NCBI GenBank assembly: GCA_947177415.1
Contig: CAMWUK010000006.1
Span: 1 to 64,000 of the forward strand
Source of the DNA: an uncultured Clostridiaceae bacterium
GTDB taxonomy: Bacteria > Bacillota > Clostridia > Lachnospirales > Lachnospiraceae
Length of the DNA stretch: 64,000 nt
Direction: 5' to 3'
Below are positions 1 through 64,000 of this stretch, one piece after another; positions within the stretch are counted from its first letter, which is position 1, and each line of letters starts with the position of its first letter. Both the position numbers and the translations under genes were made by a program. The notes beneath the pieces were generated by a model that saw only the letters and a list, made by a program, of their open reading frames with translations, was not told the DNA's origin and did no database searches.

Positions 1-70
1 ATTTTAGCCCTTCGCTTTGCGAATTTTTATGGGCTAAAATCTCGTATCTGTTCAGCTACTGAACAGATAC
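1..70 (+). mobile_element. Right part (H2+H3) of a type IV palindromic MITE-like element, truncated by the window edge
   Basis: attttagccc...gggctaaaat hairpin followed by gtatctgttcagctactgaacagatac; near-identical to 3314-3380. Confidence 0.8.
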
Positions 71-76
71 AATTGT

Positions 77-316
77 TTATTTTTGAGATTCGTCGTTTTC
101 TGGACTGGCATTTTTATCATATTCTAATATGTCACCTGGCTGACAATCTAATGCTTCACAAATAGCAACTAATGTAGAAAAACGGATAGCACTAATTTTG
201 CCGGTTTTTATTTTAGAAAGATTCACATTTGATACACCGACAATCTCAGATAAGTCCTTTAAACTCATTTTACGGTCTGCCATAACACGATCCAAACGTA
301 ATATAATTTTTCCCAT
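77..316 (-). CDS. Small XRE/Cro-family HTH regulator (YozG-like)
   Basis: MSLKDLSEIVGVSNVNLSKIKTGKISAIRFSTLVAICEALDCQPGDILEY is a typical HTH. Confidence 0.85.
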   Translation of the reverse strand: MGKIILRLDRVMADRKMSLKDLSEIVGVSNVNLSKIKTGKISAIRFSTLVAICEALDCQPGDILEYDKNASPENDESQK

Positions 317-327
317 AAATGCCTCCT

Positions 328-867
328 TTATAAGGTTTCATCTACTTGAAGCTGAAGCACATATCCATACTCAAAAATAGTATATATAATGAAAAAGAGT
401 AATGTTCCAATTGCGGCATATATTATTCCGAAGAGTATAAATAATAAAATGCTAAGTACAATAAATGTTGTATGCAATGTCTTTATTATTACAGATGTAA
501 AAGGTGAAGCTTCTTTTTTTATTTCTTTTAATATACGAATAAATAAATTAAGTACGATAAAGAAAAATAACAAAGAAATAGCAATTAAAATACATCCAGC
601 TCCAAGAGCTAGTGCAATATTACCATCATGAATTTGAGCCACTTCATTTATGTTGAATGATACAAAACTACATGGAATACTTAAATTAACAGGTAATGAA
701 AAACTATGATTTGCATATGCAATATTAAGTTTATCGCTAAAACAGGCAGATAAAATGCCTCCTATAACTACTGTAACAAAAGAAAGAATAGTAATAATTT
801 TTAAAATATTCAAAATAATCGAACTGATATGACAGTACTTGTTTATTTTTTTTAAATTTGTATTCAT
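328..867 (-). CDS. DUF2975-like membrane protein
   Basis: Four predicted TM segments; paired with a small HTH regulator as is typical for DUF2975 proteins. Confidence 0.65.
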   Translation of the reverse strand: MNTNLKKINKYCHISSIILNILKIITILSFVTVVIGGILSACFSDKLNIAYANHSFSLPVNLSIPCSFVSFNINEVAQIHDGNIALALGAGCILIAISLLFFFIVLNLFIRILKEIKKEASPFTSVIIKTLHTTFIVLSILLFILFGIIYAAIGTLLFFIIYTIFEYGYVLQLQVDETL

Positions 868-1357
868 TTTGTCCTCCTTATTTTTAATTGATTACTATGT
901 CAAACTACAAGATAAATGAATATGCACTTTTTGATATAGTTGTCGACTTCCTAAAATCAAATTTCACATTAATATTACATTAACATATATTTTAATATTT
1001 TGCAAGTATTTTTTATCGTTTATCATTAATAATTTTATGCTTATTGTTTATATAATTACTATCACAATAAAAGTAGAAAGCAGAAATAAAATTCATTCTT
1101 ATTTGTTCTTTCAGAATTTTTACAAGCATATCAAATCAGTACCCATACCTTAACTATTTTGTGTTATAATATGTTGTAGTTTTTCTTTTAATAACTGCGA
1201 GGGAAAGGTAGAATATGAGCCTGAATTATTGTCAAAAAAACTAAAAATGCTATAGATACTATTGACTATGTATTTTTAGAATGAACTAGAGGAAATGTTT
1301 TTGAACAAATGGAATGATTATGGTTATAAGTATGAAGGTTAAAGATGAAAGAAGGGC

Positions 1358-1492
1358 GTAACTATTTAGGTAGAAACACGCATTTACTGCGTGTTTCGTA
1401 AGAAAAAGTAAATTTTGATTGTTCTAAGCCCTTCGCCGAAGGCGAATATTCATGGGCTTAGAACGTAACTGTTCATGGTTCTGAACAGTTAC
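1358..1492 (+). mobile_element. Type II palindromic MITE-like element, 135 bp
   Basis: gtaactatttagg...tgaacagttac; flanked by exact 8-bp duplication agaagggc (1350-1357 / 1493-1500). Confidence 0.9.
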
Positions 1493-1523
1493 AGAAGGGC
1501 TAATAATAAGGGAGGTATCTTTT

Positions 1524-3107
1524 GTGGGAATTTATCTGAATCCAAAAAATAAGGGGTTTCAAGAGGCAATTAATTCTGAAATTTATGTAGATAAGACAGG
1601 ATTGATTGCTTGTACAAATCATTTAATAAATACAGAACAAAAGTTTATCTGTGTTAGCAGACCAAGACGTTTCGGAAAGTCTATGGCACTTAAAATGCTT
1701 GCAGCATATTATAGCAGGGGCTATGATTCGTCAGATTTATTTGCAGGATACAAAATAGAAAAAGATAAAACTTTTCAGACTCATTTGAATAAATATGAAG
1801 TAATATTTCTAAATATGCAACAGTTTCTAATAAGGGCAAAAAGAGCAAAAAATATGGAGTTTACGGAATGTCTGGAACAGGTTGTTATTGAGGATATCCG
1901 CAAGGTGTATGGGGAAATGTTTTCGGAGGGGGAAACGATTCTTGCTGCTGTACTGGAACAGATTTATGAAAATACAGATAAACAATTTATTTTCCTCATC
2001 GATGAGTGGGATTGTGTGATGCGTGAAAGGCAGGAATCGGAAGAACTGCAGAAAGAATATCTTGATTTTTTAAGATATCTTTTAAAAGACCAGTCCTATG
2101 TGGCACTTGCCTATATGACAGGAATCCTCCCTGTGAAAAAGTACGGGCAGCATTCGGCACTGAATATGTTCTGGGAATATTCCATGACAAATCAGTATGT
2201 TTTTGAGGAATATACAGGTTTCACAGAAGAGGAAGTAAAGGGATTGTGTGAACGGTATGAGATGGATTTTGCCGAAACCGGAAGTTGGTATGACGGATAT
2301 ATGTTCAAGAGGTTTAAGCACATATACAATCCGAGATCCGTTGTGGCAGCAATGACTTGTGGGGATTTTTCAAGTTATTGGACTTCCACGGAAACCTATG
2401 ATGCACTGAAAGTCTATATGGATATGGATTATGACGGATTGCGGCCGGATATTGTGCAGATGCTTGGTGGAGGGCGTGTCAGAGTGAATACACGCAGTTT
2501 CCGGAATGATATGCGGAATTTCGAATCAAAGGATGATGTGCTGACATTATTGATTCATTTAGGATATCTTGGATATGACTCAGAGACGGAGGAGGTATTT
2601 ATTCCCAACAAGGAGATTGTCAGGGAATTTGAAAATGCCATGAGTGTTGGCGGCTGGCCAGAGGTTATGCGTATCCTGAAGGCATCGGAAAAACTGCTGG
2701 AAGATACTCTGCGTGGTGATGGGGAAAGTGTGGCAAGGGCACTGGATCAGGCACATATGGAAGTATCCTCCATACTGACCTACAATGATGAAAATTCCCT
2801 TGGATGTGCCATTGGGCTTGCCTATTACAGTGCAAGGAAAGACTACAAATTAATCAGGGAACTGCCAACAGGACGTGGCTATGCAGATGTGGTATTTTTG
2901 CCCCTTCCCCATACTAGGAATCCTGCACTCGTAGTAGAACTAAAATATAACAAGACGGCAGATACCGCCATACAGCAGATAAAAGACAGACATTATACAC
3001 AGGCATTGGAAGGGTACAGTGGTGAAATCCTTCTTGTGGGAATCAATTATGATAAGGACAATACGATGAAACCTCATAGCTGTATCATAGAAAGGCAGGA
3101 AATGTAA
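1524..3107 (+). CDS. AAA-ATPase-like protein with C-terminal PD-(D/E)XK nuclease-like domain (paralog 1)
   Basis: SRPRRFGKS Walker A, FIFLIDEWD Walker B, C-terminal GYADVVFLP...ALVVELKYN nuclease-like motif; GTG start with ggaggt RBS. Confidence 0.85.
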   Translation: MGIYLNPKNKGFQEAINSEIYVDKTGLIACTNHLINTEQKFICVSRPRRFGKSMALKMLAAYYSRGYDSSDLFAGYKIEKDKTFQTHLNKYEVIFLNMQQFLIRAKRAKNMEFTECLEQVVIEDIRKVYGEMFSEGETILAAVLEQIYENTDKQFIFLIDEWDCVMRERQESEELQKEYLDFLRYLLKDQSYVALAYMTGILPVKKYGQHSALNMFWEYSMTNQYVFEEYTGFTEEEVKGLCERYEMDFAETGSWYDGYMFKRFKHIYNPRSVVAAMTCGDFSSYWTSTETYDALKVYMDMDYDGLRPDIVQMLGGGRVRVNTRSFRNDMRNFESKDDVLTLLIHLGYLGYDSETEEVFIPNKEIVREFENAMSVGGWPEVMRILKASEKLLEDTLRGDGESVARALDQAHMEVSSILTYNDENSLGCAIGLAYYSARKDYKLIRELPTGRGYADVVFLPLPHTRNPALVVELKYNKTADTAIQQIKDRHYTQALEGYSGEILLVGINYDKDNTMKPHSCIIERQEM

Positions 3108-3115
3108 CTATAAAT

Positions 3116-3380
3116 GTAATTGTTCGTAACAGTTCAGGTAGGTCTGCACACTCCGCTGTGCAGACCGTATAAAAGAATAAAACAGGAAGGGAATGGGGCA
3201 ATTTATATGCGAAGCTTGCCCCATTCCGTAACAGGTCAGCACTCGGCTGAACTGTTACAACTGTTCAGAACATACTCGAGGATTTGCTTGACAAATCCGA
3301 GTTTTACAAGATTTTAGCCCTTCGCTTTGCGAATTTTTATGGGCTAAAATCTCGTATCTGTTCAGGTACTGAACAGATAC
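3116..3380 (+). mobile_element. Type IV palindromic element interrupted by a nested type I element (3126-3258)
   Basis: gtaattgttc...(insert)...aactgttcagaacat...gtatctgttcaggtactgaacagatac; exact 8-bp duplication ctataaat (3108-3115 / 3381-3388). Confidence 0.88.
3126..3258 (+). mobile_element. Type I palindromic MITE-like element, 133 bp, nested in a type IV copy
   Basis: gtaacagttcaggtaggtctgcaca...ctgaactgttac; duplication aattgttc/aactgttc (7/8). Confidence 0.88.
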
Positions 3381-3416
3381 CTATAAATTTCAATACATTT
3401 AAGAGAGGAGATAAAG

Positions 3417-4568
3417 ATGAAAATAGTTTGGTTTTCCATACCAGCACATGGGCACACAAATCCGACATTGAATTTAGTAAAAGAACTTACAGGGGCTGGA
3501 CATGAGGTTACTTATTTTTCTTTTGAACAATTTCGGGAGAAGATAGAAAAAGCAGGAGCAGAGTTTGTTCCTTGCGATTCGTATGATTTTGAAATGGAGG
3601 ATAAAGGAAATGGAGAGAGAATAGGAAAGGATATGGCATTTGCTACAGAGCTTTTAGTTAAGTCAACATTAGCATTAGATGATATGGTAGCAGAGAAAGT
3701 GGCACAGATTAAGCCGGATTTAATTGTATCAGACTCAATTGCATACTGGGGAAAACTTACAGCAATGAAATATAATATTCCGTATGTGTCATCAACTACA
3801 ACATTTGCATTTAACCAATATTCCTCCAAGTATATGAAACAGGGGATTGGAGGATTATTTAAAATGCTCTTCTCAATGCCTAAGATAAATAAAATGATTA
3901 AGAAATTACAGAAGAAAGGATATCCCGTAAAAGGTATTTTGGATATTGTTCAGAATGATAATGAAACCAATACCATTGTATATACATCTAAGGAATTTCA
4001 GCCCTGTGCAGATACATTTTCAGATAAATACTGTTTTATTGGACCTTCTATCCGGTCATTGGAGAGCAGAATAGAAAAAACAGCAGAAAAGACAATTTAT
4101 ATTTCCATGGGAACAGTGATGAAGAATAAAGAAATTTACAGAAACTGCATAGAGGCATATCGGGATACAGACTATCAGGTAATTATTTCTTTAGGAGAGA
4201 ACGAAAATGAATACATAGATTTGCCAGAAAATATTAAGGTATATACCTCAGTAGATCAAATGGCAGTTTTGTCAATCGCAGATGTGTTTCTTACTCATTG
4301 TGGCATGAATTCTGTTTCGGAAGCTTTGTATTATGAAGTTCCATTGATTTTGTTTCCACAGACACCTGAACAGGGAGCCGTTGCAATACGTGCAGAGGAA
4401 CTTGGTGCAGGAATAAAATTACTGACAACCAAGAAAGAGGATATACTTGCAGCTACAGAAAGAATTCTCACAGATAATCAATATAAATTAGCAGCAAAAA
4501 AGATATCAAGTGGATTTAAGCAATGTGGTGGAGCTAAAGCAGCAAGGGAATTTCTTGAAAGGTTATGA
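3417..4568 (+). CDS. MGT/YjiC-family glycosyltransferase (UDP-glucosyltransferase-like)
   Basis: MKIVWFSIPAHGHTNPTLNLVKEL N-terminus and THCGMNSVSEALYYEVPLILFPQTPEQ motif. Confidence 0.88.
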   Translation: MKIVWFSIPAHGHTNPTLNLVKELTGAGHEVTYFSFEQFREKIEKAGAEFVPCDSYDFEMEDKGNGERIGKDMAFATELLVKSTLALDDMVAEKVAQIKPDLIVSDSIAYWGKLTAMKYNIPYVSSTTTFAFNQYSSKYMKQGIGGLFKMLFSMPKINKMIKKLQKKGYPVKGILDIVQNDNETNTIVYTSKEFQPCADTFSDKYCFIGPSIRSLESRIEKTAEKTIYISMGTVMKNKEIYRNCIEAYRDTDYQVIISLGENENEYIDLPENIKVYTSVDQMAVLSIADVFLTHCGMNSVSEALYYEVPLILFPQTPEQGAVAIRAEELGAGIKLLTTKKEDILAATERILTDNQYKLAAKKISSGFKQCGGAKAAREFLERL

Positions 4569-4609
4569 ATTGTAACAGTTCAGACTCTGAGTGAATAGTA
4601 ACTTATTTA

Positions 4610-4675
4610 GTTACTGTTCACTCACAAGCTTGACACTTGCTGTCAAGCTATGTGCCAAGAACATAAAACAATAAC
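4610..4675 (+). mobile_element. 66-bp internal-deletion derivative of a type III palindromic element
   Basis: gttactgttcactcacaagcttgacacttgctgtcaagc...acaataac; exact 8-bp duplication cttattta (4602-4609 / 4676-4683). Confidence 0.8.
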
Positions 4676-4714
4676 CTTATTTATACATTTGTGCTGCAAA
4701 ACAAAAAATAGAAC

Positions 4715-5062
4715 TTGACACGAAGATTTATTGTGATAAAATCATAAGGAAAAGATTTTTATAACTTGAAGAAAAAGACGAAGATGGTGTACTGCGAAGA
4801 GCAGAGAGAATAACATTTTCCAACAGAGAGAGGACTGCATGGCTGGAACAGTCCTTTGGTTCAGATGATATTTGAATTTCACACCGGAGTTGTATATCTG
4901 AACGCCTGCCAAGTAGGATATAACGGTTGTGCCCGTTACGCACATAATAAGATGGTAAAGAAGTGTTTTTTAGGAGGCACTTGAAAGATACTGAATCAGG
5001 GTGGTACCACGGAATAGATTTCGTCCCTTGTATGTAGAAATACATACAAGGGATTTCTTTTG
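4715..5062 (+). promoter_or_regulatory. T-box leader (promoter, antiterminator and terminator) upstream of pheS
   Basis: TTGACA (4715) with TAAAAT (4737); T-box core gggtggtaccacgg (4999-5012); terminator cccttgtatgtagaaatacatacaaggg + T-rich (5025-5062). Confidence 0.93.
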
Positions 5063-5147
5063 TATAATAGAAAATTACCATAACTATTCTCTATTATATG
5101 AAAATATGGTGTGTTGCCTGACAGTATACAATAGAAAGGAGCAAATC

Positions 5148-6167
5148 ATGAAAGAAAAATTAAAAAATTTGAAAGACAGTGCATTGGAACAAATCAATGC
5201 AGCACAGCACTTAGAAGCACTCAATGATGTAAGGGTTGCTTTTTTAGGAAAGAAAGGTGAACTTACCTCTGTGTTAAAATCTATGAAGGATGTAGCACCA
5301 GAGGATAGACCCAAAGTAGGTCAGTTAGTGAATGAAGCCAGAGAAGAGATTGAGAGAATCTTAGAAGAAAAAAAGGCTGCATTTGAAAAGAAACTTCGTG
5401 AAGAAAAAATGAAAAAAGAGACTATAGACGTAACTCTTCCTGCCAAGAAACCAATGATGGGACACCGTCATCCGAATACCATTGCTTTAGAAGAAATAGA
5501 GAGAATTTTTGTAGGAATGGGTTATGAGGTTTTAGAGGGACCTGAAGTTGAAATGGATTACTATAACTTTGAGGCATTGAATATTCCAGCGAATCATCCT
5601 GCGAAAGATGAACAGGACACTTTCTACATCAATAAGGATATTGTGCTTCGTACACAAACTTCCTCTATTCAGGTGCATGAGTTAGAAAAAGGAAAGGTTC
5701 CTATCCGGATTATAGCACCAGGACGTGTATACCGTTCTGATGAAGTGGATGCAACCCATTCACCAACATTTCATCAGGTAGAGGGATTGGTTGTAGATAA
5801 GAATGTAACATTTGCGGATTTAAAAGGAACACTGCAGCAATTTGCAAAAGAAATCTTTGGAGAAGATACGAAGGTAAAATTCAGACCACATCATTTCCCA
5901 TTTACAGAGCCAAGTGCAGAGATGGATGTCTCCTGCTTTAAATGTGGAGGAAAAGGATGCCGTTTCTGTAAGGGAGAAGGATGGATTGAAATTCTTGGAT
6001 GTGGTATGGTACACCCACATGTATTGGAAATGAGTGGAATTGACCCAGAAGAATATGTGGGATTTGCATTTGGTGTCGGTTTAGAGAGAATTGCACTTCT
6101 AAAATATGAAATAGATGATATGAGATTGTTGTATGAAAATGATGTGAGATTCTTGAAACAGTTTTAA
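5148..6167 (+). CDS. pheS: Phenylalanine--tRNA ligase alpha subunit
   Basis: [15 protein letters not shown]...[10 protein letters not shown]...[18 protein letters not shown]; start corrected from 5001, which lies in the T-box. Confidence 0.97.
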
Positions 6168-6182
6168 AGGTAGGTATCTTTT

Positions 6183-7763
6183 ATGGGAATTTATCTGAAT
6201 CCAAAAAATAAGGGGTTTCAAGAGGCAATTAATTCTGAAATTTATGTAGATAAGACAGGATTGATTGCTTGTACGAATCATTTAATAAATACAAAACAGA
6301 AGTTTATCTGTGTCAGCAGACCAAGACGTTTTGGGAAGTCCATGGCACTTGAAATGCTTGCGGCATATTATGGCTGTGGTTCTGATTCGGCAGATTTATT
6401 TGCAGGATACAAAATAGAAAGAGATAAAACTTTTCAGACTCACTTGAATAAATATGAAGTAATATTTCTAAATATGCAGCAGTTTCTAATTGAGGCTCCC
6501 GATGACAATGTAACAAAATATCTGGAACAGGAAGTGCTTTGTGAACTGAAGGAGGAATATAAAGAGGTTTTAGAAGGATTTCATGCAGGACTTGCTGCTG
6601 CATTAAGGAAAATTTATGCAAAAATAGATAAGGAGTTTATTTTCTTAATTGATGAGTGGGATTGTGTGATGCGTGAAAGGCAGGAATCGGAAAAAATGCA
6701 GAAACAATATCTGGATTTTCTAAGAAATCTCTTAAAAGACCAGTCTTATGTTGCACTTGTCTATATGACGGGAATACTTCCTGTGAAAAAATATGGGCAG
6801 CATTCGGCACTGAATATGTTCTGGGAATATTCTATGACAAATCAGTATGTTTTTGAGGAATATACAGGTTTTACAGAAGAGGAAGTAAAGGGATTGTGTG
6901 AACGGTACGACATGGATTTTGCCGAAACCGGAAGTTGGTATGACGGATATATGTTTAAGAAATTTAAGCACATTTACAATCCGAGGTCTGTTGTGGCAGC
7001 AATGACTTGTGGGGATTTTTCGAGTTATTGGACTTCCACGGAAACTTATGATGCACTGAAAGTCTATATGGATATGGATTATGACGGATTGCGGCCGGAT
7101 ATTGTGCAGATGCTTGGTGGAGGGCGTGTCAGAGTGAATACACGCAGTTTCCGGAATGATATGCGGAATTTCGAATCAAAGGATGATGTGCTGACATTAT
7201 TGATTCATTTAGGATATCTTGGATATGACTCAGAGACGGAGGAGGTATTTATTCCCAACAAGGAGATTGTCAGGGAATTTGAAAATGCCATGAGTGTTGG
7301 CGGCTGGGCAGAGGTTATGCATATACTGAAGGCATCAGAAAAACTGCTGGAAGATACCCTCCGAGGTGACGGGGAAAGTGTGGCAAGGGCATTGGATAAG
7401 GCACATACAGAAGTTTCCTCCATATTGACCTATAATGATGAAAACTCCCTTGGCTGTGCCATTGGTCTTGCGTATTACAGTGCAAGGAAAGACTATAAAT
7501 TAATCAGGGAACTGCCAACAGGACGAGGATTTGCAGATGTGGTATTTTTACCCCTTCCCCATACCAGGAAACCCGCACTTGTGGTGGAATTGAAATATAA
7601 CAAAACGGCAGATACCGCCATACAGCAGATAAAAGATAGACATTACACACAGGCATTGGAAGGATACAGTGGTGAAATTCTTCTTGTGGGAATCAATTAT
7701 GATAATGACAATGTGATGAAAACTCACAGCTGTATTATAGAAAAACAGAAAATTCTTTGGTAA
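6183..7763 (+). CDS. AAA-ATPase-like protein with PD-(D/E)XK-like domain (paralog 2)
   Basis: Near-identical to 1524-3107 except a divergent patch before Walker B; stop codon lies inside the adjacent element. Confidence 0.85.
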   Translation: MGIYLNPKNKGFQEAINSEIYVDKTGLIACTNHLINTKQKFICVSRPRRFGKSMALEMLAAYYGCGSDSADLFAGYKIERDKTFQTHLNKYEVIFLNMQQFLIEAPDDNVTKYLEQEVLCELKEEYKEVLEGFHAGLAAALRKIYAKIDKEFIFLIDEWDCVMRERQESEKMQKQYLDFLRNLLKDQSYVALVYMTGILPVKKYGQHSALNMFWEYSMTNQYVFEEYTGFTEEEVKGLCERYDMDFAETGSWYDGYMFKKFKHIYNPRSVVAAMTCGDFSSYWTSTETYDALKVYMDMDYDGLRPDIVQMLGGGRVRVNTRSFRNDMRNFESKDDVLTLLIHLGYLGYDSETEEVFIPNKEIVREFENAMSVGGWAEVMHILKASEKLLEDTLRGDGESVARALDKAHTEVSSILTYNDENSLGCAIGLAYYSARKDYKLIRELPTGRGFADVVFLPLPHTRKPALVVELKYNKTADTAIQQIKDRHYTQALEGYSGEILLVGINYDNDNVMKTHSCIIEKQKILW

Positions 7764-7892
7764 CAGTTCAGGTAGGTCTGCACACTCCGCTGTGCAGACC
7801 GTATAAAAGAATAAAACAGGAAGGGAATGGGGCAATTTATATGCGAAGCTTGCCCCATTCCGTAACAGAGCAGCCCTCGGCTGAACTGTTAC
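7760..7892 (+). mobile_element. Type I palindromic MITE-like element, 133 bp
   Basis: Exact 8-bp duplication attctttg (7752-7759 / 7893-7900). Confidence 0.92.
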
Positions 7893-7922
7893 ATTCTTTG
7901 AATAGTTATGGAGGATTTTATT

Positions 7923-8540
7923 ATGTATAATGAACATATTCAACCCATTTCTTTGGAGGAACTTGATATTAGGCAATTAATAGCATTCTGGGAAAGTGAA
8001 GATGAACCTCTTATAAAGATTCGCTTTTCTTTGGATATACCCTATTTAAAACGGGATTTCGACTTGGATCTGATTATTTGGAATTTGTCTGACGACAACA
8101 TAGAACAGACGGAGAGAGTGATTCAATATGTGTTGAAAAATTTCAACAAGCTGTTTGAGACAGCCTGGACGGTTCTTTATCATCATTTGTGTGAGGTGGA
8201 TTCTAATGTGGCAGAACACACAGTGCAGGAGTTTTATGAGGAACAGATTGATTTTGATGAGAACGATTACACAATCCAGCTTGAGATTAACTGTGAACAC
8301 CTAAAAGATGGACAGGCTCGGTATTGTTTTGTAGTAGCAACCACATGTGACTGTAATAAATGGATGATTTCTTCTGACAACATGAGGGTATATATGATTG
8401 GAAATAAGGCTTGTGGTCTTAACGATAACAATGATGATTTGCAGATGCGAGATTCCTTGGAGATATGCCAGATGTTCTATCAAATGGAATGGATGTTAAA
8501 TATAAAACTGCCTGGATTTCAATATGCAGAACCATTTTAG
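7923..8540 (+). CDS. Hypothetical protein
   Basis: Long ORF, tggagg RBS before ATG at 7923; no family recognised. Confidence 0.6.
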   Translation: MYNEHIQPISLEELDIRQLIAFWESEDEPLIKIRFSLDIPYLKRDFDLDLIIWNLSDDNIEQTERVIQYVLKNFNKLFETAWTVLYHHLCEVDSNVAEHTVQEFYEEQIDFDENDYTIQLEINCEHLKDGQARYCFVVATTCDCNKWMISSDNMRVYMIGNKACGLNDNNDDLQMRDSLEICQMFYQMEWMLNIKLPGFQYAEPF

Positions 8541-8572
8541 TAATTTCTACATAAAAAGGAGCAGAATGGAGG

Positions 8573-9388
8573 TTGAAGATGAAAGAAGATAAGCTTGTAA
8601 AATCTAAAAAGAAGTTAGTTGCTTTATTATTGATTTATTTAGCCATTGCCTTTGGATTTATAGGAATCTCTTTCTTTATGATATTTTTACATAAAAAGGA
8701 AGGAACCTTTGTAAGTGATAGAGAACTTGCTGTTTATAAGATTTTGGTACTTATTGGTGTGTTTTTTCTTGTGTTAGCTTTTGGATATATAGTACCTGCA
8801 ATTATAAAAACCAACAAAGGGGAATATGGTATTTTTGATGAGAAAGATATGATGCAGGCTTTAGAAAAATATCTTCCTAATGGAGAAACCCTGGCAGGTG
8901 GCATATATACCATTGGTATGCAGATGGAAATTAAGGAGACTTTTGAGAAATGTGCCTGTATAGGGGACAAACTTATACCAGACGAAAATGGTACTACTCT
9001 TCAGGTGATTAAAAGTAAATTTTCAAGTTTTTACATATATGTTGGTATCTCTCAACATTATTTGATTTTTTCTGAATGTGAACCATACGAACATTTTTAC
9101 AAATTTAATGATGTTTCAAACGTAGGAGAAACTGATGTAGAGAAAATCAGCACAGATATTTCTTTAGAAGATTTAGGTACTTGTTTCCCACTTGCAGAAA
9201 TTCAGAGTTGTGTGTTCAAAAATGCAAGGAATGGGGCTGTTAAATGTTCGATTACAATGAAAAATGGTAGTTATTTCAAACTAAAGTTTCCAAAACATGG
9301 TGGACCAGGTATGCCACATCATGCAGAATACCGTGAAGTAATTATAGCACGACTGAGTGACAACAAAGTTTTGAAAGGCGGAAGATAA
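8573..9388 (+). CDS. Hypothetical membrane protein (two N-terminal TM helices)
   Basis: ORF with hydrophobic segments LVALLLIYLAIAFGFIGISFFMIFL and ILVLIGVFFLVLAFGYIV. Confidence 0.6.
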   Translation: MKMKEDKLVKSKKKLVALLLIYLAIAFGFIGISFFMIFLHKKEGTFVSDRELAVYKILVLIGVFFLVLAFGYIVPAIIKTNKGEYGIFDEKDMMQALEKYLPNGETLAGGIYTIGMQMEIKETFEKCACIGDKLIPDENGTTLQVIKSKFSSFYIYVGISQHYLIFSECEPYEHFYKFNDVSNVGETDVEKISTDISLEDLGTCFPLAEIQSCVFKNARNGAVKCSITMKNGSYFKLKFPKHGGPGMPHHAEYREVIIARLSDNKVLKGGR

Positions 9389-9483
9389 AAGAGGCAGGCA
9401 GATTGGGCAATCGGGAGTAACGGTGAAGATAGTATAGCAGAGTATTTAGAAACAATCGGAAATTGTGGAAAGAAAGTTATTAA

Positions 9484-9753
9484 TTGCATAAGGATGTGAC
9501 ACGGATGAGTCGCAGTTTTAAGAAAATCTTTGTTTATAAAGATAGAAGCAATCGTTCTAAAATAAAAAAATATTGGAAAAGACAAGCGAATAAAAAGGTG
9601 CGAAGATTGCAGGTTGTTTTAAGAAAGTCCAATGAATATAGGAAAATAGGAGAACCATGGAATATATGCGATTATAGATTTTACGAAGCAAAACCTGATA
9701 ATGTTACGAGTGAAGAACTCAATTATTGGAAGAAATTGTATTTTAGAAAATAG
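9484..9753 (+). CDS. Small basic hypothetical protein
   Basis: 89-aa ORF, basic. Confidence 0.4.
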   Translation: MHKDVTRMSRSFKKIFVYKDRSNRSKIKKYWKRQANKKVRRLQVVLRKSNEYRKIGEPWNICDYRFYEAKPDNVTSEELNYWKKLYFRK

Positions 9754-9969
9754 AGCAGAAGGGTTACTGTTTGCAACGAAGGTTTGAATAGTTACGTTTT
9801 TATATTAATTTCTGAATTCTGCTTGATTTGCAAACTACAATTTGGCATAATAAATTATAAAAATGGTGCTACTAGAAAAATAGTTACGGAAAAGAATGAT
9901 AAATAAACTCATTGAGAAAAAGACATAATTATGGTATAATTTACCCATATCAGAAGGGAGGGGTTTATA

Positions 9970-10230
9970 ATGCCACAAATTATACCAATTAAGGACTTGA
10001 AAAATACTTCGGAAATCTCCGATATGTGCCATAAGGCAGATGAGCCTATTTATATTACCAAAAACGGATATGGTGATATGGTTATTATGAGCATGGAAAT
10101 ATATGAGAATACAATGCGTCAGCTTACTATGTACCAAGATATTGAAATATCAGAGCAGCAGATAAAAAATGGTCAAACAAAAGATGCCAGAACTGCTTTG
10201 ACAGGAATGAGGAGAAAATATGGCATATAG
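9970..10230 (+). CDS. Type II antitoxin, Phd/YefM-like
   Basis: IIPIKDLKNTSEISDMCHKADEPIYITKNGYGDMVIMSMEIYE; overlaps the toxin ORF. Confidence 0.88.
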   Translation: MPQIIPIKDLKNTSEISDMCHKADEPIYITKNGYGDMVIMSMEIYENTMRQLTMYQDIEISEQQIKNGQTKDARTALTGMRRKYGI

Positions 10231-10531
10231 ATTGATTATTACTGAGCATGCTGACAAACTGCTTGATAGTATTATGTATCACCTGCTTTCCCGGTTAAAA
10301 AATGAACGAGCGGCGAAGCATCTGTTAGATGGAATTACAAATATATATGACCGTTTGGAAGAAAATCCACAACAATTTCCATTTAGCAGAGATTCCTATT
10401 TGGCAAGCAAAGGTTATCATGAAGCGATTGTACCACAGATGGATTATATAGTTGTATTTGATGTGCAAGCAGATATTGTGAATGTAGTTGGTGTATTTCA
10501 TCAGTTGGAGAATTACCAGAAAAAATTATAA
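10220..10531 (+). CDS. Type II toxin, RelE/ParE family
   Basis: YRLIITEHADKLLDSIMYHL...YHEAIVPQMDYIVVFDV...VNVVGVFHQLENY. Confidence 0.88.
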   Translation: MAYRLIITEHADKLLDSIMYHLLSRLKNERAAKHLLDGITNIYDRLEENPQQFPFSRDSYLASKGYHEAIVPQMDYIVVFDVQADIVNVVGVFHQLENYQKKL

Positions 10532-10754
10532 AAGAAGAAAAGAAATTGCTGATAATTACCGTAAAGCAATTGTAGAAGGCGAAAATGATGGCTGGATTGA
10601 AACAGATAATGCCTATTATGATTTTTCACTATCAATGCGACTTTTTGGAAGAATATGTCGAAAATAATAAGACAATTATCTTTGACTAAGATTATACAAA
10701 CTCCCAGTTTATAGGAGAATAGAACACAAATTGGAATTTAGAGAAAGGGATATT

Positions 10755-11279
10755 ATGACGTATAAATATTGCCCATTATGTGGAGCAAAACTGATAGGTA
10801 AGGAAGCTGGTGATGAAGGCATTGTTCCTTTTTGTACTGATTGTAATAAGTTATGGTTTGATACTTTTAGCAGTTGCTCAATAGTCCTTGTTGCTAATGA
10901 ATACAATGAAATTGCTTTATTAAGGCAAGGCTATCTGTCTGATAAATATACTTCTTTCGTTTCTGGTTATATAACTCCTGGAGAGTGTGCAGAAGATACA
11001 GCTATACGTGAGGTTAAAGAAGAAATCGGTGTAACACTTGATTCTCTCGAATATGCTGGAACATATTGGTTTGCCAAAAAGGAACTACTTATGCATGGTT
11101 TTATCGGAAGAGCTAAGAAATGTGTTCTTATTCTGTCACAAGAAGTTGATTCAGCAGAATGGGTACCAGCACAAGAGGTTGTGAAAACATTATTTCCAGA
11201 AGCACCAGGAAATGCTGCTTATGCAATTTATAAAATATTCATGGAAAAATTACATATAAATGGGAAGGTGTCGAAATGA
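10755..11279 (+). CDS. NUDIX hydrolase with N-terminal zinc ribbon
   Basis: CPLCGAKL...CTDC ribbon and GECAEDTAIREVKEEIG Nudix box. Confidence 0.9.
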   Translation: MTYKYCPLCGAKLIGKEAGDEGIVPFCTDCNKLWFDTFSSCSIVLVANEYNEIALLRQGYLSDKYTSFVSGYITPGECAEDTAIREVKEEIGVTLDSLEYAGTYWFAKKELLMHGFIGRAKKCVLILSQEVDSAEWVPAQEVVKTLFPEAPGNAAYAIYKIFMEKLHINGKVSK

Positions 11280-11707
11280 AAATTGCTAAGAAACATTTTG
11301 AGAGATTACTATTGCTTGTTATTGGTTTGGCATTAATTGTTTATTGTATTACTGATTGTAATAAAAAAACAACATCATTAAAATTTTCTTTCAGTAGTGG
11401 TGAGAAAACAGAATTTGAAGATAAAAAAAGTATATTCTTTAATGAAGAAAAAGATTTGATTACTTTAGATTCAATTTTAGAATTGGAAGATGGAAAAATA
11501 ACAATACAAGTAATTGATGTAGAAAATAATGATATTATATGGAGCAATACATATTCTAAGGATGAGAAGTTTGTAATAGAACTTAGAAAGATTCATAGTG
11601 ATTATGAATATATCTTGTCTGTTCAAGCAGAAGAAACAACAAAATTTAATTTAACTATTACTTCTGATGATAAACTTGCAAAAGAAGTAAGAAAGCCAAA
11701 TAAGTAA
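11276..11707 (+). CDS. Hypothetical membrane-anchored protein
   Basis: N-terminal TM; overlaps upstream stop. Confidence 0.55.
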   Translation: MKIAKKHFERLLLLVIGLALIVYCITDCNKKTTSLKFSFSSGEKTEFEDKKSIFFNEEKDLITLDSILELEDGKITIQVIDVENNDIIWSNTYSKDEKFVIELRKIHSDYEYILSVQAEETTKFNLTITSDDKLAKEVRKPNK

Positions 11708-11789
11708 AGGTACTTGCAAAAGCCGATTCAGACTATGAGTCTTAAAATATGAAGAAAATAAGTAAACTAAAATTTGGAGGTAAGCTAAA

Positions 11790-14231
11790 ATGAATACACC
11801 TTTATCATGGATAAAAGAATATGTACCAGAATTGGACTGTACAACACAGGAATATGTGGATGCAATGACATTATCTGGTACAAAAGTAGAAGGATATGAA
11901 GAATTAGACAAGAATTTAGAGAAAATCGTAGTAGGAAAAATTCTTAAAATTGAAAAACATCCAGATGCAGACAAGTTAATTATCTGCCAAGTACAGATCT
12001 CCGAAGAAGGAGAGCAGGTGCAGATTGTAACTGGTGCATCTAATGTAAAAGAAGGAGATAAAATTCCAGTTGTATTAGATGGGGGACGTGTGGCAGGAAG
12101 TGCCCATGATGACAAGCCTCATCCAGATGGAATTAAAATTAAAAAAGGAAAATTGCGGGGAGTAGAATCTTTTGGCATGATGTGTTCCATTGATGAATTA
12201 GGATCTACTACGGATATGTACCCAGATGCAGCACCAGATGGAATTTACATTTTAAGTGATAATGAAACATACAAAGATGCACCAATCGGCAGCAGTGTAC
12301 CGGAATTATTAGGACTTCATGACGTAGTGGTAGAGTATGAAGTGACATCAAACCGTGTGGATTGCTTTGGTATTCTTGGTATTGCAAGGGAAGCAGCAGC
12401 AACCTTTGACAAACCATTTTGTCCTCCTGTAGTAAAAGTAACAGAAAATAGCGAAAAGACCAGCGACTATATATCTGTAGATGTACAGGCAACAGATTTA
12501 TGTACCCGTTATGTGGCTAAAGTTGTAAAAAATATTAAAATTGCACCTTCACCAGAATGGATGCAGAGAAGATTGGCAGCAATTGGCATTCGTCCAATTA
12601 ACAATATTGTGGATATTACCAACTATGTTATGGCAGAATATTCACAGCCGATGCATGCTTATGACTTAGATACCATTGCAGGAAAGAAAATTATAGTAAA
12701 GAGAGCCGGAAAGGGTGAAAAATTTACCACCTTGGACGGACAAGAGAGAGAATTGGATGAAAGTATTTTAACCATTTGTGATGGTGAAAAAGCAATTGGT
12801 ATTGCTGGAATTATGGGTGGAGAAAATTCAAAAATTACAGATGATGTAACAACTATGTTGTTTGAGGCAGCATGCTTTGATGGAACAAATATACGTTTGT
12901 CTGGTAAGAAACTTGGCATGAGAACTGATGCACAGGCAAAATTTGAAAAAGGTTTAGACCCTAATACTGCTATGGAAGCTATGAACCGTGCCTGCCAGTT
13001 GATAACAGAACTTGGTGCTGGTGAAGTGGTGGGCGGATATGTAGACATATATCCAGAAGAAAGAAAACCAGAGCATGTGGCATATCATGTGGAGAAAATC
13101 AATAAATTATTAGGAACAGATATTGATGAAGATACCATGATTGGCTATTTTGAAAAGCTTGATTTTGCTGTTGACAGAGAAAAAAAGGAACTTATAATCC
13201 CTACTTGGAGACAAGATATCAAATGTCTTGCAGATGTAGCAGAGGAAGTGGCTCGTTTCTATGGCTATGATAAAATTCCAATGACACTTCCAAGTGGCTC
13301 ATGTACAAATGGTGGACTTACTTTGAAACTTCGTGTAGAGAAGATAGTAAGAAATGTAGCAGAACAATTTGGATTTTGTGAAGCAATGACTTACTCCTTT
13401 GAAAGTCCAAAGGTATTTGACAAATTAAGAATAGAGGAAAAAGATAGTCTTCGTGATACCGTTGTGATTACAAATCCTTTAGGAGAAGATTATAGTATAA
13501 TGCGTACTCTTCCATTAAATGGTATGCTGACTTCCCTTGCAACGAACTATAACCGTAGAAATAAAGATGTACGTTTATATGAAATTGCCAATATATATAT
13601 TCCAAAGGCATTGCCGGTTACAGAACTTCCGGACGAAAGAACACAATTGACATTAGGAATGTTTGGAAATGGAGATTTCTTTGATTTAAAGGGTGTGGTA
13701 GAAGAGGTTCTTGAAGCAGCCGGATTAAAAGAAATGAAAACATACAATCCAGATGCAGGAAAGAATTTCTTACATCCGGGAAGACAGGCAAATATTCTTT
13801 ATGGTGATAAAGTGGTTGGATATTTGGGTGAAGTGCATCCAGAAGTTTTAGATAGCTATGATATAGGAACAAAAGCTTATGTGGCAGTTTTGGATATGCC
13901 AACAGTGGTAGAGTTGTCTAACTTTGATATAAAATATACAGGAATTGCCAAATATCCTGCGGTAAGCAGAGACCTTAGCATGGTAATGAAAAAAGATATT
14001 TTAGTAGGCCAGGTAGAAGAAGTTATCCGCAAAAATGGCGGAAAATTATTGGAAAGCTGTACTTTATTTGATGTATACGAAGGAGAGCAGATTACAGAAG
14101 GTTATAAATCTGTGGCTTATTCCATTTCCTTCCGTGCAGCAGACCATACTTTAGAGGAAAAAGAAATTACTAATGTAATGGACAAAATTCTAAAAGGATT
14201 GGAAAAACTAGGAATTGAACTTCGTAAGTAG
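11790..14231 (+). CDS. pheT: Phenylalanine--tRNA ligase beta subunit
   Basis: MNTPLSWIKEYVPELD...; tRNA-binding, B3/B4 and B5 domains and ferredoxin-fold anticodon-binding C-terminus. Confidence 0.97.
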   Translation: MNTPLSWIKEYVPELDCTTQEYVDAMTLSGTKVEGYEELDKNLEKIVVGKILKIEKHPDADKLIICQVQISEEGEQVQIVTGASNVKEGDKIPVVLDGGRVAGSAHDDKPHPDGIKIKKGKLRGVESFGMMCSIDELGSTTDMYPDAAPDGIYILSDNETYKDAPIGSSVPELLGLHDVVVEYEVTSNRVDCFGILGIAREAAATFDKPFCPPVVKVTENSEKTSDYISVDVQATDLCTRYVAKVVKNIKIAPSPEWMQRRLAAIGIRPINNIVDITNYVMAEYSQPMHAYDLDTIAGKKIIVKRAGKGEKFTTLDGQERELDESILTICDGEKAIGIAGIMGGENSKITDDVTTMLFEAACFDGTNIRLSGKKLGMRTDAQAKFEKGLDPNTAMEAMNRACQLITELGAGEVVGGYVDIYPEERKPEHVAYHVEKINKLLGTDIDEDTMIGYFEKLDFAVDREKKELIIPTWRQDIKCLADVAEEVARFYGYDKIPMTLPSGSCTNGGLTLKLRVEKIVRNVAEQFGFCEAMTYSFESPKVFDKLRIEEKDSLRDTVVITNPLGEDYSIMRTLPLNGMLTSLATNYNRRNKDVRLYEIANIYIPKALPVTELPDERTQLTLGMFGNGDFFDLKGVVEEVLEAAGLKEMKTYNPDAGKNFLHPGRQANILYGDKVVGYLGEVHPEVLDSYDIGTKAYVAVLDMPTVVELSNFDIKYTGIAKYPAVSRDLSMVMKKDILVGQVEEVIRKNGGKLLESCTLFDVYEGEQITEGYKSVAYSISFRAADHTLEEKEITNVMDKILKGLEKLGIELRK

Positions 14232-14251
14232 GATATAAACCGAAGACATAA

Positions 14252-14386
14252 GTAACTGTTCAGAACTATGAACAGTTACGTTCTAAGCCCATAATAATTC
14301 GCCTTCGGCGAAGGGCTTAGAACAATCAAAATTTAATTTTTCTTACGAAACACGCAGTAAATGCGTGTTTCTACCTGAATAGTTAC
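14252..14386 (-). mobile_element. Type II palindromic MITE-like element, reverse orientation, 135 bp
   Basis: Exact 8-bp duplication agacataa (14244-14251 / 14387-14394). Confidence 0.92.
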
Positions 14387-14401
14387 AGACATAATACAAA
14401 A

Positions 14402-14450
14402 GAAAACAATACGCTATAGTCAGAATAAGGCTGTGGCGTGTTGTTTTTAA
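14402..14450 (+). terminator. Intrinsic terminator downstream of pheT
   Basis: aaaacaatacgctatag...ctgtggcgtgttgttttt. Confidence 0.7.
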
Positions 14451-14576
14451 TTTGTAAGTAACAGTTCAATAATAAAATTTAGTTTACTGGAGAATGGAGA
14501 ATTGATATAATAGGTTCAAACTATTTTGGAATTGTAAAATAGAATGTAACGGTAGGTAAGAAAGGCGGAGAGGGGT

Positions 14577-15035
14577 ATGAAAGCCAAAACGGTGAAAAAA
14601 TGGGGAAAACCAGTAGTTGTTGGCATTTTTGTTGTGTATCTGGTGGTTTTGGCATATTTTTTGTTCTTTAGTGAGCGGTATGGCAGGGGAACAACTGGAG
14701 AATATCATTATAACTTAATCCCACTACAGGAAATTAAGCGTTTTATTAAATACAGGGATGTTATTGGATGGGAAGGATTCATTGTGAATATATTCGGAAA
14801 TGTACTTGCTTTTGCACCTTTTGGGTTTTTATTGCCTATTGTAAGCAAGCAGAATAGAACTTTCTTCTGTGTGGTATTATATAGTTTTGAATTTAGCCTG
14901 TTTATAGAATTGATTCAGTTATCTTTTCAAGTGGGAACTTTTGATGTAGATGATTTGTTGATGAATACAATGGGCGGAATGTTAGGATATTTGTTTTTCC
15001 TTACACAAAAGAAACGATTGAAATACTTTTTATAG
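14577..15035 (+). CDS. VanZ-family membrane protein
   Basis: YHYNLIPLQEIKRFI...NIFGNVLAFAPFGFLLP...IELIQLSFQVGTFDVDDLLMNTMGGMLGYL. Confidence 0.92.
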   Translation: MKAKTVKKWGKPVVVGIFVVYLVVLAYFLFFSERYGRGTTGEYHYNLIPLQEIKRFIKYRDVIGWEGFIVNIFGNVLAFAPFGFLLPIVSKQNRTFFCVVLYSFEFSLFIELIQLSFQVGTFDVDDLLMNTMGGMLGYLFFLTQKKRLKYFL

Positions 15036-15045
15036 ATGATTAGGC

Positions 15046-15178
15046 GTAACAGTTCAGGTAGGTCTGCACACTCCGCTGTGCAGACCGTATAAAAGAATAA
15101 AACAGGAGGGGAATGGGGCAATTTATATGCGAAGCTTGCCCCATTCCGTAACAGAGCAGCCCCCGGCTGAACTGTTAC
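15046..15178 (+). mobile_element. Type I palindromic MITE-like element, 133 bp
   Basis: Same sequence family as 7760-7892; decayed duplication gattaggc/gatcagac (6/8). Confidence 0.85.
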
Positions 15179-15232
15179 GATCAGACAGGTGACTTGTGTG
15201 AATAATTAAGGATAAAGAAAAGGAGAAGAAAT

Positions 15233-15556
15233 ATGGGAAGAAAAAATGAATATGCGTCTATTGAACAATACAAATCTATTCCGGGATTAATTTCCATCTT
15301 GATGGGTTTTGGAGTTGTTATGGGATATGTGTTGTTATTTTTAATGGCATATATGGCAGAAGGAGAAGCAGGTCTTTGGATAGGGGTGTTAGGATTTTTC
15401 CTATTTTTTGTAATCATAGGAGCTATTGTAATGGCAATTAAGGGACTTCGTGATCCAGATGCCCAAAATACCAGACCAATTGTTGGATTAATTGAAAATA
15501 GTATATTATTTATATGTGTTTTGGTGTTGTATTTTGTAGGTGTGACAAAAGGATAA
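15233..15556 (+). CDS. Small membrane protein
   Basis: Three predicted TM helices; RBS aaggagaag. Confidence 0.6.
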   Translation: MGRKNEYASIEQYKSIPGLISILMGFGVVMGYVLLFLMAYMAEGEAGLWIGVLGFFLFFVIIGAIVMAIKGLRDPDAQNTRPIVGLIENSILFICVLVLYFVGVTKG

Positions 15557-15589
15557 ATGCACTTGGGAAGAAGGAATATTCCATTTGTA

Positions 15590-15646
15590 AAGAACTTCTT
15601 AATAGACTGTTATATGTTTTCGTCTATTAGGAAGTTTTTTGTCTGC
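15590..15646 (+). terminator. Intrinsic terminator
   Basis: aagaacttcttaatagac...gtctattaggaagttttttg. Confidence 0.75.
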
Positions 15647-15664
15647 TTATAAAAAAAGTCACAA

Positions 15665-15712
15665 ATTGTAAGTTTTCTGTAAGGATTTCCATAAAAAAGA
15701 TATGGTAGGATA
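15665..15712 (+). promoter_or_regulatory. Response-regulator-like box and -10 region (copy A)
   Basis: attgtaagttttctgtaaggattt-N12-tatggtaggat; same layout at 18069-18116. Confidence 0.6.
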
Positions 15713-15752
15713 AAACAAATGAATATTAAGAGTAATGGAGGATGGAATAAAC

Positions 15753-18050
15753 ATGAAAAAGAATTTATGGAAAAAGATTCTTCTTCTGTTTTGCATGGTA
15801 TTATGTCTGTTAGGAATTTTTCGCCAAGAAGGTATGATAAAAGCAGAAACAGGAGAGAAAAAAGAAAATAATCAGTTTGACATAGAGGCAGAAACTGCAC
15901 TTGGCAACTATGTAAAAGTAGGCAGAAACAGTCAGATGAAAGTAACAATTACCAATCATGGTGAGAATTTTAATGGACTGATTCAAATCATTACTGTGGT
16001 AAATAATTATAATACTATGAAGCAGAAAGATTTTTCTATTGGAAAAGGAGAAACAAAAAACATAGAAATCCCTTTTCGTATGCAAAGTGGTTATAAGAAT
16101 ATATTAGTGCGTATTACAGATGAAGATGAAAAAGTACTTAAGAAAGTACGGATAAAAGTAACTTTATCAGACAGTTATGAGTATTTGACAGGTGTGCTTA
16201 CAGAAAATAAACCAGATATGGGATATTTACAGAATTATACAAATGTAACCTGGTTAGATAAGAAGAATATGCCAGAGACTGCAGAGGAAATAGATGCTTT
16301 AGATCGGATTTATATCAATGATTTTCAGACAGCAAAGCTTAGCAAGGAACAATACAAGACTTTAAAGACATGGGTAGAAGAAGGTGGAGACTTAGTTATA
16401 GGAACAGGAAAAAATGCTAGTGATACCCTTGGAATATTTCAGGATGATTTTTTGAAAGGGAAAATAGGAGAATTATTAAGTGACAATAGAGTTAAGTTAT
16501 CCTTTGAAGGAGAGACCATTTATGAAGATAAAAAAGGAAATTACAATATACACAGTATTTCAGCAGGAAAAGGGAGTATTTGGGTATATGATGTAAATCT
16601 GGCAGTTGCTAACAATGAATGGAAAGAAAAAGGGGAAAGGTATATAAATTACCAGCTCAACCAACAATTTGGAATAACAGAATTTCCGAATACAGGAAAT
16701 GAGGATGGTCTATATGTAGGTGATGAATTACAAGTAAAGGATGCCAGCAATCTTCCTAATATATTTTTTTATGGTATCGTTTTTTTGATTTATGTTATAT
16801 GTGTTTCTTTTGGTGTTTATTTTATTTTAAAGAAAAGGGATAAACTGGAAAAAACATGGATGGCGGTTCCAGTATTGGCTTTTTTCTTTATTATAGTAGT
16901 ATATATAATGGCAAGTAATACACGAATTTCAGGACCATTTATCATGTATCGGGGAGAGATTCGTTTTTCTGATGAGAATGATACGAATCCCAAAGAAAAA
17001 AATATTTTACAGATTAGTTCTGCCAATAATCAAAATTATACATTAGCAATACCAGAAGGAAGAACCGTATATTCAGAAGAGGGAGATGTTGATTCGGAGC
17101 AGACAACTTCCTCTGATAACTATAAGCTTGGTTTTTATGAAGGAGAGAAGAACCAGTATGTATCTGTAAAATATGTATCAGCTTTTGAGAAAAATCTCCT
17201 TATATCTGAACAAAACCGTAAGATGGGAAAAGGTTATGAAAGTAAGATTAATAGTGAACAATTCCATTGTCAGGGAACTTTTACAAACCATACGGGATAT
17301 ACTCTCAAATATGCTGTTTTGATAACAGAAAACGAATGCCATATACTAGGTACTATAAAAGATGGGGAAACAAAAGAAATTAATAAAAATACTCTAATAT
17401 CAACAGATAATAGGGATGCATTTTCAGAGAGATTGTTTGGTACAAAAGATGAAAAAAAAATGACAGTAGAAGCTATACGTTATCAAACTGTATTCTATGA
17501 TGGGTTGTTTGAAGGGAATGAAGGGGTTTTCTCTTGCATTGATTTAAAAGAAGACAGGGAAAAAATGAATGGGGAGTGGGGTATTGACTGTGATGGAATT
17601 ACCACCTGCAGGATGCCTGTAGAGATAGATTATACTTATAAAAGTGATGAATTTGTGCCAAATCTTCTTGTAGCAGCTAAGGATGTAGATGGTGTAATAG
17701 ACTCGGATTATACTTTTAATTATTCTAAGACACGAAGCGTGGATATGGAATACACCCTAAAACAGGGAGATACTTTAACAGGGATATATTATTTGAAAGA
17801 TGGCAATCCTTCTATGGATCAGAAAGAAGAAGCTGTTTTTGATGGTGAAGTTTTGCTTTATAATTATAAGACAGGGAAATATGAGTTGGTTTTTGAAAGT
17901 GGTAAGGAAAAAAGCATAAGAAAAACCGGGAATTATGTAAATAAAGAGAATATATTAAAAATCCGGTTTAAAACCAACAAAAGAACAAATAATGAGGAAG
18001 AATGGGAGTACCTTCCAGTGATATCATTATCTGTAAAAAAGGCTGAATAG
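15753..18050 (+). CDS. Large secreted/membrane protein with Ig-like and GATase1-like regions (paralog A)
   Basis: Signal peptide, GNYVKVGRNSQMKVTITNHG Ig-like segment, WVEEGGDLVIGTG segment, central TM pair; paralogous to 20135-22513. Confidence 0.7.
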   Translation: MKKNLWKKILLLFCMVLCLLGIFRQEGMIKAETGEKKENNQFDIEAETALGNYVKVGRNSQMKVTITNHGENFNGLIQIITVVNNYNTMKQKDFSIGKGETKNIEIPFRMQSGYKNILVRITDEDEKVLKKVRIKVTLSDSYEYLTGVLTENKPDMGYLQNYTNVTWLDKKNMPETAEEIDALDRIYINDFQTAKLSKEQYKTLKTWVEEGGDLVIGTGKNASDTLGIFQDDFLKGKIGELLSDNRVKLSFEGETIYEDKKGNYNIHSISAGKGSIWVYDVNLAVANNEWKEKGERYINYQLNQQFGITEFPNTGNEDGLYVGDELQVKDASNLPNIFFYGIVFLIYVICVSFGVYFILKKRDKLEKTWMAVPVLAFFFIIVVYIMASNTRISGPFIMYRGEIRFSDENDTNPKEKNILQISSANNQNYTLAIPEGRTVYSEEGDVDSEQTTSSDNYKLGFYEGEKNQYVSVKYVSAFEKNLLISEQNRKMGKGYESKINSEQFHCQGTFTNHTGYTLKYAVLITENECHILGTIKDGETKEINKNTLISTDNRDAFSERLFGTKDEKKMTVEAIRYQTVFYDGLFEGNEGVFSCIDLKEDREKMNGEWGIDCDGITTCRMPVEIDYTYKSDEFVPNLLVAAKDVDGVIDSDYTFNYSKTRSVDMEYTLKQGDTLTGIYYLKDGNPSMDQKEEAVFDGEVLLYNYKTGKYELVFESGKEKSIRKTGNYVNKENILKIRFKTNKRTNNEEEWEYLPVISLSVKKAE

Positions 18051-18068
18051 TAATATAAAGTTTAAAAT

Positions 18069-18117
18069 ATTGTAAGTTTTTTGTAAGGATTTTTTCTCAA
18101 AATCTATGGTAGGATAT
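18069..18117 (+). promoter_or_regulatory. Response-regulator-like box and -10 region (copy B)
   Basis: attgtaagttttttgtaaggattt-N12-tatggtaggat. Confidence 0.6.
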
Positions 18118-18153
18118 AGAAGATATATCGGACTATAAGAAAGGGGAGATAAG

Positions 18154-18849
18154 ATGCCGGGAGCAAGTATTCTAGTAGTAGATGATGATAAAGAAATTGC
18201 AGATTTAGTAGAAATTCATCTGGTTAGTGATGGTTATCAGGTATACAAAGCAAATAGTGCAAAAGAAGGCATGGAAATATTTGAAAGAGAACAGATTGAT
18301 TTGATGATTTTAGATATTATGATGCCGGAAGTGGATGGACTAACAATGTGTAATATGGTTCGGGAGAAGAGTAATCTTCCTATTATTATGCTTAGTGCAA
18401 AGTCTACAGATCTGGATAAAATTGTAGGACTTAGTAATGGTGCAGATGACTATGTAATTAAGCCTTTTAATCCACTAGAACTTATGGCAAGGGTAAAATC
18501 CCAATTAAGAAGATATACCACCTTTAATGTGCCACAAGAACGGCAGGCAAAAGAGATTGTGGTAAGTAATTTACGTATTGATACGATAAACCATAAAGTG
18601 ATTGCCAATGAAAAAGAGGTAAAACTCACACCAATTGAGTTTAAAATAGTCACATTGCTTGCCTCCCATCCAGGGAAAGTGTATAGCACAGATGAGATTT
18701 TTGAACAGGTGTGGAATGAGAAGATGTATGAGGCGAATAATACAGTTATGGTACATATCAGACGTTTAAGGGAAAAAATAGAGATAAACCCTCGAAATGC
18801 CAAGATTATCAAAACAGTATGGGGAGTGGGATATAAAATCGATGAATAA
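18154..18849 (+). CDS. OmpR-family response regulator (VanR-like)
   Basis: ILVVDDDKEIADLVEIHL...LMILDIMMPEVDG...winged-helix C-terminus WGVGYKI. Confidence 0.95.
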   Translation: MPGASILVVDDDKEIADLVEIHLVSDGYQVYKANSAKEGMEIFEREQIDLMILDIMMPEVDGLTMCNMVREKSNLPIIMLSAKSTDLDKIVGLSNGADDYVIKPFNPLELMARVKSQLRRYTTFNVPQERQAKEIVVSNLRIDTINHKVIANEKEVKLTPIEFKIVTLLASHPGKVYSTDEIFEQVWNEKMYEANNTVMVHIRRLREKIEINPRNAKIIKTVWGVGYKIDE

Positions 18850-20119
18850 TTTTTGGAGAAGTTTTCGGTTTAAAATAATGCTTTACAGCCTGTTAAGCTT
18901 AATTTTAGCATTGATAACAGAAGTTGTATTGATTACAGGAATTTTCTTTGCAGTTGATCTTTTTACTAAAGATAGATTGAAAGTTTCTACACAGGAGATG
19001 GTGGAGAAGACAGTGACAGAAGAGGTTTTGGAAGAAAACTTGGACGAAAAAGATACAGAAGAAGACAAAAAGCCAGAGTATAGACCAAAAGACAAGATTG
19101 CAAATGAAGTGATTGTGGCGAATGGTTCTAGGAAAAGATTTCTCGCTCATATTGAGAAGATACAAAGATTTCTTTACCTATTAATTACGATTGCCATTTT
19201 GATTTATATAGGAATCTTTCTGACATATTTTCACATGTTTACCCACAAAACATCAGATTATCTGGCAGAAATATCTAATGGAATTGATGAGATCGCAAAA
19301 GGAGATTTCCGCAAATCTGTGAGAGTTATAGGAGAAGATGAAATTGCTAATATTGCAGAAAAGATAAACAATATGACAAGGGAAATACAGACATTGATTG
19401 AGAATGAACGGGATTATGAGAAAGAAAAAAGTGATTTGATTACCAATGTGGCACACGATTTGCGGACACCTTTGACTTCTGTTATTGGTTATCTTGATTT
19501 AGTAAAAAGAAAAAACGAATTGACAAATGAAGATAGAGAAAAGTATGTCACTATTGCTTATGATAAATCAAAACGCTTGGAAAAACTTATTAACGATTTA
19601 TTTGAGTTTACCAAAGTGGGAGCAGAGAAGGTACAAATAAATAAGCACAACTTGAATTTTAAAAAGTTTATGCAGCAAATGGTGGAGGAATTCTACCCTA
19701 GTTTTGAAGAGGCTAAATTGGAATGTATTGTGCAAGACGAATTGGTACAAGGACGGCTTATGGCAGATCCGGACTTGCTGGCAAGGGGAATTGCCAATTT
19801 GTTTAGCAATGCAGTAAAGTATGGAAAAGATGGAAAAGTGATAAGAGTCTGTTTAAAAGAGGATGAAGAAAGCATTTATCTGACTTTAACCAATTTTGGA
19901 GAGATTATTTCAGAGGAAGATTTGGGACATATTTTTGATAAGTTTTTCCGGGTGGAGAATTCCCGTTCACTAGAAACTGGAGGAACTGGTCTGGGACTTG
20001 CCATAGCAAAGAAGGTAATCCTTTTACATCGTGGGCAAATTAGTGTATCCAGTGATTATAAAGGAACTGTATTTTCTATTACCTTGCCAATAGGAGAACT
20101 AGCAGAAAAAAATAAATAG
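18842..20119 (+). CDS. Sensor histidine kinase (HAMP, HisKA, HATPase)
   Basis: DLITNVAHDLRTPLTSVIGYLDL H-box; GGTGLGLAIAKK; overlaps response regulator stop. Confidence 0.95.
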   Translation: MNNFWRSFRFKIMLYSLLSLILALITEVVLITGIFFAVDLFTKDRLKVSTQEMVEKTVTEEVLEENLDEKDTEEDKKPEYRPKDKIANEVIVANGSRKRFLAHIEKIQRFLYLLITIAILIYIGIFLTYFHMFTHKTSDYLAEISNGIDEIAKGDFRKSVRVIGEDEIANIAEKINNMTREIQTLIENERDYEKEKSDLITNVAHDLRTPLTSVIGYLDLVKRKNELTNEDREKYVTIAYDKSKRLEKLINDLFEFTKVGAEKVQINKHNLNFKKFMQQMVEEFYPSFEEAKLECIVQDELVQGRLMADPDLLARGIANLFSNAVKYGKDGKVIRVCLKEDEESIYLTLTNFGEIISEEDLGHIFDKFFRVENSRSLETGGTGLGLAIAKKVILLHRGQISVSSDYKGTVFSITLPIGELAEKNK

Positions 20120-20134
20120 AAAGGAAAAGAAATC

Positions 20135-22513
20135 ATGAAAGGGAAAAAAAGTGTTAGCATAAAACATATTATTTTCTTATGTGCATTTATGCTTGTTAGT
20201 ATGATTGGAATTTTAAATCTGTGTTTTATGAATACAGTAGCACAGGCTGAAACAGGAGATAAAAACACCAAAGAGAAAAAAGAAAGATTTGTTGTGGATA
20301 GCAAAGCAAGAATAGGCAATTATGTTAGACGTAACGAGGATATGGAGCTGGTAACCACAGTTACAAATAATGAAGAAGATTTTACCGGATTTATACAGGC
20401 TATCATGATAAATGAAGAGGGCAAAAATGTAATGTACCAGACAGACTTAGTACTGGCAGCAGGAGAAACAAAAACGGTTAGCCAGGAAATGAGATGGACT
20501 AACAATAGTAGCCGTATTATGGTACATATTACAGATAAGAAGGAAAATATTTTAGCCAAAAAGAAAGTAAAAGTATCCATGCTTACAGAAGAACAGTGTT
20601 TGATTGGAATTTTATCTGACGAAAAACAGGAGTTAGGCTACTGGGATAGTGAAAAGGTGGCATATCTAAGCAAAGAAGATATTTCCTCTTTTGGAATGAA
20701 TGTAATAGATGTATTGCTTATTAACAATTTTAATACAGGAGATTTAGAAAAAGAGCAGTATGAGGCGGTAAAAGAGTGGGTAGAACATGGTGGCACTTTG
20801 ATTGTTGGAACAGGTGAACAAGTGAACCGGACTCTTGCGATGTTCCAAGATGACTATTTATCTGGCAGAATTGGTAATGCAAAACAAGGAATAGCAGACA
20901 TTTCTTTTCAAGGAGAAAAGATAACAGATGATATCGTTGATGATATTGTATTACATAAAGTGGAAAAAGGACTTGGAGTAATTTGTGTGGCAAATAAAAA
21001 TCTGGGGATAGATAAATCTGCATGGGGTAAAAAAGGTTATGAATATATAAATGCAATAAAGAGACAGTATAGTACAGTGTTGCAGGAACGGTTGGAAAAT
21101 GGGACAGATTATTATGGTTATTCCTATTATGGTTTTGGGGCGGATTCCATCTTGAGAGGTGCAAATGAGATACCATCCATTAAGAATTTTGCAATTGTGT
21201 TATGCATATACATTATTCTTATTACTGTAGGTGCATTTTTGGTTTTAAAGAAAAAAGATAAATTAGAATGGACATGGGGAGTGATACCGGTAATTGGTGT
21301 AATATTTGCTGGGGTGATTATTGTTATAGGTTCCAAAACCCGTATAAGTGGAACTTATATGAATTATACACAAATAATGGAATTTCAGGAGGAAGGCAAT
21401 TCTAATATAAAAAATATAACTTATATGGATGTTGCATCATCAAACAATGCTGATTATGAAATTGTAGTGCCAGAGAAAACACAAGTATATGCAAAATCTG
21501 CTTTTAACTATTATGATGATGATTATGATAATGAGGGATATGATGATTATAATATCGGATTTATAACTAAGGATAATAAAAAAATAATTGCATTAAAGAA
21601 TAATCAGGCGTTTGAAACATCGAAATTAGTGTCAGAGAGTGAAGAAACCCTAGATGGAAATTATCAAAGTGATATGCATTATCTGAATGCAACCCTCAGT
21701 GGAACCTTTATCAATGAAACAGGATTTACCATAAAAAATGCAGTTCTTTGGACAGAACAAAAACTATACAAATTGGGTACAATAAAACCTGGAGAAAAGG
21801 TAGAAATAACCAACAAAACACCTTTTACTCTTTATACGTATAGTTATGGACAACAAAGCAATTATTATAAGATTTTGGGGGTAAATCCAGATAAACAAAA
21901 ATGGTCTTTAGAGGAAGCCAGATATGTCGATGCGTTGGATAATGTCTTTCAAAACTATACTGATAGTGGGCGACAGAAAGGTGTAGTATATGGATATATG
22001 GATACTGATGATGCTGCTGCGAAAGAAAGATGGGGAATAAAAAGCTATGGTATTTCTTTGGTGAAATTCCCAATTAAAATTAGCTATAGAGCAGATAATG
22101 GAGAGATCTATGTTCCAGATATTGTGACAGAAGGTCAGTGTATAAAAGGCTCCTATTATTCTGGTGACCATACTGCATATTTAGATGAAGACCTTGTGAT
22201 AGAATATACATTGGAAGAGAATGAACGTTTAACAGGAATTTATTTTTCCGAACTATTGAATCCTTCTATTAACAAAAGTGTCGGACAATATTACGGAGAA
22301 CTTTATGAAGGTGAGATTGAAGCATACAACTGGGAAACCAAGAAATATGAGGCAGTTTTTAAAACGGATCAAGAGGGAGAAGTAACAGATGTAGAGAAAT
22401 ATGTAGGGAAAGGAAATATTGTACGAATCCGTATGAGTGCCGAGAACAAAGAAGAAGGAGATGTTTATGTTCCAGTAATTTCCATTACAAAGGAGGTAAA
22501 GAAGAATGGTTAA
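20135..22513 (+). CDS. Large secreted/membrane protein (paralog B)
   Basis: Paralogous layout to 15753-18050; signal peptide and TM pair. Confidence 0.7.
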   Translation: MKGKKSVSIKHIIFLCAFMLVSMIGILNLCFMNTVAQAETGDKNTKEKKERFVVDSKARIGNYVRRNEDMELVTTVTNNEEDFTGFIQAIMINEEGKNVMYQTDLVLAAGETKTVSQEMRWTNNSSRIMVHITDKKENILAKKKVKVSMLTEEQCLIGILSDEKQELGYWDSEKVAYLSKEDISSFGMNVIDVLLINNFNTGDLEKEQYEAVKEWVEHGGTLIVGTGEQVNRTLAMFQDDYLSGRIGNAKQGIADISFQGEKITDDIVDDIVLHKVEKGLGVICVANKNLGIDKSAWGKKGYEYINAIKRQYSTVLQERLENGTDYYGYSYYGFGADSILRGANEIPSIKNFAIVLCIYIILITVGAFLVLKKKDKLEWTWGVIPVIGVIFAGVIIVIGSKTRISGTYMNYTQIMEFQEEGNSNIKNITYMDVASSNNADYEIVVPEKTQVYAKSAFNYYDDDYDNEGYDDYNIGFITKDNKKIIALKNNQAFETSKLVSESEETLDGNYQSDMHYLNATLSGTFINETGFTIKNAVLWTEQKLYKLGTIKPGEKVEITNKTPFTLYTYSYGQQSNYYKILGVNPDKQKWSLEEARYVDALDNVFQNYTDSGRQKGVVYGYMDTDDAAAKERWGIKSYGISLVKFPIKISYRADNGEIYVPDIVTEGQCIKGSYYSGDHTAYLDEDLVIEYTLEENERLTGIYFSELLNPSINKSVGQYYGELYEGEIEAYNWETKKYEAVFKTDQEGEVTDVEKYVGKGNIVRIRMSAENKEEGDVYVPVISITKEVKKNG

Positions 22514-23432
22514 GATAGAGGAATTAAGAAAAAATTATGGAAAATTTCAAGCCTTAGACGGTATGAATTTGGATATAAAAAAAGGTGAATTGTTTGGTTT
22601 TGTAGGACCAAATGGTGCAGGGAAAACAACGACCATGCGTATTATGTCCGGACTGCTTTCGGCAGATGGAGGCACAGTTATGGTGGGGGATGTAAATGTA
22701 ACAGCTCACCCTACTAAGGTAAAAGACAAGATTGGATATATGCCGGATTTCTTTGGTGTTTATGACAATTTAAAGGCAATCGAATATATGGAATTTTTTG
22801 CATCCATTTATGGATTTTATGGAAAGTCAGCAAGAAAACTTTGTTTAGAAATGATGGATCTGGTAAATTTGGCAGATAAAGAAAATGCTTATGTAGATGG
22901 ATTGTCAAGAGGAATGAAGCAAAGACTATGCTTAGCGAGATGTTTGATTCACAATCCGGAACTTTTGATTTTAGATGAGCCTGCATCGGGACTGGATCCA
23001 AGGGCACGTTTTGAAATGAAAGAGATTCTACGGAATTTGTCAGATATGGGGAAAACGATCCTAATTAGTTCCCATATTCTTCCTGAGCTTGCAGAAATGT
23101 GTACGAATGTGGGAATTGTAGAGCATGGAAAGCTGGTTGTCAGTGGAACGGTAGATGAAATTATGTCAAGAATGAATAGTTCTAATCCGTTAGTTGTAAA
23201 ATTTGAAGAAGGTCAAGATGAAACAATACATTTCCTAAAGGAGAATCCGGCTATTGAAAATATTTCTATTCGTAGTGATAAGGTATATATTGGATTTCAG
23301 GGAAACAGTATGGAAGAAGGCAGATTACTTGGCGATATGGTTAGACATGGAGCGGTAATTTCTTCTTATGGAAGAGAAGAAGGAAATTTGGAATCCTTGT
23401 TTATGCAGATTACAGGAAATGAGGGGGAGTAA
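22506..23432 (+). CDS. ABC transporter ATP-binding protein
   Basis: GPNGAGKTTTMRIMSGLL, LSRGMKQRLCLARCL, LLILDEPASGLDP. Confidence 0.96.
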   Translation: MVKIEELRKNYGKFQALDGMNLDIKKGELFGFVGPNGAGKTTTMRIMSGLLSADGGTVMVGDVNVTAHPTKVKDKIGYMPDFFGVYDNLKAIEYMEFFASIYGFYGKSARKLCLEMMDLVNLADKENAYVDGLSRGMKQRLCLARCLIHNPELLILDEPASGLDPRARFEMKEILRNLSDMGKTILISSHILPELAEMCTNVGIVEHGKLVVSGTVDEIMSRMNSSNPLVVKFEEGQDETIHFLKENPAIENISIRSDKVYIGFQGNSMEEGRLLGDMVRHGAVISSYGREEGNLESLFMQITGNEGE

Positions 23433-23435
23433 AAA

Positions 23436-24335
23436 ATGTTTAGAAATCCGGTTTGTATAAAAGAAATGAAATTGTCTGTCAGAACAAAAAAGACAGCAGT
23501 GGGATTATTTGTATTTAATGGTATATTAGCAGCTCTTGGTCTGTTTGCGTATTACATTATGTTTGATATATCAGGTGGTACTTCATATAGTTATGTGAAT
23601 CTAAGTTCAGTCATTTATCTTTATGCAGTCATTGCTGTTATGGAAATGGCTATGATAGCATTTGTTATTCCGGCGATTACAGCAGGCTCTATCGCATCAG
23701 AGAGAGAAAAACAGACATTAGAGATACTTTTGACTACACGTTTGACACCTTGGCAGATTGTAACAGGGAAACTGGTATCTTCCATTAGTACCTTGTTACT
23801 TTATATCATATCCAGTTTGCCAATCCTTTGTATTGTTTTTTCTATAGGTGGTGTTACCGTATGGGATATGGTACAGATTATGTTATATGTGTTTGTACTT
23901 GCAATTTATCTGGGAAGTTTTGGTATTTTATTTTCTACCATTTTTAAGAAGTCTATTGTTGCAACAGTATACACCTATGGAATGTTAATCCTTACATCTA
24001 TTGTATTTTATGTGATAGTTCCAATTGTTTATGCAGTGAAAGAGGTGAATGCCGATGGAAAAACTGCAGTAGATGTAGGTCATCTGGTAGTGATAAATTT
24101 ATTGAATCCACTGATCTCTGTTTTAGCACTTATTTGTAATCAGATAGTGACAGCAAGGGTTTTCCAGGGTATTTCCTTAAATGGAATGTCAAACGATTTC
24201 TGGGGAAATATGGATCCTGGGACTTGGTTGATTATTAGTATTATAGCACAGCTTTTTGTGGCATTTTTATGCTTATTCCTTGCAACAAAACGTTTGAATC
24301 CTATTAAAAAAGTAAAGAAATCAAAACAGGCATAG
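23436..24335 (+). CDS. ABC-2 type transporter permease
   Basis: Multiple TM helices; ITAGSIASEREKQTLEILLTTRLTPWQIVTGK motif. Confidence 0.92.
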   Translation: MFRNPVCIKEMKLSVRTKKTAVGLFVFNGILAALGLFAYYIMFDISGGTSYSYVNLSSVIYLYAVIAVMEMAMIAFVIPAITAGSIASEREKQTLEILLTTRLTPWQIVTGKLVSSISTLLLYIISSLPILCIVFSIGGVTVWDMVQIMLYVFVLAIYLGSFGILFSTIFKKSIVATVYTYGMLILTSIVFYVIVPIVYAVKEVNADGKTAVDVGHLVVINLLNPLISVLALICNQIVTARVFQGISLNGMSNDFWGNMDPGTWLIISIIAQLFVAFLCLFLATKRLNPIKKVKKSKQA

Positions 24336-24374
24336 GAATAAAGGAAAGGATTCTTTGGATAGGGAGTGAGGAAA

Positions 24375-25994
24375 ATGGAAGATAAAAAAATTTGGAGGTT
24401 TTTTCGGAAAGCAAAAAGAAAAATCATAGGGAATTTATTATTACAAAATTCAATTGTTTTTGCTATTATAGGATTATTGGTGGGAACCAGTATACATGTG
24501 GCAGCATTATTTTTACCAATATATGGTTCGTTTTATTGGGCAATGATGACTGTTGGCATAACTATAGTTCTTGGGCTTTTATATACCATAATCCGTTGCC
24601 CGAATAATCAGGAAATTGCACTTATCATAGATAGTAAGGGTATGGATGAGCAATTGGTTACTTCTATGGAATTAAAAGAAAAGAAGGATGCCATCAGTTC
24701 TTTGCAAAAACAAAGGACATTGGATGCCATTTCCAGGTATTCCATAAAAGAGAGACTGCCATTCAAATGGTCATTTACTAATATGCTTTTATTTGGATTC
24801 TCTGCTTTAGCATTTTTCATTGCTGCAATTATGCCCTCTAATGCAAAGAGTCAGGCATTAGCACTTCATGAGTTGAAGAAAGTAGTAGAAGAAGAAAAAG
24901 ATAAAGTAGAGGAAGTAAAGAAGGAAGTAGCGAAGTTAGAGGAAGTTAGTAAAGCTGAGTTGACCAAATTGCAAAAAATTTTGGAAGACTCATTGAAAGA
25001 AATTAAAGAGTCTGAAAAAGAAAAGGATTTAGAAAAGGCAAAAGAACGCATGGAGACAAAACTTAAGAATGAATTAGAAAAACAGGATAGCGATCTTAGC
25101 CGCCAACTTTCCGAAATATTAGAAAAAAAAGATATGATAAAGAAAACAGCAGAGGAAAAGGAGCAAGAAGAGCAGGAAAAAGAATTAAACGAACAATTGA
25201 AGAAATTACAGGAACAGCTTAGCCAGTCAGGGGGAAATGGACAGAAAGAACAATCCCAAGAGGAAAATAATGGAGGTAATGGAGACAACAACGATAAAAA
25301 TGAGAATGGAAACGGAAATGAAGAAAATGAAAACCAGGGAAATCAAAATAATTCCACAGATCTTATGGAATTGGCTGAACAAGTACAACAGGCAGCAAGT
25401 AATGGGTTATTATCGGCTCAGGATATGCAACAGCTTACCCAAGCCCTGGCACAAGCCAATAATGCTTTGGTAAATAGTAATTTGTCTAATCAGCAATTGC
25501 AAGCACTAAGTGGACAAATGTCCCAAATGTTAGCTTCTGCAGGAAATGCAAATGTGTCTGAACAGGCAACAGCCTCAATGGGAGGCTCTTCTGGTTCAAA
25601 TGGCAACAATGGACAAGGCGGATCTGGTGGAAATAGTTCCGGAGGAAGCAGTAATGGCGGCAGTGGTTCAGGAATAGGAAATGGAGGCGGTGGAAGCTAT
25701 AATATGGGAAGCAAAAATGGGGTGGAAAAAGAATATGTAAAGAATACTTCAGAGGAAGTAACCGTTCCTGGAAAAGTAGGAGATGATGAAAATCTTACTG
25801 GTAAAACCAGTGGAGATGGTCAGTCTTATACCCAAAGTTCCAAGAATGGACTTGCATGGGCAGGGAATTCTGTGAATTATAGCCAGGTAGTTGGAGATTA
25901 TGCGAATCAGGCATATAGTGATGTAGAAAATAATAAAGTGCCAGATTCCATGAAAGAAATTGTGAAATCATATTTTGCTGGTTTAACAAACTAA
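24375..25994 (+). CDS. Membrane-anchored coiled-coil protein with Asn/Gly-rich linker (DUF4175-like candidate)
   Basis: N-terminal TMs, long E/K coiled coil, N/G/S-rich tract, C-terminal VPDSMKEIVKSYFAGL. Confidence 0.6.
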   Translation: MEDKKIWRFFRKAKRKIIGNLLLQNSIVFAIIGLLVGTSIHVAALFLPIYGSFYWAMMTVGITIVLGLLYTIIRCPNNQEIALIIDSKGMDEQLVTSMELKEKKDAISSLQKQRTLDAISRYSIKERLPFKWSFTNMLLFGFSALAFFIAAIMPSNAKSQALALHELKKVVEEEKDKVEEVKKEVAKLEEVSKAELTKLQKILEDSLKEIKESEKEKDLEKAKERMETKLKNELEKQDSDLSRQLSEILEKKDMIKKTAEEKEQEEQEKELNEQLKKLQEQLSQSGGNGQKEQSQEENNGGNGDNNDKNENGNGNEENENQGNQNNSTDLMELAEQVQQAASNGLLSAQDMQQLTQALAQANNALVNSNLSNQQLQALSGQMSQMLASAGNANVSEQATASMGGSSGSNGNNGQGGSGGNSSGGSSNGGSGSGIGNGGGGSYNMGSKNGVEKEYVKNTSEEVTVPGKVGDDENLTGKTSGDGQSYTQSSKNGLAWAGNSVNYSQVVGDYANQAYSDVENNKVPDSMKEIVKSYFAGLTN

Positions 25995-26008
25995 TTGAAT
26001 ATTGCTAA

Positions 26009-26060
26009 AAAGCCTGTGAAATGTCTGAAATTAAGAAGATACTTCACAGGCTTTTTCTTT
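26009..26060. terminator. Intrinsic terminator
   Basis: aaaaagcctgtgaaatgtc...gatacttcacaggctttttctttat. Confidence 0.8.
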
Positions 26061-26112
26061 ATCCTCAATTATTGGAAACTTATATCATACTTAAGACGTA
26101 AACAATCTCAGT

Positions 26113-27381
26113 TTAATAAGTACTTTTATTAATATAAGTTGGTGATAACTTGGAATATACAATTTTCTGACTGCTGTATAAGCTGTAATAACCAGATAAT
26201 ACATAACTGACAGCACAGGCAAGGCAAAAGAGCATAAGCCCTTCTGCTCCAAATAATTCCAAGCTAAGAAGCAGAGATGCAATTGGGCAGTTTACGACAC
26301 CACAAAACATGGAAATAAGACCAATTGCAGCACCAAAACAAGGCGGAAGTCCAAGAAGTCCACCAGCAATATTACCAAAGGTAGCTCCAATAAAGAAAGA
26401 AGGAACGATTTCACCACCTTTAAATCCAGCACCTAAGGTAAGTGCCGTAAAGATAAGTTTTAACAGGAAGGCTTCTGGTTTTGCCTGTCCTGAAATTGCA
26501 GCAGATACGATATGCATACCAGTACCGTTGTAGTCGTGGCTTTGTACCAAAAAGGTAAGGACTACTACCAAAAAACCTCCTACCAGTATACGAAGATAGG
26601 CATTTGATAAAAGCCGTTTATACCAGTTGGTTGTCTTATGAAGGGCAAAGCAGAAAATCATACTAACTACGGCACAAAGAGCTGCAAGAATCACTATTCT
26701 TAATATAGTTGGCAAGTCTGCTTCTGGGATAGAAGCAAGGTGGTAGAATACAGGTTTCATACCAAAATATTTGGCAATATCAAAAGCAAGAATAGCAGAG
26801 AGCAGACAAGGAATAAATGCCACATAATAAAGGACACCTACACTGATAACCTCCATACTAAAAATAGTAGCAGTAACCGGAGTACCAAACAGTGCAGCAA
26901 ATACTCCACTCATACCACACATAGTAATGATATGGATGTCTTTTTCGTCCAGCCGGAAGATACTGCCAAGAGTAGAACCAATACTGCCGCCAATTTGCAG
27001 TGCAGCACCTTCTCGTCCAGAAGAGCCTCCAAAAAGATGGGTAATTACAGTGGAAATAAAAATCAAAGGTGCCATTCGGAACGGAATTGCTTTTGAACTG
27101 CGAATGGAAGCTATAATACGATTTGTTCCGCCATCTTCTAACATATTAGTAATATGGTAGAAGCCTACAATTGCTAGTCCGGCAAATGGAAGGAAACAAA
27201 TTAGAATTGGGTATTGGACACGAAGTGAAGTTGCCTGTTCTACAGCTTTATGAAAAGAACTTCCTACTAATCCACATACAATTCCAGTAATTGAAGCACA
27301 GGAAAACCATTTGATAAGATATAGTATAGACATTCTGGCATGCATTACTTTTCTTTTTACTCTAACCATTAATTTTTTCAT
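26113..27381 (-). CDS. ClC-type voltage-gated chloride channel family protein
   Basis: FGGSSGREGAALQIGGSIGS and GAGFKGGEIVPSFFIGATFGNIAG signatures. Confidence 0.95.
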   Translation of the reverse strand: MKKLMVRVKRKVMHARMSILYLIKWFSCASITGIVCGLVGSSFHKAVEQATSLRVQYPILICFLPFAGLAIVGFYHITNMLEDGGTNRIIASIRSSKAIPFRMAPLIFISTVITHLFGGSSGREGAALQIGGSIGSTLGSIFRLDEKDIHIITMCGMSGVFAALFGTPVTATIFSMEVISVGVLYYVAFIPCLLSAILAFDIAKYFGMKPVFYHLASIPEADLPTILRIVILAALCAVVSMIFCFALHKTTNWYKRLLSNAYLRILVGGFLVVVLTFLVQSHDYNGTGMHIVSAAISGQAKPEAFLLKLIFTALTLGAGFKGGEIVPSFFIGATFGNIAGGLLGLPPCFGAAIGLISMFCGVVNCPIASLLLSLELFGAEGLMLFCLACAVSYVLSGYYSLYSSQKIVYSKLSPTYINKSTY

Positions 27382-27650
27382 AATATACTCCTTTGTAAAA
27401 ATATATATGTCTGTTTTGCAGTTAGTCAGTTTACCATCACTTTTACATCATAAAGGGTATCAGTATATTTTTCAAGTTTGATTTACATAATGGATAACAA
27501 AATTTCCCAGAATATTGTGAAAGGAAACGCACATACTAGAATTAAGATAAGCAAGACAAATATCTACAGACCGGCGTGAAAACAAAGGATAAGTGGATAT
27601 CGTCTCCGCTTATCCAAATTAATCACTTACTGAAATGGAGGTGTGACAAT

Positions 27651-27866
27651 ATGGCTAACAATAGTTCAGGAAGAATGGAAGTTCCAGAAGCAAAAGAAGC
27701 TATGGATCGTTTCAAAATGGAAGTTGCTGACGAATTAGGAGTACCTTTAAAAGCTGGATATAATGGCGATTTAACCAGTGCACAGAATGGTTCTGTTGGT
27801 GGAGAAATGGTTCGTCAGATGATTAAGCGTCAGGAAGAATCTATGTCTGGTAAGTCAGAGAAATAG
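27651..27866 (+). CDS. Alpha/beta-type small acid-soluble spore protein
   Basis: MDRFKMEVADELGVPLKAGYNGDLTSAQNGSVGGEMVRQMIKRQEE. Confidence 0.95.
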   Translation: MANNSSGRMEVPEAKEAMDRFKMEVADELGVPLKAGYNGDLTSAQNGSVGGEMVRQMIKRQEESMSGKSEK

Positions 27867-27970
27867 TATGACATACTAAAAACGAGAAGGGCTGTTGTTG
27901 TAAAACAATGGCTCTTTTTTGTTCTTTACACGCATAAAAGGCTGTGATACAATGAAAAATAAAGATTTTA

Positions 27971-28104
27971 GGAATTATTCAGGTAGGAACACGCATTTAC
28001 TGCGTGTTTCGTAAGAAAAATGAAAGTTGATTGTTCTAAGCCCTTCGCCGAAGGCGAATCTTCATGGGCTTAGAACGTAACTGTTCATGCATCTGAACAG
28101 TTAC
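27971..28104 (+). mobile_element. Type II palindromic MITE-like element with an altered left end
   Basis: ggaattattcaggtaggaacacgcatttactgcgtgtt...tgaacagttac; direct duplication agatttta, extending to a 16-bp match agattttaggaattat. Confidence 0.87.
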
Positions 28105-28147
28105 AGATTTTAGGAATTATATCAGTGGATTAGAAAGGAAGAAAAAT

Positions 28148-29485
28148 ATGGGAAAATATTTTGGAACAGATGGTTTTCGCGGGGAAGCAAATGTGGATTT
28201 AAATGTGATGCATGCATATAAGGTAGGAAGATTTTTAGGATATTATTATGGTCAGGAACACAAAGCTAGAATTGTAATTGGAAAGGACACCAGAAGATCC
28301 AGTTATATGTTTGAAGATGCATTGTCTGCTGGTCTTACCGCCAGTGGAGCAGATGTGTATTTAATTCATGTGACTACTACACCAAGTGTATCTTATGTGG
28401 TAAGAAGTGAAAATTTTGATTGTGGAATTATGATTTCAGCCAGTCATAATCCGTTTTATGATAATGGCATTAAAGTATTAAATGGTTTGGGACACAAACT
28501 GGAGGCTGAAATAGAGCAGAAGATAGAAGAATACATTGATGGACCGGAAGATGCCATTCCATTTGCTACAAAAGAGAAGATTGGACGTACTACAGACTAC
28601 ATAATTGGACGTAACCGTTATATCGGATATCTTATGTCCTTAGTAACCCGCTCTTTCAAGGATATGAAGGTAGGTTTAGATTGTGCCAATGGATCTGCTT
28701 ATGAGATTGCAAAGGGTGTATTTGATGCCCTTGGTGCTAAAACGTATGTTATTAACAATCATCCAGATGGAACCAACATCAATACCAATTGTGGTTCTAC
28801 GCATATTGAAGTGTTGCAGGAATATGTTAAAGAGAATGGACTTGATGTGGGATTTGCCTTTGATGGAGATGCTGACCGCTGTCTTGCAGTGGATGATAAA
28901 GGGAATATAGTAGATGGAGATTTAATTCTTTATGTATGTGGAAGCTACCTAAAGGAAAAGGGAGAATTGAATAACAATACTATTGTAACTACTGTAATGT
29001 CTAATCTGGGATTATATAAAGCATTAGATAAGAAAGGGATTTCCTATGAAAAAACTGCTGTTGGAGATAAATATGTTTACGAAAATATGATGAAAAATGA
29101 TCATATTATAGGTGGAGAGCAGTCTGGACATATTATTTTTAGCAAATATGCAGCAACCGGAGATGGGGTATTAACTGCATTAATGATTATGGAAGTAATT
29201 TTGGAAAAGAAGACCAGTTTGTCAGAATTGGTAAAGGAGGTTGTAATTTATCCTCAGCTTTTAGAGAATGTAAGAGTCAAAGATAAGAAGGCAACCATGG
29301 AGCATCCGGCAGTACAGGCTGCAGCAAAAGAAGTAGAAGAGGCACTTGCTGGTGATGGAAGAATTCTTCTCCGTGAAAGTGGAACAGAACCATTAGTTCG
29401 TGTTATGGTGGAAGCGAAAACAGATGAACTCTGCCAGAAGTATGTGAAGATGGTAGTGGATGTGATTAAAGAACGTTGTATATAG
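28148..29485 (+). CDS. glmM: Phosphoglucosamine mutase-like phosphohexomutase
   Basis: MGKYFGTDGFRGEANV...ISASHNPFYDNGIK...FDGDADRCLAVD...RESGTEPLVRVMVE. Confidence 0.9.
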   Translation: MGKYFGTDGFRGEANVDLNVMHAYKVGRFLGYYYGQEHKARIVIGKDTRRSSYMFEDALSAGLTASGADVYLIHVTTTPSVSYVVRSENFDCGIMISASHNPFYDNGIKVLNGLGHKLEAEIEQKIEEYIDGPEDAIPFATKEKIGRTTDYIIGRNRYIGYLMSLVTRSFKDMKVGLDCANGSAYEIAKGVFDALGAKTYVINNHPDGTNINTNCGSTHIEVLQEYVKENGLDVGFAFDGDADRCLAVDDKGNIVDGDLILYVCGSYLKEKGELNNNTIVTTVMSNLGLYKALDKKGISYEKTAVGDKYVYENMMKNDHIIGGEQSGHIIFSKYAATGDGVLTALMIMEVILEKKTSLSELVKEVVIYPQLLENVRVKDKKATMEHPAVQAAAKEVEEALAGDGRILLRESGTEPLVRVMVEAKTDELCQKYVKMVVDVIKERCI

Positions 29486-29600
29486 ATTAGTTCATATATT
29501 TATATATAGACAATTGCATAAACTTTGTGTTATAATAACAGAATGTATAGGTTTGTCTAGTGTAATGTAAAGCTGAGGAAATTCGAAATAAGAAGTTTTG

Positions 29601-29650
29601 GTAACAGTTCAGGTAGGTCTGCACATTTACTGTGCTGACCGTAAGAAAGT
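29601..29650 (+). mobile_element. 5' fragment (TIR+H1) of a type I-like palindromic element
   Basis: gtaacagttcaggtaggtctgcacatttactgtgctgaccgtaag; no right end found. Confidence 0.65.
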
Positions 29651-29770
29651 GTATAACAAGAATAGAGTCAGGCTTGTTCATTTCGTGTCTGATAATGCGT
29701 TGGAATAGACAGACAGTAGTTCAGTAGAAAGAACGTGCAGGAGAATCTGCACAAAGGAGGAAAATATTTC

Positions 29771-31057
29771 ATGAGTTTACAAGTTGAAAAGTTAGAGAAG
29801 AATATGGCAAAGTTTACTATCGAAGTAAGTCCTGAGGAATTCGATGTTGCAGTAGAGAAAGCTTATCAGAAAAATAAGAATAAGATGAATATTCAGGGAT
29901 TCCGTAAAGGTAAAGCACCACGGAAGATGATTGAAAAGATGTATGGCAAGGAAATATTCTTCGAAGAAGCTGCAAATATCATTATTCCAGAAGCTTACAC
30001 AAAGGCATTAGAAGAATGTGAAGAAGATGTTGTTTCACAGCCTTCTATTGATGTAACACAAATAGAAGCAGGAAAGCCATTTATCTTTACTGCTGAAGTT
30101 GCATTAAAACCAGAAGTAGAATTAGGAACATACAAAGGTGTAGAGATTGAGAAGTTAGATACAGAAGTAACAGATGCAGACTTAGAAGCAGAAATAGATA
30201 AGGTTAGAGAACAGAATGCGAGAACTATAACAGTAGAAGACCGTCCGATACAAGATAAAGATATGACAGTAATTGACTTTGAAGGATTTGTGGATGGAGA
30301 GACATTTGAAGGTGGAAAAGCAGAGGATTACAGCCTGACAATTGGATCTCATTCCTTTATTGATACTTTTGAAGAACAGTTAATTGGAAAGAATATCGGA
30401 GAAGAAGTAGAAGTAAATGTTACATTCCCAGAAGAGTATCATGCAAAAGAGTTAGCTGGTAAGCCAGCAATGTTCAAAGTAACAGTAAAAGAAATTAAGG
30501 TAAAAGAATTACCAGAGTTAGATGATGATTTTGCACAGGATGTATCAGACTGTGAGACTTTAGAAGAGTACAAAGATACTTTGCGTGAAGAGATCCAGAG
30601 CAGAAAAGAAGATGCAGCTAAGAATGCAAAGGAAGATGCAGTTATTGAAGCAATTATCGAAGATGCAAAGATGGATATTCCAAATCCAATGATAGATACC
30701 CAGGTTAGACAAATGGCAGAAGATTTTGCCCGCAGAATTTCACAGCAGGGAATTTCTCTTGACCAGTATTTCCAGTTTACTGGTATGAATCCAGAGAGTT
30801 TCTTAGAACAAATGAAACCACAGGCATTAAAACGTATCCAGAGCAGATTAGTCTTAGAAGCTGTTGTTGCAGCAGAGGGAATTAAAGCAACTGAGGAAGA
30901 GATCGAAAAAGAAATGTCTGATATGGCAGAAGCTTATCAGATGGAATTAGATAAAGTAAAAGAATTGATGGGTGACGCTGAGAAGGAACAGCTTGCTCTT
31001 GATCTTGCAGTACAGAAAGCAGTAACACTTGTAGTGGACAATGCAGTAGAAAAATAA
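29771..31057 (+). CDS. tig: Trigger factor
   Basis: MSLQVEKLEKNMAKFTIEV...NIQGFRKGKAPRKMIEKMYG; FKBP and C-terminal domains. Confidence 0.95.
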   Translation: MSLQVEKLEKNMAKFTIEVSPEEFDVAVEKAYQKNKNKMNIQGFRKGKAPRKMIEKMYGKEIFFEEAANIIIPEAYTKALEECEEDVVSQPSIDVTQIEAGKPFIFTAEVALKPEVELGTYKGVEIEKLDTEVTDADLEAEIDKVREQNARTITVEDRPIQDKDMTVIDFEGFVDGETFEGGKAEDYSLTIGSHSFIDTFEEQLIGKNIGEEVEVNVTFPEEYHAKELAGKPAMFKVTVKEIKVKELPELDDDFAQDVSDCETLEEYKDTLREEIQSRKEDAAKNAKEDAVIEAIIEDAKMDIPNPMIDTQVRQMAEDFARRISQQGISLDQYFQFTGMNPESFLEQMKPQALKRIQSRLVLEAVVAAEGIKATEEEIEKEMSDMAEAYQMELDKVKELMGDAEKEQLALDLAVQKAVTLVVDNAVEK

Positions 31058-31059
31058 TG

Positions 31060-31204
31060 GTTACTGTTCACTCACAAGCTTGACACTTGCTGTCAAGCTA
31101 TGTGCCAAGAAGATAGAACAGCCAAGAATCCAGCCTTTCGCCGAAGGCGAATTATTAATAGGCTGGATTCCGTTACAGCTTGCACCGTAGGTGTGAACTG
31201 TAAC
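31060..31204 (+). mobile_element. Type III palindromic MITE-like element, 145 bp
   Basis: gttactgttcactcacaagcttgacacttgctgtcaagc...gtgaactgtaac; exact duplication aaataatg (31052-31059 / 31205-31212). Confidence 0.9.
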
Positions 31205-31222
31205 AAATAATGTAAAATAATG

Positions 31223-31254
31223 GTAACAGATGAGCCTGTGGGCTGGACTGTTAC
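31223..31254. mobile_element. Solo H3-like hairpin, 32 bp
   Basis: gtaacagatgagcctgtgggctggactgttac, similar to type I H3. Confidence 0.6.
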
Positions 31255-31262
31255 ATAGAATA

Positions 31263-31296
31263 AGGTGTCAAAAGTACCTATTTGACACCTTTATGT
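31263..31296. terminator. Intrinsic terminator-like hairpin between tig and clpP
   Basis: aggtgtcaaaagtacctatttgacaccttt. Confidence 0.6.
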
Positions 31297-31320
31297 TCTT
31301 AAAAAGGAGGATGAGACTAT

Positions 31321-31905
31321 ATGAGTTTAGTACCTTATGTCATTGAACAGACAAGCAGAGGAGAACGTTCCTATGATATCTATTCCAGATTGTTAAAAGA
31401 TAGAATTATCTTTTTAGGAGAAGAAGTAACAGATGTTTCTGCAAGTGTGGTTGTAGCACAACTTTTATTTTTGGAAGCGGAGGATCCAGGAAAAGATATT
31501 AATCTTTATATCAACAGTCCTGGTGGTTCTGTAACAGCAGGTATGGCAATTTATGATACCATGAATTTTATCAAATGTGATGTGTCTACAATCTGTATTG
31601 GTATGGCTGCAAGTATGGGAGCTTTCCTTCTTGCAGGTGGAGCAAAAGGAAAACGTATGGCACTTCCAAATGCAGAAGTAATGATTCATCAGCCATCAGG
31701 TGGTGCAAGAGGACAGGCAACAGATATTAAAATTGTAGCAGACAATATTTTAAAAACAAAGAGAAAATTAAATGAGATCTTAGCAGCCAATACAGGTAAG
31801 CCATTAGACATTATTGAAGTGGATACTGAGCGTGATAACTATATGAGTGCAGAAGAAGCAAAAGCATACGGATTGATTGATAGTATTATTACTAACCGTC
31901 AGTAA
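31321..31905 (+). CDS. clpP: ATP-dependent Clp protease proteolytic subunit
   Basis: [53 protein letters not shown]. Confidence 0.98.
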
Positions 31906-31982
31906 GCAGACAGTTGGTGTTACTGGTAAGAGAGGAAGAATGAATTTTTTCCTCTCTTTCTGGGAAAGAAAGGTGGAAAAGA

Positions 31983-33278
31983 ATGGCAAACAGAGATGAT
32001 AAGAAATTGGTAAGATGTTCTTTTTGTAACAAATCAGAAAAACAGGTTCGTAAGTTAATTGCAGGAACATCAGGATCGGATGTGTATATTTGTGACGAAT
32101 GTATAGATATTTGTACAGATATTATAAATTCCGAATTAGATGACTTTGAAAATGATACCGAAATTAATTTGTTAAAACCAAAAGAAATTAAAGAATTTTT
32201 AGATCAGTATGTTATTGGACAGGATGAAGCTAAAAAGGTTTTGTCTGTATCTGTATATAATCACTATAAACGTGTGTTGATGGAAAGAAGTCTTGATGTA
32301 GAACTTCAGAAGAGTAATATTATTATGGTTGGACCAACTGGTTCAGGTAAAACTTATCTTGCACAAACATTAGCAAAACTTTTGAATGTTCCATTTGCTA
32401 TTGCAGATGCAACAACACTTACAGAGGCAGGATATGTAGGTGAAGATGTAGAAAATATATTATTGAAGATTATCCAGGCTGCGGATTATGATATTGATCG
32501 TGCAGAATATGGAATTATATATATTGATGAAATTGACAAGGTAACAAGGAAATCAGAAAATACCTCTATTACCAGGGATGTTTCTGGAGAAGGTGTACAG
32601 CAGGCACTTCTTAAAATTATAGAAGGAACAGTAGCAAGTGTGCCACCACAAGGTGGAAGAAAACATCCTCATCAGGAATTGATTCAGATTGATACCACCA
32701 ATATTTTATTTATCTGTGGTGGAGCTTTTGATGGGTTAGAAAAGATTATAGAATCCCGTATTGGTAAAAAGGCTATTGGATTCAATGCAGAACTTAGCAT
32801 TTTTGAAGAGAAGAATGTTGGAGAATTGTTTAAACAGGTATTACCACAGGATTTTGTAAAATATGGTTTGATTCCGGAATTTGTAGGACGTGTACCAGTA
32901 TCTGTGGGACTGGATTTGTTAGATGAAGAGGCTTTAGTTCGTATATTGACAGAACCAAAGAATGCCATTGTAAAACAATATAAGAAATTATTTGAGTTAG
33001 ATGGTGTAGAATTGGATTTTGAGGAAGAGGCAATTCGTGAGATTGCTAAACGTTCTGTTGAAAGAAAGACTGGTGCCAGAGGTCTTCGTGCAATCATGGA
33101 AGAAATTATGATGGATACCATGTATGAAATTCCTTCAGATAGCAGAATTTCCAAATGTATCATTACCAAGGAAACTGCAGATGGAATAGGGCAGCCATTT
33201 CTTGAGTTTTCAGAAGAATCTGATAGAAGAGAAAGACCGGCAGCCATAAGATTTAAAGATGATAACGAAATAGCGTAA
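31983..33278 (+). CDS. clpX: ATP-dependent Clp protease ATP-binding subunit ClpX
   Basis: Zinc finger [33 protein letters not shown]. Confidence 0.98.
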
Positions 33279-33359
33279 GTAAAAAATACAGTTCGGTTTT
33301 GTGGAGTGCCAGTAGTCTGGTCACAGAGCCGGGCTGTAATTAGAATGAAGGAAAGATTT

Positions 33360-35717
33360 ATGAATAGAGACGAGAGAGCGATGCCAATTGTGGCATTGAG
33401 ACGAATGCTTGTTTTGCCAGGAATGCTTATGCATTTTGATGTGAATAGAAAGATAACTGTAGAAGCAGTGGAACAAGCTATGTTGACAGACCAGATGCTT
33501 TTTTTAGTTACTCAGAAGAATGAAGAGAGAGAATTGCCAGGGGTAGAAGATTTATATGAAACAGGAACGATTGCTATGATAAAGCAAATGGTTCGTATGC
33601 CTGGAAATTCTATTCGTGTTATGGTACTGGGTGTAGATAGGGCACATCTAATAGGGCTTACCAAAGAGAAACCATATTTGCAAGGAATTATACAGACTCA
33701 GGAAGATGAGGGTCTGGAAGAATTTTCAAACAGCCAGAAAAAGGCCATGATACAACACTTATTTGAATTAACACAAGAATATGCTAAAGAAGGCAACCAT
33801 ATAGGAGACAAGGCATTAAAAAGATTAAAAGAGACCACTTATATTCCTAAGATAGTGGATGAAGTTGCTGCCTTGCTGCCTTTGGACTTACGTTCCAAAC
33901 AGAATATACTGGGGGAATTTAATAGTCTTAAACGTTATAACATGCTGACTGAATTTCTGGCAGAAGAGATTGATATAGCCAAATATCGCAAAGAGCTGCA
34001 AGCTAAGGTGAAAGGAAAGGTTGATAAAAACCAGAGAGAGTATCTTCTTCGGGAGCAGATGAAGGTAATTCGTGAGGAATTAGGAGAAGGAGATACCTTG
34101 TCTGAGGTAGAGGAATTTAAAGAAAAGTTTAGAAAACTTGAGGCAAGTAAAGAGATTAAGAACAAAATCTGGACAGAAATTGAGCGATACCGGATGAACT
34201 CCGGCAGTAGTGCAGAAAGTGCAGTTGCCAGAGGATATATTGAAACTTTACTTTCACTTCCTTGGGAAAAATGTAGTGAAGATAGTAAGGATTTGGTTGC
34301 CGCCAGACAGCTATTGGAAGAAGAACATTATGGACTTACAAAAGTAAAGGAAAGAGTGATAGAAGCTCTTGCAGTCCGTATGCTGACTTCCAATGGAAAT
34401 AGTCCTATTTTATGTTTGGTAGGACCTCCCGGAACTGGTAAGACATCCATTGCCCGATCCATTGCAGATGCCCTGCACAAAAAATATATTCGTGTTTGTC
34501 TTGGGGGTGTCCGAGATGAAGCAGAAATCCGTGGACACCGAAGAACTTATGTCGGTTCTATGCCTGGACGAATTGTAACAGCATTAAAAAATGCAGGAGT
34601 AAAGAATCCGTTGATGCTTTTGGATGAGATTGATAAGGTAGGAAACGATCAAAGGGGAGATACTGCTTCGGCACTACTGGAAGTATTAGATGCAGAGCAG
34701 AATAATAAATTTGTGGATCATTATGTAGAACTTCCAGTGGATTTATCTAAAGTGTTGTTTATAGCAACTGCTAATTCTTTGCAGACAATACCAAAACCAT
34801 TACTGGATCGTATGGAGATAATCGAAGTATCCAGTTATACAGAAAATGAGAAATATCAGATTGCAAAGAAATATTTATTGAAAAAACAATTATGGAAAAA
34901 TGGTCTTGATACCAAACAGATAACAATTGATAAAAAAGCTATGGAATTGTTAATACATGGATATACCAGAGAAGCAGGGGTAAGGCAGCTAGAGAGAACT
35001 ATTGGAAAAATATGCCGTAAAGTTGCAACAGAAGCTCTTGAATCTTCTATAAAAGAAGGTATTCAAGATGAGAATCCAATTGGGGATATCAAAGTACGTA
35101 TTACCACGAAAAATATAGAACATTATCTTGGTAAAGTTAAATATCATACAAATGAAGCAAATAAAAAACCAGCGGTTGGTATTGTCCGGGGACTTGCTTG
35201 GACCAGTGTTGGAGGCGATACTTTAGAAATAGAAGTAAATGTAATGCCAGGAAAAGGAAAACTTTTACTTACTGGAAAGCTAGGGAATGTGATGAAAGAA
35301 TCTGCACAGATTGCACTTACCTATGTCCGTTCTTTAAGCGAACAATATAAAATAGAACCAGAATATTTTGAGAAGCATGATATTCACATTCATGTACCAG
35401 AGGGAGCTACGCCAAAGGATGGTCCTTCTGCAGGTATTACTATGGCAACAGCGGTTTTTTCTGCCGTTACAGGAAAAAAAGTCCGGGCAGATATTGCTAT
35501 GACAGGAGAGGTAACCCTGAGAGGAAGAGTGCTTCCAATTGGAGGATTAAAAGAGAAGATTCTAGCAGGAAAACAAGCAAAGTTAAACACTATTTTAGTA
35601 CCCAAAGAAAATCAGAAAGATATTGATGAGTTGGATGCGGAGATAACACAAGGACTAGAAATTTTGTTTGTAGAAGATATGAAAGAAGTATTATCATATA
35701 GCATTAAGACCAAATAA
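33360..35717 (+). CDS. lon: Endopeptidase La (Lon protease)
   Basis: [58 protein letters not shown] opens at 33306; start at 33360 is a judgement. Confidence 0.96.
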
Positions 35718-35757
35718 TCAATATTTAGGATATGCCAGATAAGAAAGGATTTTAGAT

Positions 35758-36366
35758 ATGCATGTAAAAACTGTAAACTTGGAGACGGTTTGTGGAATAA
35801 CCAGTAAGATTCCAGAACATGATAAATTAGAAATTGCATTTGCCGGTAAGTCCAATGTGGGAAAATCATCCCTGATTAATACCATGATGAACCGCAAGTC
35901 TTATGCGAGAACTTCTCAAAAGCCGGGGAAAACCCAGACTATTAACTTTTACAATATCAATGATTTGTTGTATTTTGTGGATTTGCCGGGGTATGGATAT
36001 GCCAGGGTATCTCAAGAAATCAAAGCAAAATGGGGAAAAATGATAGAGAACTATTTGCTTCGTTCCAAATCTCTTCGTATTATTTTTCTATTAATTGATA
36101 TACGGCATGAACCAGGGAAAAATGATATAGAAATGTATAACTGGATTCTTCATTATGGCTTTAATCCAATTATTGTAGCCACTAAAGCGGATAAAATTAG
36201 CCGTGGAGCGATTTCAAAGCATCTTAGTGTGATTCGTAAAACATTAAAATGTGTTGAGGGTACACCAATTATTCCATTTTCGTCTTTAAAGAAAACAGGA
36301 GCAGATGAAGTGTGGGAATATATTGATGATATGATGGAAACGTTTGAAAAAGAAGAAATAGAGTAA
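35758..36366 (+). CDS. ysxC: Ribosome biogenesis GTP-binding protein YsxC/EngB
   Basis: AFAGKSNVGKSSLINTMMNRKSYARTSQKPGKTQTINFY. Confidence 0.97.
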   Translation: MHVKTVNLETVCGITSKIPEHDKLEIAFAGKSNVGKSSLINTMMNRKSYARTSQKPGKTQTINFYNINDLLYFVDLPGYGYARVSQEIKAKWGKMIENYLLRSKSLRIIFLLIDIRHEPGKNDIEMYNWILHYGFNPIIVATKADKISRGAISKHLSVIRKTLKCVEGTPIIPFSSLKKTGADEVWEYIDDMMETFEKEEIE

Positions 36367-36376
36367 CCAAGGATAG

Positions 36377-36418
36377 AATAAGCTTATGTAAAAATTCTTT
36401 GCATAAGCTTATTTTTCG
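36377..36418 (+). terminator. Intrinsic terminator downstream of ysxC
   Basis: aataagcttatgtaaaaattctttgcataagcttatttttcg. Confidence 0.8.
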
Positions 36419-36439
36419 TTTATAATAGAAAGGAAGAAG

Positions 36440-36467
36440 GTAACTGTTCATGGTTCTGAACAGTTAC
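36440..36467. mobile_element. Solo H3 hairpin, 28 bp (minimal element)
   Basis: gtaactgttcatggttctgaacagttac; flanks ggaagaag/gaaagaat (6/8). Confidence 0.65.
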
Positions 36468-36492
36468 GAAAGAATATAGAAAGTGGATAACA

Positions 36493-37503
36493 ATGCAAAA
36501 TAGAAAATTTTGGAATGAGAAACGATATTATTCTCTTGACTATTTTTTGAAAAATACTTTTGGTGAGAAGATATATAAAGTATCTCTTAATGGAGGAATG
36601 ACTTGTCCGAACAGGGATGGCACACTGGGAGAAAGAGGGTGTATTTTCTGCAGTGCAGGAGGTTCTGGAGATTTTGCGGCACCAATACATGAGACAGTAA
36701 CAAAACAAATTGATACAGCTATAGAAGGAATTAAAAAGGCAAAGACAGTAGGTAATAAGTTTATTGCATATTTTCAGTCTTATACAAATACATATGCACC
36801 AGTAGAGTATTTGAGAGAAATCTTTATGGAAGCCATAATGCATCCACAAATTGTAGCATTGTCTATTGGCACCAGACCAGATTGTTTAGGGGAAGATGTA
36901 ATAGAATTATTAGAGGAATTAAATAAGATAAAGCCAGTTTGGGTAGAACTTGGATTACAAACCATTCATGAAAAGACAGCCAAGTTTATCCGGCGAGGGT
37001 ACTCTTTGAAAATATTTGAAGAAGCAGTGAAGAAATTGAACCGTATTGGCGTAGATGTAATTGTTCATGTAATTTTAGGGTTGCCTTTTGAAACTTGTGA
37101 GGATATACTTGAAACTATAAGGTATTTGAGTGGATATTCCAAAAACTTCTTTGATAAGAATGTTATGCCTGATACTGGACAGATAAATAAGCAGGTAGGA
37201 TGGATACAAGGGATAAAGCTACAACTTTTACATATCTTATCAGGGACGGATTTAGCTGATTACCAATCAGAATTTTTTGTGCTTACATTAGAAGAATATG
37301 TGGATTTGGTATTGAATTGTATAGAATTACTGCCACAAGATATTGTGATTCATAGAATTACTGGAGATGGACCTAAGAAGCTGCTATTAGCACCTTTGTG
37401 GAGTGCCAGTAAAAAGACGGTTATGAATACTATTCATAAGACTATGAAGGAACGGGATAGCTGGCAGGGGAAGAGAAGCTTTACAAAAGAGGGAAAAATA
37501 TAA
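36493..37503 (+). CDS. TIGR01212-type radical SAM protein
   Basis: CPNRDGTLGERGCIFCSAGGSGDFA; NKFIAYFQSYTNTYAP. Confidence 0.93.
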   Translation: MQNRKFWNEKRYYSLDYFLKNTFGEKIYKVSLNGGMTCPNRDGTLGERGCIFCSAGGSGDFAAPIHETVTKQIDTAIEGIKKAKTVGNKFIAYFQSYTNTYAPVEYLREIFMEAIMHPQIVALSIGTRPDCLGEDVIELLEELNKIKPVWVELGLQTIHEKTAKFIRRGYSLKIFEEAVKKLNRIGVDVIVHVILGLPFETCEDILETIRYLSGYSKNFFDKNVMPDTGQINKQVGWIQGIKLQLLHILSGTDLADYQSEFFVLTLEEYVDLVLNCIELLPQDIVIHRITGDGPKKLLLAPLWSASKKTVMNTIHKTMKERDSWQGKRSFTKEGKI

Positions 37504-37512
37504 AAAAGTGGG

Positions 37513-37573
37513 GTAACAGTTTAGTCATGATGTATATTCTGGCAAAATATGAATGGCATGGCTGAACTGTTAC
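37513..37573. mobile_element. 61-bp minimal palindromic element
   Basis: gtaacagtttagtcatg...catggctgaactgttac; exact duplication aaagtggg (37505-37512 / 37574-37581). Confidence 0.85.
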
Positions 37574-37601
37574 AAAGTGGGAATAATAAGGAGGAGTAAG
37601 T

Positions 37602-38123
37602 ATGCAACAAGATACATTGACACTTTACAAACTAATTGTACTTTTCATGCTGGATAAGGTGGATTTTCCATTAACAAATGCACAAATTTCTAATTTTATT
37701 TTAGAGAAAGGTTATACCAATTATTTTAACATACAGCAGGCTATTTCGGCATTACATGATAATAACTTTATTACCACAGAAACAATTCGGAATAGTTCGT
37801 ATTTGAGGATTACAGACGGAGGAAGACAAGTATTAGGGTATTGTCTTTCTGATGTTTCTTCAACGATACAACAGGAAATTGTAGATTATTTACAGGAACA
37901 TCATTATCAATTAAGAGATGAAGTGTCTGTAAGGTCAGATTATTATGAAGAAAAGAAAGATTCCTTTATGGTAAGATGTGTTGCAAAAGATGGGAAAACA
38001 GATGTCATTGAACTTAATTTAAACGTAGCTTCTGAAGAAGAGGCATCTACCATTTGTGATAGCTGGCAGAAAAAAAGCCAGGAAATTTATGCATACTTGA
38101 TTCAACAATTAATGGCAAAATAG
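37602..38123 (+). CDS. DUF4364 family protein
   Basis: LYKLIVLFMLDKVDFPLTNAQISNFILEKGYTNYFNIQQAISAL. Confidence 0.88.
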   Translation: MQQDTLTLYKLIVLFMLDKVDFPLTNAQISNFILEKGYTNYFNIQQAISALHDNNFITTETIRNSSYLRITDGGRQVLGYCLSDVSSTIQQEIVDYLQEHHYQLRDEVSVRSDYYEEKKDSFMVRCVAKDGKTDVIELNLNVASEEEASTICDSWQKKSQEIYAYLIQQLMAK

Positions 38124-38130
38124 AAGCATC

Positions 38131-38310
38131 ATATAACTCCCAGCCAGTCAGTCAAATACCCCGCAGCAAGCTACGGGGCATGACCTAGCTTCTTTTTAGC
38201 AAGTTCGCCCCAAGGGGCGGGGTATTTGACCCTCGCGGCAGTCGCCAAATGCGAACAAGCTCGCACTTGGCTCGTTGCTTCGCGGGAATAAAAGGACGGC
38301 TGGGGTATTC
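38131..38310. repeat. GC-rich multi-hairpin palindromic element
   Basis: Perfect 14-bp inverted repeat gtcaaataccccgc / gcggggtatttgac (38151-38164 / 38217-38230); outer cccagcc...ggctggg; GC content visibly above surroundings. Confidence 0.75.
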
Positions 38311-39462
38311 TTATTTGATATGCGATTTTACAGCATTACTTACTACATCAGCAACTCTAGGATCGAATGCTTCTGGTAAGATATTATTTTCGTTTAAATC
38401 TTTTTCATCCACAAGTCCTGCAATTGCATGAGCAGCAGCGAGTTTCATATCTTCTGTAATCTGGGTAGCTCTGCCTTCTAAGGCACCTTTGAAAATACCA
38501 GGAAAAGCAATGACATTGTTTACCTGGTTAGGGAAATCAGAACGTCCGGTTCCAACAACTTTTGCACCAGCAGCTTTTGCCACATCCGGCATAATTTCAG
38601 GAGTTGGATTAGCCATAGCGAATAAAATTGCATTTTTATTCATGGAGGAAACCATCTCGGCAGTTACAATATTTGGAGCAGAAACACCAACAAAAATATC
38701 TGCCCCCTTTAAGGCATCTGCAAGAGTACCGGTTTTGCCAGAAAGATTTGTTTGTTCCATCATTTCTTTTTGCATCCAGTTAAGATTTTCTGATTTCTTA
38801 GAAAGAATTCCTGAAATATCGCACATAGTTATATTTGGAAAACCATAAGTTAAAAGAAGCTTTGTAATGGCAATACCAGCAGAGCCGGCACCATTTACCA
38901 CAATCTGGCAATCTTCTTTCTTTTTATTTACCACCTTTAGGGCATTAATAATTCCGGCAAGAACTACAATAGCAGTACCATGCTGGTCATCATGAAAAAC
39001 TGGAATATCAAGAATTTCTTTTAATCTTGTTTCAATCTCAAAACAGCGGGGTGCAGAGATATCTTCCAAGTTAATACCACCAAATGCTGGAGCAATATTA
39101 GCAACTGTGCGGATGATTTCTTCTGTATCTTGGGTATCCAGACAAATTGGGAAAGCATTTACACCACCAAATTCTTTGAATAATACAGCTTTTCCTTCCA
39201 TAACTGGCATAGCAGCATGGGCACCAATGTTTCCTAAACCTAATACTGCACTTCCGTCAGAAACCACAGCTACTGTGTTGGATTTGATTGTGTATTTGTA
39301 AGCAGCCTCTTTGTCTTTGGCAATTACCTTACAAGGTTCTGCAACTCCTGGTGTATATGCAAGAGATAAATCCTCTCTTGTTTTTACTTGGCATACGGAA
39401 GTTGTCTCAATTTTTCCGTTCCATTCCTCATGTAATTGTAAAGCTTTTTCGTTGGTTGTCAT
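38311..39462 (-). CDS. NAD(P)-dependent malic enzyme
   Basis: AYTPGVAEPCKVIAKD; FHDDQHGTAIVVLAGIINAL; VVNGAGSAGIAI. Confidence 0.95.
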   Translation of the reverse strand: MTTNEKALQLHEEWNGKIETTSVCQVKTREDLSLAYTPGVAEPCKVIAKDKEAAYKYTIKSNTVAVVSDGSAVLGLGNIGAHAAMPVMEGKAVLFKEFGGVNAFPICLDTQDTEEIIRTVANIAPAFGGINLEDISAPRCFEIETRLKEILDIPVFHDDQHGTAIVVLAGIINALKVVNKKKEDCQIVVNGAGSAGIAITKLLLTYGFPNITMCDISGILSKKSENLNWMQKEMMEQTNLSGKTGTLADALKGADIFVGVSAPNIVTAEMVSSMNKNAILFAMANPTPEIMPDVAKAAGAKVVGTGRSDFPNQVNNVIAFPGIFKGALEGRATQITEDMKLAAAHAIAGLVDEKDLNENNILPEAFDPRVADVVSNAVKSHIK

Positions 39463-39607
39463 GGTAAAAATTCCTTTCTTTTTGTGTTTATCTGTAATTT
39501 GTGTCTATTGACCGATTAAACATAAATAGTTCCGTTTAAATTATAGCTCTTGATGCTATGGATTGCAAGCAGTAGAATGGTAACAGTTCAGCCAACTTAT
39601 AATATTT

Positions 39608-39752
39608 GTTACTGTTCACACCTACAGTGTAAACAGTAATGGAATCCAGCCTATTAAGAGTTCGCTTTCAGCAAAAGGCTGGATTCTTCGCTACCACTAC
39701 TTGTTCTTACGTACTTTGCAGCAAGTGCAAAGTACTACCTGTGAACAGCAAC
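39608..39752 (-). mobile_element. Type III palindromic element, reverse orientation
   Basis: gttactgttcacacc...gtactttgcagcaagtgcaaagtac...gtgaacagcaac; near-duplication ataatattt/aaaatattt (8/9). Confidence 0.82.
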
Positions 39753-39799
39753 AAAATATTTGCAATCAGATATCTATTCATGGTAAAATGAAAAAGTGT

Positions 39800-39827
39800 G
39801 TAACGGTTCATAGTTTGAAACAGTTAC
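39800..39827. mobile_element. Solo H3 hairpin, 28 bp
   Basis: gtaacggttcatagtttgaaacagttac. Confidence 0.55.
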
Positions 39828-39895
39828 TGGTAGTATAAAAATAAAGAAAACAGGGTATCTATTTAGGAATGAATAAAAATTAGGAGGATGAAGTT

Positions 39896-40315
39896 ATGAC
39901 AGATTCAAATTGTATTTTTTGTAAAATTGCGAATGGAGAGATTCCATCCAAAACATTGTACGAAGATGATAGTTTCCGTGTAATTTTAGATATTTCTCCA
40001 GCATCAAAAGGACATGCCATCATACTTGTTAAGAATCACGCAGAGAATATCTATAATTTAAGTGATGAAGATGCAGGAAAGATTTATGTAGTGGCAAAAA
40101 AGGTTGCTACAGCTATGCAGAAGGTTTTAAAATGTGATGGAATGAATATTTTGCAAAATAATGGAGAAGCAGCAGGACAGACCGTATTTCATTTGCATAT
40201 GCATGTGATTCCAAGGTATGATGGGGACAAAGTGCAGATAAAATGGACACCAGGAGAGGCAGCAGAGCAGATATCAGAAGAAGTAGCAAAAGAAATTCAA
40301 GATTTAATGTCTTAA
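39896..40315 (+). CDS. HIT-family protein
   Basis: CIFCKIANGEIPSKTLYEDD...GQTVFHLHMHVIPRY. Confidence 0.97.
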   Translation: MTDSNCIFCKIANGEIPSKTLYEDDSFRVILDISPASKGHAIILVKNHAENIYNLSDEDAGKIYVVAKKVATAMQKVLKCDGMNILQNNGEAAGQTVFHLHMHVIPRYDGDKVQIKWTPGEAAEQISEEVAKEIQDLMS

Positions 40316-40430
40316 TGTGTTTTTTATGTGAAATATTAAGAATAGACTTGCTTAATTTTGTAAAATATGTTATTCTTAGAGCATAGATTTTTTCATTTTT
40401 TTGTTTTCCTTTCTTCAATAGATGATAAAG

Positions 40431-40473
40431 AGTAGCAGCAGTCAGAGTATTCTGATTGCTGTTATTTTTTTAC
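40431..40473 (+). terminator. Intrinsic terminator downstream of HIT gene
   Basis: agcagcagtcagagtattctgattgctgttatttttttac. Confidence 0.75.
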
Positions 40474-40570
40474 TATGAAAGTCCTGACAAACGGCTACAT
40501 TTTGTGCAAGCTTGCTTGCAAAGAAATGTAGACATTTGGCTGGCTAAACTGTATGAGTATGTAGGGCTAT

Positions 40571-40715
40571 GCTCCTGTTCATTCACAAGCTTGACACTTG
40601 CTGTCAAGCTATGTGCCAAGAATGAAATTATGCAAGATTTTGCCCCCATACATCGAAGATGTATTCATAATGGGGCAAAATTGTTACTGGGCACAGGGAA
40701 CCTGTGAACAGTAAC
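40571..40715 (+). mobile_element. Type III palindromic element with degraded left end
   Basis: ctgttcattcacaagcttgacacttgctgtcaagc...gtgaacagtaac; no duplication recognised. Confidence 0.8.
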
Positions 40716-41132
40716 AGGCGACAGCCCGAAATACGAATACAGTTGGTGATTGCGGGAGTGCGTAGCACGTAGCAATCAACTTTCATTATTTTATCCTTTC
40801 TTTTAGTGGTACAAACATACTACAGGAAAAAGAAAAATATTATAATAAATTCATGTAGCATGAAGAGTAATACATGAAAAGAAGTGATGTGTGGAGTTTG
40901 TATATAATATGAGAAAAAACATTGTAAATATGTCCAAGAATAGACGATGTATATAGGATAATATTAACAAAAATTCGGTAAAAAAACGAAAAAGTCTTAC
41001 ATTTTATATGAAAATTTGATAAAATAGCCATAGGAGCATGTTGGATAGTATGGAAAAAGAATCATCCAGCTTCTGGCACATTGATTTGCTTATGAGCTGG
41101 AACTAATATGAAAAGGGAGATTACGCTTCACT

Positions 41133-41462
41133 ATGTATGTGGAACAAGCGTGTAAAGGAGATGAGGATATGTTTGCAATTGGAGAAGCAAAATCTAAGGT
41201 AACAAATGCAAAGGTGGTTATGCCTAGCGAATATAGGCTCAAGAGTAAGACAATTTTTGGTATTTGGGTTGGGGATAACTTATTGTATATTTCTGATGAA
41301 GAACCACCTCTGAAGGCGAAAGAAAGGGATGGAATGATATTTAAGCCTTCCATTGATGTGAATAACCGTTTATCGGTGCCATCAAAGCTGGAGAATTGTA
41401 ATGTTAAAATCCAGGGTTGTATATCTACCATTGAAATTTGTTTTCAACCAGAGAAGAAATAA
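41133..41462 (+). CDS. Hypothetical protein, possible SpoVT-AbrB/MraZ-like C-terminal fold
   Basis: PSIDVNNRLSVPSKLENCNVKIQGCISTIEICFQP; start uncertain (41133 or 41169). Confidence 0.5.
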   Translation: MYVEQACKGDEDMFAIGEAKSKVTNAKVVMPSEYRLKSKTIFGIWVGDNLLYISDEEPPLKAKERDGMIFKPSIDVNNRLSVPSKLENCNVKIQGCISTIEICFQPEKK

Positions 41463-41562
41463 CATTACAAAAGAGAAATTCAAAGGACTGGAATGTAGAT
41501 ACTAAAGATATTAGAGAGAACGCCTCACATCTTTTATAGGATGCCGGGGCGTTTGAAATTGT

Positions 41563-41698
41563 GTAACTGTTCAGAACCATGAACAGTTACGTTCTAAGCC
41601 CATGTAAATTCGCCTTCGGCGAAGGGCTTAGAACAATCAAAATTTACATTTTGCTACGTAAACACGCAGTAAATGCGTGTTTCTACCTGAATAGTTAC
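41563..41698 (-). mobile_element. Type II palindromic MITE-like element, 136 bp, reverse
   Basis: Exact duplication gaaattgt (41555-41562 / 41699-41706). Confidence 0.92.
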
Positions 41699-41764
41699 GA
41701 AATTGTTATATTTGTTGTGTATGAGTCTGCTTTATGGACTCATAGTAGTGAGTAGAGAACCCAC

Positions 41765-41897
41765 GTAACAGTTCAGCCGGGGGCTGACCTGTTACGGAAT
41801 TGGGCAAGCTTCGCATATAAATTGCCCAATTCCAATCCTGTTTTAGTCTTTTTTACGGTCTGCACAGCGGAGTGTGCAGACCTACTTGAACTGTTAC
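41765..41897 (-). mobile_element. Type I palindromic MITE-like element, 133 bp, reverse
   Basis: Duplication gaacccac/gaacccgc (7/8). Confidence 0.9.
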
Positions 41898-41932
41898 GAA
41901 CCCGCTCTCTTGTTTTAGAAAGGATGTTTACA

Positions 41933-42442
41933 ATGTTTAAAAAAGGTCAATATATACATTACGGAAGTCATGGTGTTTGTATGGTAGAGGATATTACACA
42001 CATGGATATGCCAGGAGCTGACAAAAGTAAACTCTATTATGTTTTATCAAAAGTATATACCCAAGGAAATAAAATATATACCAAAGTGGACAATGATAAA
42101 GTAATTATGAGAGAAATTTTATCCCAAGAGGAAGCTATGGATTTGATTGAGGAAATGCCACAAATTGAACAAATAAAAGTAGAGAATGATAAATCAAGAG
42201 GAGAAAAGTATAAATTGGCAATGAACAAGTGTGATTGTAAGGAGTGGGTGCGGATAATCAAATCTCTTTATCAAAGAAAGCAGGAATGTATTGCCAAAGG
42301 AAGAAAGGTAGCAATAACAGATGAGAGATTTTACAAAGAAGCATCGGATCATCTTTATGGAGAATTGGCAATATCTTTGGGAATTGATAAAGATAATGTA
42401 GAAGATTTTATTCTGTCTCATGTACATGCAGTAGATGCATAG
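41933..42442 (+). CDS. CarD-family transcriptional regulator
   Basis: MFKKGQYIHYGSHGVCMVEDI...YYVLSKVYTQGNKIYTKVDN; start corrected from 41822, which is inside the type I element. Confidence 0.88.
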   Translation: MFKKGQYIHYGSHGVCMVEDITHMDMPGADKSKLYYVLSKVYTQGNKIYTKVDNDKVIMREILSQEEAMDLIEEMPQIEQIKVENDKSRGEKYKLAMNKCDCKEWVRIIKSLYQRKQECIAKGRKVAITDERFYKEASDHLYGELAISLGIDKDNVEDFILSHVHAVDA

Positions 42443-42460
42443 TGGCAAAGTATAATAAAT

Positions 42461-42503
42461 AATAAAAGCCTTCTTATACCAAATATGGAAAGAAGGCTTT
42501 TAT
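42461..42503. terminator. Intrinsic (likely bidirectional) terminator
   Basis: aataaaagccttcttataccaaatatggaaagaaggcttttat. Confidence 0.85.
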
Positions 42504-42542
42504 CATGATGTGTTGCTTATTAGTGTACAGTGAACCCTGACA

Positions 42543-42920
42543 TTAATAATCAAAAGAACCTTGATAATCGTTATTGATTACAAAATAAACTTTATTTTCT
42601 TCAGGCTTTACATAAGCAGTTACAGAAGTAATAGCATCTGTTTGTCCGTTATCCTTGTATGCCTGTTTTGCTCTTTCCATAATATCTTTGTTGGAAAGCT
42701 CTTTGCCACCAAACTGAACAATAACTTCTTCAGAAGCTGTTGCAGGGTATGTAACAGCAGAAGCAGCCTCTGTCAAATCATTAAGTGGAGCTGTTCTAGG
42801 AACCATTGGTTTAATAGCCACAGGTTCATTAGTTGTGGTTTCTTTTGTTGTAGCATTACTAGTAGTTATCTGAGTGGTTTTATCTGTAGTTTTTTTTGCA
42901 GTACGCTTTGGCTTTGCCAT
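42543..42920 (-). CDS. DUF6465-like protein with basic Lys/Thr-rich N-terminus
   Basis: MAKPKRTAKKTTDKTTQ...EVIVQFGGKELSNKDIMERAKQAYKDNG. Confidence 0.65.
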   Translation of the reverse strand: MAKPKRTAKKTTDKTTQITTSNATTKETTTNEPVAIKPMVPRTAPLNDLTEAASAVTYPATASEEVIVQFGGKELSNKDIMERAKQAYKDNGQTDAITSVTAYVKPEENKVYFVINNDYQGSFDY

Positions 42921-43122
42921 AATTATTTTCCTCCTGTCTTGTGAACAGACCTGCAAATATAGAATTGCCGGCTGCTATTTAAAAATCACTGTATATGGAA
43001 AAGATCAAAGTAACTGAAATTTCCAGCTTTGCTTCTACCATACCTTATTATCATATAATAAATATCAAAAAAATGCAACACAGTTTCATGGAAACAAATG
43101 TGGTAATCGTTCCTTATGTCAT

Positions 43123-44196
43123 TTATTGTGCTTGTTCCACAGCTTCATTAATAATTCCCACAATTTTTTCAATGGGGTCACTAAGAGGACTTTTTTCCAT
43201 AGTTGTAATAAATTCTTTTCTTCTGTCATAAATCTTTGTAATTGTGGACATAAGGCTTTCCCCATTTAATTCTTCTTCGTGGAGAACAAGACTGTAACCT
43301 TGATGTTCAAAGGAAGAGGCATTAAGAATTTGGTCGCCCCGGCTAGCGGCAGCAGAAAGTGGAATAAGAATATTTGGTTTCTTTAATGCTAAAAGTTCAC
43401 AAATGGCATTTGCTCCAGCTCTGGAAATAACAATATCTGCAGCATCCAGTAAGTCACTAAGTTCCTTTTTTATATATTCAAATTGTACATAGCCTTTGGT
43501 ATCTTTTAGGTCTTCTGCTAATTTACCTTTGCCACAAAGATGGATAATCTGGAATTTTTCCAAAAGCTGAGGTAAAATACCACGAACGGCATCGTTAATC
43601 ACCGCAGAACCCAAACTGCCTCCAATAATTAAAATAACAGGCTTATTAATAGTAAATCCGCAAAAATCTAACCCTGTTAACTTATTACCAGAAAATAATT
43701 CCTTTCGGATGGGAGAACCGGTTAGTACTGCTTTTCCTTCTGGAAACATATTTACGGTTTCTGGAAAATTGGTACATACCCGGGTTGCATATCTGAGACA
43801 CAGTTTATTGGCAAGTCCTGGTGTCATATCAGATTCATGAATAATAGCAGGAATCTTTTGACGGGCAGCAGACCAGACAACAGGAACTGTTACAAATCCG
43901 CCTTTAGAAAATACCACATCAGGCTTCAGCTTCTTCAAAAGAGAAGATGCTTCCTTACAGCCATGAAGAACACGAAATGGGTCTGTAAAATTCTTCACAT
44001 CAAAATATCTTCTTAATTTACCAGAAGAGATACCATAATAAGGGATATCAAATTCCTTTATCAGTTCTTTTTCAATACCATTTTTGGAACCAATATAGTG
44101 AACTTCGTATCCTTGCTTTTTTAATTCTGGCAAAAGTGCGATATTAGGTGTCACATGTCCTGCAGTACCGCCCCCAGTTAATACAATTCGTTTCAT
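43123..44196 (-). CDS. murG: UDP-N-acetylglucosamine--N-acetylmuramyl-(pentapeptide) pyrophosphoryl-undecaprenol GlcNAc transferase
   Basis: [46 protein letters not shown]. Confidence 0.95.
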
Positions 44197-44277
44197 ATAT
44201 TATTAATCCTTTCTGTTTTCACATTTGTTTAGGCAATTGCGAAACTCAATTTACTTCACCCCGTTTTTGTGCAAAGT

Positions 44278-44391
44278 TCACATATCAACACAAGGCACGT
44301 TCTCACTGCTCTCAACCGTAGCGGTACATAAGGTGCTAAAACACAGCACCTAAGTACCAACGGTTTCGAAAGCACCTTGCTTATGATATGT
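44278..44391. repeat. Nested palindromic intergenic element
   Basis: aaccgtagcggtac-ata-aggtgct-aaaacac-agcacct-aa-gtacc-aacggttt inside acatatca...tgatatgt. Confidence 0.65.
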
Positions 44392-44441
44392 AAATCTGCA
44401 CAAAATAATTTAAGATAATGTGAATTTCACAATTGACTATT

Positions 44442-44690
44442 TTATTGATTTTGTCTTTGATATTCTTTAAGAGCTTTGGCAAGCTGATCTGGGCAGGAAG
44501 TTTTTTTGAGACCACAAGTAATGCCCTCTAACCGGGAAATAGCATCCTCTACATCCATTCCTTCAATTAACCGGCTGACACCAGTGGTGTTGCCAGCACA
44601 ACCGCCTATAAAATTAACATTTTTAATCAAATTTCCCTCTACTTCAAAGTGTATTTCTGTAGAGCAGACACCCTTTGTCTTATAAATCAT
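44442..44690 (-). CDS. TIGR03905-type TSCPD domain protein
   Basis: CSTEIHFEVEGNLIKNVNFIGGCAGNTTGVSRLIEGM...TSCPDQLAKAL. Confidence 0.93.
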   Translation of the reverse strand: MIYKTKGVCSTEIHFEVEGNLIKNVNFIGGCAGNTTGVSRLIEGMDVEDAISRLEGITCGLKKTSCPDQLAKALKEYQRQNQ

Positions 44691-44878
44691 GAAAAAATCC
44701 CCTTTCTTTACTCTTTTATTATAAAATTACTTCGGAAATATTGCAATAGATGGGAGAAAAGTTATATCAGTAATCTGTTACAGTTCAGCCATACAAAAGT
44801 ATGTGTGCAAGTTGCATGAGGGATGTAGGACGGATTTTGCGGACATTTAAATAAAATAGAATATGGAGCTAACAGACA

Positions 44879-45235
44879 ATGGCAAAGACGATTTTTGAGG
44901 AACTGGGCGGCAGATACGAAAGACAAGGTGATTATCTGATTCCATGTATAGCTTTATCTGCCGAAGAAGAACAGCCAATAGGTATCTGGGGGCAGCAGCA
45001 CTTGGGCTATTTGACACAGTACAACAGGGGTTACATACATTAATCTTCTTACATGCGGCAGGATCAACACCTACCTTGCGGACATCGACAGGCAGGCACA
45101 AGAACGCTTTAAACGGCTCATAGAGGGTATGAAAAGCAGACAACAGGGCAACGGAACAACTAAAGGCTGAAAATGGCTTAGAATGGACAGGAAGAATGAA
45201 TAACATAAGGACTTGTGTGGGAGATTATTGATAAA
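44879..45235 (+). pseudogene. Degenerate TnpV-like transposon-encoded gene
   Basis: MAKTIFEELGGRYERQGDYLIPCIALSAEEEQPIGIWGQQHLGYL..., frameshift, then QAQERFKRLIEGM...TEQLKAENGLEWTGRMNNIR. Confidence 0.8.
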
Positions 45236-45386
45236 AAAATTATTTGTAAATTGATATAAATGGAGAGTGATTCTTGATGTGAATATATTCAAATTCATTT
45301 ATCGCTATTTATGGGTAAATGCTAATTTTCTAGTATTTCGCTATTTGTGGGGTAGATTTTAGAAAGATAGTTTTTATATAATGTTA

Positions 45387-45561
45387 TCACGGTAAACGCA
45401 TGAAAATACAAAATGCACAAAAATCTGTTAGACAAAAACCGATTTTACCTCTTGAAAATTCCAAATTCTAATTTTGAAAGGTTAAAATCGCTCAGAGAAC
45501 ATTTTCTATTGAGTTCAATCTAATATTTTTCTGCAAAATCACAATCATGCGTTTACCGTGA
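45387..45561. mobile_element. Second MITE-like element, 175 bp, unrelated to the GTAAC family
   Basis: 17-bp perfect TIRs tcacggtaaacgcatga / tcatgcgtttaccgtga; flanking duplication taatgtta (45379-45386 / 45562-45569). Confidence 0.85.
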
Positions 45562-45594
45562 TAATGTTATATATTAAACAAGGAGGCATTAGAT

Positions 45595-46080
45595 ATGGAT
45601 ATCCAAAAAATTGGCGAGTTCTTAAAAGAACTCCGAAGGCAAAATAACATGACACAAGAACAATTAGGACAAAGGGTGGGTGTAACAAATAAGACCGTTT
45701 CAAGATGGGAAACAGGGAAGTATATGCCCCCAATCGAATGTTTGAAATTATTAAGTGATATATATCAAATCAGTATTAATGAAATTCTAACGGGAGAAAA
45801 ACTAAATGAAGAAGATTATAAAGAAGCAGCTGAAAATAATATTACATATACATTGGAGGAGATAGAAGCAAAGGAAAAGAAATTTGAAAATACTATACTT
45901 ATTGTTATGGGGATAATTTCTTTGCTTGCGATTTCCAGTATGTTTCTATTGCCAAATGGAAGCGAATTAACAGTTGTTGAAAAAGCTAAGGAGATTGTTG
46001 CAGTGATATTTATATGGATTATGGCTCTCATTTCTAATACCTTATGCATTATTGTCATCATATCTAAGAAAACCAAATAG
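45595..46080 (+). CDS. XRE-family HTH regulator with two C-terminal TM helices
   Basis: IGEFLKELRRQNNMTQEQLGQRVGVTNKTVSRWETGKYMPPIECL. Confidence 0.93.
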   Translation: MDIQKIGEFLKELRRQNNMTQEQLGQRVGVTNKTVSRWETGKYMPPIECLKLLSDIYQISINEILTGEKLNEEDYKEAAENNITYTLEEIEAKEKKFENTILIVMGIISLLAISSMFLLPNGSELTVVEKAKEIVAVIFIWIMALISNTLCIIVIISKKTK

Positions 46081-46689
46081 TTTTAGAAAAATTCTATTTG
46101 AAAAAGAAATTTACAAATTAATATATTTCTGGGAATATTGTAGATCTCGTATCCCGATTTTTCAGTTCGAGAAGTAGTAAACGAAGCGTAGAATTTGCTT
46201 AAAATATGCATTTAGGAGAGATAAACAAAGTGTTGGTTGTTTTTGGAATAGAATCAAAGAACCAGATGCACAGCTGCAGAGCCGATGAACTTGTGAAGTA
46301 AAATCATAGTTTATCGGCTTTATTTCTTTTTATAAGGTTTTAAGGAGACGTCCACCAAATAAAAAAACAATGATTTGGTGGGCAGTTATCTATCTGCTCA
46401 TACGAAGCGAAACATATCTATACATAGCATGTTAGAGAAAGGTGGGAAACCTGTTAAAAAAATCCCTGTCCATGCAACGCTAATCTTATACAAGTAATGC
46501 CATGTTGCTAATATTGACATGGGTCTGCATACTTGTTAGAATAAATATAGATGGATAGAGTATGGTATCATTTAATTGGAAGAACAGAAACTAAATGAGA
46601 TAATACACCAGAATGTGAATCATTGAAGATTAAATAGATGGAAACAATTACTATACAAATAATTTGCAAAGAATAGGGAGGAAACAGGT

Positions 46690-49431
46690 ATGTATCATTG
46701 CCAGATTCATTTCTACTTAATAGGTTATCAGAGCACCGTTTTTGAAAATATAAAAGAGATGTCCCCACTTGAACATTTTACACATGAGTTCTATGAAAGC
46801 GATGAGCCTGAAGAAGCATTGGCAGCTAAGGCAGATGTGATTATGGCTGACATCCGGAATTTGAATATAAAAGAAGCAGTGCAGATGCTAGCCTTAGTTA
46901 AAAAACAGGAAGCTGAGCTTATTGTACTTGCGGATAAGGAACAGATAGTACATTTGTCAGACAATTTATCTGTGATTAAGGATATATGGATGATGCCCAT
47001 GGCAGATGAGGAAGTAAGATTCCGTTTCCTAAGATGGCAACAGAACTATAAAATGAGTAAGGATTATTGGCAGACTAATCAGTATTTAGAGTCTACTATT
47101 AACAATATTCCAAACCTCATTTGGTATAAAGATAAAGAAGGTATACATAAGAAGGTAAATGACAGTTTCTGTGCAATAGTTAATAAAACGAAGCAACAGG
47201 TAGAGGGTCGTGGACATGCTTATATATGGGATGTTGAACAAGATGATCCTGCTTGTGTGGAATCCGAACTAGAGGTTATGAGTAAGAGAAAGACCTGTAT
47301 ATCTGAGGAGGCAATTAAAACAGGAGATGGTATGAGATTGCTTACAACATACAAGTCTCCATTATATAATCTTGACGGGAGTGTAATGGGAACCGTTGGT
47401 GTGGCAATTGATGTGACACAGGAACGTGCTTACGAACAGGAGATAATCAAAAAAAATCAAACTTTGGAGACCATCTTTACCACAATGGATTGTGGAATTT
47501 TGTGTCATACAATAGATGGTTCACGTATTATCAGTATAAATAGAGCTGCATTAAAAATTTTAGGATATGAGTCCCAAGCTGAATTAATGGAAAATGGATT
47601 TGATATGATTGCAGCATCTGTTGTAGATGATGATAGAGAAGAACTTGTGAAATGCATTGAGAAACTGAAAAAAGAGGGAGATAGCATCAGTGTGGAGTAT
47701 CGTGTACAGCATGCTGATGGAGAAATATTACATGTTATGGGCAATATTAAGCTTATAAAGGAGCATGGGGAATTATATTATCAGCGGTTTCTTTTGGATT
47801 GTACTATAAAAAAATTACAAGAAAAAAAGGAACAAATGAAATTGATTCAAGCACTAAGCATAGATTATAATCTTGTTTGTTTTTTTGATCTTGATACAGG
47901 TATGGGTAACACACTTCGGATAACAGAGTGCGAAAATTATGTATTAGAGTCTATTTTTATGGGGAAGTTGTCATTAAAAGAAAGTATGGAACGTTATATA
48001 GAAAGATGTGTTTTGGAGGATGATAGAGAGTTGTTACGGCAAGCATGTTCTACAGATAATCTCAAAAAAGAACTGGCACAAAAAAACATCTATCATATCA
48101 ATTACCGTACTCTTTGCAGCGATAAAATAAGATACTTTCAAATGAAGGCTGTGCGGGCAGGAGAATGGGAGGACAGTCATGGTGTTGTTTTGGGATTCCA
48201 CAGTGTAGATGAGGAAATCCGCAATGAAATGGAAAAGAAAAGGCTTTTGGAAGAAGCACTTTTACAAGCCAATAAGGCCAATAAGGCCAAGAGTGTATTT
48301 CTTTCTAATATGTCCCATGATATCCGTACTCCGATGAATGCAATCGTTGGTTTTACAAATTTGGCAATCAACCATATTGATTGTAAGAAAGAGGTAGAGG
48401 AGTATCTAGTCAAAATTCAAACATCAGGAAAGCATTTGCTGAATCTTATTAATGATGTTTTGGACATGAGCCGGATCGAAAGTGGCAAGATACACTTAGA
48501 AGAGAATCCATGCAGTCTGTCAGAGATTTTACAAGGATTACATAACATTTTACAGGCAGATATTCGTGAAAAACAGCTGGAATTAAATATAGATACAGTA
48601 CATATTCAAAATGAAGAGATTTGGTGTGATAAGCTTCGGCTTAACCAAGTTTTATTGAATCTGCTTAGCAATGCTGTAAAGTATACAGATATGGGAGGCA
48701 TGATTAGCCTGAGAGTTACTGAAAAATCCGAAGCACCTGCAGGTTGTGCAAGTTATGAGTTTTACATTAAGGATACTGGTATTGGCATGAGCAAGGAATT
48801 TGTATCGCATATTTTTGAACCCTTTGAGAGAGAAAGAAATTCTACAATTAGCAGGATTCAGGGTACTGGACTTGGAATGGCAATTACAAAGAATATTATA
48901 GATATGATGCAGGGAACTATTGAAGTGAAAAGTGAGCAAGGTGTTGGCACAGAAGTTACAGTTTCCTTTACCTTCCGTCTGAATACTGAAAAAAAGGCAG
49001 ATGCCAGTGAAATAAAAGAAAAAACTTTTAGTATAGACAAAAAGAATATTTCGACAGGGCGTATTTTGCTGGTAGAGGATATTGAAATGAATCAGGAAAT
49101 TGCTGTTGCAATTTTAAGTGAGGCAGGATATTGTGTTGAGATTGCCGGGAATGGGCAAATTGCAATAGATATGTTAAAAAATTCTGAACCTGGATATTAC
49201 CAGTTGGTGCTTATGGATATTCAAATGCCAGTAATGAATGGATATGAAGCGACAAAAGAGATTCGTAAACTGGAGAATAAGGAACTGGCATCTATACCAA
49301 TTTTAGCTATGTCTGCCAATGCTTTTGAAGAAGATAAGCAGGAGGCTTTAAAGTGCGGGATGAATGGTCATATAGCAAAACCTATAGATGTTAAAATATT
49401 GTTTAATACTTTGAGTGAAATATTGAAATAA
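46690..49431 (+). CDS. Hybrid sensor histidine kinase (PAS-PAS-HisKA-HATPase-REC)
   Basis: FLSNMSHDIRTPMNAIVGFTNL; GTGLGMAITKNIIDMMQG; ILLVEDIEMNQEIAVAIL...LVLMDIQMPVMNGYEATKEIR. Confidence 0.95.
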   Translation: MYHCQIHFYLIGYQSTVFENIKEMSPLEHFTHEFYESDEPEEALAAKADVIMADIRNLNIKEAVQMLALVKKQEAELIVLADKEQIVHLSDNLSVIKDIWMMPMADEEVRFRFLRWQQNYKMSKDYWQTNQYLESTINNIPNLIWYKDKEGIHKKVNDSFCAIVNKTKQQVEGRGHAYIWDVEQDDPACVESELEVMSKRKTCISEEAIKTGDGMRLLTTYKSPLYNLDGSVMGTVGVAIDVTQERAYEQEIIKKNQTLETIFTTMDCGILCHTIDGSRIISINRAALKILGYESQAELMENGFDMIAASVVDDDREELVKCIEKLKKEGDSISVEYRVQHADGEILHVMGNIKLIKEHGELYYQRFLLDCTIKKLQEKKEQMKLIQALSIDYNLVCFFDLDTGMGNTLRITECENYVLESIFMGKLSLKESMERYIERCVLEDDRELLRQACSTDNLKKELAQKNIYHINYRTLCSDKIRYFQMKAVRAGEWEDSHGVVLGFHSVDEEIRNEMEKKRLLEEALLQANKANKAKSVFLSNMSHDIRTPMNAIVGFTNLAINHIDCKKEVEEYLVKIQTSGKHLLNLINDVLDMSRIESGKIHLEENPCSLSEILQGLHNILQADIREKQLELNIDTVHIQNEEIWCDKLRLNQVLLNLLSNAVKYTDMGGMISLRVTEKSEAPAGCASYEFYIKDTGIGMSKEFVSHIFEPFERERNSTISRIQGTGLGMAITKNIIDMMQGTIEVKSEQGVGTEVTVSFTFRLNTEKKADASEIKEKTFSIDKKNISTGRILLVEDIEMNQEIAVAILSEAGYCVEIAGNGQIAIDMLKNSEPGYYQLVLMDIQMPVMNGYEATKEIRKLENKELASIPILAMSANAFEEDKQEALKCGMNGHIAKPIDVKILFNTLSEILK

Positions 49432-49461
49432 GTCTGAAAATAGAAAGGTTAGGTTTAAGCA

Positions 49462-50160
49462 ATGAAAAAAATTGGTATCATTGGAGCAATGGATGAAGAA
49501 GTAAGCCGCTTAAAAGAAAATATGCAAGTGGAAAAAATTGAGAAGAAAGCAGGAATGGAGTTTTTTGCAGGTATACTTAGCGGCAAAAATGTGGTTGTGG
49601 TACGAAGTGGAATTGGCAAGGTGAATGCTGGAATCTGTACACAAATCTTAGTGGATGATTTTCAGGTGGAAGGTATAATTAATACAGGAATTGCTGGTTC
49701 TCTAAAAAATGAAATTAACATTGGAGACATTGTATTATCTAAAGACTGTTTGCAACATGACATGGATGCTACAGGATTTGGATATAAACCTGGGGTGATT
49801 CCAAGAATGGAGCAATCCACTTTTATAGCAGATGAAACTTTAGTTGATTTGGCAAGAAAGGTAAACAAAGAAGTGAATCCAGATATTGCAGCGTTTGTAG
49901 GACGTGTAGTAAGTGGTGACCAATTTGTGTCAGATAATAAGAAAAAGGAATTTTTGGTGTCAGAATTTCAAGGATTTTGTACAGAAATGGAAGGTGCAGC
50001 CATTGCACAGGTCTGTTATCTTAATGAGATTCCATTCTTAATTATCCGTGCAATTTCAGATAAAGCAGATAATAGTGCTACCATGGATTACAGTGAGTTT
50101 GAGGCAAAGGCAATAGAGCATACGGTACATTTGGTAACCGGTATGATGAAACAGTTGTAA
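49462..50160 (+). CDS. mtnN: 5'-methylthioadenosine/S-adenosylhomocysteine nucleosidase
   Basis: MKKIGIIGAMDEEVSRLKENM...GIAGSLKNEINIGDIVLS...EMEGAAIAQVCYLN. Confidence 0.95.
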   Translation: MKKIGIIGAMDEEVSRLKENMQVEKIEKKAGMEFFAGILSGKNVVVVRSGIGKVNAGICTQILVDDFQVEGIINTGIAGSLKNEINIGDIVLSKDCLQHDMDATGFGYKPGVIPRMEQSTFIADETLVDLARKVNKEVNPDIAAFVGRVVSGDQFVSDNKKKEFLVSEFQGFCTEMEGAAIAQVCYLNEIPFLIIRAISDKADNSATMDYSEFEAKAIEHTVHLVTGMMKQL

Positions 50161-50354
50161 AACCCGAGTTTTGGAGGGTTTTGTCGATAAATTTTAGGTT
50201 CTTTTGTCTTTTCAAAGAGAAAAAAATATGATATAGTAATAATTGACATTTTCATTCCGACTGGTGCCGCAGAAGGCGGCATAGGCATTTACCGGGAATA
50301 TATTTACAGCTTTAAGCATGAACAAAGGATATAAAGTAGTATACATATTTATTT

Positions 50355-50476
50355 GTAACTATTCAGAACCTGCAAAAGTGATATACAAATTGCATAAATA
50401 AATTTATTTATTAAATGCAATTTGTATACTCACTTTTATTGGACTGATGTCCACATGAGGGGTTCTGAACAGTTAC
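50355..50476. mobile_element. Type V palindromic element, 122 bp
   Basis: gtaactattcagaacc...ggttctgaacagttac; exact duplication atttattt (50347-50354 / 50477-50484). Confidence 0.87.
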
Positions 50477-50588
50477 ATTTATTTAAAATAAGAAGAAACG
50501 CAATTTTTGTGTAAGAAACAGTAGAAGAGATAAAATACACAAAAATTGGGTTTCTTTTTTTGTTATGTAGAGATATGAACGATGTGGA

Positions 50589-50733
50589 TTACTGTTCACA
50601 CACAAGCTTGACACTTGCTGTCAAGCTATGTGCCAAGAATGATATTATGTAGGATTTCAGCCTCATGCATCGAAGATGCATTTATAATAGGCTGAAATCG
50701 TTACTGGGCACAGGGAATCTGTGAACAGTAACT
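50589..50733 (+). mobile_element. Type III palindromic element
   Basis: ttactgttcacacacaagcttgacacttgctgtcaagc...gtgaacagtaact; duplication gatgtgga (50581-50588 / 50734-50741). Confidence 0.88.
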
Positions 50734-50734
50734 G

Positions 50735-51685
50735 ATGTGGAATTATCCACGATTTAGTGAAAGGAGAAAAATTATGTTGCAAACAATAATGACAAGTGAA
50801 GTTACTGGGTATATTCTTCTCGCATTGGGAGGAATAGGGATAATCATGGAGGTGATACTGGGAATAAAATATGGCAGTTTTCTTAGAAGGACATGGAAAA
50901 TTGGTGTAGAAAAGCATGAATTGACAGAAAATATTAAAAAGAAGTATGAATTATGCCATCGTATGGGTATGAATGTGAATAATGTGGATAAATTTGTGGA
51001 TAAATATGTGTACAGGCAAAAATTAATGGGAATAAAGTTATGCACATGGGAAGGAGTATGTGGACAACTATGTACTATAGCAGGAGGAACGGCTGTATTG
51101 GCAATTGGTTTGGCTATGTTAGGGGGATGTGGACAAAATGTGATAATTCGATACATGATACAGGGAGGTATCTCTTTAACATTGTTAATAACTTTCTGGA
51201 AATTTGGGAATGTGTCCACAAAAAAAGAAGTTATCCACTTAAATTTGTGTGACTATTTAGAGAATATTTATCAGGTACGTCTGGAAAAGGAAAAAGAGAA
51301 TCCAGAGTGGAGTTTACAGTATCGCAAAGAGATGGAAAAATTAGAGCAAAAAACAAAGAAGGAAACACAGAAAAAGCAAAAGAAAAGTGATAAACGTTCC
51401 GAATTAGAACGTATGAAAGCAGAATTAGTAGAGGAATTAAAACAGGAACGTTTAGAAAATGAAAAACGCAGACTTGAGGAAAAACAGAATGCAGAAAAAG
51501 AGCAGCAAAGTCTAAAAGAAAAAGTAATAAAAGAGAATCAGGAGAAAGCAAAGGAACATGCAAAAACAGGAAAGGGAAAAGAGGAGGAAGTAAAAACAGA
51601 GCCACAAATAAATATGGAAACCCAACCAGAGGAAGAGAGGATTCTGCAAGATATTTTGAAAGAGTATCTTGGAAATGTAGAGTAA
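50735..51685 (+). CDS. Membrane protein with charged coiled-coil C-terminus
   Basis: TM helices then E/K-rich tract; likely start at 50774 (MLQTIMTSEV) after gaaaggag RBS. Confidence 0.6.
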   Translation: MWNYPRFSERRKIMLQTIMTSEVTGYILLALGGIGIIMEVILGIKYGSFLRRTWKIGVEKHELTENIKKKYELCHRMGMNVNNVDKFVDKYVYRQKLMGIKLCTWEGVCGQLCTIAGGTAVLAIGLAMLGGCGQNVIIRYMIQGGISLTLLITFWKFGNVSTKKEVIHLNLCDYLENIYQVRLEKEKENPEWSLQYRKEMEKLEQKTKKETQKKQKKSDKRSELERMKAELVEELKQERLENEKRRLEEKQNAEKEQQSLKEKVIKENQEKAKEHAKTGKGKEEEVKTEPQINMETQPEEERILQDILKEYLGNVE

Positions 51686-51814
51686 ATGGCTGAACTGTTA
51701 CAAGACTTGTATATTCTGCATTGGAAAGAATTGACAAGCCTAATGGCTTTTGATAAAATATACATACGAGTGGAATAAGAAACCCATAGAATATTAGGAA
51801 AGAAGGAACAGGAA

Positions 51815-53161
51815 ATGGCTAAAGTTACGTTTGATTATTCTGTAGCAAAGAGCTTTGTGAATGATGCAGAATTAAACATGATGGAGAACATTGCGGAGAA
51901 TGCAAAGAAGACATTGGTAAGTAAGACTGGTGCGGGAAATGATTTCTTAGGATGGATTGATCTTCCAGTGGATTATGATAAGGAAGAATTTGCCCGTATT
52001 CAAAAAGCAGCACAAAAGATTCAGAATGATTCGGAAGTGCTTTTAGTAATTGGTATTGGAGGTTCTTATTTAGGAGCCAGAGCTGCAATTGAATTTTTAA
52101 GACACAGTTTTTACAACAATGTATCCAAGGAAGTTCGTAAGACACCAGAAATTTATTTTGTTGGAAATAATATTAGTACCACATATATTTCTCACTTGTT
52201 AGATGTAGTTGGGGACAGAGATTTTTCTATTAATATGATTAGTAAATCAGGAACTACAACAGAGCCAGCTATTGCTTTCCGTGTATTTAAGAAGAAATTA
52301 ATTGAGAAGTACGGAAAAGAAGAAGCAAACAAAAGAATTTACGCAACAACAGATAAAGCAAGGGGAGCATTAAAGAACCTTGCAACAGAAGAAGGATATG
52401 AAAGTTTTGTAGTGCCAGATGATGTTGGTGGCCGTTTCTCTGTATTGACAGCAGTAGGTTTACTTCCAATTGCAGTAAGTGGTGCAGACATTACAAAATT
52501 GATGGAAGGTGCTGCAAGCATGAGAGAAGAATGCCTGAATAAGCCTTTTATGGAAAATGATGCAGTTTTATATGCCGCTATCCGTAATTTATTACTCCGC
52601 AAAGGAAAAGGTATTGAAATCTTAGCAAATTATGAACCTTCTATGCACTATGTATCAGAATGGTGGAAACAGTTATATGGAGAAAGTGAAGGAAAAGACC
52701 AGAAGGGTATTTTCCCGGCATCTGTAGATCTGACTACAGACCTGCATTCTATGGGACAGTTTATTCAAGATGGACAGAGAACTATGTTTGAAACTATTGT
52801 AGACATTGAGAATTCAAGATGTGAAATTATCATGGAAGAAGAAGATGTTGACTTAGATGGTTTGAACTATTTGGCTGGAAAGAGTGTAGACTTTATCAAT
52901 AAGAGTGCTATGAAAGGAACTATGCTTGCTCATACAGATGGACAAGTTCCAAATCTTTTAGTTCATGTGCCAGAGCAGAATGAATTCTATTTAGGACAAT
53001 TGTTCTATTTCTTTGAATTTGCTTGTGGTGTAAGTGGTTACATTTTGGGTGTGAACCCATTTGACCAGCCAGGTGTAGAAAGCTATAAGAAGAATATGTT
53101 TGCCTTACTTGGCAAGCCTGGATTTGAAGAGAGAAGAGCAGAGTTGATGAAGAGATTGTAA
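51815..53161 (+). CDS. pgi: Glucose-6-phosphate isomerase
   Basis: [61 protein letters not shown]. Confidence 0.97.
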
Positions 53162-53240
53162 TGTAAATGTTACTGCGGATAGTAATATGTAAATAGACAA
53201 AAATGTATCTGTTCAAATATTAAGCAGAATTGGACAAAGA

Positions 53241-53273
53241 AAAACAGAAGGTGTAAAAGCCTTCTGTTTTTTG
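53241..53273 (+). terminator. Intrinsic terminator downstream of pgi
   Basis: aaaacagaaggtgtaaaagccttctgttttttg. Confidence 0.88.
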
Positions 53274-53318
53274 TGATATCGGAGTAGAATATGATTACAG
53301 TAATATTTGGCTATCGAA

Positions 53319-53582
53319 TTATGCCCGCTCCCATTTCCCAATCCAGGTTTTCTTTGTGTAATTATACTTCCTGCGATAAAGTACACCGTCTATTACTTTA
53401 TAACACCAGCGTATGTCATCACTACAAGGGGATACAGTGTCCTCCTCTGTAGGCAGGGCATAATGGAGAGGCTGGGTTACAGAACAGTTAAAGGTCTGGT
53501 TATATGCCAGACTGCCATCTGCAAATATAAAAGATACAATTAGCATAGATAAAACAAGACAACAACAAAAATATTTTTTCAT
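53319..53582 (-). CDS. Small secreted protein encoded next to the BlaR1-like gene
   Basis: Signal peptide MKKYFCCCLVLSMLIVSFIFADGSLA; overlaps upstream stop. Confidence 0.6.
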   Translation of the reverse strand: MKKYFCCCLVLSMLIVSFIFADGSLAYNQTFNCSVTQPLHYALPTEEDTVSPCSDDIRWCYKVIDGVLYRRKYNYTKKTWIGKWERA

Positions 53583-54718
53583 GGTAAATTCTCCTCACTT
53601 TCATAAATTGGTAAATCTACTCCGATATCAACGTGATCAACTGTAGCCCAATACTTACCATCCAGATATAGATGGTAACAATCTTCTGATACATGAATAA
53701 AATAAGCATTTTCTGGTGTTAACTCAACAGAACCATCTGCATCTTCTGGCGGCATGTCATGAGTTGGCTCAAAGATTAAACAATAAGAGAAAGCAATAGT
53801 CAGTAAAAATGGAAAGAGAATCATACAGGATAGAAAAAAATTCTTTTTGGTTCTCTGCTCAAGGATAAAATGGATACGTTGAGTCAAAGTGGATGTTTTT
53901 CTTCCGGTAAAAGATAAGGAAATTGGCACAGAATGAAGCTTTTTGCATTCCTTTGCAATATGTACCAAACATTCAGAATATGCGATTCGCTCAGATGGTG
54001 TCATCTTTTGTGTAATATAATAGTCTGCACGAAGCTCCAATAATTTATCCATTTGTATTTCCAGAAGATGTATCAAAGGATTCCACCAATACAAGATACA
54101 TAGGAAATTTACAAATGCTTTTATACATAAATCGCCATGATAGGCATGGGCTATCTCATGTTTTAGGATGTAGGTTAATTCTTCATCAGACACAGAAATC
54201 TCAGGTAACAGGATATAATAATTCCTCAGTCTTATAATCATAGGACATGGAATATGTTCTGTATGTACGATTTGAAATATTTTTTTCTTTTTCTGGGTGT
54301 TTATTATCCTGCTAAGAATATTTTCTATTCTGTTATCTTGTATTATTTGTGATTTTCTTACAAAATGGTAAAAATTTAAATAGTTAAACAGTTGAACAAA
54401 AAAAGCCATGATGGCTCCCAGTATCCATATAAAAATAAGAAAATGAGAGACATGAAATGGGTGCTTACCTAAAGTAACTAAATTATGTTGAAGAACATTC
54501 TGTACAACAGGAAGAACATTCTTGTCATAAATGCTCTTGGTAAATATATATTCTACAGGGATAAAAATTCGCAAAATCAATAATCCCAAGCAGATGAATG
54601 AAAGAGTAAACGATAAACGGTTGATAAAGTACTGATGCCTCAACAAAAACCATAAATAAAATACAGAAATTCCTGATAAAAGAATAACATTTAGAAGGGA
54701 AGAAACTGTAAAGTGCAT
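53579..54718 (-). CDS. BlaR1-like M56-family membrane metallopeptidase
   Basis: ILKHEIAHAYHGDLCIKAFVN (HExxH); LLELRADYYITQKM. Confidence 0.9.
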   Translation of the reverse strand: MHFTVSSLLNVILLSGISVFYLWFLLRHQYFINRLSFTLSFICLGLLILRIFIPVEYIFTKSIYDKNVLPVVQNVLQHNLVTLGKHPFHVSHFLIFIWILGAIMAFFVQLFNYLNFYHFVRKSQIIQDNRIENILSRIINTQKKKKIFQIVHTEHIPCPMIIRLRNYYILLPEISVSDEELTYILKHEIAHAYHGDLCIKAFVNFLCILYWWNPLIHLLEIQMDKLLELRADYYITQKMTPSERIAYSECLVHIAKECKKLHSVPISLSFTGRKTSTLTQRIHFILEQRTKKNFFLSCMILFPFLLTIAFSYCLIFEPTHDMPPEDADGSVELTPENAYFIHVSEDCYHLYLDGKYWATVDHVDIGVDLPIYESEENLP

Positions 54719-54728
54719 TTTGATCCTC

Positions 54729-55154
54729 CTATTTTTTCTTAAGTATCCGTTCCTTTTCTTTGGCTATTACTTCTTCCAGACGTTCAATTTCCTGCAAAGC
54801 AACCGCATCATTTGTTTCCTGTCCAAGCAAAGATGCAACAAACCGTGGAATAGGAATCATTTTATGAAAGCTGCGGAACTGGGAAGAAAATTCTTGTACG
54901 GCAAGATTTCTTGAAGCCTCAGTCGGACGGTAACTTCTGCTTAGTACAGTACCACTGTATACGATGTCAGCCACTTCCACAAGTTCCTTTTTCAATAATT
55001 TACGAAGTGTTGCTTGCACAGTATTTATAGTTAATGTATCATCCCATTTTGCAATTTCAGAAGCAATCAGGGGATGTTCTGCCTGCCATAGGATATTCAA
55101 AATGTCCATTTCTCTGCCTGTCAGTTTTGGGTTATTATTTTTAGCTCTGCTCAT
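54729..55154 (-). CDS. BlaI/MecI/CopY-family repressor
   Basis: LTGREMDILNILWQAEHPLIASEIAKWDDTLTINTVQATLRKLLKKELVEV. Confidence 0.95.
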   Translation of the reverse strand: MSRAKNNNPKLTGREMDILNILWQAEHPLIASEIAKWDDTLTINTVQATLRKLLKKELVEVADIVYSGTVLSRSYRPTEASRNLAVQEFSSQFRSFHKMIPIPRFVASLLGQETNDAVALQEIERLEEVIAKEKERILKKK

Positions 55155-55252
55155 ATAGCCAACATCCTCCTAGGATTAGTTAGTATTTATTAATAATATA
55201 TATTGTTTTATAGTGTGTGTCAAGAAAAACAACATGAATTATGTAAATTAAT

Positions 55253-55439
55253 GTAAGAGTTCAGCCGGGTTCATTCATAAAGTGCCAGAATATACAAATT
55301 GGCTAAAAATATTTTTTCTGGCTGGACACTTTATTCATGAACGGCGTTAAGCACATAAAAGTATATGCACAAATTGCCCTCTATGAGCAAGCTCACTCGC
55401 GCAATTTGCACATATACTTTTACCCGGCTGAACAGTTAG
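55253..55439. mobile_element. Large type VI palindromic element (about 187 bp)
   Basis: gtaagagttcagccggg...cccggctgaacagttag with two long internal hairpins; no clean duplication. Confidence 0.7.
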
Positions 55440-55534
55440 CACAAAATATATATTAGGTGTAACCTTTTATAAAAAATAGGTACTAATGATATAAGCAAAT
55501 TATATTTGTAAATGGAAGAAAGGGGTTGTTCTAT

Positions 55535-56497
55535 ATGAAAAAAGAATTATTTGAGCAAGCTATGGAACATATAGAAGATGAAATTGTGGAGGAAGTAATG
55601 GAACAGCATATATCAAAAAAACAGGTGCCCCCAAAGATACCCAAAAGGCGGATAAAGACAAAAGCACTTGTAGCTGCAGCCAGTTTGTTACTTATTGTTG
55701 GAATTTGGGGAATGAGCCAATATTATTTTTTTGTAGGTGAAAATACAAACCAGAGCATAGAGGTCAGCCAGACACCTGCCATATTAAAGGAAGAAGAGCG
55801 GTTACCATCCTCGATAAAATATGAAGATTTAAAACTTGCCAAAGTTACGGAAACTATAGATAATATTAACCATATATCAGATATTATAGTATTTGAGGAT
55901 ACGATGCTTGAAAAATTTGAGGAAAGTATGTTGGCAGACGGTCGGAGTATTGTAGAAGCGACCATAAAAAAGGCTTATGTGAAAGAGTATGAATACAAAG
56001 TGAAAGAAGATAAGTTTGAAAAAAATAAAACAGGAACACGAAAAGCATATACAATTGTATATGAAGTGGAGATTGATTATGTATGGTATGGAAATTACAA
56101 AAAGGGAGATAAGGTAATTATAGAAGAAGAATCGGTTGCCTGTTTTAGCACACTGGCATTTTATTTAGAAATAGGAAAGTCGTATGTACTGCCATTATAT
56201 GAGGGAAAGGATACAATACGTCTTCTTAGTGGAGAAAAACTACTTTCAGGAAATATTAAGAAGCAAAGCAGGGTGGGGATTATCTATCATCCATTCCATA
56301 AACAAATAGAGATTACTCTTGACCATAAGTATATTGCCGGAAGTGATTGGACTGTTCTGTCAAAGGAAAAAAATAAGGCAGAGGTTGAGATGGATAAGAA
56401 AGAAAATGGCATGGCGGAAAAATTCTACCTTTATACAGAAGACACATTTGCGGACTATATGGAAAAGGTGGTAAAAAGGTATTTATCTGCTAAATAG
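55535..56497 (+). CDS. Single-TM hypothetical protein, anti-sigma-like topology
   Basis: Cytosolic N-terminus, one TM (ALVAAASLLLIVGIWGMSQYYFFV), large extracellular domain, followed by sigma factor gene. Confidence 0.5.
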   Translation: MKKELFEQAMEHIEDEIVEEVMEQHISKKQVPPKIPKRRIKTKALVAAASLLLIVGIWGMSQYYFFVGENTNQSIEVSQTPAILKEEERLPSSIKYEDLKLAKVTETIDNINHISDIIVFEDTMLEKFEESMLADGRSIVEATIKKAYVKEYEYKVKEDKFEKNKTGTRKAYTIVYEVEIDYVWYGNYKKGDKVIIEEESVACFSTLAFYLEIGKSYVLPLYEGKDTIRLLSGEKLLSGNIKKQSRVGIIYHPFHKQIEITLDHKYIAGSDWTVLSKEKNKAEVEMDKKENGMAEKFYLYTEDTFADYMEKVVKRYLSAK

Positions 56498-56541
56498 GCT
56501 GTATTCCGTTACAGTTCACATCTATGGTGTGAATGATAAGG
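56497..56541 (+). mobile_element. Fragment of type III right end
   Basis: gctgtattccgttacagttcacatctatggtgtgaatgataa resembles ggctggattccgttacagcttgcaccgtaggtgtgaactgtaa. Confidence 0.55.
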
Positions 56542-56566
56542 TTTATATAGAGGAGGTGAAGAAAAA

Positions 56567-57172
56567 ATGGAGGATGAAAAAATTATGGAGTTATTATTTC
56601 AGCGTTCAGACAGGGCATTATTGCAGATCAAACAACAATATGGAAAGATGCTGGACATAATGACATTTCATATTGTTGGAAACCGGGAGGATACGGAAGA
56701 ATGTATCAATGATGTACTATTTGCTGTCTGGAACAGCATTCCTCCAAACCGTCCATCCTGCTTCCGGGCATATCTTATGAAAACAGCAAGAAATCTTGCC
56801 ATCAAAAAATACCATTTTAACTGGGCAGAAAAAAGAAATACCCATTATAAAATATCTCTTGATGAATTGACAGAGTTGTTTGATGACAAATCCAATAGGA
56901 AAACAAAAGGCAACCAATACAGAACTGTAATGGAAAGTTCTGAAAATGTACAAATGGAATTAGAAGTAAAAGAGCTTGCATCTATTATTAACAATTGGCT
57001 TTTGGAATTGTCAAAAGAAAAGAGGGGAATTTTTGTGTCAAGATACTGGTATGGAGATTCTGTGGAGGAAATAGCAGAATTGTTTGATATCAGTAAAAGC
57101 AAAGTGAAAGTTGTGCTGCACAGGTTACGAAAGGAACTTAAGAAAAGGCTGGAAAAAGAAGGATATATGTGA
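56567..57172 (+). CDS. ECF-type RNA polymerase sigma factor
   Basis: HIVGNREDTEECINDVLFAVWNSIPPNRP...RYWYGDSVEEIAELFDISKSKVKVVLHRLRKELKKRLEKEG. Confidence 0.9.
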   Translation: MEDEKIMELLFQRSDRALLQIKQQYGKMLDIMTFHIVGNREDTEECINDVLFAVWNSIPPNRPSCFRAYLMKTARNLAIKKYHFNWAEKRNTHYKISLDELTELFDDKSNRKTKGNQYRTVMESSENVQMELEVKELASIINNWLLELSKEKRGIFVSRYWYGDSVEEIAELFDISKSKVKVVLHRLRKELKKRLEKEGYM

Positions 57173-57233
57173 GTAAAATGCAAATTGAGGCTACTTTAGA
57201 TGATGTAAGAGTAGAAAGGTTGAATAGTAAATA

Positions 57234-57479
57234 ATGAAAATACTTATTGACACAAATATAATAATTGATGCACAGACAAGTAGAGAACCATTTAGAGAAG
57301 TAGCAGAAAAAATATTTATCTTAGCAGCTAATCAGGTAGAGAATATGTATATAACAGCTAGTTTTGCTACCGATATTTAGTATTTAATAAGGAAACATCT
57401 ACATAATACAGAGCAAGCAATGAGTAGAATGTCAAAAATATTTGAAGAATTAGAGCTTATTGGCTTGTTGGTCAAGTAG
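57234..57479 (+). pseudogene. PIN-domain toxin-like gene with internal stop
   Basis: MKILIDTNIIIDAQTSREPF...ITASFATDI*YLIRKHLHNTEQAMSRMSKIFEELELIGLLVK*. Confidence 0.75.
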
Positions 57480-57708
57480 TCCTTTAATATGGTTTATCTC
57501 TTTTGTATTTATAATAATAAGAATATCAAACTTTAAGATGTATGTTAATTCATACGTCTTATTTTTGTGCTTGAAAATTGGAGAATAAGGGAGAAGAATA
57601 AAAGGTCTAAACAGTCATCTGCATTTGCCAATTTTGCAAACAGTACAATCACTACAATATTTCTCCTGTCTGCAGAAAGTTGATTTTCTTGAATATTGGC
57701 AAAATATG

Positions 57709-57737
57709 TTGACAAAAATATAAAAGTGTTATAGAAT
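57709..57737 (+). promoter_or_regulatory. Sigma-A-type promoter
   Basis: ttgaca-N17-tagaat. Confidence 0.65.
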
Positions 57738-58309
57738 GACAATGTAACGAAATACAATGTTGTATGGTAACAAAACAAAATGGTCTCTGACAAAAGGTAT
57801 TCCGTCAGAGGGTCTTGTTGGAAGTATCCAACGAATGTGCGAGTAACCTTGAAGGGATTTGATGATTACTTATGAGATAAGTTACATCAAAAAAAGCATT
57901 ACATAATATTTATTCAATTTTGTGGTGGGTGGAATATTTTTAATAGGATGGGGAGTGTTGGTTTAATATGTTTTTGGAACTTCAAGGTTACTCTATTACG
58001 AGGAGGTGGGGGATATAGATATGGCACAATGCTACTATATTACAGAGTCAGAGAAAAGAAAAGAATAATTTCTATTATATGGATGGAATGGTTAGTTTGT
58101 GATTTGACAATAAAGTAGAGAGAAAAAGAGAATCCAACAATTTTATTAAATGAAGAGTTACTTATACCATAGAATAACATATTTAAGAAGGAATATGGTT
58201 ATGGATGTGGGAAAAATTTAGGTTTAAATAGCCCAAAAAACAAATATATTTAGTAATATATTTTTATTGATAAAAATAGTAAGAAGATTTTATAATTAGG
58301 GTACATATT

Positions 58310-58588
58310 TTGCCACTGCTATAGTTCCTGAATTATCTTCGTATGATTATGATCTTATGTGCGAAAATATAGATGATAACGGTATATATGGCACTACACA
58401 CGGCAACAGATACCTTTGCCCACTCTGCCTTTGTGAATGGTAAACAGATAGTACATACTAAAAGTGATGAAAATAATGCTGATAATATTAACAACATTAG
58501 CAATCGTTATGATTGTGCCAAGGTGGTTGCAAGAAATTTGCCGGTTCATGTTGCCATTGGAGAAAAGATACCGGATTTTACAAAATAA
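58310..58588 (+). pseudogene. Frameshifted remnant with ALHTATDTFAHSAF metal-binding-like motif
   Basis: ATAIVPELSSYDYDLMCENIDDN in one frame, MALHTATDTFAHSAFVNGKQIVHTKSDENNADNINNISNRYDCAKVV in another. Confidence 0.5.
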
Positions 58589-58786
58589 TATTGACGTTAA
58601 TAAAGATAGTGCATATAATGTTTTTGAAGAAGGTTGATGAATAAAACAATAAGCGGATAAGAGATGTTACTTGTGTTCGATGATTAAGTTCTTCTTTTTT
58701 AATCAAGATTATCCCTTGTACATATAATCGAATTTTCACTTGAACATAGTTACTTTATATAAAAACAAAAGATTGGAGGAATGTAA

Positions 58787-59188
58787 ATGGATAACGTAAG
58801 AAAAATTTCTATTGGTACAATAACATGTGTTGCATTGGCGATGTGTATGTCCTTAACTATTTTTGCGGCAGCAGCAGACTTTTCTACGAAATTGCCAGCT
58901 AATCAGGGGGATGTGGAAATAAGTACGATACGAAAAGAAAGTACTGTAAAGCATTTTTGTATCAGATTTCAATCAATTGGAAAAGGTACCGACAAAGTAT
59001 GTGCATGGGCAGAACAACCAATAACAGGATATAATTATTCAAGCCCATATAACCAAGTTGGAGAGGGATTAACATCTGTTAAGTATTCCGAGGTACCTGC
59101 TGTGGGGAATAATGTTTTGCTTAACTTGGATAATCCGGTGAAGCTTTCCTATGAAGTGGCAGTAACAGGAAGGTGGTGTCCGCATTAA
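58787..59188 (+). CDS. Small secreted protein with a cleavable-type signal peptide, upstream of ABC permeases
   Basis: MDNVRKISIGTITCVALAMCMSLTIFAAAADFS...; RBS ggagg; mature C-terminal WCPH. Confidence 0.75.
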   Translation: MDNVRKISIGTITCVALAMCMSLTIFAAAADFSTKLPANQGDVEISTIRKESTVKHFCIRFQSIGKGTDKVCAWAEQPITGYNYSSPYNQVGEGLTSVKYSEVPAVGNNVLLNLDNPVKLSYEVAVTGRWCPH

Positions 59189-59236
59189 ACTATGATATAG
59201 TAACGAAAGTGTTTGATGTGTATAAGAGGATAGTGA

Positions 59237-59272
59237 CTAACCCTTGGGATACAGTCTCAAGGGTTAGTTTGA
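59237..59272 (+). terminator. Hairpin between secreted protein and ABC genes (terminator/attenuator)
   Basis: actaacccttgggatacagtctcaagggttagttt. Confidence 0.7.
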
Positions 59273-59339
59273 GGTTGTTGTTAGTACTGTAGGTGTAGGA
59301 TAGTTCGTGCTATTTTGGATAAGGGGGGGGGAGAAAGAT

Positions 59340-60176
59340 ATGTCATATTTTATAACAGATGTTAAGAAAATTTACAAAAACAAACTGGTGAAATGGATGC
59401 TGGTTTTTCTTTTGGTTGTTATGATTGCAGATCCAATATCGGTTTATGTAATTAATGCTCGTTATGAAAATTTTTTTGAAGAAATCGGTGCAAATCCTTT
59501 TCAGTTTTGGCTTTTAATGAATTCTTCCAGTTGGGGGAATACAGTAGTTTATACGTTGCTTTTTGTGCTTCCGGTTATATCCACAGGTCTGGTTTTCTAT
59601 AATGAACGACAGTCTTCGGTGTATAAGTGGTTGATTATTCGTAACAGCAAAGCGAAATATTATATATCAAAAATTGCTGCGACTTTCCTTGTTACATGGA
59701 TAAATTTTTTCATACTTTTCTCAATAAACATTATAGTTACTTATTTTGCTTTTTCTGCTGATGCACCTAAAACAGAGCAGTATATGTATTTAATTCCAAA
59801 AAAAGAAATGTTCTCTTATCCATTTTATCAAAGCAATCCATTAAGCATGGTAATGCTTTATGTTTTCTTGAATGCACTGGCTATTGCATTGCTCTCATTA
59901 TTTGCCCTTGCTGTTCATGAGATAATTAACTTGAAAAATAGGTATGTAGCCATATTGTTTCCTTTTATTGCATTGTATTTGATAAATTATGGTACAACTT
60001 TTTTGTTAATAGATCATTTGAATTATAAACTGAGTGTAATCATCCAACCAAGAGCTGCAAGTGCACTTACAAACAATATTCAAAGTATGGATGTTATCAT
60101 AGTATTTTTGGTGGTGGCACTGGTTGATTTGGTGTTGCTTGGTGTTGGATACATAAGGAATGGGGAAACATTATGA
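59340..60176 (+). CDS. ABC-2-type permease-like membrane protein
   Basis: Six predicted TM helices; NERQSSVYKWLIIRNSKAKYYISKIAATFLVTW motif. Confidence 0.75.
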   Translation: MSYFITDVKKIYKNKLVKWMLVFLLVVMIADPISVYVINARYENFFEEIGANPFQFWLLMNSSSWGNTVVYTLLFVLPVISTGLVFYNERQSSVYKWLIIRNSKAKYYISKIAATFLVTWINFFILFSINIIVTYFAFSADAPKTEQYMYLIPKKEMFSYPFYQSNPLSMVMLYVFLNALAIALLSLFALAVHEIINLKNRYVAILFPFIALYLINYGTTFLLIDHLNYKLSVIIQPRAASALTNNIQSMDVIIVFLVVALVDLVLLGVGYIRNGETL

Positions 60177-60838
60177 ATTTCAGAAAAGTCATTATACCAT
60201 TAACTGTTGTTACATTATCCTGTTTTTTGGTTATACTATTTCTTTTGCTTTGTGTGTGTACGGATGAATCAGATTGGCTGGCAAATGTTTTTGCGTATAA
60301 GTTATACATGCTTGGATTAGTGCCATTATATGTGTTTGGTACAGCATATATTGACAGGCAGATGAGGGTTCCAGCCATGATCAGGATAGGACAGAGAACA
60401 AAAGTAGCCACTACATTACTTAGCAGGAAATGTAAATTTGCATTTGCTTACTTATGTACATGGTTTATGCTTGTGAATTTGTTTACCATTATAAAATATA
60501 ATCATTTTCATGAAATGACAGCATTAGATATCATACATAAATTTTTCCGGTATTTGCTTGGATTTATCCTTGTCAGTATTATTGCAGAGATATTTAGCAG
60601 GTCGGGGAATAAATATTTGTCTGGCAACTCCTATCTTGGTGCAGATTTAATTCCGGCACTGGAAATGGTAGTAATAGTGCCAGAAATACGAAAGTATGCC
60701 AGAAATGATTTCAATATTGTCTTTTCATGGATTTTTTGGGATAGTGATATTTTTGGGGCGTATGTGGTTTTAATTACAATGATAGCAGTTCTTTTGTTCT
60801 ATTTATACAAGGTTAGTGTACGAAAGGATATATTATGA
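60173..60838 (+). CDS. Membrane protein of ABC cluster
   Basis: Multiple TM helices; overlaps preceding stop. Confidence 0.65.
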   Translation: MNFRKVIIPLTVVTLSCFLVILFLLLCVCTDESDWLANVFAYKLYMLGLVPLYVFGTAYIDRQMRVPAMIRIGQRTKVATTLLSRKCKFAFAYLCTWFMLVNLFTIIKYNHFHEMTALDIIHKFFRYLLGFILVSIIAEIFSRSGNKYLSGNSYLGADLIPALEMVVIVPEIRKYARNDFNIVFSWIFWDSDIFGAYVVLITMIAVLLFYLYKVSVRKDIL

Positions 60839-61512
60839 CAAAGGCGATTATCAAAAATGGAAGGTTCAAATATGGAATAACATTATGTTCCCTGATTGTT
60901 ACCTTTCTTATGCTTATAAAAATAGAAGGAGTGGATGCATTAGATGCAGTCAGGGTGCTTTTTGGAGGTTACCCATTGAGAAGAATGATATTGATTCTGG
61001 CATTTGTAATGAGTATCGCATTGCTACAATACCTTAATCTGGATTCCATAATGTGCTTCTTGAGGAAAAATACCTGTTTTCTTATTAGATATAAAAAAAG
61101 AAAGACATTAATATATAAATTGCTAAAATACATCTTTTTAATCAATATAGTATTTATTGGACTAATTGTTATTGCCTTTGGAATATCTGCAGTGGTATGT
61201 GGTTTGGATATCTTCGGGATAGATGTTTTTCAAGCTTTGGAACTTGGGTTTAGGGGATATATAATGTGTATTTGCTGTTCCTTAATACAGGTCATTTCTA
61301 TGATAAAAACAGATGAGGCTAATACATTTATGACAATGATTGCTATTTCTGTTTTAGGTGTCTTTTTATCACGTATCAAAATAGGAATATTTACAATATT
61401 TCCATCCAAAATGATAATAAATGAAATGTATATAAATTTACTTATATGTTCTCTATATATAATTGCAGAAATCTATTTCTGTATAATGATGTTTCAAAAA
61501 AAGGAGAGTTGA
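60835..61512 (+). CDS. Membrane protein of ABC cluster
   Basis: Multiple TM helices; overlaps preceding stop. Confidence 0.65.
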   Translation: MTKAIIKNGRFKYGITLCSLIVTFLMLIKIEGVDALDAVRVLFGGYPLRRMILILAFVMSIALLQYLNLDSIMCFLRKNTCFLIRYKKRKTLIYKLLKYIFLINIVFIGLIVIAFGISAVVCGLDIFGIDVFQALELGFRGYIMCICCSLIQVISMIKTDEANTFMTMIAISVLGVFLSRIKIGIFTIFPSKMIINEMYINLLICSLYIIAEIYFCIMMFQKKES

Positions 61513-61517
61513 ATAAT

Positions 61518-62144
61518 ATGCATATTAAAGTAGAAACATTGACCAAGACATTGAAAGACTGTGTTGTGTTAAAAGATATAAATTTAGATTTTTATAGTGG
61601 AAAGATATATGGAATTGTAGGAAATAACGGAAGTGGGAAAACTATGCTTTTGCGTTCTATTGCAGGATTAATACGTCCAACAGAAGGAACGGTTTCTGTG
61701 GATGGTAAAGTATTGCATAAAGACATTTCATTCCCACCGGAAATGGGTATTATTATTGAAAAACCAGAGTTGCTGGAGCAACTTTCGGGTTTGGAAAATC
61801 TTAAAATTTTAGCGGATATTAAAAAAAGTATTTCCCAAGAACAGATTATAGAGTTTATGAAAATGTTTTCATTGGATCCTTACTCTAAAAAGCCATTAAA
61901 AAAGTATTCACTTGGGATGAAACAGAAGATTGGTATTATTCAGGCAATTATGGAAAATCAAAAATTATTGATATTGGATGAACCCTTTAATGCTTTGGAT
62001 GAATCTACTGTGGTTATGTTGCGTAATCTGTTTTTGGATTATAAGAAAGAAGATAAATTAATTATTATCACATCACATCATGCAGATGATATTAGTATTC
62101 TCTGTGACGAAATTGTTTCTTTGCAAGAAGGAATAATGAAATGA
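61518..62144 (+). CDS. ABC transporter ATP-binding protein
   Basis: GIVGNNGSGKTMLLRSIAGL; YSLGMKQKIGIIQAIM; LLILDEPFNALDE; start corrected from 61446. Confidence 0.93.
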   Translation: MHIKVETLTKTLKDCVVLKDINLDFYSGKIYGIVGNNGSGKTMLLRSIAGLIRPTEGTVSVDGKVLHKDISFPPEMGIIIEKPELLEQLSGLENLKILADIKKSISQEQIIEFMKMFSLDPYSKKPLKKYSLGMKQKIGIIQAIMENQKLLILDEPFNALDESTVVMLRNLFLDYKKEDKLIIITSHHADDISILCDEIVSLQEGIMK

Positions 62145-62211
62145 TGCATAACAGGTCAGACTTTGTCTGCCCTGTTTATAGTGGTGCAAACTACCAAGAA
62201 CTACTATGTAG

Positions 62212-62454
62212 ATGAAAAAACATATGGGAGCATTAGATAGCAAAACCATCAGGGAAGTCATGAATATATTAGAAGAATTAAATCAACAGGGAAAAACAAT
62301 TGTAATGGTTACACATGATGAAAATGTAGCAAAGCAAACAAAAAGAATTTTAAGAATAGAAGATGGGCATATTGTATCAGATAGTAGTTTGTCATCTGTT
62401 AGGGCTGTAACAGATGTGGGTCATAACTTCCCAGATAGCAACTATCTCAAATAA
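62212..62454 (+). pseudogene. C-terminal fragment of a LolD/MacB-type ABC ATPase
   Basis: GALDSKTIREVMNILEELNQQGKTIVMVTHDENVAKQTKRILRIEDGHIVSD; Walker A/signature absent. Confidence 0.8.
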
Positions 62455-62457
62455 ATC

Positions 62458-62512
62458 GTAACAGTTCAGGCAGGTCTGTGCATTTACTGCACAGACCTGC
62501 CTGTATTGTTAT
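62458..62512. mobile_element. Short H1-type palindrome, 55 bp
   Basis: gtaacagttcaggcaggtctgtgca-tttac-tgcacagacctgcctgtattgttat. Confidence 0.6.
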
Positions 62513-62752
62513 GTGTATTTTACTGCGACATCTGGCAAAGCTGGATAGTTTTACACATGTGTGTGGAGTTGACTATGAATAGTAGCGATTTAAGAAAAAT
62601 GTAAGAAAAATCTAGGCTTTTTTTAAGATTTATCATTTATAATCAAATATGGTATCAAAAATTTTAATTGTCATACATTCATATTTTGCTAGTTTATCAG
62701 CATATATTTGCAAAATGTGTATTCTGGTGAAATATGAATAGTACGACTGAAA

Positions 62753-62888
62753 GTAACTATTTCGGTAGAAACACGCATTTACTGCGTGTTTACGTAGCAA
62801 AATGTAAATTTTGATTGTTTTAAGCCCTTTGCCAAAGGCGAATTTTCATGGGCTTAGAACGTAACTGTTCATGGTTCTGAACAGTTAT
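62753..62888 (+). mobile_element. Type II palindromic MITE-like element, 136 bp
   Basis: Exact duplication gactgaaa (62745-62752 / 62889-62896). Confidence 0.92.
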
Positions 62889-62935
62889 GACTGAAAGAAA
62901 AATATGTATAACATAAAATCAATTCAGGGAGGAGA

Positions 62936-64000
62936 ATGTATATGGGGATAATCAAAAAAGTGCCAAAACAGTCTCTGCTGTACAGTTTGTTTTTCGCTAT
63001 TGTATTGTCTCTGTCTGCCTGTGCCACCACAGAGCGGCAGGTGGCAGAGGATACAAATATTAAGGCAGATGCTTTGGAGGAATGGAAAGACAAACTGCCG
63101 AAAGATATGCCGGAACATCTGGAATTGGAATTGAATGGGGGAGGTATAGAGATTGATGCCTTTTTGGAGGTTTCCAAAGAACTGACGGATTGGAGGGCAG
63201 AAGAACTAGTCCTGAGAAGGCATTTGTTTGATGAAACGAAATGTCTGGATGATTTGTTGAAACTTTTGGGGAACCCTAAGGTTTTGAAACGGGAGAAGTT
63301 TGTAAAGGAGGATACTCTGGAAGATGGAACACCACTGAAGGGTGATAATGCCGAGCTGGAAGGTGATGCGTATAGTTTTGCACAGGCGAGAAATCTGTAT
63401 TTTCTAGCTGATTTTCCAGAAAGAACAAAGATAGATATCAGCAATGACTTTATCACAGACAGAGAAGGTCTTTTTGACAAGGTTGAGAAAAATAAGGAAC
63501 TGGCTTTTGGAGGGTATAAAAATGTCTGTCAGGAAATCAAGAAATTTTTGAAAGGGCAGGAGATAGAAAATGTGTTAGAGCCTGACATATACTCCTTTTC
63601 GCCTGAGCTTCTGCAAAAAGTCGCAGACGAATACTATGAGGAGTTTGCAAGAGTGGATAATGACAGGGAGAAGGCAAAGAAATATCAATTAACTTTGGGA
63701 GAGGAAGATGGTGTGTATTTGATTCGATATACGCAGGGACACAAAGGTATACCATACAGCTATCTGCCTCTTGTAGACAGTGCTGTGGATGGAAATATTG
63801 TGTTAAGTGGGAGCTATATGTGTGTGTTGTATGGGAGACAGGGGATACAATCTGTTTCTGGAAGGGCATTTTATGATATGACAGAGATGGGAGAAGAAAA
63901 AGATATCCTTTCTCTATATGATATTCTGAACAAAGTGTCAGAACATTTCAATAGCAGTTCGGACAAAAAGACTAAGATAAAGGAGATAGGATTGTGTTAT
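62936..64000 (+). CDS. Putative lipoprotein (DUF6034-like candidate), open at the window end
   Basis: MGIIKKVPKQSLLYSLFFAIVLSLSACATT lipobox; reading frame open to position 64000; missing from ORF track because it runs off the end. Confidence 0.65.
   Translation, partial: MYMGIIKKVPKQSLLYSLFFAIVLSLSACATTERQVAEDTNIKADALEEWKDKLPKDMPEHLELELNGGGIEIDAFLEVSKELTDWRAEELVLRRHLFDETKCLDDLLKLLGNPKVLKREKFVKEDTLEDGTPLKGDNAELEGDAYSFAQARNLYFLADFPERTKIDISNDFITDREGLFDKVEKNKELAFGGYKNVCQEIKKFLKGQEIENVLEPDIYSFSPELLQKVADEYYEEFARVDNDREKAKKYQLTLGEEDGVYLIRYTQGHKGIPYSYLPLVDSAVDGNIVLSGSYMCVLYGRQGIQSVSGRAFYDMTEMGEEKDILSLYDILNKVSEHFNSSSDKKTKIKEIGLCY

What the first reader, a model, noticed from the sequence alone, without database searches (positions are those of the whole stretch)
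3108..3388. Nested insertion: type I element inside the left terminal repeat of a type IV element
ctataaat (3108-3115) and ctataaat (3381-3388) bracket a type IV element starting gtaattgttc at 3116 and ending gaacagatac at 3380. Its left terminal repeat is interrupted by a 133-bp type I element (3126-3258), which duplicated aaYtgttc (3118-3125 / 3259-3266). Removing the inner element and one duplicate restores gtaactgttcagaacat. This gives a relative chronology of two transposition events.
Basis: seen in the sequence. Interest (0 to 1): 0.78.

Follow-up and report, generated by a model that had tools for sequence, protein, structure and literature searches.

The report
Mini-transposon nested in another mini-transposon

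Summary
A 124-bp mini-transposon (type IV) is bracketed by ctataaat (3108-3115, 3381-3388). Its left end is split by a 133-bp type I element (3126-3258) that duplicated AAYTGTTC. The sister genome (flanks 98-99% identical) has a single, unoccupied ctataaat here, so the outer insertion is real and recent.

Even so, it does not look like one fused unit. The inner copies belong to two type I subfamilies, and several composites carry private variants in both inner octamers. Type I is also inserted at the same register in unrelated 28-bp palindromic elements. The best reading is recurrent insertion, fixed in register and orientation, into the ends of sibling elements; some spread as a unit remains possible.

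All the families share GTWAC/GTATC-WGTTCA ends and 8-bp duplications. These match an IS66-family insertion sequence (single ORF, ISBst12-like ends) in related genera. This draft genome holds only a transposase fragment. The elements are ordinary MITEs; the self-targeting hotspot is the unusual part. The order of outer and inner arrival at this locus is not shown.

The parts
3108..3115 (.). Left target duplication of the outer element, ctataaat, directly after the stop codon of the upstream gene
   Evidence: sequence; single copy in the sister genome
3116..3125 (+). Outermost 10 bp of the type IV left end, GTAATTGTTC
3118..3125 (+). Left copy of the inner target duplication, AATTGTTC
3126..3258 (+). 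Inner type I element, 133 bp, subfamily a; two internal stem-loops and a palindromic right end (about 3228-3258)
3259..3266 (+). Right copy of the inner target duplication, AACTGTTC
3259..3380 (+). Rest of the outer type IV element (122 of 124 bp), no difference from the consensus of the genomic copies
3354..3380 (.). 27-bp palindromic right end of type IV, GTATCTGTTCAGGTACTGAACAGATAC
3381..3388 (.). Right target duplication of the outer element, ctataaat
1524..3107 (+). Upstream gene: predicted AAA-ATPase with PD-(D/E)XK nuclease domain (context)
3417..4568 (+). Downstream gene: macrolide-family glycosyltransferase (context)

Best explanation
Both elements are MITEs (short, non-autonomous) with the ends of an IS66-family insertion sequence of the single-ORF, ISBst12-like kind. 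A transposase of that kind, supplied in trans, put a type IV copy into ctataaat just behind a stop codon. A type I copy of subfamily a was inserted into base pairs 3-10 of a type IV left end, duplicating AACTGTTC. This register and orientation is a hotspot: a transposition complex carrying type I prefers the terminal repeat of sibling elements (GT|AACTRTTC|A), perhaps because transposase is already bound there. It has been hit repeatedly in type IV ends and in 28-bp palindromic elements. Shown: both duplications, the unoccupied outer site in the sister, recurrence at one register, two inner subfamilies, matching ends and 8-bp duplications of the IS66-family elements. Inferred: which transposase acted, the target-capture mechanism, and the order of events at this particular locus.
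For: Sister genome has a single ctataaat in 98-99% identical flanks. Pattern GTAAYTRTTH-N(0-20)-GTAACAGTTCAG: 7 of 7 hits in this genome and 4 of 7 in the sister have spacing 0; the other five hits (3 sister, 2 in G003) lie at other spacings; reversed-pattern control 0. In an unselected 0.82 Mb, end-to-end spacing of exactly 10 occurs 8 times against about 2 for each of the spacings 11-37. The same register is hit in type IV ends and in 28-mer palindromes or a type III right end in the sister (L052, L056, L143). The inner copy of the window is subfamily a; those of the other four composites and the sister's are subfamily b. Private variants shared by both inner octamers: AACTATTA/AACTATTA in the sister copy L046, AATTGTTT/AATTGTTC in L004. 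All spacing-0 junctions that still carry a recognisable type I left end have it next to the outer 10 bp. IS66-family protein L172 (NCBIfam NF033517, 8.7e-66; PF03050, 5.5e-34) lies between GTATCTGTTCAGAACCCCC and GTAACTGTTCAGAACCCCC ends. In genome G032, 32 contig-edge ends GTAACTGTTCAG[AT]AC give 13 exact 8-bp duplication pairs, and one side of the pairs lies next to a relative of L172's C-terminus.
Against: The composite recurs at 5 loci here with different outer duplications, as a mobile fused unit would. One copy (L005) has the type I left end directly next to the outer duplication AATAATTT, which fits movement from the inner left end to the outer right end. Gene conversion between type I copies could mimic separate subfamilies. 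A weight matrix from 28 non-nested type I sites ranks the end only in the top 3-16% of genomic positions, so the octamer alone does not explain the hotspot. No intact transposase was found in this draft, only a 53-aa fragment.
Confidence: 0.64

Rival explanations
1. Fused unit: one founding insertion of type I into type IV, after which the 265-bp composite moved as a single element using its outer ends, or the inner left and outer right ends. The window copy then shows one recent transposition, not a local chronology.
For: Five loci here and one in the sister, most with their own octamer duplication. Outer duplications are perfect at the window, L003 and L004. L005 is flanked by AATAATTT directly at the type I left end and the type IV right end. 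At the window, L003 and L004 the composite is absent from the sister.
Against: Inner copies of two subfamilies; private variants in both inner octamers of L046 and L004; the outer copy of L002 shares a variant with solo type IV copies L013 and L018. Type I also inserted at the same register in other hosts. L005 can also arise by slippage deletion between the adjacent 10-bp near-repeats GTAACTGTTC/GTAACAGTTC.
Confidence: 0.15
2. Mixture (compatible with the best explanation for the window copy): some composites (L002, L003, L005) descend from one founder and spread as a unit, while the window copy, L004 and the sister copy are separate nested insertions.
For: Subfamily b inner copies in L002, L003 and L005 with similar junctions, beside the independence signs for the other three.
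Against: The elements are short and the trees poorly resolved, so shared descent of these three is not shown; the outer variant of L002 points to yet another origin.
Confidence: 0.4
3. Homologous recombination or gene conversion between dispersed repeats assembled the composite, without transposition of the inner element.
For: Many near-identical copies; deletion between inner-end repeats has evidently happened at one locus (L147 against its sister ortholog L143).
Against: 8-bp duplications flank the inner element at the window (7/8) and exactly in L002, L046, L052 and L056; recombination would not create them in different host sequences.
Confidence: 0.04

Closest known systems
IS66 family, ISBst12 group (e.g. 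ISDge4 of Deinococcus geothermalis, PMC12898284)
   Same: 8-bp direct repeats; ISDge4 ends GTGACTACTCAGCA/GTAACTGCTCAGCA resemble GTAACTGTTCAG; single transposase ORF, as in L172.
   Different: The window elements encode nothing; they are 124-145 bp MITEs with internal hairpins. L172 and the G032 elements are relatives in other genera, not in this genome.
Bacterial MITEs mobilised in trans (MITEPsy1, PMC3189936; MITECca01, PMC9769881)
   Same: Short, inverted terminal repeats, no transposase gene, ends shared with a parental IS; MITECca01 is high-copy and reported to disrupt other mobile elements.
   Different: MITEPsy1 is tied to an IS5-like element and MITECca01 to an IS982 element. The passages I read report no fixed-register insertion into a sibling's terminal repeat.
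Targeted nesting in plants (LTR retrotransposons, PMC6911290; plant MITE nesting, from my own knowledge)
   Same: Transposons that nest into relatives non-randomly.
   Different: Other element classes; here the target is a single register and orientation inside a 10-12-bp terminal repeat.

Membership tests
MITE (non-autonomous, IS-derived) | Short, no transposase ORF, terminal inverted repeats | tested here: met
   124 and 133 bp, inverted ends, no ORF of 80 aa or more within 3108-3388
MITE (non-autonomous, IS-derived) | Many dispersed copies with target duplications | tested here: met
   89 near full-length copies of four families in 0.82 Mb, mostly with 7-8/8 octamer duplications
MITE (non-autonomous, IS-derived) | Ends shared with a transposase-encoding element | tested here: met
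   GTAWCTGTTCAGAAC ends around the IS66-family ORF in G020; the same ends at IS copies in G032 and G067. All lie in other genera of the same family.
MITE (non-autonomous, IS-derived) | Mobilised in trans by that transposase | not testable with these tools
   Needs an in vivo or in vitro assay
IS66 family (autonomous partner) | DDE_Tnp_IS66 transposase | tested here: met
   L172 protein: NF033517 8.7e-66 over cut-off; PF03050 5.5e-34
IS66 family (autonomous partner) | 8-bp target duplication | tested here: met
   13 exact 8-bp pairs among 32 ends in G032. Not seen at the single L172 copy (2/8).
IS66 family (autonomous partner) | Canonical terminal repeat GTAAGCG | tested here: not met
   Ends are GTAACTGTTCAG. 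Canonical GTAAGCGTC ends were found on other IS66 copies in related genera. ISBst12-group ends such as those of ISDge4 are closer.
ISBst12 group of IS66 | Single transposase ORF, no accessory ORFs | tested here: met
   One 487-aa transposase ORF between the ends in L172. Group membership was not confirmed by phylogeny.

The most novel reading that the evidence does not exclude
An IS66-family (ISBst12-like) transposition system targets the terminal repeats of its own kin at one fixed register and orientation. It thereby builds tandem-ended composites that may then move with mixed ends, so new element types are assembled from modules.
Probability: 0.4. Interest if true: 0.6.

Novelty: new member of a known kind. 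Interest (0 to 1): 0.42.

Why it matters
IS66-family transposition, and the ISBst12 group in particular, is poorly studied. A genome with several hundred MITEs carrying such ends, insertions that differ between two close species, and a repeatable target register inside the terminal repeat gives a direct handle on target choice. It also cautions that a composite found at many loci does not by itself prove a fused mobile unit, because a hotspot produces the same picture.

Tried and rejected
Plasmid and phage collections: no match to the composite; no exact match to a type IV core in viral contigs. IS66 Pfam search of the own genome: no match; the partner came from relatives. Search for a full-length IS with these ends and a perfect octamer duplication in 0.82 Mb of the own genome: only nested MITEs plus probable chance pairs. 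Target-site weight matrix as the sole cause of the hotspot: too weak. Rfam: no family matches any of these elements at gathering scores. Paper searches for bacterial MITEs nested in sibling ends found nothing on the point; the library lacks most subscription papers.

Full report
OBSERVATION. Every coordinate in the finding checks out. The outer duplication ctataaat starts directly after the stop codon of the AAA-ATPase/PD-(D/E)XK gene (1524-3107) and lies upstream of a macrolide-family glycosyltransferase gene (3417-4568). Type IV without the insert is 124 bp; type I is 133 bp. Elements of this superfamily are dense in the window: 28 exact GTAACNGTTCA against 0.09 expected.

CENSUS. In 0.82 Mb of the own genome (window plus 40 stretches) I found 23 type I, 6 type IV, 35 type III and 25 type II near full-length copies, most with 7-8/8 octamer duplications. 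The type IV hits include two composite copies. Scaled to 4.63 Mb this is roughly 500 copies of these four families (extrapolation). They share a plan (read from the sequences): a left terminal repeat, one or two stem-loops, and a palindromic right end of about 27-31 bp that also occurs alone (e.g. 36440-36467).

EMPTY SITE. The sister genome G002 (the same sequence is found in the named record JAAVHR010000016.1, isolate Mgla_MAG_39-bin_2) has flanks 98-99% identical and a single ctataaat followed by TTCAATAC. It carries a different element of the same superfamily just upstream. The composite at L004 (C58) also has a single, unoccupied AATATTCC in the sister, with a separate type I insertion a few bases away. 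The L003 site (C56) lacks the composite in the sister but holds another repeat family.

RECURRENCE. The composite lies at five places in this genome: window; L002 (C2, outer duplication AATAAAAA/AATAGAAA, 7/8); L003 (C56, ATTGAATT); L004 (C58, AATATTCC); L005 (C137, AATAATTT). One more is in the sister (L046, outer flanks 6/8). However, the window's inner copy belongs to type I subfamily a, with diagnostic changes along the element including a paired change in a stem, while the other five inner copies are subfamily b. L046 has AACTATTA in both inner octamers, L004 has the AATTGTT variant in both, and the outer part of L002 shares a variant with solo type IV copies L013 and L018. In the sister, type I sits at the same register in 28-mer palindromes or a type III right end (L052, L056, L143). 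I therefore count at least two independent events into type IV (subfamilies) and probably four or more, plus three into other hosts. The trees are poorly resolved and gene conversion is not excluded.

REGISTER. For GTAAYTRTTH-N(0-20)-GTAACAGTTCAG, all 7 hits in this genome and 4 of 7 in the sister have spacing 0; G003 has two hits, neither at 0. The hits are not all independent events and some are truncated or scarred. In the unselected 0.82 Mb, spacing 10 between 10-mer ends on one strand occurs 8 times against about 2 per neighbouring spacing; some of the 8 are weak matches by eye. A type I target matrix places these sites in the top 3-16% of positions and mostly disfavours the opposite orientation. 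It fits the orientation bias but is too weak to explain the hotspot. Binding of transposase to the target end is my inference.

LOSS. L147 (this genome, C20) and L143 (sister) are orthologs, 97.6-97.7% identical over about 1.4-1.5 kb on each side. The sister has type I nested in a 28-mer. This genome keeps GTAACTGTTC-GTAACAGTTCAG-AACTATG..., as expected if the inner element was deleted between its left end and the right octamer. Other 10-bp tandem ends may be similar scars.

TRANSPOSASE. PF03050 finds nothing in this genome. Among relatives, one IS66 protein (L172, 487 aa, single ORF) lies between GTATCTGTTCAGAACCCCC and GTAACTGTTCAGAACCCCC ends; NCBIfam calls it IS66 family at 8.7e-66. Its own flanks match only 2/8, so that copy gives no duplication. 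In G032, 32 ends of two related elements pair up by 13 exact 8-bp duplications, and one end of each element type is next to a relative of the L172 C-terminus. This genome has only a 53-aa, 64% identical fragment (C56:25332-25490). The ends resemble those of ISDge4 of the ISBst12 group (PMC12898284) rather than canonical GTAAGCG (PMC11946415). The partner that moved these MITEs is thus identified by kind, not as an active gene here.

VERDICT. A true nested insertion of two IS66-type MITEs; the outer event is shown by the empty site, and the inner-second order at this locus is the likeliest but unproven reading. The notable point is a self-targeting hotspot.

Noticed in passing
L143 (sister C84:3736) and L147 (own C20:8076-8097): Orthologous pair: type I nested in a 28-mer palindrome in the sister, apparently deleted in this genome leaving a 10-bp tandem end as a scar.
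   Followed up: yes
L005, 1501-1763 (C137:6454-6716): Composite with the octamer AATAATTT directly at the type I left end and the type IV right end: mixed-end movement or slippage deletion.
   Followed up: partly
L082 about 1285-1505 (sister) and L083 (G003): A different repeat of about 200 bp with ends like TAGGYAATTGCGAAACTC and apparent 12-14-bp duplications, at or near the sites that composites L003 and L002 occupy in this genome.
   Followed up: no
L107:1282-1620: A 339-bp nested element: type II inside another GTAACAGTTCAGCCGG element flanked by a perfect ATAAATTT duplication.
   Followed up: no
L111:15345-15489, L127:7920, L120:18309, L122:1467-1599: Other nested insertions of type II or type I into sibling elements at different registers (AACAGTAA, TGTAACAG, CAGTTCAG, CCAAGAAC), so not all nesting uses the hotspot.
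   Followed up: partly
window 36440-36467: Solitary 28-bp palindrome GTAACTGTTCATGGTTCTGAACAGTTAC, the same as the right end of type III; possibly a minimal element.
   Followed up: no
window 4772-5031: T-box leader (RF00230) upstream of a gene that looks like a phenylalanyl-tRNA synthetase subunit.
   Followed up: no
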